Shown here in pieces: positions 1-40,566 of a stretch of 40,566 bases of DNA. The position numbers and the translations under genes are program-made. Every line of letters starts with the position of its first letter. Within the stretch, counting starts at the first letter, position 1. Below the pieces are notes generated by a model. The model was not told the origin of the DNA and did not search any database. It saw nothing but the letters and a program-made list of their open reading frames with translations. Source of the DNA: Myxococcales bacterium (GTDB lineage: Bacteria > Myxococcota_A > Polyangia > Polyangiales > Houyiibacteriaceae); NCBI GenBank assembly GCA_029862185.1, contig JAOTXX010000039.1:1-40566 (forward strand). Reading direction: 5' to 3'.

Positions 1-1105
1 GATGCTCGTCGCGATTTTGTACGTGGTCGCGAGTTACAAGCAGCTTGCCGGGCACTACAGCTTCGATTTGCAGGAGCTGTCTAATTTGGTCTTACCGGCC
101 GTGCCGCAGTACCTCCTGTTCTCGGCGTTTGCCTTGGCCTTTGCGATCAAGGTTCCGATGTTCCCGTTCCACACTTGGTTGCCTGACGCGCACGTCCAGG
201 CTCCCACGGGCGGCTCGGTGATCCTCGCTGCCGTCCTACTGAAGCTCGGCATCTATGGCTTCATCCGTTTCGCGATGCCCTTGTTCCCGGTGGCCAGTCA
301 GGTCATCGGCCCGGTGCTGGCGGGTCTCGGCGTGTTCGGAATCATCTACGGCGCCTACGCGGCCTGGGTGCAGCGCGATTTGAAGAAGCTCGTCGCGTAC
401 AGCTCGGTCAGCCACATGGGCTTCATCCTGCTGGGGCTCTTCGCCATGAACCGAAATGGCATCTCGGGCGCGATCCTGCAGATGATCAACCACGGCATCT
501 CGACCGGCGCGCTCTTCCTTTTGGTCGGCGCCATTTATGATCGCCGGCACTCGCGCCTGCTCGACGACTTCGGCGGGCTCGCGAAGGTGATGCCCTGGTA
601 CGCCTTGTTCTTCGTCATCATCACGATGAGCTCCATCGGGCTCCCCGGTACGAATGGTTTCGTCGGGGAATTCATGATTTTGGCCGGCTCGTTCTTCTCC
701 CGTTCGTCGATCGGCTTCGGCACGTCCTGGTTCGTCATGACGCTGCTCGCCGCGACCGGCGTCATATTCGCTGCCGTGTACATGTTGCATGCGGTGCTCC
801 GCATTTTCTGGGGCAAGGTCGTGCATAGCGAAAACGAATCGCTCAGCGATCTCAATCGACGTGAGGTCCTATCGCTGCTGCCGCTCGTGGTGATGGTGTT
901 TTGGATCGGTCTCTATCCCAAATTCTTCCTCGACAAGATGAACCCCTCGGTGGACTCCTTCGTGTCGGACTTCACCGTTCGGTACTACGAGGGGCGCCGG
1001 ACCACCGAGCCGCATCTGATCGACCTCGACGAGCTGAAGCTCAAGCTCGAAGCGGCGCGCGGCCTTGCGATGGCGCAGCCAGCCGACGAGGAGGCGACGC
1101 GATGA
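1..1105 (+). CDS. nuoM: NADH-quinone oxidoreductase subunit M, 5' end cut by window edge
   Basis: Membrane subunit of respiratory complex I (an antiporter-like proton channel). The frame is open from the first base and gives 367 residues from the first internal Met, against roughly 500 in a full NuoM, so the N-terminal helices lie outside the window. The family core is visible: HTWLPDAHVQAPTGGS followed by a helix with a buried Lys (AAVLLKLGIYGF), and later KKLVAYSSVSHMGF and SSIGLPGTNGFVGEF, all typical of the proton_antipo_M domain. Its TGA overlaps the ATG of nuoN (ATGA at 1102-1105), so the two are translationally coupled as the end of a nuo operon. The ATG at base 2 is almost certainly internal. 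Confidence 0.96.
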   Translation, partial: MLVAILYVVASYKQLAGHYSFDLQELSNLVLPAVPQYLLFSAFALAFAIKVPMFPFHTWLPDAHVQAPTGGSVILAAVLLKLGIYGFIRFAMPLFPVASQVIGPVLAGLGVFGIIYGAYAAWVQRDLKKLVAYSSVSHMGFILLGLFAMNRNGISGAILQMINHGISTGALFLLVGAIYDRRHSRLLDDFGGLAKVMPWYALFFVIITMSSIGLPGTNGFVGEFMILAGSFFSRSSIGFGTSWFVMTLLAATGVIFAAVYMLHAVLRIFWGKVVHSENESLSDLNRREVLSLLPLVVMVFWIGLYPKFFLDKMNPSVDSFVSDFTVRYYEGRRTTEPHLIDLDELKLKLEAARGLAMAQPADEEATR

Positions 1106-2583
1106 GTGCCCTGATGGGAGTGTCGCCTCTGCTGCTGCTCGTCGGCGCCGGGTTGGCCATCATGCTCGTCGATGCCTTCAGCACGGAGCGATCCGAGCTC
1201 GCGCTGGTCACGGCCGCCTCGCTCTTCGCTGGAGCCGCCCTCGCAGGCTCCATGCTCGTCAGCGGAGACGTTCCGGCGGCTCACGAGCTCGTCACGCGCT
1301 ACCTCGCCGTCGATAGACTCGGCTTGTTCTTCGATGTCGTCATTTGCGTTGGCGCCGGCCTGTCTGCGCTGCTTGCGGGGGGCTATCTTCGCGAGCACGG
1401 CTTCGAGCGAGGCGAGTTCTACGTGCTCATCATCTTCACGGCGTTTGGCGCCATGGTCCTCGCGCGCGCCGTCGATCTGCTGAGCATCTTCCTCGGGCTC
1501 GAGACGATGTCCCTCGGCGCCTACGCCCTGGTCGCCTACCGCCGGACGAGCGCCCGCGCGGTCGAGGGCGCGGTGAAGTATTTCCTCTTGGGTTCCTTTG
1601 CAGCTGCGATTCTGCTCTTTGGCAGCGCCTTGCTCTACGGGGCGACCCGGCACACCGATCTCGCCGGCATCCGGGAAGTCGTCGCCGCCGGGGACGCCGA
1701 TCCGATACTCGTCGTGTTGGCTCTGGTCATGCTGATCGTCGGCCTGGCGTTCAAAGTCGGCGCGGTGCCCTTCCACATGTGGGTGCCCGATTCGTACGAG
1801 GGCGCCGCCACGCCGGTCACCACCTTCATGTCGGTAGCGGTGAAAGCAGCCGCGGTGGCTGTGCTCGTTCGCGTCTTGGTTGGCGCATTCGGCGCTCCGG
1901 CGAGCATGGGCCTCTATACAGGCTGGACGCCGGTCATCGTCCTGCTCGCAATCGCGACGATGGTCTACGGCAACCTCGCAGCGCTCGCTCAGTCGAGCGT
2001 CAAGCGAATGCTCGCTTATTCCTCGATTGCGCACGCGGGCTACATCCTCGTGGGATTCGCGGCGGCCCATGAAGTGGGTTCGTTCGCCGTGAGCTCGGTG
2101 CTCTTCTACATCGCGGCGTACACCGTCTCGAACGTGCTCGCCTTCGGTTCTCTGATTTTGATGGGATCCAAGGGCAAGGAAGCCGTGAGCTACGATGACC
2201 TCGCGGGTGCCGGCCGCCGACATCCACTAGCCGCGTTTCCGTTCGCCATTGGCGTTCTCTCGCTGCTCGGTATGCCGCCCACCGCAGGCTTCTTCGGCAA
2301 GTACTACGTCTTCAGCGCCGCGGTGCAGGCCGGTGGGCCAATGATCTGGCTCGCGGTCCTCGGCGTCCTCGCGAGCGCGGTGGGGGCCTATTACTATCTC
2401 AAAGTCATCGTCTATCTTTACATGCGTGAGCCCGAAGAGGGGCAGCCGATCGCGGTTCCGATGCAGTCGATCTACGTCACTGCTGCCCTAGTCTTAGCCG
2501 GGTACTACGTGGTCAAAATGGGTGTCACGCCCGGCCGCTATCTCGACTGGGCCGTATCGGCAGCGTCGAGCTTCATGAGCTAG
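1102..2583 (+). CDS. nuoN: NADH-quinone oxidoreductase subunit N
   Basis: Last membrane subunit of complex I in the usual nuo order, 493 residues, with about 13-14 hydrophobic helices. Family signatures are the buried-Lys helix around AFKVGAVPFHMWVPDSYEGA, the segment SSVKRMLAYSSIAHAGYILVG and LLGMPPTAGFFGKYYVF near the C-terminus. An open frame extends upstream to 901, but the ATG at 1102 overlapping the nuoM stop is the natural start. The gene ends on a TAG at 2581-2583 that shares a CTAG palindrome with the stop of the convergent radical SAM gene. This looks like the end of the nuo operon, with no spacer for a separate terminator. Confidence 0.96.
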   Translation: MSALMGVSPLLLLVGAGLAIMLVDAFSTERSELALVTAASLFAGAALAGSMLVSGDVPAAHELVTRYLAVDRLGLFFDVVICVGAGLSALLAGGYLREHGFERGEFYVLIIFTAFGAMVLARAVDLLSIFLGLETMSLGAYALVAYRRTSARAVEGAVKYFLLGSFAAAILLFGSALLYGATRHTDLAGIREVVAAGDADPILVVLALVMLIVGLAFKVGAVPFHMWVPDSYEGAATPVTTFMSVAVKAAAVAVLVRVLVGAFGAPASMGLYTGWTPVIVLLAIATMVYGNLAALAQSSVKRMLAYSSIAHAGYILVGFAAAHEVGSFAVSSVLFYIAAYTVSNVLAFGSLILMGSKGKEAVSYDDLAGAGRRHPLAAFPFAIGVLSLLGMPPTAGFFGKYYVFSAAVQAGGPMIWLAVLGVLASAVGAYYYLKVIVYLYMREPEEGQPIAVPMQSIYVTAALVLAGYYVVKMGVTPGRYLDWAVSAASSFMS

Positions 2584-4088
2584 GCCCCGGCGCTCGCGCG
2601 GCCCAGGCGGTCGCCCGGGCGAACGAGCAGTCGGCGTGGGCGTTCTTCGGGGAGCGCGTTGAACGCGCGCTTCCAGTCGGAAAAGCGGCCTCCCGCACGC
2701 ACGGCGTCGAGCACGGCCAGGCCTTCGGCGCGGCCGCCCTGCGCCAACACGTATTCCACCCAGGCCCAGCGGGCGCTGGTTGCACGCAGCTCGACCCGGC
2801 CTCGAACCCCGCGACGGAGGCGACGGAGCCGCGCTTCGACCAGGGGCATACCCGCAAATGGAGTGCCATCGAGCGGGGTGTTCCGCTTCGCTACGAAGGG
2901 AGCCACGCCGAGCGAGAGGGGAATCAGGGAGGACAGCTCCGCTCCAAATTCGATGAGCTCGTCGATGTCTTCGTCGGTCTCGTCCGGGAGGCCCACCATG
3001 ACGTAGAGCTTGAGGCGCTTCATGCCGTGTCGGCGCGCGAGCTTGGCCGCGTTCCGGAGCTGTTCCTCGCTGGTATTGCGTTGGATGATGTCGCGCATGC
3101 GCTGACTGGCGCCGTCGCTCGCCGTGGTGAGAACGCGATGGCCGCCTCTGCGAAGGGCGGCTACGAGCTCGTCTGTGAGGCGGTCTGCGCGAAGGGAAGA
3201 CAGGCCGACCTCTCGTCCCGAGTCGACCAGGGCGTTGACGATGTCCGCGATCTGCGGGTGGTCGGTGGTGGCCGCACCCACCAGACCCACGCGTTTTGCC
3301 TCGTCGGGAATCAACGACAGGACGCGGTCCATCTTGACGATGCGCATTCCGTCGTTGGTCGAGCGGCGCATCACGCAATAGGTACAGCCGCGGTGACATC
3401 CGCGTTCTGGCTCGATCAGAAACATGTTCCGGAGCTCGGTGTGTGGCGTGATGATCTGCGAGTAGGCGGGGAGGGTGGCGCTGTCGGCCTTGTCGATGGG
3501 CGGCAGCAGATCGCCCTGCGAGCTCGGGACGAAGACGTGAGGGTGAGCGGACAGGCTGCGCATGGCGCTGTCTTTGGAATCCGACCCGAAGATCACGCCG
3601 AGGACGTCGTGCACCGACTGGTCGGCTTCACCCATGACGACAGCGTCGACGAACGGCGCGAGCGGAAGCGGATTGCTGAAGGTCAGTGGCCCACCGGCAA
3701 GGATGAACGGATGCTGCTCGCTCCGGTCTTCCGCAAGCGGCGGGATGCCTGCCAGCTCCAGGCACTGAATCAGGCCGGCCAGCTCGGTTTCATAAGCCAC
3801 CGAAACCGCGATGACTGGGTAGTCGGAGACCGGTCGCAGCTTCTCATGCGTTACCAGCGGCGCGCGTGACTGCCGCCACGCGTCGAGATCGTCGGGCAGA
3901 AATGCCCGGTGGGCGGCCCGACCCTCCGTCGCATTGATCGAGCGATAGATGGTCTGATAGCCAAGGGACGACATCCCGACGCGATACGGGCTCGGATACA
4001 GCAGGGCCACCGCCTCTGGAGCGTCCTTGTCGATCGTTCCGATCTCGTCGCGCACCCGCGCCAAGATCTCGCCTTTGAGGTCGCTCAT
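2580..4088 (-). CDS. B12-binding-type radical SAM protein (TIGR03960-like family)
   Basis: A 502-residue radical SAM enzyme. The cluster motif C-x3-C-x2-C is at residues 231, 235 and 238 (GCHRGCTYCVM), preceded by an N-terminal Rossmann-like region (about 25-165) of the cobalamin-binding layout with VAYETEL and GEADQSVH. The core is followed by a TIM-barrel half with VMVGLPDETDEDI. Proteins with this architecture are common in myxobacteria and other bacteria, but the reaction is not established for most, and I do not assign a substrate. It lies 27 bp downstream of lepB on the same strand, so cotranscription is likely. It converges on nuoN with a 4-bp overlap in which both stop codons are read from one CTAG. 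Confidence 0.85.
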   Translation of the reverse strand: MSDLKGEILARVRDEIGTIDKDAPEAVALLYPSPYRVGMSSLGYQTIYRSINATEGRAAHRAFLPDDLDAWRQSRAPLVTHEKLRPVSDYPVIAVSVAYETELAGLIQCLELAGIPPLAEDRSEQHPFILAGGPLTFSNPLPLAPFVDAVVMGEADQSVHDVLGVIFGSDSKDSAMRSLSAHPHVFVPSSQGDLLPPIDKADSATLPAYSQIITPHTELRNMFLIEPERGCHRGCTYCVMRRSTNDGMRIVKMDRVLSLIPDEAKRVGLVGAATTDHPQIADIVNALVDSGREVGLSSLRADRLTDELVAALRRGGHRVLTTASDGASQRMRDIIQRNTSEEQLRNAAKLARRHGMKRLKLYVMVGLPDETDEDIDELIEFGAELSSLIPLSLGVAPFVAKRNTPLDGTPFAGMPLVEARLRRLRRGVRGRVELRATSARWAWVEYVLAQGGRAEGLAVLDAVRAGGRFSDWKRAFNALPEERPRRLLVRPGDRLGRASAGA

Positions 4089-4115
4089 TCAGCTAGCCTA
4101 CGGCTGACCGCGCGC

Positions 4116-4841
4116 TTAGTCGACGGGGCTGCCCACGCGGGACCAGCGGATGCGTTCCAACACCGAGTCCCGTGTGTTCTTCCACGACATGTAAATGAAC
4201 AAGGATTTGCCCTTGATGCGAGAGTTTGGGACTGCGCCGATCAGCGGGTTGCGGCTATCGTTCGAGCTGTCTCGGTGGTCTCCAAGGACGTAGACATGGC
4301 CTTCGGGAACTTTCAGCGGCAGGCGGTCGAGCGGGAAGTCGTGCTTCGAATGGCTGATCCGGTGCGGATCGCCGTTGAGCGTTTCCTCATAGATTCTACA
4401 GGTCGGGTCCAGGTTCTTCTGTTCATCGAGCGAGCAGGGGCCCACGTCCACCGTCTGTACCACCTCGCCGTTGCGCGAGATCTTCCCATCGCGAATGAGA
4501 ATCTCGTCTCCACCGACGCCGATGACGCGCTTCACGATGTCCTCGTTGTCGGCTGGGCTGTGGAGAATGATCACGTCGCCGGGTTCGGGGCCGCCCCAGT
4601 TCACCACGGCTTCGTCAGTGAAAGGAAGGAACAGCCCGAACGGGTATTTCGCGACCACGACCCGATCGCCGTCGAGTAGGGTGGGCTCCATCGAGGGGCC
4701 GTCGATGGCGAAGGCCTCGAACAACGTCACCCGAATGAACAGGGCCAGCAAGAGCGCGCCGCCGATCGTGAGCCGATTCGACCGCCAGCCGTCGCCCTTC
4801 CGCTCCCCCTTAGAAGCAGCTTTGTCTTTTGGTTTGCTCAT
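4116..4841 (-). CDS. lepB: Signal peptidase I
   Basis: Inner-membrane serine protease that cleaves Sec and Tat signal peptides; 241 residues. A basic cytosolic N-terminus is followed by one membrane segment (about 24-45), then the S26 boxes: nucleophile Ser50 in GPSMEPTL, general base Lys104 in DIVKRVIGVGGD, and box E GDHRDSSNDSRNPLIG. Two cysteines in the insert between boxes D and E could form a disulfide. The single transmembrane segment differs from the two in E. coli LepB and matches the shorter LepB form of many other bacteria. It heads a two-gene minus-strand unit with the radical SAM gene and is divergent from tsaB across an 88-bp gap in which I see no obvious promoter consensus. Confidence 0.95.
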   Translation of the reverse strand: MSKPKDKAASKGERKGDGWRSNRLTIGGALLLALFIRVTLFEAFAIDGPSMEPTLLDGDRVVVAKYPFGLFLPFTDEAVVNWGGPEPGDVIILHSPADNEDIVKRVIGVGGDEILIRDGKISRNGEVVQTVDVGPCSLDEQKNLDPTCRIYEETLNGDPHRISHSKHDFPLDRLPLKVPEGHVYVLGDHRDSSNDSRNPLIGAVPNSRIKGKSLFIYMSWKNTRDSVLERIRWSRVGSPVD

Positions 4842-4929
4842 TCGTGCGAGACTACCGGCAAGCAGCCCGCGCGGGGCACTTCGCTGGCGCGGACGCTAGT
4901 CTGCGGGTAGGCATGCGTCAAGCGAGCCC

Positions 4930-5652
4930 ATGACGACCCTCTGCATCGATACCGCAACCGAATACGGCACCGTCGTGGTCGTTCGTGACGACGGCGCTCT
5001 TGCGTCGGCGCGCTGGCGGTCGCAGGCCCGCCACGGAGAGAACCTTTTCGGCCACATCGAGTCGGCATTGGCAGATGCGAGAATCGGTCGCGAAGCGCTC
5101 TCGCTGATCGGCGTCAACATCGGGCCCGGTCGATTCACCAGCCTTCGGGTCGGCCTCGGCACCGCGAAAGGTCTCGCATTCGGCCTCGGACTGCCGATTG
5201 TCGGGGTGAGCTCCCTTGCCGTGCTCGCCCGAGCGATCGAATGCGACCGCGATTACATTCGGGTACCGGTCATGAATGGCTATCGAGGGGATGTGTTCGC
5301 GGCGGCATACCTCATCCGCGGCGCTGCGGTCGAAGAGCTCGCGGCGCCGATTTTCGGTCCGCCAGATGTCGTGTTTGGCGAAATCAGAGAGCAGCTAGGC
5401 GATCGCCCGGTGTCGGTTGGGGGCGAGGGCGTTCGTCCGCATGCGGAGCTCATCGAGTCCGAGCTCGGTGTGCAACCCGATGAAGCGCAGATGGCGTTGC
5501 AAGCGCCAACACCGGGGGCGATCGCAGCCGAGGTGCAGTACAGGTTTCGAACCGCCGGACCATCCGATCTAGACTCGCTCGAGCCGAATTACCTTCGTCC
5601 GAGCGACGCGAAGCTCCCCGAGCAGACGCCGAAGCCCGGCCGTTCGGGCTAG
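4930..5652 (+). CDS. tsaB: tRNA t6A37 biosynthesis protein TsaB
   Basis: ASKHA-fold partner of TsaD in the complex that makes N6-threonylcarbamoyladenosine at A37 of ANN-decoding tRNAs. It is 240 residues, the normal size for TsaB. Diagnostic features are the N-terminal LCIDTATEYGTVVV phosphate-loop-like strand, the conserved HGENLF segment, and IGPGRFTSLRVGLGTAKGL. The C-terminal third (NYLRP near residue 225) is also typical. It lacks the zinc-binding histidines of TsaD, which separates the two paralogues. It has its own upstream region and converges on the GlgA-like gene, again sharing a CTAG stop palindrome at 5649-5652. Confidence 0.92.
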   Translation: MTTLCIDTATEYGTVVVVRDDGALASARWRSQARHGENLFGHIESALADARIGREALSLIGVNIGPGRFTSLRVGLGTAKGLAFGLGLPIVGVSSLAVLARAIECDRDYIRVPVMNGYRGDVFAAAYLIRGAAVEELAAPIFGPPDVVFGEIREQLGDRPVSVGGEGVRPHAELIESELGVQPDEAQMALQAPTPGAIAAEVQYRFRTAGPSDLDSLEPNYLRPSDAKLPEQTPKPGRSG

Positions 5653-7055
5653 CTACTGCGATGCGCGGCGATCGCGTCGCGGTAGGCTCGCTCGTAGAGT
5701 CGGGTCGTGCGCTCCCAGGAGTGATCGAGGCGCATCACTCTGCTCTGTACTTCGCGGAACGCCTTGTTGTTGGCGAAGGCCGCCGTCGCGCGTTGCATCG
5801 CGGCGAGCAGTGACCTCGTGGTGGGCTCGTCGTAGAGAAGACCCGAGCCCGTCTTCAAGGAGGCTTCGCAGTCGACCACCTCGTCCGCGAGCCCGCCGTC
5901 ACGGTGAACGATGGGCAATGCGCCATACCGCTGCGCTCGCATCTGAATGTTGTCGGACGGCGCTTCACTGCCGGGGACCACGATGAAGTCGCTGGCTCCG
6001 ATCAGCGTGTGCCGAAATGCTTCCTCGCTGCCGGTCTTGATCTGAATGCGGTCCGGCCATTGGTCCCAAAGCTCTTCGTAAATGGCGACGAGCTCCCCTT
6101 TGCCCTCGAGCTGCACGACCAGCTGCACGTCGTTGCGCAAGAAGTCAGGCCCAATTTTCGCGAGCAGGGCCATGCCCTCGTCATCCACGTGCCCGATGGC
6201 ACCGAACAGAGGCACATCGCTCCGCACCGGCAAGGTCAGGTCGTGCTGGAGCTCGGCTTTGCACTTGTCTTTTCCGTCCATGTCAAAAGGATCAAAGCGG
6301 GCGGGGAGATGCCCATCGGTCGCGGGGTTCCAAAGCGCGGGGTCGATCCCGTGGCGCACCCCGGTCAGCTTGGAGCCGAGTTCCCGGAACACCTCGCTCG
6401 AGCGATGTTCGCTGTCAGGACGCTGCAATCGGTGGGCGTAATTCGGGGAGAGGGCGGTGACCTGATCAGCAGTCAGAAGGCCGGCCTTCAAGACCGTGAC
6501 ACCGGCCTCGTCGATCGCTTGGTCGCCGAGCCCGAGCCAATCGGCGTCGGCCGAATCGAAGCGGCCTTCCTCCGAGGCGTCATAGATGGTGAACACCGTC
6601 GGCAGGTCAGGGAGCTCTGAGCGCAATCGCGCGACCACGGCGCCGGCGGCCCAGCCGTGGGCGTGCACGATGTCGTAGTTGTCCGCGTTTTGCAAAATGA
6701 GCTCGGTTGCCGCCCTTGCGAAGACCCCGACCCGCGACGCTTCGAGCTGCCCCCCTTCGCCAGTGAGCGAATCCGCCGACAGGAGGACCTCCTCGTTCCC
6801 GATGAAGATCAGGTCTACGCCATCGGGGTTTCGTCCGGTGTAGAGCTCGCAAGACCACGCTCTCCCACCGAGGTCGAACTTTAGCTTGGTGAGACGGCGC
6901 GCCAGCGCGAGCTTCACGGTGTCGATGTGGCCGTAGAGCGGAGACAAGAGGTCGACCGCGTGGTCCGCGCGACGCATCACCTTGGCCAGGGTCGCCACAT
7001 CCTGGGCGTCTTTGGTCGAGGTGAATGCTTGAGGGGCGATGAAAAGGATTCGCAA
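5649..7055 (-). CDS. Glycogen/starch synthase-like GT5 protein with degenerate active site
   Basis: A full-length GlgA homologue (468 residues from the TTG at 7055) with both GT-B Rossmann domains. Family landmarks are MRILFIAPQAF at the N-terminus, YDIVHAHGWAAG, GVRHGIDPALWNP, EEAFRHTLIGASDFIVVP and RYGALPIVHRDGGLADEV. The substrate loop KTGGLADV of true glycogen synthases reads K15-DAQDV here, with the glycine pair missing. The Arg and Lys after the second-domain start (SRLTSQKG in E. coli) read GHVDDEG, i.e. His289 and Glu293. EPCGL reads EAPSDN. It may be inactive or have another donor. Start: the frame opens to 7178, but residues before 42 resemble random basic sequence and would overlap the divergent gene, so the TTG giving the canonical N-terminus is preferred. 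Confidence 0.75.
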   Translation of the reverse strand: MRILFIAPQAFTSTKDAQDVATLAKVMRRADHAVDLLSPLYGHIDTVKLALARRLTKLKFDLGGRAWSCELYTGRNPDGVDLIFIGNEEVLLSADSLTGEGGQLEASRVGVFARAATELILQNADNYDIVHAHGWAAGAVVARLRSELPDLPTVFTIYDASEEGRFDSADADWLGLGDQAIDEAGVTVLKAGLLTADQVTALSPNYAHRLQRPDSEHRSSEVFRELGSKLTGVRHGIDPALWNPATDGHLPARFDPFDMDGKDKCKAELQHDLTLPVRSDVPLFGAIGHVDDEGMALLAKIGPDFLRNDVQLVVQLEGKGELVAIYEELWDQWPDRIQIKTGSEEAFRHTLIGASDFIVVPGSEAPSDNIQMRAQRYGALPIVHRDGGLADEVVDCEASLKTGSGLLYDEPTTRSLLAAMQRATAAFANNKAFREVQSRVMRLDHSWERTTRLYERAYRDAIAAHRSS

Positions 7056-7141
7056 AGTGCTGGACCATAGCGACTGTTGGCCCTGGCGGCCACGTGTAAA
7101 ACCCGCCTTGCGCCGCGACCGTGCTGGTCCAGGCTTGTTGA

Positions 7142-8047
7142 ATGGAGAAGCACGAAAAAGTCGCTGTGACCGGGGCATCCGGCCTGGTGGGCAGCGAGTT
7201 GGTGCCGACCCTTCAGCGGAACGGCTACGAGGTCCTTCGCCTGGTGAGGCGCCCCCCGAGGGCAGACGGCGAGGTCCGTTGGGATCCGGACGGCGGGACC
7301 ATCGACCGTGAAGGCTTGCAAGGCGTCACCGGGGTGATTCACCTGGCTGGAGACAACGTGGCGTCCGGTCGCTGGACCGAAGCGAAGAAGGCGAAAATCC
7401 GCGACAGCCGGGTCCAAGGCACGGCGCTGCTCGCCCGCGCCGTCGCGGAGCTTTCACCGAAGCCGCGGGTCCTGGTGTCAGCTTCGGCGACTGGGTACTA
7501 CGGCGTCCGAGGCAACGAGGTCCTGGACGAAACCGCGAGCCAAGGCTCCGGCTTTTTGGCGTCCGTCTGTGGCGAATGGGAAGCGGCTGCGGAGCCCGCG
7601 CGCCAAGCCGGGATTCGCGTCGTGCATCCACGCATCGGCATCGTTCTCGCGGCCGAGGGCGGGGCGCTCGCCAAGATGAAAATGCCGTTCCTGCTCGGCG
7701 TCGGAGGACGGATTGGCGACGGAAGTCAGTACATGAGCTGGATTACCCTGGAGGACCTGGTTTCGGCGCTGGTGTTCGCCTTGGAGCAGGACGGGCTGGA
7801 AGGTCCGGTGAACTTCGTCTCGCCCACGCCGGTCACGAACGCGGATTTCACCGCCGCCCTGGGCCGCGTGCTCAGACGTCCAACGGCGCTGCCGGTTCCG
7901 AAGTTTGCGCTCCGACTGGGGGCCGGCGCAGAGATGGCCAACGAAATGCTCATCGGTGGAGCACGGGTCGTTCCGGCCTCGCTTCACGTGCACGGCTTTC
8001 GCTGGGAGCATACCAGCATCGAGCCCGCGCTTGATTCGCTGCTCTAG
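7142..8047 (+). CDS. TIGR01777-family NAD(P)-dependent epimerase (YfcH/SulA-like)
   Basis: An extended short-chain dehydrogenase of 301 residues. The N-terminal dinucleotide motif VTGASGLVGSELV is followed by VIHLAGDNVASGRWTEAKK, the catalytic-region SASATGYYGVRG and RIGIVLAAEGGALAKM. The C-terminal DUF1731 segment (LPVPKFALRLGAGAEMANEML, ending in GFRWEHTSIEPAL) is diagnostic of TIGR01777 proteins such as E. coli YfcH. The family's substrate is unknown; in some lineages members are linked to cell division or thylakoid biology. The gene is divergent from the GlgA-like gene and convergent with the following metallophosphoesterase, leaving a 14-bp gap, so it is probably monocistronic. Confidence 0.9.
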   Translation: MEKHEKVAVTGASGLVGSELVPTLQRNGYEVLRLVRRPPRADGEVRWDPDGGTIDREGLQGVTGVIHLAGDNVASGRWTEAKKAKIRDSRVQGTALLARAVAELSPKPRVLVSASATGYYGVRGNEVLDETASQGSGFLASVCGEWEAAAEPARQAGIRVVHPRIGIVLAAEGGALAKMKMPFLLGVGGRIGDGSQYMSWITLEDLVSALVFALEQDGLEGPVNFVSPTPVTNADFTAALGRVLRRPTALPVPKFALRLGAGAEMANEMLIGGARVVPASLHVHGFRWEHTSIEPALDSLL

Positions 8048-8061
8048 CTCTACTCCGCAGC

Positions 8062-9234
8062 CTAGACGACGGCGTCCCGGTCGAGCTCGATGAGAGTAAT
8101 CTCTGCAGGCGCCGCGATTCGCATCGGCGGCCCCCAGTAGCCCGTTCCCGAGCTGACGTAGATCTGGGAATCGCCTCGCCGGTGCAGGCCCGACACGAAC
8201 GGCTGAACGAGGCGCGTCAGCAGACCAAAAGGAAAGATTTGGCCGCCGTGCGTATGGCCCGAAATCTGGAGGTCGACGCCATGTTCGCGGGCCTCGTCGA
8301 AATGCACGGGCTGGTGTGCCAGCAGGACGACCGGCTTGTTCGCATCACGCCCCTCCAACGCACGCGCCATGTCCGAGCCATGACCGTTTCCGAACCGGTG
8401 TGCGGTCCAATCGTCGACGCCCGCGAGGTGGATCGTCTCGCCGTTCTTGGTGAGCTCCACGTGCTCATTGCGTAGCGCCTTGATTCCGAGACTTTGAAGG
8501 AACGCGAGCCAGGAGTCGGCGCCGGAATAGTATTCGTGGTTTCCCGTCACGAAATAGGTGCCGAGCTTCGCTCGGATCTCCCCGAGACGGGCCACCGCCG
8601 GACCGAGGTCATCGACCGAACCGTCGATCAGGTCGCCGGTAATCGCGACGATGTCCGGCTCGAGCGCATTGACCTTGCGGACCACGTCTTCGACGAAATC
8701 GTGACCGATCGTGAGACCGATGTGCATGTCGGTCAGCTGGACGAGACGAAGCCCGTTGAGCGACCCCGGAAGCTTCTTGAGCCGCACGGCGACCCGCTTG
8801 ACTTCGACGGGCCGAATCGCCGACCAGACGCCCCAGCCCGAGAGGGCGAGCCCGAAGGCACCAGCGCCACCGGCAAGCAGTTGAGCGAGGAACTCGCGTC
8901 GGCCGCCGTTGACCGAGGCGAAGCTCGCATACTTCACCCAGCTCCAACGCGCGAGCTCGCCGCCCCAGAGCAGCACGAGCAAGAGAAACATCGAGCCCAT
9001 CCATACGTAGCCGACCCAAGAGATTGGGATCGCGAGATCGCGAGGCAACATGCGCCAAGCAAGCATCGATGCGGGAATCGACAACGCGAGCAGCACCAGG
9101 GCGATGGTCGCGACTTGGCGCCAAGGGGACGGCCACATCGGGTCGCGAATCAGACGCGCCCAGAGGTAGTAGTGAGTGCCCAGCGTCAAGCCACATATGA
9201 CGCCGAAGAAAATGAGGATGCGACCGAGCGACAT
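8062..9234 (-). CDS. Membrane-anchored calcineurin-like metallophosphoesterase (YaeI-like)
   Basis: A 390-residue protein with three hydrophobic helices in the first 100 residues, then a short linker with GGRREFLAQLLAGG (a twin-arginine-like string, but internal), then a metallophosphoesterase domain from about 150. Metal-binding blocks are all present: DMHIG, GDLIDG, GNHEYY, AHQPVH and HTHGGQ. Related proteins include E. coli YaeI and Bacillus YkuE, which act at the membrane face on lipid-linked or phosphodiester substrates. The substrate here is unknown. It is 42 bp downstream of purE on the same strand and is probably cotranscribed with it. Confidence 0.88.
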   Translation of the reverse strand: MSLGRILIFFGVICGLTLGTHYYLWARLIRDPMWPSPWRQVATIALVLLALSIPASMLAWRMLPRDLAIPISWVGYVWMGSMFLLLVLLWGGELARWSWVKYASFASVNGGRREFLAQLLAGGAGAFGLALSGWGVWSAIRPVEVKRVAVRLKKLPGSLNGLRLVQLTDMHIGLTIGHDFVEDVVRKVNALEPDIVAITGDLIDGSVDDLGPAVARLGEIRAKLGTYFVTGNHEYYSGADSWLAFLQSLGIKALRNEHVELTKNGETIHLAGVDDWTAHRFGNGHGSDMARALEGRDANKPVVLLAHQPVHFDEAREHGVDLQISGHTHGGQIFPFGLLTRLVQPFVSGLHRRGDSQIYVSSGTGYWGPPMRIAAPAEITLIELDRDAVV

Positions 9235-9276
9235 GAAACGTTTACTCGAAGCGCATAAGGATCACGGCATCGAGCG

Positions 9277-9801
9277 TCAAGTCGCTGCTTGGCCCGGAGT
9301 GGCAGGGTCGGGCGAATCGTAGCGCTTTCGGCTCTCGTTGAGATAGTCGAGAAGGCGATCCCGAACCTCTGGGTGCGTCAGGGCGACAATCCGCGCAGCA
9401 AGGAATGCGGCGTTCTTTGCGCCGTCGATCCCGACCGTGGCGACTGGAACGCCAGGGGGCATTTGGACCGTAGCCAAAAGCGCATCCACACCCTGCAGCG
9501 CGCCAGCGGCGATTGGAACGCCGATGACGGGTCGAGTCGTGTGAGCGGCCACCACTCCGGCGAGGTGGGCAGCCATCCCTGCACAGGCGATGAAGACTTC
9601 AACGCCAAGCTTCTCCGCGGCCGCGATGTACTCGGCCGTTTCGTGCGGGGTCCGGTGTGCGGATAGAACGCGCACATCGTTGGGGATGCCGAGGCCATCG
9701 AGAACGTCACGGCCCTTGAGCACGACGGGAAGGTCGTTCGGGCTACCGGTGAGAATCGCCACGACTGGGGTATCGTTTTTGCTTAGCTTGCTGCTCGTCA
9801 A
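9277..9801 (-). CDS. purE: N5-carboxyaminoimidazole ribonucleotide mutase
   Basis: Catalyses the carboxyl shift from N5-CAIR to CAIR in de novo purine synthesis; 174 residues. The conserved SAHRTP loop, [23 protein letters not shown] and the C-terminal [11 protein letters not shown] helix identify PurE. The nucleotide-binding start of the family (GSxSD) reads GSPNDLPVV, with Asn replacing the second Ser but Asp kept. The start is set by a strong GGAGGA (rc of 9808-9813) six bases before the TTG at 9801; a GTG further upstream at 9819 would place this Shine-Dalgarno inside the gene. No purK is adjacent, so purK is elsewhere or this is a class II AIR-carboxylating PurE. Confidence 0.9.
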
Positions 9802-9906
9802 CGTTGCTCCTCCGAGCACACGCTTCTAGCGCAAAGCGGACGCGACGTCACCCGCTGGCAATCAAAACTGTCCCGTCTCATTGAAAGAGAGCGGTTGCGA
9901 TGGCAT

Positions 9907-9922
9907 TCTCCGGCGCCGGAGA
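9907..9922. promoter_or_regulatory. 16-bp perfect palindrome over the pta ribosome-binding site
   Basis: TCTCCGGCGCCGGAGA is a perfect 16-bp palindrome. Its right arm contains most of the GGAGAGG Shine-Dalgarno for the GTG start of pta at 9931. As DNA it could be a regulator site; as RNA it could pair with itself or between two transcripts and hide the ribosome site. Chance occurrence in GC-rich DNA is possible. Confidence 0.4.
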
Positions 9923-9930
9923 GGCAGTAC

Positions 9931-12030
9931 GTGGCAAAGGGCGTCTACATTGCATCGATACAACCGCGTGCTGGCAAGTCGCTCGCGGCGCTTGGCTTGA
10001 TGGAATTGGCCTCTCGGCGGGTGGAACGCCTCGGGTTTTTCCGACCGGTGGTCAACGGGCTCGCGGAATCGGACCGTGAGATTAGCCTCATGCGGTACCG
10101 CTACGCGCTGAAGCAGGACGCCGAAGCGTCGAGCGGTGGCCCGTACGACGAGGCGCGCGTCATGGCCGGGTCCGATCGATCCGATGAGCTGCTGGCGCGC
10201 ATCCTTCGGCGATACAAACATCTGGAGTCCCAATGCGACTTCGTGGTCTGCGAAGGCAGCGACTACACGGGGGTTGGAGCGGCGTTCGAGTTCGAATTCA
10301 ACGCGCGCGTGGCCGCTCACCTGGGCATCCCGGTGTTCTTCGTGGCGAATGGCCAGGACCGGGAGCCGGACGAGATTCTCGAGGACGTCAGGGCTGCTCG
10401 GCGCGCGTTCGAACGGGAGGGCTGCGCCATCGTAGCGACGCTGGTCAACCGAGTTGCCCCCGACCAGCTCGCAGACGTCAAGGAACGCTTCGCGGAGAAA
10501 TGGCGCGGCAAAGATCCCGCCTACTTGGTGCCGGAGGAGCAAACGCTCAGTCATCCGAGCGTGGCCCAGGTCATGGCCGCCCTCGATGGCAAGCTGATGT
10601 TCGGTGACGAGCAACGTCTGCAGGGGCTTGCGCGCGAGTTCGTGGTGGCAGCGATGCAGCTGTCCAACGTCCTTACGCACTTGCGGCCGGGCTCGGTGGT
10701 GATCACCGGCGGCGACCGGGCCGACGTCGTTCTCGCCTGTCTGGCGTCGGTGCGTTCCGAGTCCTTTCCGAACATCGCTGCCATCGTCCTGACCGGCGGG
10801 CTCGAGCCACCGGAACCAGTCGCTCGGCTCATCAGGGGCTTGAGGCGTACGGCGGTGCCCGTCATCGGCGTCGCTGACGACACCTTTACCACCGCGACCA
10901 AGGTCAACGCGGTGGGAGGGGCAATTCGCCCCGGGGATGACCGCAAAATTGCGACCGCCCTCGGGCTCTTCGAGGAACACGTGGACCTGCCCGAGCTCGC
11001 CGAGCGCATCCAGGTGAGCCATTCGCCGCGGGTGACGCCATTGCGTTTCGAGTACGAGCTGATCGAACGGGCGAAGATCAGCCGTCAACACATCGTCCTT
11101 CCCGAGGGGACGGACGAGCGCATTCTACGCGCCGCAGAAATCTTGCTGCGGCGGCGGGTGGTCGATCTCACCTTGCTCGGCGATCCGGCCGAGATTCGGG
11201 AGTTGGCTTCCACGCTGGGGCTCCATCTCGACCGTGCGCTGTTCGTGGACCCGCTCACTTCCGACTGGCGTTCCGACTTCGCGGATACCTACTTGGACTT
11301 GAGGAAGCACAAGGGCGTGACCGAGCACAGTGCGCACGATTCCATGGGCGACGTGAGCTATTTCGGCTCCATGATGGTGTACAAGGGAATGGCCGATGGG
11401 ATGGTCTCCGGCGCCGCCCACACGACGGCGCATACGATTCGTCCCGCGCTGGAGTTCATTCGGACCCGGCAAGGAGTCTCGGTGGTGTCGAGTGTGTTTC
11501 TGATGTGTCTGCGTGACCGGGTGCTGGTCTACGGTGACTGTGCGGTGAATCCGAACCCAAATGCGGAACAGCTCGCGGACATCGCCATCAGCTCCGCGGA
11601 GACCGCAGCGATTTTCGGGATCGAACCTCGCGTCGCCATGCTCTCCTATTCGACCGGCGCCTCCGGTGACGGAGACGATGTGGCCCACGTCCGCGAGGCC
11701 ACCAAGATTGCCCGCGCCCGTCGCCCCGATCTTCTGATCGAAGGTCCCATGCAGTACGACGCTGCCGTTGACGCTGGGGTGGCACGCAAGAAGCTCCCAG
11801 ACAGCGAGGTGGCCGGGCGGGCCACGGTGTTCATCTTTCCCGACCTCAATACAGGCAACAACACCTACAAAGCCGTGCAGCGCTCCGCGGGCGCGGTGGC
11901 CATCGGGCCGATCCTTCAGGGCCTCAAGAAGCCCGTCAACGATCTGAGCCGGGGATGCACGGTGCCCGACATCGTCAACACCGTGGCCGTGACGGCCATC
12001 CAGGCCCAGATCCCGTCGAGCGAGCCGTGA
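9931..12030 (+). CDS. pta: Phosphate acetyltransferase, long form
   Basis: Converts acetyl-CoA and phosphate to acetyl phosphate. The 699-residue three-domain form has an N-terminal P-loop dethiobiotin-synthetase-like domain (VYIASIQPRAGKSLAALGL), a central DRTGG domain (about 215-335, with VVITGGDRADVVLACL) and a C-terminal PTA_PTB catalytic domain from about 365 (RQHIVLPEGTDERILRAAEI, YSTGASGDGDDVAHVREAT, DLNTGNNTYKAVQRSAGAVA). The frame also has a TTG at 9895, but the GTG at 9931 has a better GGAGAGG seven bases upstream and gives the family's usual N-terminus. The stop overlaps the ackA GTG (GTGA, 12027-12030), so the pair is coupled for acetate formation or assimilation. Confidence 0.95.
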   Translation: MAKGVYIASIQPRAGKSLAALGLMELASRRVERLGFFRPVVNGLAESDREISLMRYRYALKQDAEASSGGPYDEARVMAGSDRSDELLARILRRYKHLESQCDFVVCEGSDYTGVGAAFEFEFNARVAAHLGIPVFFVANGQDREPDEILEDVRAARRAFEREGCAIVATLVNRVAPDQLADVKERFAEKWRGKDPAYLVPEEQTLSHPSVAQVMAALDGKLMFGDEQRLQGLAREFVVAAMQLSNVLTHLRPGSVVITGGDRADVVLACLASVRSESFPNIAAIVLTGGLEPPEPVARLIRGLRRTAVPVIGVADDTFTTATKVNAVGGAIRPGDDRKIATALGLFEEHVDLPELAERIQVSHSPRVTPLRFEYELIERAKISRQHIVLPEGTDERILRAAEILLRRRVVDLTLLGDPAEIRELASTLGLHLDRALFVDPLTSDWRSDFADTYLDLRKHKGVTEHSAHDSMGDVSYFGSMMVYKGMADGMVSGAAHTTAHTIRPALEFIRTRQGVSVVSSVFLMCLRDRVLVYGDCAVNPNPNAEQLADIAISSAETAAIFGIEPRVAMLSYSTGASGDGDDVAHVREATKIARARRPDLLIEGPMQYDAAVDAGVARKKLPDSEVAGRATVFIFPDLNTGNNTYKAVQRSAGAVAIGPILQGLKKPVNDLSRGCTVPDIVNTVAVTAIQAQIPSSEP

Positions 12031-13247
12031 GGGTTCTGGTTCTCAACTCGGGAAGCTCCTCGATCAAGTACCAGCTCTTCGACATGCGCGACCGGACCTT
12101 GCTGGCGAAGGGAGCCGCAGAGCGGATCGGCGAGCCGGGCAGCCGACTCGTTCACGGACAGCGGGATTCGACGGGGGCGCTCCACGAAGACGTGGTCAAC
12201 TGCGCGTTACGGGATCACGCCGCTGCCCTCGACCGAATCATGAGCTTGCTCGACGACGGCGGTGTAGCGGAAGATCGCAGCGAGCTCGTCGGCATTGGAC
12301 ACCGAGTCGTCCACGGGGGGGAGGAGTTCCGCGACCCTTGCGTGATCGACGAACGGGTGATCGAGGCCATTCGGAAGCTCTCCCCGCTCGCGCCCCTGCA
12401 CAACCCACCCAATCTCCTGTGCATCGAGGTAGCGATGGCTCGCCGGCCGGACGTGCCCCAGGTCGCCGTCTTCGACACAGCCTTCCACCAAAGCATTCCG
12501 CCGCACGCCTATCGGTACGCGGTCCCGGAGTATTGGTACGAATCCCACGGCGTCCGCCGCTACGGTTTCCACGGCACCTCTCATGCGTACGTCGCGAAGC
12601 AGGCCGCCCTGCAACTCGGCCGACCGCTCGGCGAGCTCAACCTGATCGTGCTCCATCTGGGCAACGGCGCCAGCGTGACCGCCATCGAGAAAGGCAAGAG
12701 CGTGGATACCTCCATGGGCCTGACCCCTCTCGAGGGCTTGGTCATGGGGACGCGCGCTGGCGACATTGACCCCGGTGTGCTCATCTACCTAGCGCGTCAG
12801 CGAGGCATGGGCGTCGACGAGATCAACGCAGACCTCAACGCGGAGAGCGGCCTCGAAGGCCTCTGCGGAGTCAGCGACCTGCGCGACGTCCTCCAACGCG
12901 AAGCAATCGGCGACCCGCGTGCACGTCTAGCCCTCGACGTGTACGTCCATCGAATTCGCAAGTACATCGGCGCGTACACGGCCGTGCTCGGTCACCTGGA
13001 CGCCATCGTTTTCACGGCTGGCGTAGGCGAGAACTCGCCCGACATCCGCGAGCGGGCTTGCGAAGGCCTCGGTGCGCTCGGAGTGGAGGTCGACGAAACC
13101 CGCAATCGGGCAAAGGCGATGGGCAGCCGCGCAATCCACCGCGAAGGCGCCACAGTCTCGGTACTGGTGGTGCCGACCAACGAAGAGCTGGAGATCGCGG
13201 AACAGACCCTGCGGTGCATCCAACCCCCGGCAGCAGCCAGCAGGTGA
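12027..13247 (+). CDS. ackA: Acetate kinase
   Basis: Interconverts acetyl phosphate plus ADP and acetate plus ATP; 406 residues, normal for AckA. ASKHA-fold motifs are clear: RVLVLNSGSSSIKYQLFD at the N-terminus, GHRVVHGGEEF, AVFDTAFHQSIPPHAYRYAVP, YGFHGTSHAYV with the catalytic-loop His, VLHLGNGASVTAI, DTSMGLTPLEGLVMGTRAGDIDPG and FTAGVGENSP. The GTG at 12027 is embedded in the pta stop. With pta it forms the two-step route between acetyl-CoA and acetate with substrate-level ATP. The open frame upstream of 12027 is only pta read out of frame. Confidence 0.97.
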   Translation: MRVLVLNSGSSSIKYQLFDMRDRTLLAKGAAERIGEPGSRLVHGQRDSTGALHEDVVNCALRDHAAALDRIMSLLDDGGVAEDRSELVGIGHRVVHGGEEFRDPCVIDERVIEAIRKLSPLAPLHNPPNLLCIEVAMARRPDVPQVAVFDTAFHQSIPPHAYRYAVPEYWYESHGVRRYGFHGTSHAYVAKQAALQLGRPLGELNLIVLHLGNGASVTAIEKGKSVDTSMGLTPLEGLVMGTRAGDIDPGVLIYLARQRGMGVDEINADLNAESGLEGLCGVSDLRDVLQREAIGDPRARLALDVYVHRIRKYIGAYTAVLGHLDAIVFTAGVGENSPDIRERACEGLGALGVEVDETRNRAKAMGSRAIHREGATVSVLVVPTNEELEIAEQTLRCIQPPAAASR

Positions 13248-13309
13248 TAGGACTTGCCCACGCTGCGGAAACAGAAGAGGCCCCCACGCTCTTGTGAAGA
13301 ACTAGAAGA

Positions 13310-13385
13310 TGGCTCCAGCGATAGGACTCGAACCTATGACCAAGCGATTAACAGTCGCCCGCTCTACCAACTGAGCTACGCTGGA
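13310..13385 (-). tRNA. tRNA-Asn (anticodon GTT)
   Basis: The minus strand folds into a 76-nt cloverleaf with an encoded CCA. The acceptor stem is TCCAGCG (13385-13379) pairing with CGCTGGA (13320-13314), discriminator G, then CCA at 13312-13310. The D arm has GCTCAGTTGGTAGAGC, the anticodon loop CTGTTAA places GTT at 13352-13350, and the T arm has GGTTCGAGTCC. It lies alone between ackA and a convergent SDR gene. No integrase or duplicated 3' end is seen nearby, so it is not acting as an integration site in this window. Confidence 0.97.
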
Positions 13386-13553
13386 ATGGCTGCGAGGGAT
13401 AGCGTGAGTTGCGCCCCTGTCAAGCAGCCGAATTCGCTCTGAATTGTGGCCCAGAGATTTCAATCGGGTCACGTTCCCCCGCGCCGCTCCACACGTCGAC
13501 ATCGGTGCCAGCGTCAGCTGCAGAGCGGCTGCCAGCGTCGGATAGGGCGATCC

Positions 13554-14459
13554 CTAGATCTGGAAGTGAACGCCAGTCAGCTCTTCAGAGACGTTCCAAA
13601 GGCGTGCGGCGACGTTCCGATCGTGCGAGCGCTTGTTGGACTTCACCTTCTTGGGCGGCCCGTTCATCTCCATGAAGCCGCTCGGGCCGACGTACTCCGC
13701 GCCCTGTACGCTCGGGTCGGTGGCGGCGTAAAGAGTCGGTAGGGCACCCATCAGGGCATTCTGCGCAAAGAATCGATTCATGAACCGCACGGCCTTGGTG
13801 TGCGCCTGAAGGTTGGTTTCGGTCCAACCTGGGTGTGCCGCGACGGCGAGGGTGGCTTTGCCAGCGGCCGCCAAGCGCCGCTGTAGCTCGTAGGTGAAGA
13901 GCAAGTTCGCCAACTTGCTTTGCCCGTATGCGGCTTGCGCCTTGTAGCCGTTCTCCCAGTTGAGATCCGAGAAGTCGATCCTTCCCATCAGGTGGGCGAC
14001 GCTGCTCACGGTGACGACGCGCGCATCGGGCGTGCTGGTGATGAGGTCCAGCAAGGACCCGGTCAGTGCAAAGTGGCCGAGATGGTTGACCCCGAATTGC
14101 GTCTCGAAGCCCTGGGCGGTCTTGCCGTACGGAGGCACCATGATACCCGCGTTGTTGATCAAGAGATCGAGGCGCGAATGCTTGGCTCGAAACGCGTCGG
14201 CGAAACGTTGAACCGAGCGCAGATCCGACAGGTCGAGCTGCATCACTTCGACATCGGCGCCGGGATGCGCTGCGCGAATCTCGTCGGCCTTCGGATTCGC
14301 CTTTTCGAGGTTTCGACATGCCATCTGCACCGTGGCGCCTTTTCCGGCGAGGACGCGGGCGGTTTCGAACCCAATTCCACTATTCGATCCGGTTACGATC
14401 GCGATGCGGCCGGATTGGTCACCAAGCGCCTCCGCGCTCCAGTCGTGCTTGCTCATCAT
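13554..14459 (-). CDS. SDR-family oxidoreductase (retinol dehydrogenase-like)
   Basis: Classical short-chain dehydrogenase of 301 residues. Cofactor motif TGSNSGIGFETA, then DLSDLRSV, NNAGIM (residues around 105), the catalytic serine region VTVSSVAHLMG and active-site YGQSK. The overall order and the long substrate loop resemble the RDH/WWOX-like group (GFETQFGVNHLGHFALT, HPGWTETNL), with NADP(H) likely. The natural substrate is unknown. It starts 47 bp after the SRPBCC gene on the same strand with a GAGGAG site, so the two are probably one operon under the divergent TetR regulator. Two adjacent ATGs (14459 and 14456) are both usable. Confidence 0.88.
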   Translation of the reverse strand: MMSKHDWSAEALGDQSGRIAIVTGSNSGIGFETARVLAGKGATVQMACRNLEKANPKADEIRAAHPGADVEVMQLDLSDLRSVQRFADAFRAKHSRLDLLINNAGIMVPPYGKTAQGFETQFGVNHLGHFALTGSLLDLITSTPDARVVTVSSVAHLMGRIDFSDLNWENGYKAQAAYGQSKLANLLFTYELQRRLAAAGKATLAVAAHPGWTETNLQAHTKAVRFMNRFFAQNALMGALPTLYAATDPSVQGAEYVGPSGFMEMNGPPKKVKSNKRSHDRNVAARLWNVSEELTGVHFQI

Positions 14460-14506
14460 GGACTCCTCGTGATTTCCGGGTCGTGTGTCAGAAGTGCGTT
14501 AGGCGT

Positions 14507-15139
14507 TTAGGCCGAGCCACCTGGCGCTTCGGCGATCCGTGCGCGCAGGGCTCGGACGGTTCGGCCAGCGGCTCGCTCGTTCTCTCTGCTGAAGATGGAC
14601 GAAGGCAGAGGGAGCGCTGGGTCGACGTAGATCTTGAAGTCGATCTCGGTGCGAGCCCCGTCGTCCACCGGGGTAAGCTTGAAGCTCGCGTTGAAGGCGT
14701 CGATGTTACCGTCAAGAAGCCTTCCCTCGACGACTCGCGACGCTCCGTCTTGGGGACGCTCCGCGAGGTTCAGCTGGCCGTAGAGCGTGTACATGCCCTT
14801 GGCGACGCTGACTTCCATGTACACCATCGCCCGGCTCCCTCGCTGTGCGAGCACCCTAGACTTGGTGAAGTTGGGCATGAAGCGTACGTAGTTGGCGTAA
14901 TCGAGAACGATGGGAAGCACCTCGTCAATCGGCTTGTCGACGACGAGCACCGCGTGGCCGCCGGCGATCTCCGAACCCTGCTCCGGGATCTGCGCCGTGA
15001 AGATCCCCGCGTTTTCCTCCTGTGCTTCGGTCGCAGCGGCGTGCCCCGGCACGGTGCCGATCAACCACGCGCTTAGGAAAACCGCCATTGGAAAAGTCTG
15101 GCTCATCATGCCGCGGCTTGGTCTAGAGCTGTTTCGCAT
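14507..15139 (-). CDS. Exported SRPBCC (START-like) domain protein
   Basis: A 210-residue protein with a signal peptide or N-terminal anchor (MAVFLSAWLIGTVPGHAAA) and a helix-grip SRPBCC domain: the first strand GGHAVLVVDKPIDEVLPIV, then DYANYVRFMPNFTKSRVL and a late helix rich in Arg (NERAAGRTVRALRARI). Such domains bind hydrophobic ligands; polyketide cyclase/aromatase and lipid-transfer roles are known in the superfamily, but nothing here fixes the ligand. The ATG at 15139 is chosen because GAGGAG lies seven bases upstream. It is the first gene after the TetR operators and probably cotranscribed with the SDR gene, suggesting a regulated lipophilic-compound pathway. Confidence 0.8.
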   Translation of the reverse strand: MRNSSRPSRGMMSQTFPMAVFLSAWLIGTVPGHAAATEAQEENAGIFTAQIPEQGSEIAGGHAVLVVDKPIDEVLPIVLDYANYVRFMPNFTKSRVLAQRGSRAMVYMEVSVAKGMYTLYGQLNLAERPQDGASRVVEGRLLDGNIDAFNASFKLTPVDDGARTEIDFKIYVDPALPLPSSIFSRENERAAGRTVRALRARIAEAPGGSA

Positions 15140-15201
15140 CGCGAATCTCCTCAATCTCTCCGGCTGGCGCAATCAGGGCTTGCTTCCGGGCTCATATAGA
15201 T

Positions 15202-15263
15202 TACACTGCACAGTGTAGTTTCTCTTGTGAAGAGGTCAAGAGAAAAATGCACTGCACAGTGTA
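15202..15263. promoter_or_regulatory. Duplicated TetR operator with nested inverted repeats
   Basis: Two near-identical palindromes lie between the divergent SRPBCC and tetR genes. Operator 1 is TACACTG-CA-CAGTGTA at 15202-15217 (perfect 7-bp arms); operator 2 is TGCACTG-CA-CAGTGTA at 15248-15263 (one mismatch). Between them is a third perfect inverted repeat, TTTCTCTTG at 15219-15227 and CAAGAGAAA at 15237-15245. The whole block is close to a 62-bp mirror-symmetric element centred near 15232. Operator 2 ends 16 bp before the tetR ATG. Two 16-bp sites at a divergent TetR promoter are the expected layout for autoregulation plus control of the neighbour. Confidence 0.85.
15212..15239 (-). promoter_or_regulatory. 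Candidate sigma-70-type promoter for the SRPBCC-SDR operon
   Basis: On the minus strand TTGACC (15239-15234) is followed after 16 bases by TACACT (15217-15212), a fair -35/-10 pair. The -10 is the right arm of operator 1, so a bound TetR dimer would block it. Consensus match only. Confidence 0.5.
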
Positions 15264-15279
15264 GTTTTGGGCTAAGTTC

Positions 15280-15894
15280 ATGGAAATACAGAGAGAATCA
15301 CGGTTTGTTGCCAAGCGAGAGACCATCTTGGCCGCCTCGACCGCTGCGTTTCGGGACGAGGGATACGAGTCGACGAGCATGGACCGAATCGCCGAGCTCG
15401 CCGGAGCTTCGAAACGCACCGTCTACAACCACTTCGGCAGCAAAGAGGCGCTCTTTCAGGCCGTGGTCGCGAGGCTTCTCGAGGAATCCATGGCTCTTCA
15501 TCAGGTCGCCTGGGACTCGAACCGCTCCCTCGAAGAACAACTGATCGACTTCGTTCGCGCCAAGACACTCCTCTCGGAGGACAAATCCGCGCGCTGCCTA
15601 ACTCGCGTCGTGCTCGGCGTGTACATCAAGCAGCCGGATCTCTTGCGAGAAGTCATCGCACGCGTGGCCGAGGACGAAAGCATCTTGGCCAATTGGCTAA
15701 GAGAAGCCGACCGAGCGGGGCGTCTCTCGGTTCCGGACCCGGAGCTCGCGGCCCACATGTTTGGGAAGATGACGGCCGGCGTGCTGTTCTGGCCCCAGCT
15801 CCTCGAGGGGCAGATGGATCCCGACACCCGCGAGCTTCTGACGCACGAGCTCGTTCAGACGTTCCTCGCGCGTTACCGCTCGGCTTCGGGCTGA
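15280..15894 (+). CDS. TetR/AcrR-family transcriptional regulator
   Basis: A 204-residue repressor-type protein. The N-terminal helix-turn-helix is canonical: ILAASTAAFRDEGYESTSM, then RIAELAGASKRTVYNHFGSKEALFQAVV. The C-terminal half (about 75-200) is the AcrR/AefR-type ligand and dimer domain (WPQLLEG in the last third), similar to TetR_C_7/C_33-like regulators. The ligand is unknown. The double operator starts 78 bp upstream of the ATG, consistent with autorepression and control of the divergent SRPBCC-SDR operon. Its 3' end overlaps the convergent SDR gene by 22 bp. Confidence 0.93.
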   Translation: MEIQRESRFVAKRETILAASTAAFRDEGYESTSMDRIAELAGASKRTVYNHFGSKEALFQAVVARLLEESMALHQVAWDSNRSLEEQLIDFVRAKTLLSEDKSARCLTRVVLGVYIKQPDLLREVIARVAEDESILANWLREADRAGRLSVPDPELAAHMFGKMTAGVLFWPQLLEGQMDPDTRELLTHELVQTFLARYRSASG

Positions 15895-16745
15895 TCGCTG
15901 CTCGCGGGTTGCTCCGCGGATTCCGGCTTGGCCCCGCCGTGACGGCCCGTCCAGTGGGCCATCGACGTGTCGGCGCCGAAGAGATGAGAGATCTGATCGT
16001 AGAGGCTCGTCGGCAGGAGCTCGCGCAGGAGGGGGGTGATTTTCACCATCCAGGGTTCTTTCACGTAGACCGAATTGTGCTCTACGGCTTCGACGACCTT
16101 TTCAGCGACAAAGTCCGGTTCGAGGATCTGTGTGGCCTTGGGGGCCTCGGCGCCTTCGAACATGCCGGTGCCGATGTAGCTCGGACAGACGATGGTCACG
16201 TGAACGTGCTTGTGGCCTTCCACGTTGAGCTCGGCGCGAATCGATTCGGAGAACCCGATGGCTGCCCACTTGCTCGACGCGTAGCTCGAACCGTAGGGAA
16301 GGCCGATGAAGCCCGATGCGCTCGCGATGTTGACCAGGTGGGCTTCCGGCCTTGCGACCAGGTCGTCCAAGAACGCGTGCGTCATCGCAACGACACCTAG
16401 TGTATTGACCTCGTAGGTCTTGAAATGGTCGTCGAGCGGCGTCTTGGTGAATGGCCCGCCGAAGACGACTCCCGCGTTGTTCACCAGAACATCGATCGGA
16501 CCCGCTTCGGCGTCGACCTGCGCTTTGAACGCTGCAATGCTCGCGGGATTGGTGACGTCGACCGGAAAGCCCCAGGCCGGAACACCCAGGGCCGCGATCG
16601 TCGCGGTGGCTTCGACGAGCTTTTCCTCGTCGAGGTCCCCGAGGACGATGCTCGAACCGCGCCCCGCGAACTTGATCGCCATTTCCAGGCCGATGCCCTG
16701 CGCTCCGCCTGTGATCAATACGCGTCTGCCGTCCAGCTTGCTCAT
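15873..16745 (-). CDS. SDR-family oxidoreductase with C-terminal extension
   Basis: A 290-residue short-chain dehydrogenase. Motifs are TGGAQGIGLEMA for the cofactor, GDLDEEKL (an acidic residue after the second strand, suggesting NAD(H)), NNAGVVFGG, NIASASGFIGLP and YASSKWA for catalysis. Beyond the Rossmann core it has an extension (EPWMVKITPLLRELLP) often seen in SDRs acting on long-chain or lipid substrates. The start at 16745 gives the standard N-terminus MSKLDGRRVLITGG; the upstream open frame lies in the GH5 gene. It is 17 bp downstream of the GH5 gene and likely the last gene of that unit. Confidence 0.88.
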   Translation of the reverse strand: MSKLDGRRVLITGGAQGIGLEMAIKFAGRGSSIVLGDLDEEKLVEATATIAALGVPAWGFPVDVTNPASIAAFKAQVDAEAGPIDVLVNNAGVVFGGPFTKTPLDDHFKTYEVNTLGVVAMTHAFLDDLVARPEAHLVNIASASGFIGLPYGSSYASSKWAAIGFSESIRAELNVEGHKHVHVTIVCPSYIGTGMFEGAEAPKATQILEPDFVAEKVVEAVEHNSVYVKEPWMVKITPLLRELLPTSLYDQISHLFGADTSMAHWTGRHGGAKPESAEQPASSDQPEAER

Positions 16746-16762
16746 CGAGACCTCTCTACGGA

Positions 16763-18265
16763 CTAGCCGCCCGGAGTGATCGTCAGCTCGACCCGGGCGG
16801 TCTGGTTGGGGGTGAGAACCTGGAGAATGTCCACGTTCGCGTCCCATGTCCAGCTGCAACCGCGCTCTTCATCGCATCCATCGAGGGACCAGCCATCTGG
16901 ATAGTGGCGGCTTTCCGGTACGTAAACCTCGGTGGGCAGCGTTGCGGACGGCGACGGGTCGAATGCGAGCGAAAACTCGCGGGTGTCGGGATCGTACGAA
17001 AACGAACGAGGGATGCCGGCCACGCGTTGCGGATACGGCCGCACGACTTGATTGGCATTCTCACGTTCGAGGAACTGACCCTGCTCGCCTCGCTCCCAGA
17101 TGCCCCAGCCCCCCGGGTCGTAGGACCAGTAGGTCCAGCCGAGCATCATGCGGTCACCCATGTCGAGGAGCTCTCGCATGAAGAGATCGGCATTCGGCCA
17201 ATTCGGGTCAAAGCCCCACTCTCCGAGCAACAGAGGCGCCTTCTGCACGCTGGTCTCGACATTGCGGCTGGCCTCCCAGTTCTCGAGCGTGACATCGGAG
17301 TCGGGGTCGTAGGCCTGGTTGAACTCGAACTGGACCGAATAGAGGTGCGGTCCGTATCCGATACGCGGTTCGCCCTCGCGCGGGTCCTCGAGCTCCAGGA
17401 TGAACGATGGCTGCCCGTTGGCGGGCGCCGCGACGCGAGGTTCGTAGAAAATCCAGCCATCCTCGTCGACCGCGCGAATCGCTGCGATCATTCGACGATA
17501 GAAATCCGTGAATAGCGTCCGATCGAAATCGGCGGCGTCCCCATCCGGAGGGGTGACCGTGATGTCACGCGCATCGTAGACGGAGCCCGGTGACGGTTCG
17601 TTCAAGATATCGTAGCCAAGGACAGCCGGGTGGTCTTTGAAGCGTGCGACCACGGCGGCCCAGGCGTCCGCAAAGTGGTCCTGCAAATCGCTGTGCTCGC
17701 CCGGATATTCGAAGAAATTGTCAAACGCCGCCATCACGGCGGGCGCAAAATAGTTCAACGACCAAACCGGATTCTGGTCGAAGGGCAGATCGTCGTCTTC
17801 GATTGCCCACTCGGGTGCGCCATCACAGCAGAAACGCGCAGCGTACACGTCTTGGTGCATGTCGAGGATCACGTAGACCCCGTTGTCGGCAAACCAGTCG
17901 AGGCGTTCTTCGGTCTTGTCGAAATATGCATGGTCGTATTCGCCCGGTGACGGCTCGACCGCGTCCCAAAAGATCAGGTAACGGACCACATTGAAGCCCC
18001 AGAGCCGCGCATAGCGCTCCACGTCTTCCGCCTGCAGATCGGGAAGACGTTCGGGATGCCCCTTTGCCGAGCTCATGATGTTCATACCGCGCAAGATCAC
18101 GACGCGGCCGTCGTCGTCCCGGACGAAATAGGTCCCATCCTCGATGGGCTCTAGGGGCGAGCTCGACGTGCTGCCATTGCTACAAGCAGACAGCAACGCC
18201 ATCACGGCCACAAACGCGACCAGTCGAAGTGCACGATCTGGAAGCGAAGCCGAGTAGCTCGTCAT
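16763..18265 (-). CDS. GH5 glycosidase lipoprotein, endoglycoceramidase-like
   Basis: A 500-residue secreted lipoprotein: hydrophobic segment 14-27 and lipobox LSAC with Cys28. The (beta/alpha)8 domain (about 45-400) starts with VILRGMNIMSSAKG, has the acid/base Glu223 in YDILNEPSPG and the nucleophile Glu349 in LLLGEWG. A C-terminal beta domain (about 410-500) with a Cys pair follows, as in bacterial endoglycoceramidases and related GH5 enzymes. Those enzymes release the whole glycan from glycosphingolipids. The long loop after HQDVYA with CCDGAPEWA is typical of this subgroup. It follows the fasciclin gene by 8 bp. Substrate is inferred from family resemblance only. Confidence 0.82.
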   Translation of the reverse strand: MTSYSASLPDRALRLVAFVAVMALLSACSNGSTSSSPLEPIEDGTYFVRDDDGRVVILRGMNIMSSAKGHPERLPDLQAEDVERYARLWGFNVVRYLIFWDAVEPSPGEYDHAYFDKTEERLDWFADNGVYVILDMHQDVYAARFCCDGAPEWAIEDDDLPFDQNPVWSLNYFAPAVMAAFDNFFEYPGEHSDLQDHFADAWAAVVARFKDHPAVLGYDILNEPSPGSVYDARDITVTPPDGDAADFDRTLFTDFYRRMIAAIRAVDEDGWIFYEPRVAAPANGQPSFILELEDPREGEPRIGYGPHLYSVQFEFNQAYDPDSDVTLENWEASRNVETSVQKAPLLLGEWGFDPNWPNADLFMRELLDMGDRMMLGWTYWSYDPGGWGIWERGEQGQFLERENANQVVRPYPQRVAGIPRSFSYDPDTREFSLAFDPSPSATLPTEVYVPESRHYPDGWSLDGCDEERGCSWTWDANVDILQVLTPNQTARVELTITPGG

Positions 18266-18273
18266 CCCAAGGC

Positions 18274-18840
18274 CTATTCCTCAGGAGGCAGCAGCACGGT
18301 GTCGATGACGTAGAGCATCCCGTTCTCGGCGGGAATCCGCGCAATGATCTTTGCATCGTTGAGCGAAAGCTCTTCGCCGTTCACGTGCTCAATCGCCTTT
18401 TTGCCGTTGGCCATCGACAGCGTCTGTCCTTCCTTGAACCAGCTCGGTTGAATGGCGGACGTGGTGACGTGGTACTTCAGGATTTCCCGAAGCGCGTCGA
18501 CGTTCTCGGGCTTGACCAGGTTTTCTACGGTGCCTTCGGGCAGCTTCGCAAAGGCGTCATTGGTCGGGGCGAATACGGTGAGCGGGCCGGACGCCGCGAC
18601 CGAAGTCACATAGTCCGCTGCCTTCAGTGCAGCGACCAGCGTCGTGTGATCTTTCGAACCGAGGGCAATGCTGACGATGTTGTTCTCGTGCAGCGGCGGA
18701 ACGTTCGACGCCTCCTTTGCGGGGGCTGCCTCCGCGCTTGGGGCGGGCGCAGCGGGTGCTGCCTCCTGCTTTTTGCAGCCGGCGATCGCGAGCCCAGCGA
18801 CGAGCCCTCCCATGACCACGATTCTCACAAGATCCTTCAT
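18274..18840 (-). CDS. Fasciclin-domain lipoprotein
   Basis: A 188-residue lipoprotein with lipobox IAGC (Cys22), an Ala/Pro-rich linker to about 50, and one FAS1 domain: DHTTLVAALKAADYV, the H1 box GPLTVFAPTNDAFAKLP, YHVTTSAI and the H2-like ending NGMLYVIDTVLLP. FAS1 domains mediate adhesion or bind small ligands at the cell surface. The ATG at 18840 has GGGGAGG upstream. It is the first gene of the minus-strand unit with GH5 and SDR, and is divergent from the nitrous-oxide cluster across about 200 bp that contain several inverted repeats. Confidence 0.9.
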   Translation of the reverse strand: MKDLVRIVVMGGLVAGLAIAGCKKQEAAPAAPAPSAEAAPAKEASNVPPLHENNIVSIALGSKDHTTLVAALKAADYVTSVAASGPLTVFAPTNDAFAKLPEGTVENLVKPENVDALREILKYHVTTSAIQPSWFKEGQTLSMANGKKAIEHVNGEELSLNDAKIIARIPAENGMLYVIDTVLLPPEE

Positions 18841-18951
18841 TACAACCTCCCCGCAGGAAATGCCTCCAAGCGCGTGCGGAGTATAGACGGACAATTTGCA
18901 CCCCGGCATTCCAAATCCTCGGATTCGCAGCGACGCGCAAATCGTGCGCGG

Positions 18952-18981
18952 CAGGAGAATTTGGCGAATTTTTTTCTCCTG
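18952..18981. promoter_or_regulatory. 30-bp inverted repeat in the fasciclin / cytochrome c divergent region
   Basis: CAGGAGAA (18952-18959) and TTCTCCTG (18974-18981) are perfect 8-bp arms around a 14-bp AT-richer centre. Just after it, CGGGG (18983-18987) and CCCCG (18995-18999) can form a second hairpin in the cytochrome c leader. A 12-bp palindrome AATCCTCGGATT sits at 18914-18925. I do not see an FNR/NNR-type TTGAT-N4-ATCAA box. Function as operator or RNA structure is undetermined. Confidence 0.4.
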
Positions 18982-19038
18982 GCGGGGGTTTGCTCCCCGT
19001 GTGGGTGAGCCTAGACTCCGCTCCAACCAGGAGGGTCT

Positions 19039-19464
19039 ATGCGTGCAAAGTGGATTGGGTTGCTCATTGGATTGATCGTTGGGATTTCGGGCTGCACCCC
19101 GAAGGAAGCCGCGCCCACTGAGCCCAAGGCTGCAGAGCCCGCACCTGCTCCGGCCCCTGCCGAGGAACCCGCGGTCGACCCGGTCGCGGCGGCTTCGGAG
19201 ATTTTCCAGAGTCGATGCATCGTTTGCCATGGCGAAGGGGGCAAAGGGGACGGCGCCGGCTCGGCCGCACTCGACCCGAAGCCACGGGATTTCACGTCCC
19301 CAGAGTGGCAGGACTCGGTCACGGACGAGCACCTTCGCAAGATCGTCATCTACGGCGGCTCCGCCGTCGGCAAGGCTGCGACGATGCCTGCAAACCCGGA
19401 CCTGGACGCGAAGCCGCAAGTGGTCGCCGAGCTCGTGAAGTACGTTCGTGGCCTTGGGAAGTAG
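19039..19464 (+). CDS. Lipoprotein c-type cytochrome, likely electron donor to NosZ
   Basis: A 141-residue monohaem cytochrome c. Lipobox ISGC with Cys19, then a Pro/Ala/Glu-rich tether (about 22-48), then a class I cytochrome domain with haem motif C60-I-V-C63-H64 and a probable axial Met116 in KAATMPANPDLD. The fold end is VAELVKYVRGLGK. Strong AGGAGGG precedes the ATG. Clade II nos clusters often carry small c-type cytochromes next to nosZ, so a role passing electrons to the CuA site of NosZ is a reasonable inference. A 193-bp structured gap separates it from nosZ. Confidence 0.88.
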   Translation: MRAKWIGLLIGLIVGISGCTPKEAAPTEPKAAEPAPAPAPAEEPAVDPVAAASEIFQSRCIVCHGEGGKGDGAGSAALDPKPRDFTSPEWQDSVTDEHLRKIVIYGGSAVGKAATMPANPDLDAKPQVVAELVKYVRGLGK

Positions 19465-19558
19465 CCCGACTTGTCGTGCTATCTGGCGTAGTTATTGCAA
19501 CCCGCTTCGGCGCAGAAGGCTCCGGCTCAGCCAGAGGGCCACGCTTGAGACAGTTGTT

Positions 19559-19644
19559 CTCTCCCCGTTCTGAGGAGAGTGGTGTAAAGAGCGCCCCGTT
19601 CGCTGGGGGGGCTCGTTTGGAGGATTTCCCTTTCGCTGAGGGAA
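19559..19644 (+). promoter_or_regulatory. Three consecutive hairpins in the nosZ leader
   Basis: Hairpin 1: CTCTCC (19559-19564) with GGAGAG (19574-19579), loop of 9. Hairpin 2: GAGCGCCCC (19589-19597) with GGGGGGCTC (19606-19614), one mismatch. Hairpin 3: TTCCCT (19626-19631) with AGGGAA (19639-19644), loop TTCGCTG. The loops are spaced 31-34 bases apart and share GTTC/TTCGCTG cores, and each unit is followed by GGAG- or GAGG-rich sequence, the last one being the nosZ Shine-Dalgarno. This could be an mRNA stability/processing element, attenuator or protein-binding leader. Confidence 0.5.
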
Positions 19645-19657
19645 TTGAGGAGATGTA

Positions 19658-21628
19658 ATGAAGTTCAACAGGATTGGTGCGTTTGGCGCATCAAGTATCG
19701 GGGTTCTGTTGGCTGCGATGGTCTGCATCGGATGCGGCCCACAGCAGACAGCACAGGTGTCACAGGCTCCCGCGAGCTCCACCGCCGACTTGATGAAGCA
19801 GCGCGGGCTCAACGAAGCCGACGTGAGTGCGGCACTTCAGACCTACACGCCCACCGGCAAAAAGGACACGTACCTGACCTTCGCGTCGGGCGGTCACGGC
19901 GGCAACATGATCGTCATCGGCGTCCCGTCGATGCGAATCTTGAAGTACGTCGGCGTCTTCACCCCGGAGCCTTGGCAGGGCTACGGCTACGGTGACCAGT
20001 CTAATGCTGTCCTCGAAGGAGGCAGCCGTTTTGGCAAGGACATGACCTGGGGTGACATGCACCATCCGGCGCTCTCCGAAACCAACGGTGAGTACGACGG
20101 CAAGTTCGTCTTCGTAAACGACAAGGCGAACGCCCGCATCGCGGTCGTCGACCTGCACGACTTCGTCACCAAGGAGATCGTGACCTCGCCGCTCATTCAG
20201 AGCGACCACGGCGCGACCTTCGTGACACCGAACACCGAGTACGTCATCGAGTCGAGCCAGTACCCGGCTCCTCTCGGCGGTGGCTACGCACCGATCGAGG
20301 AGTATCAGGATAAGTACCGCGGCGCGGTGATCTTTTGGAAGTTCGATCGCGAAAAGGGGAAGATTGATCGCTCGAAATCCTTCGCCATGGAGCTTCCGCC
20401 GTACATGCAGGACCTCGCCGATGCTGGAAAGCTCGCAAGCGAAGGCTGGGTGTTCATCAACTCGTTCAACACGGAGATGAGCTGGGGTGGCACCTTGGAA
20501 GGCAACCCGCCCATGGAGTCGGGCGCTTCCCAAAACGACATGGACTACCTGCACATCATCGACCTCAAGAAGGCCGAGGCTGTCTACGAGGCTGGCAAGA
20601 CGACGAAGATCGCGGGCATGGACGTCATCTCGCTCGAGACCACCAATGCAGAGGGTCTTTTGCACCTCGTTGGCGAGCCGAAGAGCCCGCATGGCGTGGA
20701 CATCACGCCAGATGGCAAGGAGCTCGTGGTTTCGGGGAAGCTCGACACGCACGCCACGGTCTACAGCTTCGAGAAGCTCAAGGGCCTCATCGACGCCAAG
20801 AAGTACGACGGGAAAGACCAGTACGGCATTCCGATCCTTCCCTTTGCCGACAGCATTCGAGGCCAGGTCGAGATCGGCCTTGGTCCGCTTCACACGCAGT
20901 ACGACGACAAGGGCAACGCCTACACCTCGGTCTTCATCGAGTCTACGGTCGCAAAGTGGTCGCTCAAGGACCTCAAGATGCTCGAGAAGGTCAAAGTGCA
21001 CTATAACGTCGGTCACATCGTGGCGGCCGAGGGAGACACCGTCAGCCCCGATGGTGGGTACCTGATTGCGATGAACAAGTGGGCACTCGATCGCTTCTCG
21101 AAGGTTGGTCCGCTGCTTCCGCAGAACTTTCAGCTGATCAACATCAACAGCGAACCGATGCAGCTCCTCTACGACATGCCGCTTCCACTTGGCGAGCCGC
21201 ACTACGCTCAAATGATCAAGGCCGATAAGCTCAAACCCGCCGACGTTTACAAGCCCGCTGGCTACGACGTCGTCACCGACAAGCCCAATCCCAATGCGGT
21301 CACCGCGGGCAAGGAGCGTATCGAGCGCGAAGGCAAGGACGTACACGTCTACATGACCTCGGTGCGAAGCCACTTCACCCCGGACATCGTCCGTGTGAAG
21401 AAGGGCGACACGGTCCACCTGCACATCACCAACGTGGAGCAGGCCCACGATGCAACCCATGGTTTCACCGTCGGCTCGTACAACGTTCACAGCAGCCTCG
21501 AGCCCGGCAAGCACGTCGACATCACGTTCTTGGCGGACAGAGAGGGAACGTTCCCATTTTACTGCACTGAGTTCTGTTCGGCCCTCCACCTCGAGATGGC
21601 GGGCTACCTCTTGGTGGAACCCAGTTGA
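19658..21628 (+). CDS. nosZ: Nitrous-oxide reductase, clade II (Sec-type)
   Basis: Periplasmic reduction of N2O to N2; 656 residues. All seven CuZ histidines can be assigned: H135 and H136 (DMHHP), H184 (SDHGA), H345 (SPHGVD), H412 (GPLHTQ), H453 (VGHI) and H515 (GEPHY). The C-terminal cupredoxin domain has the CuA ligands H601, C636, C640, H644 and M647 (CTEFCSALHLEM). The beta-propeller lies between about 75 and 540. The N-terminus has no twin-arginine motif: MKFNRIGAFG leads into a hydrophobic stretch ending CIGC, so export is by Sec and lipidation at Cys26 is possible though the lipobox is imperfect. This is the clade II (atypical) form. GAGGAG precedes the ATG. Confidence 0.97.
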   Translation: MKFNRIGAFGASSIGVLLAAMVCIGCGPQQTAQVSQAPASSTADLMKQRGLNEADVSAALQTYTPTGKKDTYLTFASGGHGGNMIVIGVPSMRILKYVGVFTPEPWQGYGYGDQSNAVLEGGSRFGKDMTWGDMHHPALSETNGEYDGKFVFVNDKANARIAVVDLHDFVTKEIVTSPLIQSDHGATFVTPNTEYVIESSQYPAPLGGGYAPIEEYQDKYRGAVIFWKFDREKGKIDRSKSFAMELPPYMQDLADAGKLASEGWVFINSFNTEMSWGGTLEGNPPMESGASQNDMDYLHIIDLKKAEAVYEAGKTTKIAGMDVISLETTNAEGLLHLVGEPKSPHGVDITPDGKELVVSGKLDTHATVYSFEKLKGLIDAKKYDGKDQYGIPILPFADSIRGQVEIGLGPLHTQYDDKGNAYTSVFIESTVAKWSLKDLKMLEKVKVHYNVGHIVAAEGDTVSPDGGYLIAMNKWALDRFSKVGPLLPQNFQLININSEPMQLLYDMPLPLGEPHYAQMIKADKLKPADVYKPAGYDVVTDKPNPNAVTAGKERIEREGKDVHVYMTSVRSHFTPDIVRVKKGDTVHLHITNVEQAHDATHGFTVGSYNVHSSLEPGKHVDITFLADREGTFPFYCTEFCSALHLEMAGYLLVEPS

Positions 21629-22983
21629 TCCGCGGCGCCCCACGCGTCGGCCGCGGGCTGAACGCTCCCGGCCGTGCGCGCTGGTGCGTGTTCGGGCTCA
21701 TCGCGCTAGCGGCATGTGCGTCTCAGGACGCGCCGCCTCTCTTTGATCAGGCGGCGTTTCCGGCGCCCCCGAGGCCACGCGACTGTGTGACGGTCGCTGC
21801 AGGGTCGAACCTGCAGTCGACCGTCGACGGCGCCCCAGAAGGGGCGGCGTTTTGTCTGGAGCCAGGGTCATACCCCGGGCCTTTGACAGTCGACAAGCGG
21901 GTCCAGATTTGGGGTCCTCGCGATGCGGTGATTCGTTCCGCGGGCAAGGGGACGACCATCCAAATCGACGGGAGCGGCTCGTCGCTCGCTGGACTGACCG
22001 TGGATGGCAGCGGTGGCCGCTTCGACACGCTCGATGCGGCTGTGCACGTCGTTGCCGACGATGTCCGCGTGGAGGGCGTTCGGGTTCAGGGGGCGGCTTT
22101 TGGGCTGCTGATCGAAAAGGCCAACCGGGCATCGATTTTGAACAACGTCGTGCAAGGCCCCGACGATGGCCCCCTCGGCCTTCGAGGAGACGGAATTCGA
22201 CTCTGGGAGACCCGTGACTCGGTGGTTCGCGACAATCAGGTCATCGGCTGCCGCGACATGGTCGTCTGGTACTCCAGCCGCAATCGACTCGTTGGAAATA
22301 CGGTCGTCCGAAGCCGATACGGCACACACTTCATGTACAGCCACGACAATCACGTCGAAGGGAATCGCTACATCGACAACGTGGTCGGCATTTTCATCAT
22401 GTACAGCCGCAACTTGGTGCTGCGCGACAACCTCCTTGCTCGGTCGACGGGCCCGGGTGGCATGGGCCTCGGCATCAAGGAGTCCGGCAACTTGACGGTG
22501 TCGGGCAACGCGTTCATCGCGAACACCAAGGGCGTCTACATGGATACCGCACCGCTCGAACCCGACGACTTCAACACCTTCGAGAACAACGCGTTCTTTC
22601 ATTCGGAGGTGGCCGTGCTCATGCACTCGAGCGAAAAGCGAAACGCGTTTCGGGGCAACCAATTCGTGAGCAATCGTAGCCAACTCCAGGTGGAGGGAGG
22701 CGGTGACGCGCTGGACGTCGAATGGGACGGGAATTCTTTCGACGACTACGCTGGTTACGACATGGATCGCGATGGTTTCGGCGACATTCCCTACGAGCTT
22801 CGTCGACTGAGCAGCCAGCTCGAGAGCACGTATCCGCAGCTGCAGTTCTTTCGAGGCGCGATCACGCTCCAGCTTCTCGACGCCATCAGCTCCCTCTTTC
22901 CGATGGTGGAGCCAAGAACCACGATGATCGACGCGCGGCCCAAGATGGGCGCGGTCGACTGGAGTCGCTTCGATGCGCGTTGA
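21625..22983 (+). CDS. nosD: Nitrous-oxide reductase maturation protein NosD, lipoprotein form
   Basis: Periplasmic right-handed beta-helix protein needed with NosF and NosY to deliver sulfur/copper for the CuZ centre. It has 452 residues: lipobox LAAC at Cys31, then a parallel beta-helix with CASH/NosD repeats, e.g. NRASILNNVVQGPDD, RDSVVRDNQVIGC, SRNRLVGNTVV, SHDNHVEGNRYIDN, ESGNLTVSGNAF. The C-terminal block DMDRDGFGDIPYEL is typical of NosD. The TTG start at 21625 overlaps the nosZ TGA (TTGA), so the two are coupled. Lipidation of NosD is not universal but fits clade II clusters, where NosZ itself may be tethered. Confidence 0.94.
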   Translation: MIRGAPRVGRGLNAPGRARWCVFGLIALAACASQDAPPLFDQAAFPAPPRPRDCVTVAAGSNLQSTVDGAPEGAAFCLEPGSYPGPLTVDKRVQIWGPRDAVIRSAGKGTTIQIDGSGSSLAGLTVDGSGGRFDTLDAAVHVVADDVRVEGVRVQGAAFGLLIEKANRASILNNVVQGPDDGPLGLRGDGIRLWETRDSVVRDNQVIGCRDMVVWYSSRNRLVGNTVVRSRYGTHFMYSHDNHVEGNRYIDNVVGIFIMYSRNLVLRDNLLARSTGPGGMGLGIKESGNLTVSGNAFIANTKGVYMDTAPLEPDDFNTFENNAFFHSEVAVLMHSSEKRNAFRGNQFVSNRSQLQVEGGGDALDVEWDGNSFDDYAGYDMDRDGFGDIPYELRRLSSQLESTYPQLQFFRGAITLQLLDAISSLFPMVEPRTTMIDARPKMGAVDWSRFDAR

Positions 22984-23869
22984 CGGCCGGGCGATCCGAA
23001 AGCAGTTCGGCCGAGTCGAAGCACTTCGAGGGCTCGACTTCAGCATCCCGAGTGGCGGGAAGGTGGGGCTGATCGGCCCGAATGCGTCCGGGAAGTCGAC
23101 GCTGATTCGGATTATCCTCGGCTTGCTGCGCTGTGACGGGGAGCTCCTGCTCGACGGCGAGAAGAAGCGGCACATCGAGGCGGCCGACCGGATTGCATAC
23201 GTTCCGCAGATCGCACCGAAGTTCAACGCGTCCGTAAGTGAGGTGATCAGGGCGATCACGCGGGTTCGAGAGATCTCGCCGGACGCGGTGCTGAGCGCGG
23301 GCGCAGAGCTCGGCATCGATCTGGCTGCTGCGGAGCGGCAGGCGTTCTGCAATCTGTCTGGCGGCGCGAAGCAGAAAACCCTGATTTCGCTCGCACTCGC
23401 CAGCGAAGCATCGCTTTACGTACTCGACGAGCCAACCGCCAGCCTCGACACGCAGTCCCGCAGAGACCTGTTCCATCTGCTCTCCGAGCGTACGCAGGGC
23501 GCCACGTTGATCCTTTGTTCCCACCGGCTCGAAGAGATTCGCACATTGGTCGATCGGGTGATGGTCCTGGACGAAGGACGGCTCGCGTACTTCGGGCCGA
23601 CCGAGGATTATCTGGACCGAATGACATTGAGCACGATCGACGTCCAGCTCCGCAACGGTGTCGACCACGAATCGCTGGTGGCGATGGGCTTTCAGGCAGG
23701 GGTGGCCGGCTGGTGGAGCCGCACTGCCACCCGCGCCGAGAAGCTCGATCTCATCGCGCGACTCTCTCAACGCTTGGAGGGGCAGATCATCAATGTGCTG
23801 GTGCGTGACGCCGATGCCGTCCAGCTCGAAGAAGGAGGAGGCATCGACGATGTCCACCAAGATCATTAA
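22973..23869 (+). CDS. nosF: ABC transporter ATP-binding protein NosF
   Basis: ATPase partner of NosY in the NosDFY maturation machine. It has 298 residues with Walker A GPNASGKST, Q-loop YVPQIAP, signature LSGGAKQK, Walker B LYVLDEPTASLD and H-loop CSHRLEEI. The last 80 residues (from about 215) form the C-terminal extension seen in NosF and related exporter ATPases. Its ATG lies within nosD, an 11-bp overlap, and its 3' end overlaps nosL by 20 bp. These overlaps imply one polycistronic transcript with coupled translation. Confidence 0.94.
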   Translation: MRVDGRAIRKQFGRVEALRGLDFSIPSGGKVGLIGPNASGKSTLIRIILGLLRCDGELLLDGEKKRHIEAADRIAYVPQIAPKFNASVSEVIRAITRVREISPDAVLSAGAELGIDLAAAERQAFCNLSGGAKQKTLISLALASEASLYVLDEPTASLDTQSRRDLFHLLSERTQGATLILCSHRLEEIRTLVDRVMVLDEGRLAYFGPTEDYLDRMTLSTIDVQLRNGVDHESLVAMGFQAGVAGWWSRTATRAEKLDLIARLSQRLEGQIINVLVRDADAVQLEEGGGIDDVHQDH

Positions 23870-24305
23870 GGCACTCTTGTTGGCGATTGCCATCGTGGTC
23901 GTGGTCGTGGCCTTGGTTCGCTTCAACCAGGTGACGCTCGCAGCGGGTGCCGTTCCCGTCGTTTGGGATGCCGAGGTGTGCGCCCACTGCAAGATGCATG
24001 TGGGCGATCCGCGTTTCGCAGCGCAACTGCAAACCACGGACGGCGAGGTCCTGAATTTCGATGACCCTGGTTGCCTCTTCGACTACCTTCAATCGAACGA
24101 AGCGTCGGTCCACGCACTCTATTTTCGCAATCACCTCGAAGACGGCTGGCTGTCCGAGGCTGATGTGGGCTTTCTTGCCGCCGAGGAGTCCCCCATGGGT
24201 TACGCAATCCGCGCGGTCCCCAGGGGGACGCCCGACGCGCAAGGCATCGACTGGGCCAAATCGCGGGTGCAGGACGGCCCCCACCAGCGGAATGGGGGGC
24301 CATGA
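23850..24305 (+). CDS. nosL: Copper chaperone NosL, membrane-anchored
   Basis: Delivers Cu(I) to NosZ during CuZ assembly. It has 151 residues with the NosL metal motif C-x2-C-x-M (EVCAHCKMHV, around residue 48), FDDPGCLFDYL and the later MGYAIRAVP. Most NosL proteins are lipoproteins with a Cys lipobox; here the N-terminus is an uncleaved-looking membrane helix (LLLAIAIVVVVVALV) with no lipobox, so it is probably held by a transmembrane anchor. The ATG at 23850 has a GGAGGAGG-like purine run upstream. Its stop overlaps the nosY ATG (ATGA, 24302-24305). Confidence 0.9.
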   Translation: MSTKIIKALLLAIAIVVVVVALVRFNQVTLAAGAVPVVWDAEVCAHCKMHVGDPRFAAQLQTTDGEVLNFDDPGCLFDYLQSNEASVHALYFRNHLEDGWLSEADVGFLAAEESPMGYAIRAVPRGTPDAQGIDWAKSRVQDGPHQRNGGP

Positions 24306-25144
24306 ACCGGCATTTACGGTCCTACTTGGCGGTAGCCCAGCTCGATCTCGCCGAAGTCCTTCGGTCTCGTTGGCTGCTGTTCTGCATCGTCGTCTATGCG
24401 GTGCTTGCCGTGGTGTTCTTGCTGGTGGGCATGCGCGAGTCGACGGTGTTCGGATTCACCGGCACCGGGAGGGTCTTGGTCTCTTATGTCCATGCGCTGC
24501 TGGTGCTGTTGCCCTTGATGGCGCTCGTCGCGACGGGTTTGGTCGTCAACAAGGCGCGGGACGACGGCACGCTGGAGCTCCTCTTCAGTCAACCGATTTC
24601 GCGAGGGGCCTTCTTCAGCGCCATCTCCAGCGTGCGTTTCCTGGTCCTCCTGCTGCCCCTCGCGGTGCTCATGGCCGCCGTCGGCGTTTTTGGGCGTCTG
24701 GCCTTCGGACAGCAAATCGCCTGGAGCTTCATCGGGCACTGTCTCGTGCTCTGCTCCGTTCTGGTATGGTCATTTTGCGGGATCGGCCTCTGGGTGTCGA
24801 CGACGGTGCAGAACTCCGCGCGTGCGACGATGTACTTGCTGCTGATCTGGGTGGCGGGGATCGCGCTCATGGACTTCGCGCTGGCCGGCATGATGCTCCA
24901 ATGGCGGGTCGAGCCGAGGGTCGTGTTTGCACTGGCAGCTCTCAACCCCGTTCAGAGCATCCGAATGGCGCTGCTGTCATCCGCTGACCCCGAGCTCAGC
25001 GTCTTGGGGCCGGTTGGCTTCTATCTTGCGAACCGGATTGGCGGCACGGGGCTCTACGCGCTCGGTGTCGCATGGCCCATGTTGCTCGGGTCGCTTGCTT
25101 GGATGGGCGGGCTTTGGAAGTTGCGCCGAGGAGACGTCGTTTAG
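24302..25144 (+). CDS. nosY: ABC transporter permease NosY
   Basis: A 280-residue polytopic membrane protein with six hydrophobic segments (about 25-45, 55-80, 105-130, 140-165, 175-195, 250-270), the layout of ABC2-type permeases. NosY-specific text includes NKARDDGTLELLFSQPISR after the second helix, GIGLWVSTTVQNSARA and ALNPVQSIRMA. With NosF it forms the transporter core that docks NosD in the periplasm. It is coupled to nosL by a 4-bp overlap and is followed after 25 bp by the nos-associated membrane protein. Confidence 0.93.
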   Translation: MNRHLRSYLAVAQLDLAEVLRSRWLLFCIVVYAVLAVVFLLVGMRESTVFGFTGTGRVLVSYVHALLVLLPLMALVATGLVVNKARDDGTLELLFSQPISRGAFFSAISSVRFLVLLLPLAVLMAAVGVFGRLAFGQQIAWSFIGHCLVLCSVLVWSFCGIGLWVSTTVQNSARATMYLLLIWVAGIALMDFALAGMMLQWRVEPRVVFALAALNPVQSIRMALLSSADPELSVLGPVGFYLANRIGGTGLYALGVAWPMLLGSLAWMGGLWKLRRGDVV

Positions 25145-25169
25145 GAACGGAACGCCTGGAGGGGGCACA

Positions 25170-25814
25170 ATGTCAAACGCAATGGACGCATTCTATCGAT
25201 TCTTGGACGAGCCCATCTTCCCATGGGCACGAATCGTTCTCGCTGTGCTCACGATCTTCGTCGGACTGAGCTTCACGGCACCGATGTGGCACATCAACAT
25301 GAAGGCGCCGCAATATCCGCAAGGGCTCGACCTCTACATCTACTCGTACAAAGTCGATGGCGGAAACGATGGCAACGACGTCCAAGAGATCAACGTGCTC
25401 AATCACTACATCGGTATGGCGCCCCTCGACCGCGCCGCGCTCAGCGATCTCGACTGGATTCCGTTCCTCTTCGCCGCGATGATCATTCTAGCTTTGCGAA
25501 CGGCCGTGATCGGAAAAGTCGGATCCATGCTGGACCTGTTGGTCATGACGACCTATGCAGGCGCATTCGGCTTCGGACGCTTGTATTACAAGCTCTATAC
25601 CTTCGGCCATAATCTAGACCCCAGAGCGCCGGTGACCGTCGAGCCATTCATGCCAGCGATGTTGGGCAAGAAGCAAATCGCGAACTTCTTGACGGAAGCG
25701 GGTCCTGGGCTCGGCACTTGGTATGTGGCGATATTCGCGACCGGGCTGACCCTGCTTCTGTTGATCCACCTGATCGTCGGCCGAAAGCGGCACGTAGCCT
25801 CCATGGGCGGCTGA
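25170..25814 (+). CDS. Conserved membrane protein of clade II nos clusters, function unknown
   Basis: A 214-residue integral membrane protein with about four hydrophobic helices (roughly 20-40, 95-113, 120-140, 185-205). Between helices 1 and 2 is a periplasmic-type segment with MWHINMKAPQYPQGLDLYIY and ENINVLNHYIGM-like sequence (here EINVLNHYIGMAPL); another conserved stretch is GHNLDPRAPVTVEPF before GKKQIANF. I recognise this pattern from proteins encoded next to nosL/nosY in Bacteroidota and other clade II clusters, but know of no assigned function. The conserved Met, His and Asn residues in the loops would suit metal handling; that is a guess. A GGAGGGGG site sets the ATG. It closes the nos operon. 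Confidence 0.8.
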   Translation: MSNAMDAFYRFLDEPIFPWARIVLAVLTIFVGLSFTAPMWHINMKAPQYPQGLDLYIYSYKVDGGNDGNDVQEINVLNHYIGMAPLDRAALSDLDWIPFLFAAMIILALRTAVIGKVGSMLDLLVMTTYAGAFGFGRLYYKLYTFGHNLDPRAPVTVEPFMPAMLGKKQIANFLTEAGPGLGTWYVAIFATGLTLLLLIHLIVGRKRHVASMGG

Positions 25815-25904
25815 GCAGCCAAAACCCCCGTCCGACAACAGGCCGCTGGCAGGCCGCTGCTGGCTGGAGTCCTGCTCCGAGGCCTGACACAATGACTGGG
25901 CCCG

Positions 25905-27398
25905 ATGGAACTGAACCTTCACACGTTTGTCGTCTCCGACATGCACCTCACCGAAGCGGAAGAGCCCGACCCGGCGCGCCCGCTCTGGATGGCGTACAAG
26001 CGTCGCGAGTTCTTCATCGATGACGATTTCGCGAGGTTCCTCGCCCATATCGAGGAGAAGGCGGATGGGCCGATCGAGCTGATCCTCAACGGTGACATTT
26101 TTGATTTCGACAGCGTCACCACCGTGCCCAGCAAGGACCGGCACGTCGAGTGGTTGGAACGGGTCCGTGGACTTGGAAGCGAGGAGTGGAAAAGCCAATT
26201 CAAGATGAAGGTCATCATCGATGACCACCCGCGCTGGTTCGAGGCCCTGGGCGCGTTCATCGCCCGGGGGAACCGGGCGGTCTTCGTCGTCGGCAATCAC
26301 GACGTCGAAGTCTATTGGCCCTCGGTCCAACGGATGATTTGCGATGCGCTCGGCGCCGCTCTTCCATCGAACATCGGCGAAGAAGAAGACGACGATCCGA
26401 TCGTGTTCTGCAATTGGTTCTACCTGAGTGGCGGGGACACCTACATCAGCCATGGGCACCAATACGATCCCAACTGTGTCGTGCGTGACCCGATCGATCC
26501 CTTGGTCGAAGTGAACGGGCAGCCGCGAGTACGGATTCCGTTCGGCGACCTTGCCGCGCGATACATGCTCAACGGAATGGGGTACTTCAATCCCCACCAA
26601 TCGGAGAACTACATCATGAGCGCCACTGCGTACGTGCGTTTCTTCTTCCGGTACATGTTGCGTACTCAGCCGCTGTTGATTTGGACCTGGGTTTGGGGTG
26701 CGTATGTGACGCTGTGGATCTCGCTTCGCACGCACTGGCTCCCCGCGATGCGCGATCCGATGCTCGTCGACGACAAGGTGCGATCGATCGCCGCGCGCGC
26801 CCAAGCCACGCCATCGATGGTTCGCAAGCTCAACGTGCTTCACGTCCCATCCGCGACGAACAATCCGTTTCGAATTGCGCGCGAGCTGTGGCTCGACCGC
26901 GCGTTCTTCCTCTTGATCGCGCTCTTCCTCGCCTGGCAGGTGGTCCTCCACATCAACATCGCTTTGCCGATCAGCCCGCTTTGGGTGTTCGTGCCGGCGC
27001 TGATCCTCATGCTCCCTTACGCGGCCTATGCCTCCTCCGTTCGGGCGACGGTCTTCGAAACACCGCTTCTCACGCCGACTCTCGCGGAGCTGATCTTCAA
27101 GATCACCGGCGCGCGCCGCGTGGTTTTTGGGCACACCCACGAGCCCAAATGCGAGCAAGTGGGTCCGATCACGCTCTACAACGGCGGGTTTTGGTCCCAG
27201 GCGTTTGCCGACCCAGAGTGCACGATCCGCCTCGGGGAGCAGACCTTCGTTTGGATTCGCCCCGCGGACGACGGGTCGGGCCGGGTAGGGGAGCTCTGCG
27301 AATGGAAGGCGGCCGAAGAGATGCCGATGCGCTCGATTTGTGCTGAAACGCAGAGTTCCGTGGCCGAGGTCGGCCTTCGTGTTGGAGCCGGTGCGTGA
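25905..27398 (+). CDS. Metallophosphoesterase with two membrane helices
   Basis: A 497-residue calcineurin-like phosphoesterase. Metal ligands are in VSDMHL (residues 9-14), NGDIFDF, GNHDVE, SHGHQYD and, after a long insert, GHTHEPK. The insert (about 230-410) holds hydrophobic helices, including FFLLIALFLAWQVVLH and VFVPALILMLPYAAYA. The first half resembles UDP-2,3-diacylglucosamine hydrolase (LpxH-like) but the protein is twice that length, so lipid A processing is not assumed. It begins 90 bp after the nos-associated gene; the ATG has only a weak upstream purine run. The last 10-15 residues look unlike the family and may be read-through into old spacer. Confidence 0.82.
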   Translation: MELNLHTFVVSDMHLTEAEEPDPARPLWMAYKRREFFIDDDFARFLAHIEEKADGPIELILNGDIFDFDSVTTVPSKDRHVEWLERVRGLGSEEWKSQFKMKVIIDDHPRWFEALGAFIARGNRAVFVVGNHDVEVYWPSVQRMICDALGAALPSNIGEEEDDDPIVFCNWFYLSGGDTYISHGHQYDPNCVVRDPIDPLVEVNGQPRVRIPFGDLAARYMLNGMGYFNPHQSENYIMSATAYVRFFFRYMLRTQPLLIWTWVWGAYVTLWISLRTHWLPAMRDPMLVDDKVRSIAARAQATPSMVRKLNVLHVPSATNNPFRIARELWLDRAFFLLIALFLAWQVVLHINIALPISPLWVFVPALILMLPYAAYASSVRATVFETPLLTPTLAELIFKITGARRVVFGHTHEPKCEQVGPITLYNGGFWSQAFADPECTIRLGEQTFVWIRPADDGSGRVGELCEWKAAEEMPMRSICAETQSSVAEVGLRVGAGA

Positions 27399-27486
27399 CG
27401 AGACGCTTGCGAAGGCGAGCGTCACCAGTGTATGCGTCGATCCGAAGAGCCGGGAGAAGGTGACGGTGCCCGTCGCTCTCCCCAAC
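27370..27486 (+). pseudogene. Possible C-terminal remnant of a 4HBT-type thioesterase
   Basis: In the frame offset from the end of the metallophosphoesterase, about 39 residues read SAFVLEPVRDETLAKASVT then SVCVDPKSREKVTVPVALP. This matches the usual end of YbgC/FadM-like hotdog thioesterases, where a strand, a 'vcvd' strand and a 'P-x-P' turn close the fold. The upstream catalytic half is absent. The resemblance is by eye over a short stretch, and it partly overlaps a good hairpin, so it may be coincidence. Confidence 0.2.
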
Positions 27487-27730
27487 GCTGTCGGAGCTTC
27501 GGCCCGGCGCGCACGTTCGATGGGTACGGGATCCGGCAGATGTCGTCCGCGCCGTGGCTGGCTGGATCAAGGCGCGAGACTCGAAAAGGTGACAGGAATG
27601 TTACGCGGCTTGCCGCTGAGCGACTGGTGCGTGCGGCGCCAAGCTCTCAAACTGTGATCTCGTTGAGCGCGCCTGCGAACTCTGGGTCTCTAATCTCGAT
27701 GTTCGTAACTCAGCTATGAATTCAGATGCT
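27399..27730. other. 332-bp convergent spacer with a 31-nt hairpin
   Basis: No convincing intact gene. It contains a strong imperfect hairpin: GGGAGA (27452-27457) with TCTCCC (27477-27482), enclosing GACGG (27462-27466) and CCGTC (27470-27474) with a TGC loop. There is no T-run on either strand, so a bidirectional structural terminator is possible but not typical. The rest is unremarkable apart from the possible thioesterase remnant at its left end. Confidence 0.5.
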
Positions 27731-29266
27731 TCAGTTGCAGCTCGGCACCGACGCCCCCTGAACGAGCTGCGATGGGAAGTACCCGCCGGGGTCGCTGAAC
27801 GCTAGCGCGACGCTTTCGGCATTCGCTCCGAAATCCCCCCGGATTCGAAGGTGGTTTGGCCCACCCACCTCGTCGTATTCCATCGAGAAGACGGTGGGCT
27901 CCGTCCATTGTCCGAGGATGCCAATCGCGATGCCGATGGGGCCCGTCTCCGAAAACCTCGGCACGCCGTCCATGCCGACGGGTAGCTCGAATGCGTCGCT
28001 CCCGAGCGTGAGATCGAACCAGACCTCCGAGGGAGAGTCAAAGCGGAGCGAAATACAACGCACCCCGAACTGGTTCGGGTCCAGTCGGTACACCTTGCCC
28101 GAGATCTCGGTGGCGATGGGCGGAAGGGTAGGGACCGGCTCAGCCTGCGGGGGCTCGGTTGCGTTCCGGATGGCCTCGCTCAACCGAGCGAACGCCTCCG
28201 GATTCGCATCGAGCGCGGAGTCGGATTTCAGTCCCGCCACCAAGAGCGGAGCCACGTCGCCTCGGACGTCGAGGCCACGTCCGGTGAAAACCGCGACGAC
28301 GTCTTTGTCTGGCCAGACGATGATCGCCTGGCCGCTACGGCCGCGCGCTTCGTACACGCCCTCGAACGCTCCGGCGAGCACCCACCATTGAAAGCCGTAG
28401 CCCGTTTCACCATCGTCGGTGAGCACGAAGGACTGCGATGCGAGTTCGACCCAGTCCTTTGAAACAATTTGCACGCCGTTCCACGAGCCCTCGTTCAAAA
28501 AGAGTTGGCCGATTCGTGCCATGTCGCGCGGATAGAGTTGCAGATCTCCCCAACCGCGATTCACACCCTGTGGATCGGTGGGCCAAGTCACGTCCATGAT
28601 TCCCAAGGGCCCGAATAGGTTCTCCTTGGCAAACTCGAGTGTGCTCGTTCCGCTGGCGTTCGCGATCATCGCAGACATCAGGTGCGAGCCTGGGCTGCAA
28701 TATGCCCACTCGGCGCCGGGCGCGACGGCCATGGGAAGCTCCAGGGCGTACTGCACGTAGTGATCGCTTCCGATCATTTCATTGAGCTCGGGCTCTCCCG
28801 GGGTCCGGCCGCAGCTCAGGCCGGATGTCATCGTCAGGAGATGCAGCAGGTCGATGTCGGACTTGCCGTCGAACGTCGGAGAAGGCGCGAGGTCCGGGAA
28901 CGAGGCGAGCATGCCCTGATCGAGCGACATCGAGCCGCGGTCAACCGCAATGCCGATCAGAGTCGATGTGACGCTTTTGGTGACCGACGCGATGTCGTGC
29001 TTTTGCTCTCCCAGGTACGGATAGAAGTACGCGTCCAATATCAGGACGCCGTTTCGAGCTACCTGCACGCTATCGATGGGCAGGCCTTGCACGTCGATCT
29101 GCCCGATGACCTCGGCAAGTGCCGCCGAGTCGAAGCCCTGCTCTTCCGGAGGCGCAGTAGGCCAGTCCGCACCGACCGTGACCGACTTGGATTCGCCGTT
29201 GGAGCAGCCGAAGCAAAGCCACATGAAGGAGAACGCCAGAACCGAAGAACGCCATGTGCTGAGCAC
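27731..29266 (-). CDS. Serine hydrolase lipoprotein (class C beta-lactamase / PBP-like)
   Basis: A 511-residue protein from the GTG at 29266, which has GGAAAGGAA upstream and gives a clean lipoprotein signal (MLSTWRSSVLAFSFMWLCFGC, Cys21). The beta-lactamase-fold domain (about 45-370) has the S-x-x-K nucleophile S94-V-T-K97, Y189-C-S191 and HLLTMTSGL. The C-terminal 120 residues (about 390-511) are a separate beta-rich domain. Such proteins act as esterases, peptidases or D-alanyl carboxypeptidases; a resistance role is not implied. It is divergent from the DUF2141 gene. An ATG at 29296 is possible but leaves the Shine-Dalgarno internal. Confidence 0.85.
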   Translation of the reverse strand: MLSTWRSSVLAFSFMWLCFGCSNGESKSVTVGADWPTAPPEEQGFDSAALAEVIGQIDVQGLPIDSVQVARNGVLILDAYFYPYLGEQKHDIASVTKSVTSTLIGIAVDRGSMSLDQGMLASFPDLAPSPTFDGKSDIDLLHLLTMTSGLSCGRTPGEPELNEMIGSDHYVQYALELPMAVAPGAEWAYCSPGSHLMSAMIANASGTSTLEFAKENLFGPLGIMDVTWPTDPQGVNRGWGDLQLYPRDMARIGQLFLNEGSWNGVQIVSKDWVELASQSFVLTDDGETGYGFQWWVLAGAFEGVYEARGRSGQAIIVWPDKDVVAVFTGRGLDVRGDVAPLLVAGLKSDSALDANPEAFARLSEAIRNATEPPQAEPVPTLPPIATEISGKVYRLDPNQFGVRCISLRFDSPSEVWFDLTLGSDAFELPVGMDGVPRFSETGPIGIAIGILGQWTEPTVFSMEYDEVGGPNHLRIRGDFGANAESVALAFSDPGGYFPSQLVQGASVPSCN

Positions 29267-29460
29267 CGAAGGTTCCTTTCCAGGCAAGAGCGTCAAGAGT
29301 TTGGGGGCACTGTGCGAAAAAGTCTACGCACCCGCGCGAGGCTGATCATGCCCAAGCATTTGGCAAAATTCCCCGCCTCGTCTAAACATTTGCAGTATCT
29401 CTGCGTCGAACTGGCATGAGGACGGGCTGGACGCGCGCATGGGAATCCGGGGAGCATTCG

Positions 29461-29946
29461 ATGGTTTGGACCAAAATGGCATGTGCGACTTTCGTCGCCA
29501 TCGCGCTGATCGGCTCGCTGATCTGGACTCCCGCTTCGGGGGCGCAAGTCGACAACGACCCGGCCGCCAGAAACATCCTCTCGCTCGAAATCAGGGGCCT
29601 TCGAAAGGGCACGATAGGCCAGATGGCCTGCGCGCTGTTCTGGCAGAACAAAGGCTTCCCTCGTAAACATCGTCGTGCGCTTCGGCGAACCTGGGTTGAT
29701 GTCGAGGGGGAGAGCGTCACGTGCGTGTTCAAGCGGACGGGGCTAGGGGAGTACGCCGCATCGGTTTTCGTCGACATCAACGGCAACGGCAAGCTCGACA
29801 CCAACGCGATCGGCAGCCCGAAAGAGCCCTGGGGCGTTTCACAGAATGCCAAATCAAAGAGATTTGGCCCGCCCCTCTACAAGGATGCGAAGTTCACTTA
29901 TCAGGGCGGGGCGGTGACGATTCCGATTGAGCTCGTCTACGACTAG
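29461..29946 (+). CDS. DUF2141 secreted protein
   Basis: A 161-residue exported protein: signal peptide MVWTKMACATFVAIALIGSL with a probable cleavage after ASG-A near residue 28, then a DUF2141 domain. The domain signature is clear: FVDINGNGKLDTNAIGSPKE, PWGVSQNAKSKRFGPPLYKD and the closing VTIPIELVYD. The DxNxNGxLD loop looks calcium-binding. The family's function is unknown. The ATG at 29461 follows GGGGAG by six bases; an earlier ATG at 29416 has no such site. It shares a CTAG stop palindrome (29943-29946) with the convergent DsrE-like gene. Confidence 0.88.
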   Translation: MVWTKMACATFVAIALIGSLIWTPASGAQVDNDPAARNILSLEIRGLRKGTIGQMACALFWQNKGFPRKHRRALRRTWVDVEGESVTCVFKRTGLGEYAASVFVDINGNGKLDTNAIGSPKEPWGVSQNAKSKRFGPPLYKDAKFTYQGGAVTIPIELVYD

Positions 29947-30422
29947 ACGAAGATGATCTGAGCGCCTTCGCTCATGTCCATGAAGTCCATCGCGGTCAGC
30001 ACGTCTTTGACCTGCGGCACCAAGTCGTCCTTCGTGAGCTTGAACATGTCGAGTGCCATCTGGCAGCCGTAGAGATCGGCGCCGGCGTCATCGAGCATTT
30101 CGATGAACTCGCGAATCGGCGGGATGTCGAGCCGCTCCATTTCCTTCCGCATTTGCGCCGTGGCCAAGGCTTCGACCCCCGGCAAGCCTGCAATCATGGC
30201 TGGAATGGGCGCAGACGGGTTGCCCACGAGGTTCAGGTGAAGGTGGTCGATCTTCTTCTTGTTGACGATGTCGAGTCCCCAGAACGTGAAGAACAGACGG
30301 GCGTCGACACCCGCCATCCGCGCCGCGTTGGCCAAAATCAGCCCCGGGTAGGCCATGTCGAAGCTTCCTTTGGAGCAAATTACGCTCAAGCTTCGTTTCT
30401 TCTCGGTTCCTGTGTCGGTCAT
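29943..30422 (-). CDS. DsrE/DsrF-like (DsrE2-type) sulfurtransferase protein
   Basis: A 159-residue protein of the DsrE fold. It has an N-terminal strand with Cys16 (SVICSKGSFDMAYPGLILAN), the FFTFWGLDIV block and the conserved late cysteine in ADLYGCQMALDMF (Cys120), the position that carries persulfide in DsrE2 homologues. The ending SEGAQIIFV is typical. Members shuttle sulfane sulfur between rhodanese/TusA/DsrC-like partners. It lies 22 bp after the TusE-like gene in an operon headed by an SQR-like flavoprotein. Unlike DsrEFH it is a single-subunit gene, and no dsrAB is in the window, so dissimilatory sulfite chemistry is not implied. Confidence 0.88.
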   Translation of the reverse strand: MTDTGTEKKRSLSVICSKGSFDMAYPGLILANAARMAGVDARLFFTFWGLDIVNKKKIDHLHLNLVGNPSAPIPAMIAGLPGVEALATAQMRKEMERLDIPPIREFIEMLDDAGADLYGCQMALDMFKLTKDDLVPQVKDVLTAMDFMDMSEGAQIIFV

Positions 30423-30444
30423 GACTTTCTCCTAGAACGCGTGG

Positions 30445-30747
30445 CTACAGGCACGACTTGGGTTTGGGGATGCCGGCGATCTTGGCGATGAGCTTCGCTG
30501 GACCATCGGGGAAGAGTTTGTAGATCGACTTGATCGGCGTTTCCGATCGCTTGCTGATCTTTCTGAGCCCGGGGCTCGAGCCGGACTCGCCTTCGATCGT
30601 GCGCGCCGTCTTGAGCACCTTCCAGTGCTCGTCTCCGAGCTGTATTCCCATTTGCGATGCAAGCTCCTGCGCGAGCTCTTCAGACCAGTCGTCGCGATTC
30701 GCGAGATAGCCCTCTGCATCGGTTTGCAAAGCCTCGAGTGACATCAT
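30445..30747 (-). CDS. TusE/DsrC-family sulfur relay protein
   Basis: A 100-residue DsrC-fold protein: DAEGYLANRDDWSEELAQEL, GIQLGDEHWKVLKTAR and the C-terminal arm ending GIPKPKSCL, with the penultimate Cys99 that carries sulfur. The second cysteine of true DsrC, about ten residues earlier in the arm, is absent, so it resembles TusE rather than redox-active DsrC. Its ATG overlaps the stop of the flavoprotein gene (30744-30747) behind a GGAGG site. With DsrE2 next door it should accept or donate persulfide in the cytoplasm. Confidence 0.9.
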   Translation of the reverse strand: MMSLEALQTDAEGYLANRDDWSEELAQELASQMGIQLGDEHWKVLKTARTIEGESGSSPGLRKISKRSETPIKSIYKLFPDGPAKLIAKIAGIPKPKSCL

Positions 30748-31997
30748 GCGCCTCCTAGTTCCGCTGCGGCGGAGAGTTGTTTACCTGCCAACGACATCGT
30801 TGGGGAAATGGGAATCGGCCGCGCGGGCAAGAGCGCATGCCAGTAGACGTGTCGGAACATCAGCTTTGCCCAGTGGTTGCGCCGGCACTCTTTGAGCAGG
30901 GGCAGCGGGCCGATGCCCGGGATGGGGAACTGCCCGGGAAGCGGTTCCGTCTCGTAGTTGAAGTCGATCAGCATGGCCTTTCCGTGGCCTGTTTCGACGA
31001 AGCAGTTGGAATGCCCGTCGAAGCTTGGCTCGAGCTCCTTGCCGTCGATGGCTCCGAGGATGTTTTCGGCCATCAGGTCGGCCTGGAAGTGCGCGACCGA
31101 ACCTGCCTTCGAGCTCGGCAGGTCGGTGGCATCTCCAATGCAGAAGACACGCTCGACGTTCTTGGCGGCCAATGTGTGGGGGTCGGTCGGCACGAAGGCG
31201 AGCTCGTCGCCCAGGTCGCTGTCCTCGAGGAAGCCGGCCCCCATGTGCGGCGGGATAGTGACGAGCAGGTCGTAGGGGACCTCGCGTTCATCGTAGGAGC
31301 GAATCACGTTCTTCTCGGAGTCGACTTCGCCGGTCATGAACTCGGTTTCGACCTGAATGCCTTTGTCTTCCAGGAGGTAGCCGAGGGTTTTGGAGGCGAG
31401 TGGTTTCGTGAAGGCGCCGTCGAGCGGTGTTGCGTAGACCAGCTCGGTCTTGTCGCGAATGCCACGCTTCGTGAGATAGTCATCGGTCAAGAACGCAAAC
31501 TCGAGCGGCGCGACCGGACACTTGATGGGCATCTCGACGATGTTGATGACCAGGCGGCCGCCTTCGAAGTTGGCGAGCCCTTCTCGGAGGGCCTTGGCGC
31601 CGTCGAGCGTGTAGAAGTCGAAGACGTTCTTCCGCCAGCCCTCGCCCAGCATACCGTCGATCATCTCGGGTCGGACCTCCGTGCCCGAAGCGATGATCAA
31701 AAAGTCGTACGAGAGCTCGTCTCCTTTTTCGAGCTCGACGAGGCGGCGGTTGGTGTCGATCGCTTTGACCGTCTTTTGGTGCCACGTGATTCCCTTGCCG
31801 AGCGTGGATCCGCGTTCCCGGAGGATTCGCTCTTCGGTTTCATTTCCGAAAGGCAAGAACAGCAACCCGGGCTGATAGAGATGCGTGCCGGAGGGGTCCA
31901 CGATCGCCACGTCCCAGTCCTTCGGGAGACGTCGTCGTAGCTTGTTGGCGATCGCGGTGCCGGCAGTCCCAGCACCCAAGATGACAATGGTTTTCAT
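30744..31997 (-). CDS. SQR-like FAD/NAD(P)-dependent oxidoreductase
   Basis: A 417-residue flavoprotein of the sulfide:quinone oxidoreductase superfamily. FAD-binding GAGTAGTAIANKL is at residues 8-20, SGTEVRPEMIDG at about 104, and FCIGDATDLPSSKAGS at about 285. Cysteines are at 160 (IKCPVAPLEF, matching a conserved SQR cysteine), 286, 332 (SNCFVETGHG) and 371. The typical SQR second catalytic cysteine near residue 350 is not obvious, so the third cysteine may serve. It heads an operon with TusE- and DsrE-like proteins, which fits oxidation or release of protein-bound sulfane sulfur. The electron acceptor (quinone or other) is unknown; the C-terminus has an amphipathic NHWAKLMFRHVYWHALL segment that could bind membrane. 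Confidence 0.87.
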   Translation of the reverse strand: MKTIVILGAGTAGTAIANKLRRRLPKDWDVAIVDPSGTHLYQPGLLFLPFGNETEERILRERGSTLGKGITWHQKTVKAIDTNRRLVELEKGDELSYDFLIIASGTEVRPEMIDGMLGEGWRKNVFDFYTLDGAKALREGLANFEGGRLVINIVEMPIKCPVAPLEFAFLTDDYLTKRGIRDKTELVYATPLDGAFTKPLASKTLGYLLEDKGIQVETEFMTGEVDSEKNVIRSYDEREVPYDLLVTIPPHMGAGFLEDSDLGDELAFVPTDPHTLAAKNVERVFCIGDATDLPSSKAGSVAHFQADLMAENILGAIDGKELEPSFDGHSNCFVETGHGKAMLIDFNYETEPLPGQFPIPGIGPLPLLKECRRNHWAKLMFRHVYWHALLPARPIPISPTMSLAGKQLSAAAELGGA

Positions 31998-32005
31998 GTT
32001 GCGGC

Positions 32006-32080
32006 CTCGTCTGAGCCCGACGAGTGTGCAAGCAGCGTGCCGACGCGTGCCCTACTCAACTAGGAAATCGTGCGTACGAT
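32006..32080 (-). promoter_or_regulatory. Inverted repeats upstream of the sulfur-relay operon
   Basis: Two perfect repeats lie in the 174-bp leader of the SQR-like gene: CTCGTC (32006-32011) with GACGAG (32019-32024), close to the start codon, and ATCGT-GCGT-ACGAT at 32067-32080. The first could be an RNA hairpin, the second an operator. The rest of the gap to 32171 shows no gene. Confidence 0.35.
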
Positions 32081-32171
32081 GACCACACTCTTGTCAAACG
32101 CAACGGCCTGGTTTCTTCGTGGCTTCGCGTGTCGACGCGCTCACGGTCATCTGCTTGAAGTGACGGGCCTG

Positions 32172-33467
32172 TCAGACGTTGTCGGACACGGCGGCGGGCG
32201 CGCGATCCGAAGGCGAAAATTGTTCGGCCGATAGGGGCTCGTCTGCATTTTTTGCGCGGTCGCGCATGGCGGTCAGAAACCGCAGCGTGCCGTCGAGCAT
32301 GCGGGCCGTACGGGGCGACGCGAAGATGTCAAACGCGTGCTGCGCGCCTCGGAGCTCCGTGTACGTGACCGGAGCCCGTGAAGTGTTTCGGAGTGTTTCG
32401 ACGAAGAGACGCGCGTCTTCGACCGGAGCCAAGGTGTCGCGATCGCCGTGCACGACGAGAAAGGGTGGCGCGCCCGGGTGGACCCGATCGAGCGGGGAAG
32501 CGCGATGGAATTTCTCGGGCTCCCTTTCGAAGAACGCTTTCATGATCATCGGTTCGAGCATCTGAGAACGAAAGCGCGGCAGCATCGTGTTCAGCCGGTT
32601 GGCGAAGTCGTACACTCCGTATACCGGCACCGCGGCCTGCAAGCTCGTATCCGCAGCTCCGAAGCCGGGCTGATACTCGGGGTCGTTTGCGGTCAGGGCC
32701 ATCATCGCGGTGAGGTGGCCGCCCGCCGAGCCACCGGTGACTGCGATGAAGCTCGGGTCGACGCCGTACTCATCGGCGTGCTCTCGAATCCATTTCAGAG
32801 CGTACTTGAGGTCGACCAGATGATCTGGCCAGGTCGCGGCCGGGCTCAATCGATAGTTGACGTTGAAGCAGACCCAGCCGTTCGCGGCGAGGTGTCCGAT
32901 GAGGGGCCAGCCCTGCTCGCGCTTGTCTCCGATGATCCAGGCGCCGCCGTGAATCTGCATGATCGCCGGACGGTTGACGCCCGGTTCGTCCGGCATCGCG
33001 ACGTCCAACCGTAGTGTCTTGCCCGCGACTTCCCGGTACGTGACGTTGCGAATCACTTTGACGCCGGCGCGGCGGAACAGAAACGGCACCACGAGCTGCG
33101 CAAGCGGGAGGCGCGCCGCATTCTCGGGCTCGGCGAAGTCTGCAAGCGCATCGTCGAACGTGTGGCGAGTATTGTGACCGTCGCGAAACAGAATGAGAAG
33201 GCCAAGCCAGGAGGCGATCGTGATCCCCATGCCGAGTAGCCCAGGCCAGTGCGAAAGGGCGCCGAGCTCGAGAAACAAGACAGCTGCGATGGCTTGCCAA
33301 ACGATGTGGTGGAGGGCCAGCTCAGCCGTGAGCCAAGAACCGAAGAAGCTGGGCACGAAGAGAGCGGGAATTCGCCGCACTGGCACGAAGGCGTTCAGTG
33401 TGAACACCGCTCCAAGGAGGCTCACCGCAAGGAACAACCATGCAACGTGGGTTTCGCTGAACCACAT
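32172..33467 (-). CDS. Membrane-anchored alpha/beta hydrolase (HSL/BD-FAE-like esterase)
   Basis: A 431-residue protein. Three hydrophobic helices occupy about 8-95, followed by an alpha/beta-hydrolase domain with the oxyanion motif HGGAW (173-177), nucleophile elbow GGSAGGH (Ser247), and the Asp and His of the triad in HGDRDTLAPVEDAR and GAQHAFD. This is the hormone-sensitive-lipase-like carboxylesterase class, usually acting on short-chain or lipid esters. The ATG at 33467 gives an N-terminus starting at the first helix; a start at 33548 would overlap nhaA. The two genes diverge from a gap of only 36 bp. Confidence 0.85.
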   Translation of the reverse strand: MWFSETHVAWLFLAVSLLGAVFTLNAFVPVRRIPALFVPSFFGSWLTAELALHHIVWQAIAAVLFLELGALSHWPGLLGMGITIASWLGLLILFRDGHNTRHTFDDALADFAEPENAARLPLAQLVVPFLFRRAGVKVIRNVTYREVAGKTLRLDVAMPDEPGVNRPAIMQIHGGAWIIGDKREQGWPLIGHLAANGWVCFNVNYRLSPAATWPDHLVDLKYALKWIREHADEYGVDPSFIAVTGGSAGGHLTAMMALTANDPEYQPGFGAADTSLQAAVPVYGVYDFANRLNTMLPRFRSQMLEPMIMKAFFEREPEKFHRASPLDRVHPGAPPFLVVHGDRDTLAPVEDARLFVETLRNTSRAPVTYTELRGAQHAFDIFASPRTARMLDGTLRFLTAMRDRAKNADEPLSAEQFSPSDRAPAAVSDNV

Positions 33468-33503
33468 AGGCTCTGGCCTTCTAGCACGTTCCGCGATAAG
33501 GCG

Positions 33504-34832
33504 ATGCCGATGGGCAACGAAGAGCTCTCGTTTTCGAGGATCACCCACCTGCCGAATCGTCCGATTCAGCGCCTTCAGCGGCCGCTACAAGCGTTTACAC
33601 ACATCGAGTCGGCGAGCGGGGTTGTCCTCTTGATTTGCACAGCCATCGCGCTGCTTGCCGCGAACTCGCCCTACGCTGAAACCTACGACGCCTTTTGGCA
33701 CCACGAGCTTCGCTTCGCCGTGGGCAACCTTGCGCTCTCACACTCGCTTGCGCATTGGATCAACGACGGGCTGATGGCGATCTTTTTCTTCGTCATTGGC
33801 CTGGAGATCAAGCGCGAGATGGTCATCGGCGAGCTCAGCGATCGCCGGAAGGTGGCGCTGCCTGTCGCAGCGGCACTTGGCGGCGTCGTCGCGCCTGTGT
33901 TGATCTATCTCGTGCTTCAATACGGCGAGGCCGGGGAGCGGGGCTGGGCAGTGCCGATGGCAACGGACATTGCATTCGTGGTGGGTTGCCTGTCGCTCCT
34001 CGGGAACCGCATCCCCCGCGGGCTGAGCATCCTGATGCTTTCCTTGGCGATCGTCGACGACCTCCTGGCGGTATTGGTGATTGCCGTCTTCTACACCGAT
34101 TCCATCAGTGGCGCCTGGCTGGCCGGCGCCGCCGTTGGAATCGCACTGATTGTCCTGCTGAGCCGACTCGGCGTTCGCTCGATCGGCATTTACGTCATCG
34201 CTGGCCTCTGGGTCTGGCTCTGCACGCTCGAATCAGGGGTGCACCCAACCATAGCTGGTGTGGTCGTCGGCTTGTTGACGCCCGTCCATCCTTGGCTCGG
34301 TGGGGAGCGGTTCCTCGGCTTCCTGCGGCACGTAAACGACACGCTCCGCAAGCCAGAGACCAGCATCGAGCAGGCCAGAGACCTCGTCGCGGACCTTTCG
34401 TTCGCCTCCCGAGAGGCTGTGTCACCCCTGTTTCGCCTGGAAATTGCGCTTCATCCATGGGTGGCGTTCGCCATCATGCCGCTCTTCGCGCTTGCCAATG
34501 CCGGTGTCGCGGTCGAGCTCGATCGCATCGGCGAGCCGGTTTCCCTCGCCGTCGCTGCAGGGCTGCTCCTCGGTAAGCCCATCGGAATCTTCGGCGCTTC
34601 CTGGTTGACGGTGAAGCTCGGTTGGGCGACGAGGCCCGCGAGCGTGACCTGGCCAGTACTTTTCGGCGCCGCATTCCTCGGGGGCATCGGTTTCACCATG
34701 GCGCTATTCATCGCGGCGCTGGGCCTTTCCGGAGAGCTCTTGGTGTCGGCCAAAATCGGCATCATACTCGGTTCGTTCGTGAGCGCCGTCCTCGGCATGC
34801 TGATTCTTTCCATCGTCACCAAGAAGAGCTGA
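33504..34832 (+). CDS. nhaA: Na+/H+ antiporter NhaA
   Basis: Inner-membrane sodium/proton antiporter, 442 residues with about 12 helices. The ion-site aspartates are present: Asp155 in PMATDIAFVVG and the pair Asp185-Asp186 in LAIVDDLLAVLVIAVFYT. Other marks are FFFVIGLEIKREMVIGEL, LPLFALANAGV-like sequence and the final FLGGIGFTMALFIAALGL. ATGs at 33504 and 33510 both precede the family start; AAGG suits the second slightly better. The stop overlaps the next gene by one base (TGATG), so the three following plus-strand genes are coupled. NhaA is known to be pH- and sodium-regulated in E. coli; no such site is recognised here. Confidence 0.95.
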   Translation: MPMGNEELSFSRITHLPNRPIQRLQRPLQAFTHIESASGVVLLICTAIALLAANSPYAETYDAFWHHELRFAVGNLALSHSLAHWINDGLMAIFFFVIGLEIKREMVIGELSDRRKVALPVAAALGGVVAPVLIYLVLQYGEAGERGWAVPMATDIAFVVGCLSLLGNRIPRGLSILMLSLAIVDDLLAVLVIAVFYTDSISGAWLAGAAVGIALIVLLSRLGVRSIGIYVIAGLWVWLCTLESGVHPTIAGVVVGLLTPVHPWLGGERFLGFLRHVNDTLRKPETSIEQARDLVADLSFASREAVSPLFRLEIALHPWVAFAIMPLFALANAGVAVELDRIGEPVSLAVAAGLLLGKPIGIFGASWLTVKLGWATRPASVTWPVLFGAAFLGGIGFTMALFIAALGLSGELLVSAKIGIILGSFVSAVLGMLILSIVTKKS

Positions 34833-35473
34833 TGCGCATTCTCGTCGTAGCCTCGGTCCTAGTGCTTGCGGGCATTGCTCAGGCCCAGTCCACGCCGGTG
34901 TTCTACTCGTACACCGCCGGCTCCGGCCGCACCGTCTATGTGAACCGCTTCTCGATGGTACCTCCGGAGAAGCGTTCGGAAGCTCGCGCCGTCGACCTTT
35001 CGCGCGTCAGCCTCAACGAACGCCTAGCCGAAGAGCTCGCCGATGCCGTCGAGGACGAGCTTCGCTTCCTCAAGGAGTCCGATCCGTGCAACGAAGCGCG
35101 CATGGAGCGAACCGCTGGCGCATGGCGGCACGTTTGGCACCGCCACGGCCCCTGGATTTTGGCCAGCTTGGCGGCGATTCTCTTGGTGCTGATGACGCCC
35201 TGGATGGTTCGGCGAACGCCCCCGGGGGTGTGGTCGCGCCTCTTGATGATTGCCTTGCCGGCCCTGGCGATGACTGCGCTGGTGGCGATTTCCGCAACGC
35301 GCGCCAGCAGCTCGCTCGAGGCGGTCGAGCAACTGTCCAAGCTCTGTGACGCGAACGAGAAAGAGGCCACCCCAGAAAAGCAGATCGTGAGGCTCAACGA
35401 GATGCACTCCTACATCGACGAGCTCTACCAGCAGCGGTTCACCGAAATGGAAGCCATCACGGAAATGGAATGA
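34832..35473 (+). CDS. Exported/membrane protein with DUF4124-like N-terminus, unknown function
   Basis: A 213-residue protein with a Sec signal peptide (MRILVVASVLVLAGIAQAQS, cleavage after AQA). A short domain follows, FYSYTAGSGRTVYVNRFSMV, reminiscent of DUF4124 (a Tyr/Gly strand pair seen in small periplasmic proteins). Then comes a charged helix, two membrane helices (about 108-126 and 132-152) and a C-terminal helical tail rich in Glu, Gln and Met. The ATG overlaps the nhaA stop by one base, and its own stop overlaps the next ATG (ATGA). A partner role for NhaA is suggested only by this coupling. Confidence 0.75.
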   Translation: MRILVVASVLVLAGIAQAQSTPVFYSYTAGSGRTVYVNRFSMVPPEKRSEARAVDLSRVSLNERLAEELADAVEDELRFLKESDPCNEARMERTAGAWRHVWHRHGPWILASLAAILLVLMTPWMVRRTPPGVWSRLLMIALPALAMTALVAISATRASSSLEAVEQLSKLCDANEKEATPEKQIVRLNEMHSYIDELYQQRFTEMEAITEME

Positions 35474-35682
35474 TCGAGCGTCCCAGCTACGATGATGCGA
35501 GCAGGTGTCCTCTCTGCGGACAGAGCAACGATTGCGCCGTCGCCGCGGGTCGCGATCCGGATTCGTGCTGGTGCATGGCGGCGACGATGAGCCCGAGCGC
35601 GCTAGCGTCGATTCCCGCCGAAGCGCAGGGAAAGATCTGCATTTGCGCGCGCTGCGCCAGCCGTGGCCCTTTGGACGGCTGA
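35470..35682 (+). CDS. Cysteine-rich CWC family protein
   Basis: A 70-residue cysteine-rich protein with eight cysteines in a paired pattern: C13-x2-C16, C22, C33-W-C35 and C57-x-C59-x2-C62. The CPLCG, N-x-C, CWC and CxCxxC blocks define the cysteine-rich CWC family (PF14375), whose role is unknown but which probably binds zinc or an iron-sulfur centre. It is translationally coupled to the upstream membrane-protein gene and stops 7 bp before the end of the convergent CDF transporter. Confidence 0.85.
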   Translation: MIERPSYDDASRCPLCGQSNDCAVAAGRDPDSCWCMAATMSPSALASIPAEAQGKICICARCASRGPLDG

Positions 35683-35689
35683 GCTTCGT

Positions 35690-36616
35690 CTAGCCCGCAG
35701 AGGCGGCGGGGCCGCACGGATTGCACTGGCTCGCCAGCGCGTCGTGCTCGACCTGGATGGTCGCGTGCTCGATGGCAAAGCGGACCGCCAGAGTTCGATT
35801 CGCCGCATCGATGATGCCCTGGTGGTCCGCGTCTTCTGCGATGATCAAGTGGGCGGTCGCGATGTTTCGCCCGCTCGTCAACGACCAAACGTGCAGATCG
35901 TGGGTATCCAACACGCCCGGAAGCTCTCTCAGCGCCGACGTCACGTCTTGGATGGAGATGCCCTTTGGCACGCCTTCCATGAGGACGCCGAGGGTTTCCC
36001 GCACGAGTCCCCAGGCGGAATACAAGACGAGCGACGCAATGACGAAGGATGCGACGGGGTCGGCCCATCGCCACCCAAAGAAGTAGATCACGACGCCCGC
36101 GGACATGGCGCCGACGCTTCCCAAGGTGTCGGCCATGACGTGCAGCCATGCGCCACGGACGTTGAGATTGCTCTGACGGCCCCCGCTGAGGATCATCAGA
36201 TTCGCCAAGTTGATCGCTAGGCCACCCGCTGCGACCGCCAGCATTAAACCGCCTTGTACCTCGGGAGGCTGGGCGAGGCGCTCCCAGGCCTCACGCGCGA
36301 TCAACGCGGATAGGGCAACGAGCGCAGCGCCGTTCGCGAGTGCGGCGAGAATCTCCGCTCGGTGAAAACCGTAGGTACGCTGCGTGGTCGCCGGGCGTTG
36401 AGCCAGCGTCACTGCCATCACAGAGAGGCCGAGCGCGGCTGCGTCTGAAAACATGTGCCCCGCGTCGGCGAGCAGGGCCAAGGAGTTGGCTGCGAGGCCC
36501 CCCACGAATTCGGCAACCATGTACGTGGCCGTCAGCGCAAGCGCGATGGACAATCGTCGACGGTTGCCCTGGACATCGGCGTCGGTGGCGGGATGGTGGT
36601 GGTGGTGATGCCCCAT
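35690..36616 (-). CDS. Cation diffusion facilitator metal exporter (CzcD/ZitB-like)
   Basis: A 308-residue CDF transporter exporting Zn2+ or a similar divalent metal in exchange for protons. Six helices carry the metal site: LADAGHMFSDAAALG in helix 2 and WLHVMADTLGSVG in helix 5. A cytosolic C-terminal domain (about 215-295) follows with HDLHVWSLTSGRNIATAHL. The N-terminus reads MGHHHHHHP, a natural run of six histidines that would bind metal at the cytosolic face. The final CNPC adds another possible ligand pair. It is divergent from the CDGSH gene. Confidence 0.93.
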   Translation of the reverse strand: MGHHHHHHPATDADVQGNRRRLSIALALTATYMVAEFVGGLAANSLALLADAGHMFSDAAALGLSVMAVTLAQRPATTQRTYGFHRAEILAALANGAALVALSALIAREAWERLAQPPEVQGGLMLAVAAGGLAINLANLMILSGGRQSNLNVRGAWLHVMADTLGSVGAMSAGVVIYFFGWRWADPVASFVIASLVLYSAWGLVRETLGVLMEGVPKGISIQDVTSALRELPGVLDTHDLHVWSLTSGRNIATAHLIIAEDADHQGIIDAANRTLAVRFAIEHATIQVEHDALASQCNPCGPAASAG

Positions 36617-36752
36617 CTGGACAGCTTGCGTACCACGCCCTCAGGTGTCGCGCGATCTAGCGGCAGTTCGCGGTAGTGGTTTCCCGCTCGCTGTAGTAAA
36701 AAACCGACTTCAGAGTGGTGCCCAACAAGGCCGTACTGTCAGGAGAAGCCCC

Positions 36753-37406
36753 ATGAGCGATAAAAAGGTTGTGACGTACCCCGGTGCCAAGTCCGATGTC
36801 CATTGGGACGGGCGCCTGTGCATTCACATCGGTGAGTGCGGCCGGGCCAACAACGAGCTCTTCATCGGCGGCCGGCAACCCTGGTGTCAGCCCGATCTGG
36901 TGGACCCGGATGAGGTTGCGGAAGTGGTCGGTCGCTGTCCGTCGGGCGCATTGACGTACGAGCGTAAAGACGGAAGCAGCCGCGAGGTCGCAGATGCGGA
37001 GAACGTCGTCTACGTGATGTACAACGGTCCGCTTTACGTTCGTGGAGACTTGGACGTGGACGGTGCCGCCGAAGACATGCCCGGAGTCCGCTTCCGCGCA
37101 GCGCTTTGCCGTTGCGGGCAATCGAAGAACAAACCGTTCTGCGACAACAGCCACGAGGAGGCGGGCTTCAAAGACTATGGAGCGGTCGGAGACAGCGGGG
37201 AAGGGTTCGAAGCGCCCGGCGGGACCCTCAAGGTCGGCCGCGCACCCAACGGGCCGCTCTTGCTCAGCGGCAACTTCACCATCGTTGCGGCAAGCGGGCG
37301 CAAAGCTTGGACCGGAAAGAAAGCAGCCCTCTGCCGCTGCGGGCATTCGCAGAACAAGCCGTTTTGCGACGGTTCACACAAGACGGCGGGCTTCCAGGCC
37401 GACTGA
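36753..37406 (+). CDS. Fused mono-cluster ferredoxin-like and double CDGSH iron-sulfur protein
   Basis: A 217-residue protein with three probable metal-cluster modules. The N-terminal module (about 15-70) has C23, C29, C45 and C62 in the Fer4_19/DUF1271 pattern ending RCPSGALTYE. Two CDGSH-type modules follow, each with the 3Cys-1His ligand set: C119, C121, C130, H134 (second motif residue degenerate, CDNSH) and C194, C196, C205, H209 (canonical CDGSH). CDGSH clusters are usually [2Fe-2S] with electron- or cluster-transfer roles. AGGAG sits eight bases before the ATG. The acyl-CoA synthetase follows after 29 bp, so cotranscription is likely, but a functional link is not known. Confidence 0.88.
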   Translation: MSDKKVVTYPGAKSDVHWDGRLCIHIGECGRANNELFIGGRQPWCQPDLVDPDEVAEVVGRCPSGALTYERKDGSSREVADAENVVYVMYNGPLYVRGDLDVDGAAEDMPGVRFRAALCRCGQSKNKPFCDNSHEEAGFKDYGAVGDSGEGFEAPGGTLKVGRAPNGPLLLSGNFTIVAASGRKAWTGKKAALCRCGHSQNKPFCDGSHKTAGFQAD

Positions 37407-37435
37407 GCGCTGTTGATGAGCTGAAGGAGATCTAG

Positions 37436-39064
37436 GTGAGCTTCTCGACGATGATGGACCGGCCGCTCCTGATCTCGGATTTGTTCGAGCATGGTCGGCG
37501 TTTTTACCAAGGCAGCCGTGTGGTCACCGTTGGTGAGGGTGGGGACCGGGTGGCCAGCTATGCCGAAGTCGCCAATCGCACGGAGCGACTCGCCAAAGCG
37601 CTCATGGAGCTCGGCGTCCAGCGGGAGGAACGCGTCGGGACCTTCTGCTGGAACAGCCAAGAGCATCTCGAGGCGTACTTCGCGATCTCTTCGATGGGCG
37701 CGGTCATGCACACGCTCAACATACGACTGTTTCCCGAGCAGCTGGCCTTCGTGGTCAACCACGCGGCGGACAAAGCGATCATCGTCGATGACTCGCTGGT
37801 GCCCTTGCTCGGGCGAGTTGCCAAAGAGCTGAAGACGGTCGAACACATCATCGTGGTCGGCAGCGGCGACGATGCGCCCTTGCGCGATGCGCCGCGGGCC
37901 AAGCTTCACCGATACGAGGACCTCTTGTCGTCCCAATCGCCGGGTATCGATTGGCCGGTTCTCGACGAACGCGCGCCGGCGTCGATGGCGTACACGAGCG
38001 GCACCACCGGAGATCCGAAAGGCGTGGTCTACAGCCACCGCTCGACGGTGCTTCACTCCTACGCGCTCACCTCCGGTGCGGTCGCCGGGCTGAACGAAAG
38101 CGACATGATCCTCACCATCGTGCCGATGTTTCATGCCAACTGCTGGGGGCTGCCATACGCGGGCTGGTGGGTTGGCACCGATTTCCTCCAGCCGGCGCAG
38201 TATCTGCAACCAGAGCCTCTCGTGGGCATGATCGAGCGTCATCGCCCGACACTTGCCGGTGCCGTGCCGAGCATTTGGACGGGCGTTCTCCACTATGGAG
38301 AACGCAAGGACATCGATTTGTCTTCGTTCCGCTTGGTCATCTGCGGTGGCTCTGCCGTTCCCGAGTCTTTGATGCGCGCATTCGACGAGCGCTATGGGGT
38401 CACGCTTCTGCAGCTCTGGGGCATGACCGAAACCAGTCCGGTCGGGACGATCGCGTCGGTCCCGCGCGATATCGAAGGCGAAGACGCTTGGCGATATCGA
38501 AGCCGAACGGGGCGTCCCGTTGCGGGGATCGAGCTGCGCATCGTCGACGATGTGGGCCGCACGCTGCCGTGGGACGGCGAGTCGGTGGGCGAGATTGAAG
38601 TTCGCGGCCCCTGGGTGACCGGCAGCTACTACGGCGTCGACGACGTGGAAAAGTTTCACGACGGCTGGTTGCGAACCGGCGACGTTGGCTTCGTCGATGA
38701 ACGCGGTTACGCACAGATTACCGACCGCGCCAAGGACGTCATCAAGTCGGGCGGTGAGTGGATCTCCTCGGTCGAGCTCGAGAACGCCATCATCGCGCAC
38801 CCTGAAGTCGCCGAGGCGGCCGTCGTTGGCATCCCGGATGAAAAATGGGATGAGCGTCCGCTAGCCTGCGTCGTCCGCAAAGAGGGCAGCACCATCACCC
38901 CCGAAGAGCTTCGCGCCTACCTCGGCGACAAAGTCGCCAAGTGGTGGCTCCCCGAGCGATGGGCCTTCATCGAGGAAATCCCCAAAACCAGCGTAGGCAA
39001 GTTCGATAAGAAAGTACTGAGAAGCCAGCACGAGGCGGGGAAGCTGACCGTCATCGAGAGCTAG
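37436..39064 (+). CDS. Long/medium-chain fatty-acyl-CoA synthetase
   Basis: An AMP-forming acyl-CoA ligase of 542 residues. The P-loop motif [18 protein letters not shown] is near residue 184, the LWGMTETSP adenine motif near 325, the hinge region [15 protein letters not shown] near 410 and the C-terminal catalytic Lys in [10 protein letters not shown] near 525. The pattern is that of FadD-like enzymes often annotated as long-chain-fatty-acid-CoA ligase, with the [27 protein letters not shown] core. The GTG start has AAGGAGA upstream. It activates fatty acids for beta-oxidation or lipid synthesis; chain length cannot be read from sequence. Confidence 0.93.
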
Positions 39065-39155
39065 GCGGATTCAGCGGCAGCGTCAGACTTAGTTATACCG
39101 CCCGCCCACCCCCACCCGTAATTCTCCCTCCGCGCCCTTCGCTTCGCTTGGGCTT

Positions 39156-39234
39156 GGCGGCGCGTCGCGCCGGGCTTCGCCTTCGGCTCGCGCTGCCGCC
39201 TGCCTCTGGGCCGTGCCAGTGCCCGTGCCAGTGC
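39156..39234. repeat. Hairpin-rich intergenic repeat with a 12-bp tandem
   Basis: The convergent spacer between the acyl-CoA synthetase and marR is simple and GC-rich, built of TTCGC/GGCTT variants. GGCGGC (39156-39161) pairs with GCCGCC (39195-39200), with inner GCG/CGC and a GGCTTCGCC stem. It is followed by two 12-bp units, CGTGCCAGTGCC and CGTGCCAGTGCA (39212-39235). It resembles a dispersed REP-like element and may also stop transcription from both sides. Confidence 0.45.
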
Positions 39235-39252
39235 AGGAGCCGGCGTCCTTGT

Positions 39253-39687
39253 TCAGCAGCAGTCCAGTTGCGTTCGGGTTTGTTCGGCTGCTTCGCGTAG
39301 GAGGTGGATGCTACGCACGGCTTGGTCTCGCTCGGCCGGGGGGATTCGCCCGAGGATCGTGGCGATGCTGCTTTCCGTGAGGCGGTAGAGGCGCTTGGCT
39401 TCCTTTTTTCCCTTGCCCGTCAGTGAGACCAGCACGCGGCGGCCGTCGTCTTCCGCTCTCTTGCGGGTGACCCAGCCTCGGGCTTCGAGGCCGTCGACCA
39501 GCCTGGTCATCGCGCCTTTGGTGACTCTCGCTTGGGCGGCTAGTCCGCTCACGTCCCATTCGCCGTCCATCAGTGTCTGAAGGAGCACGCACTGCGCCGG
39601 GCTCACCGTTCCGCAGCAGATCTCCTCGCGCTCGAACGAGGAGAACATCCGGCAGAACGCGATGACGTCTTCGACGACGGAGCTCAT
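39253..39687 (-). CDS. MarR-family regulator, cysteine-rich, arsM-linked
   Basis: A 144-residue winged-helix regulator. The helix-turn-helix reads DVSGLAAQARVTKGAMTRLVDGLEA-like sequence (about 44-70), and the wing is RKRAEDDGRRVLVSLTGKG. Unusually for MarR it holds six cysteines: C12, the vicinal pair C24-C25, C33 and a C-terminal pair C143-C144. These could form an As(III) site. The gene overlaps arsM by 4 bp as the second gene of the operon, and a 19-bp palindrome lies in front of arsM. Arsenic sensing is inference; oxidant or metal sensing is possible. There is no ArsR-type gene in the window. Confidence 0.88.
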   Translation of the reverse strand: MSSVVEDVIAFCRMFSSFEREEICCGTVSPAQCVLLQTLMDGEWDVSGLAAQARVTKGAMTRLVDGLEARGWVTRKRAEDDGRRVLVSLTGKGKKEAKRLYRLTESSIATILGRIPPAERDQAVRSIHLLREAAEQTRTQLDCC

Positions 39688-40496
39688 CGCTTTTCGGCGG
39701 TCACCGAGTAGCTAAACACGGTATCTGCAAGCTCCAAAATTCGTTCTTCGCCGACGAGCTCGACGGCGGCCTTCCACATCGGGTCCTGCAAGCTCGACGT
39801 CAGCATAGGGGCGGCCGGCTTTCGCGTGTGCTCGATGTTCTCGAAGCCTGCCGCACGCATGTGTCCAAAGTACTCGTCTTCGACCAACGCGCCCCCGACG
39901 CAGGCGATCCAGCTCTCCGCGACCTTCGCGATGTCGGGTGGCAAGGGCTTGCTCAGCACGATGTCACTCACGGCGAGGCGCCCGCCTGGCTTTAGCACGC
40001 GATGCGCTTCTCGGAACACCTGACCCTTGTCGGGGCTGAGGTTGATGACGCAGTTGGAGATCACGACGTCGACGCTGTCAGAGGCGACCGGGAGGTTTTC
40101 GATGAGACCCTCGCGAAACTCGACCGTTCGCGCGAAACCGGCTTTGACCGCGTTGGTGCGGGCCCGCTCGAGCATCTCAGGGGTCATGTCGACGCCGATG
40201 AACCGGCCCTCTGGCCCGAGCTTCTCGGCGGAAAGCAGGGCGTCGAAGCCGGCGCCTGAGCCCAGGTCCACGACCGTTTCGCCCGGCTTCAGGCTCGCGA
40301 GCGCCGTCGGGTTGCCGCAGCCAAGGCCGAGATTGGCTTCGGCCGCTGCGCCCGTGATCTCCTCTTCCGCGTAGCCGATGAGTGCTGCGGTTTGCCCGTG
40401 AGCGCTCGTCGCGGCGCCGCCGCAGCAGCCGCCTCCTTGTCGAGCCACCTCTGCGTAGCCCGACTTCACGACGTCATGTATCTGATCTTTTTCCAT
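39684..40496 (-). CDS. arsM: Arsenite S-adenosylmethionine methyltransferase
   Basis: Methylates As(III) to mono-, di- and trimethyl species using SAM; 270 residues. The SAM site is VVDLGSGAGFDALL (about 76-89). Arsenite-binding cysteines are Cys60 (LGLGCGNP), Cys149 (ISNCVINL) and Cys199 (WIACVGGAL); the 50-residue spacing of the last two equals that of the known ArsM pair Cys174/Cys224. A vicinal Cys24-Cys25 in a Gly-rich loop probably corresponds to the extra N-terminal cysteine. The ATG at 40496 is favoured over the TTG at 40499 by a GGAGG five bases upstream. It is the first gene of the arsM-marR operon. Confidence 0.94.
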   Translation of the reverse strand: MEKDQIHDVVKSGYAEVARQGGGCCGGAATSAHGQTAALIGYAEEEITGAAAEANLGLGCGNPTALASLKPGETVVDLGSGAGFDALLSAEKLGPEGRFIGVDMTPEMLERARTNAVKAGFARTVEFREGLIENLPVASDSVDVVISNCVINLSPDKGQVFREAHRVLKPGGRLAVSDIVLSKPLPPDIAKVAESWIACVGGALVEDEYFGHMRAAGFENIEHTRKPAAPMLTSSLQDPMWKAAVELVGEERILELADTVFSYSVTAEKR

Positions 40497-40508
40497 CAAA
40501 GCCTCCGA

Positions 40509-40527
40509 TAGTTGAATGATGCAACTA
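40509..40527. promoter_or_regulatory. Candidate MarR operator before arsM
   Basis: TAGTTGAAT-G-ATGCAACTA is a 19-bp palindrome with one mismatched pair, close to the TTGCAT/ATGCAA type bound by many MarR proteins. It begins 2-3 bases upstream of the arsM Shine-Dalgarno, so binding of the operon's own MarR product would block transcription or elongation. Confidence 0.6.
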
Positions 40528-40566
40528 AATGATTGAGGCCGTCAACCAAATTCGTCAAGACCCTGA

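Follow-up and report, generated by a model that had tools for sequence, protein, structure and literature searches.

What do the stem-loops in front of a nitrous-oxide reductase gene do, and are they more than chance inverted repeats? The question is raised by a myxobacterial locus in which the short stretch between a lipoprotein cytochrome gene and nosZ can form three hairpins, here called A, B and C (Table 1). The window, that is, the whole stretch of DNA that was analysed, has 40,566 nucleotides and comes from a genome of 4.29 Mb in 169 contigs, and among named organisms those nearest to it by nosZ are metagenome-assembled "Deltaproteobacteria/Myxococcales" (L019-L022; L numbers denote loci or their leaders, G numbers genomes). 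Downstream of nosZ in the window lie nosD and ABC-transporter genes. Elsewhere in the window there is a tRNA gene (13313-13385, minus strand; RF00005, 71 bits).

The hairpins and the predicted leader in the window

The three successive stem-loops that the first-pass annotation had described are all present, and the genus comparison given below confirms them. Their even spacing also holds, with centres (positions counted from the nosZ ATG) exactly 33 and 33 nt apart instead of the 31-34 that had been claimed, and the loops do carry the GTTC and TTCGCTG sequences. The purine run said to follow each hairpin is found in the window; it is not general, since leader L008 has no such run between B and C. 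Hairpin C can also be written as the inverted repeat TTCCCT-N7-AGGGAA.

Table 1. Features of the cytochrome-nosZ region of the window
Feature	Position	Strand	Remarks
Lipoprotein cytochrome c gene, upstream of nosZ	19039..19464	+	PF00034, PF13442
Candidate sigma54-type -24/-12 promoter motif TGGCGTAGTTATTGCA (GG-N10-GC), just 3' of the cytochrome stop codon	19484..19499	+	sequence motif
Predicted 148-nt 5' leader of the nosZ transcript	19510..19657	+	inferred from the motif
Hairpin A, CTCTCC-CCGTTCTGA-GGAGAG (N9 between arms)	19559..19579	+	centre 19569 (-89)
Hairpin B, GAGC(G)CCCC-GTTCGCTG-GGGGGCTC	19589..19614	+	arms GAGC-G-CCCC/GGGG-GCTC; centre 19602 (-56)
Hairpin C, TTCCCTTTCGCTGAGGGAA	19626..19644	+	arms TTCCC(T)/(A)GGGAA; centre 19635 (-23); directly 5' of the SD
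Shine-Dalgarno sequence (SD) GAGGAG of nosZ	19647..19652	+	GGAG at -9 in 13/13 leaders
nosZ, Sec-dependent (clade II) nitrous-oxide reductase	19658..21628	+	TIGR04246, 850.6 bits (cut-off 625)

Taken as one sequence alone, the array is only mildly unusual and makes a weak case. Of 2000 dinucleotide shuffles, 26 contain three hairpins at 31-35 nt spacing, and so do 78 of the 4042 161-nt segments of the contig. The folding energy of the leader lies near the shuffle mean (z of 0.74 for 19500-19675 and -1.07 for 19550-19660); being no better than that of shuffles, it counts against reading the array as hairpins coupled to the SD. The predicted folds count against this reading as well. For the full predicted leader of the window, the minimum-energy fold has B one base off its comparative register, and the 5' arm of hairpin A pairs with the SD, which is mostly paired (0.25 unpaired). 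Leaders in which B and C are near-identical copies (L004, L006, L007, L018, L110) are predicted to reach their energy minimum as a single long stem that pairs B with C, in place of two hairpins. By eye, a segment AGCGA(A/G) just past the first hairpin of L005, L006 and L110 complements the UUCGCU loop of the later hairpins, and loop-linker pairing is possible in these leaders.

Where the transcript would begin is suggested by a motif that follows the cytochrome stop codon. An exact TGGC-N7-TTGC, the -24/-12 layout of sigma54 promoters, is conserved in 11 of the 13 genus leaders compared, against 0.054 of 13 expected from mononucleotide shuffles, and L003 and L006 have variants of it. The sigma54 DNA-binding domain (Sigma54_DBD, PF04552) is found in 17 of the 19 genus genomes, the window's own included, and in all nine of the well-assembled ones. 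The motif in the window may thus act as a sigma54 promoter. The start was placed 12 nt past the C of the -12 GC, at 19510, and a leader beginning there would hold all three hairpins. A start downstream of the third hairpin, which the first-pass annotation had named as evidence against its proposal, is not what the motif predicts. No sigma54 activator gene was recognised among the 29 window ORFs scanned, and the cytochrome gene shows no peak of synonymous conservation that would mark enhancer sites within it.

Some further observations concern sigma54-like motifs and their surroundings. In L003, L004, L006, L007, L017, L018 and L110, a short inverted repeat of the type GCGC-N4/6-GCGC spans the predicted transcription start of nosZ. 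The same sigma54-like motif (TGGCGTAATTATTGCA / CGGCGTAATTATTGCA) also precedes another conserved gene on the minus strand, at about 1500 in L140 (G002) and L129 (G006), which by eye is presumably a CDP-alcohol phosphatidyltransferase-like membrane protein; right after the motif comes the inverted repeat GGCGCGTATGCGCC, or part of it, which resembles the GCGC repeat at the predicted transcription start of nosZ. At a distant deltaproteobacterial nosZ (L054), a near-perfect sigma54 motif, TGGCACGCTCGTTGCA, lies shortly upstream of the start.

Copies, position and selection across the genus

nosZ is present in 14 of the 19 genomes of the genus. The 13 leaders compared comprise 12 from these 14 genomes, leaving out those of G001 and G018, whose contigs begin within nosZ, plus the leader of G015, whose contig stops just past it. 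The set is diverse, because nosZ identity is 84-97% in those loci whose match covers all or almost all of the length. In one locus, L009 (G008), nosZ is broken early (126 codons and then a stop; one TAG in the match), which is likely a sequencing error in a single-contig genome of 66% completeness. From the cytochrome stop to the nosZ start the gap measures 82-196 nt, and these gaps share no more than a motif resembling a promoter past the cytochrome stop codon, one or more hairpin units, and the SD.

Each leader holds one to three hairpin copies. Hairpin C is the most constant of them: its 19 nt (TTCCCTTTCGCTGAGGGAA) stand identical beside the SD in 9 of the 13 leaders, and L004 and L007 carry a variant. 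Hairpin B has a counterpart in 11 of the 13. A third copy of like kind occurs in L002 and L017, and in diverged form in L110; as for hairpin A itself, L017 has it at the corresponding place and L110 again in a diverged form, and L004-L007 can form one more hairpin, near -97 to -100, whose loop is different. The idea of the first-pass annotation that these are diverged tandem copies of one unit is borne out by G006, G005 and G015, which hold two perfect tandem copies of the 17-mer CCCTTTCGCTGAGGGAA. The two most diverged NosZ, on the deepest branches (L010 and L011), have a single diverged hairpin only, which counts against the explanation that we favour below.

The placement of the copies is informative. 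The centre of the SD-proximal hairpin is at -23 in 12 of the 13 leaders and at -22 in L010, whereas its distance from the predicted transcription start ranges from 18 to 125 nt. As the distance to the SD is fixed and that to the promoter variable, the element is tied to the ribosome-binding site and not to the promoter. Between B and C, the spacing in 11 leaders is 33 nt in seven, 34 in two, 32 in one and 31 in one.

The unit is also confined to one gene and one genus. Among 183 genomes of the order, the exact 17-mer occurs in 11, all of this genus and all in nosZ leaders. Outside the genus, no hairpin array was seen by eye at 75 nosZ loci (L023-L097, 73 of them with a start) or at the sister-genus locus L145; at many of these loci the gap between the cytochrome gene and nosZ is short. 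A scan of viral contigs for the unit found nothing, and Rfam gave no leader match at the gathering score or at E values up to 5. We also considered and rejected a dispersed repeat of the REP or MITE type. With up to one mismatch, a 15-mer occurs at 29 places in the 19 genus genomes, of which 16 belong to nosZ leaders and 13 do not, compared with 8 for the reversed-pattern control; the 13 are single-mismatch places, and none of the contexts inspected by eye shows an array or a layout of SD plus start. In the same 19 genomes, the top places of a covariance model (R1) are all nosZ leaders, as they must be by construction, because the model was built from these hairpins; the best other place scores 24.4 bits (G005:C794), and ten weaker places were inspected by eye.

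Selection on the hairpins can be read from two kinds of comparison. Over 28 genome pairs, mean identity is 0.91 in hairpin C versus 0.58 at four-fold degenerate nosZ sites, and with L010 and L011 included (45 pairs) the values are 0.77 versus 0.55. Covariation was measured on 17 distinct hairpin units and 8 pairs, in an alignment where paralogous copies of one leader stand as rows of their own and of which MAFFT displaced three rows. Four of the eight stem pairs have changed on both sides. Double-change cells number 12, against a shuffle mean of 4.3, a value reached by 1 of 500 shuffles, and the covariation score is 0.328 against a mean of 0.242, reached by 3 of 500. Moreover, the hairpin register outdoes every slid register in cells paired, double-change cells and score. 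Two of the five measures are not above shuffles (double-change pairs, 79 of 500; pair types, 355 of 500), and these, together with the paralogous rows, count against the explanation by SD-coupled hairpins. Single cases illustrate the pattern: L002 and L017 clearly differ at one stem pair of hairpin B (C-G as against U-A), although a run of G in the L002 hairpin permits a register slip, and L008 has a wholly different B stem that is fully paired.

The first-pass annotation had staked its hairpins on compensatory changes in relatives, and such changes are seen. They support compensatory evolution mainly for B, with C held by its sequence. Since the single-sequence evidence is weak, it is the comparative evidence that confirms the hairpins, and on these alignments we regard the three as confirmed to be real and kept by selection.

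Level of action and alternative explanations

Two of the functions proposed earlier, CsrA-like binding and attenuation, are not supported. CsrA/RsmA targets present ANGGA in hairpin loops. The loops here read GTTCT, TTCGCT and TCGCT, with GGA confined to arms and linkers, and CsrA (PF02599) is found in 0 of 19 genus genomes, with 3 of 14 controls positive, so that the suggested CsrA-like binding is discarded. A target of Hfq-dependent small RNAs was rejected likewise (PF17209 in 0 of 19 genus genomes; 5 of 14 controls positive). Intrinsic attenuation lacks support in that no terminator-like site was found in the leader (19465-19657, plus strand). For the dependence on copper or oxygen that the first-pass annotation had also suggested, the analysis turned up evidence neither in favour nor against, whereas its third suggestion, stabilisation of the transcript, is retained as a candidate. 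A resemblance to a CueR-like box was dropped, the half-site spacing of such boxes being different.

With CsrA, Hfq and a terminator not found, what remains is an element that would work at the RNA level, at the ribosome-binding site. We think, with a probability of about 0.6, that a tandemly duplicated, SD-coupled RNA hairpin modulates the initiation of nosZ translation and/or the stability of the transcript. The nosZ transcript would start at the sigma54-type promoter between the cytochrome gene and nosZ, and its 5' untranslated region would carry one to three tandem hairpin units, the last one docked at a set distance upstream of the SD. The SD-proximal hairpin would set the access of the 30S subunit to the SD and/or protect the message against degradation, an effect that the copies further upstream may reinforce.

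As C keeps arms and loop exactly, and B chiefly the ability to pair, the readout may well be sequence-specific in part, through an RNA-binding factor. Because C is constrained beyond pairing needs, a factor that reads the sequence is plausible, and it might act with either sign. A tentative extension would make the hairpin with the UUCGCUG loop the operator of an RNA-binding regulator of nosZ translation, with the copy number tuning the strength of control; this would be in a lineage without recognisable CsrA and Hfq.

The main rival does without any reader. The hairpins would be passive stabilisers or spacers of the 5' untranslated region, which block the entry of ribonucleases and keep inhibitory pairing off the SD. 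The copy number of one to three suits this explanation, as do the arms and loops of A and B, which drift with pairing kept, and several hairpins are reported, in passages of PMC7509114, to protect the message of the puf operon. The preservation of all 19 nt of C in 9 of the 13 leaders, beyond what pairing needs, speaks against it, and we hold it to be doubtful, slightly more so than the operator.

Since 33 nt equal 11 codons and one frame reads FPFAEG, we also considered that the repeats belong to a coding upstream mini-ORF reaching over the start of nosZ, which would yield a leader peptide and couple the two translations. In its favour, 33 is divisible by three, most leaders keep the frame open across B and C, third codon positions make up three of the four variable columns of C, and L010 has an ATG mini-ORF, preceded by GGAGGG, that shares TGATG with the start of nosZ. 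Against this, B-C spacings of 31, 32 or 34 break the frame in 4 of 11 leaders; in L003, L005 and L110 no in-frame ATG, GTG or TTG occurs from the predicted start to C; another frame is open equally long in several leaders; the changes in B follow pairing, several being non-synonymous; and the columns just 5' of C have no codon bias. We judge a coding origin improbable, and it keeps even that small share because the L010 mini-ORF is credible. This GTG/ATG mini-ORF occupies -38 to -2 of the L010 leader, and in L011, the other deep-branching leader, the matching frame runs from -39 in phase into nosZ.

The inverted repeats might instead be binding sites on DNA, past the promoter, for a protein that represses or activates. 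The symmetry of TTCCCT-N7-AGGGAA and the sequence constraint on C would suit a bound protein, and 33 bp is near three helical turns of DNA. The position is fixed to the SD and not to the promoter (+18 to +125), and the arms of B switch to other complementary pairs (GCGCCTCT/AGAGGCGC, GAGC..TCCC/GGGA.GCTC), changes that keep the pairing and so fit a hairpin and not a fixed protein site on DNA; we judge DNA binding a shade more improbable than coding.

ANTAR antiterminator RNAs have two hairpins with 6-nt loops, with A1 and G4. Antitermination of this type, as by NasT on the Bradyrhizobium nosR leader, has a precedent in its favour, since passages of PMC6759348 describe a nos leader whose hairpins are read by an ANTAR protein, and is very improbable here, given loops of 5 or 7 nt (UCGCU / UUCGCUG), the need for a terminator that the leader (19465-19657, plus strand) does not offer, and an ANTAR domain that was found in none of the 19 genomes of the genus, though in none of the control genomes either.

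Significance and relation to known systems

Organisms with clade II nosZ are a major biological sink for nitrous oxide. In the literature searched, nothing was found on post-transcriptional control of clade II nosZ, and the matches listed for nosZ leaders, promoters and sigma54 include no report of this hairpin element. The narrow cis-RNA element is new; its general kind is already known. It is specific to nosZ, shows covariation, comes naturally in one, two and three copies, and has a predicted sigma54 promoter before it. It thus opens the post-transcriptional control of N2O reduction to concrete tests, in a genus where neither CsrA nor Hfq is recognisable.

Of known designs, the thrS translational operator of E. 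coli has tandem hairpins just 5' of the SD, with 7-nt loops, and the nosZ leader is like it in both respects. Stabilisers of the ompA type have their hairpin within a few nt of the 5' end. Like the multi-hairpin stabiliser of Rhodobacter puf and the 5' stem-loop of E. coli ompA, as treated in passages of PMC7509114, the leader has hairpins in a non-coding stretch of the transcript, several in the case of puf; unlike in both, the hairpin here is repeated, conserved in sequence and set directly against the SD.

As to the promoter, the passages concerned in a comparative regulon study of nitrogen-oxide metabolism (PMC1274295) link sigma54 to NorR targets, not to nosZ. The Bradyrhizobium diazoefficiens nosR leader, according to passages of PMC6759348, forms a terminator that is opened by NasT, and NasT hairpins of Paracoccus nasA are treated in parts of PMC5424462. 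The nosR case likewise places hairpins in a leader of the nitrous-oxide reductase gene cluster; unlike it, the nosZ leader described here has no terminator, odd-sized loops, a hairpin tied to the SD, and a genus in which ANTAR was not found. For CutF/CutO of Rhodobacter capsulatus, the relevant passages of PMC9973294 describe a stem-loop that shields the SD, which is freed via a stalling nascent protein. There too, an intergenic stem-loop lies beside the SD of a copper enzyme gene, whereas in the nosZ leader the hairpin ends just short of the SD and a cytochrome gene lies upstream.
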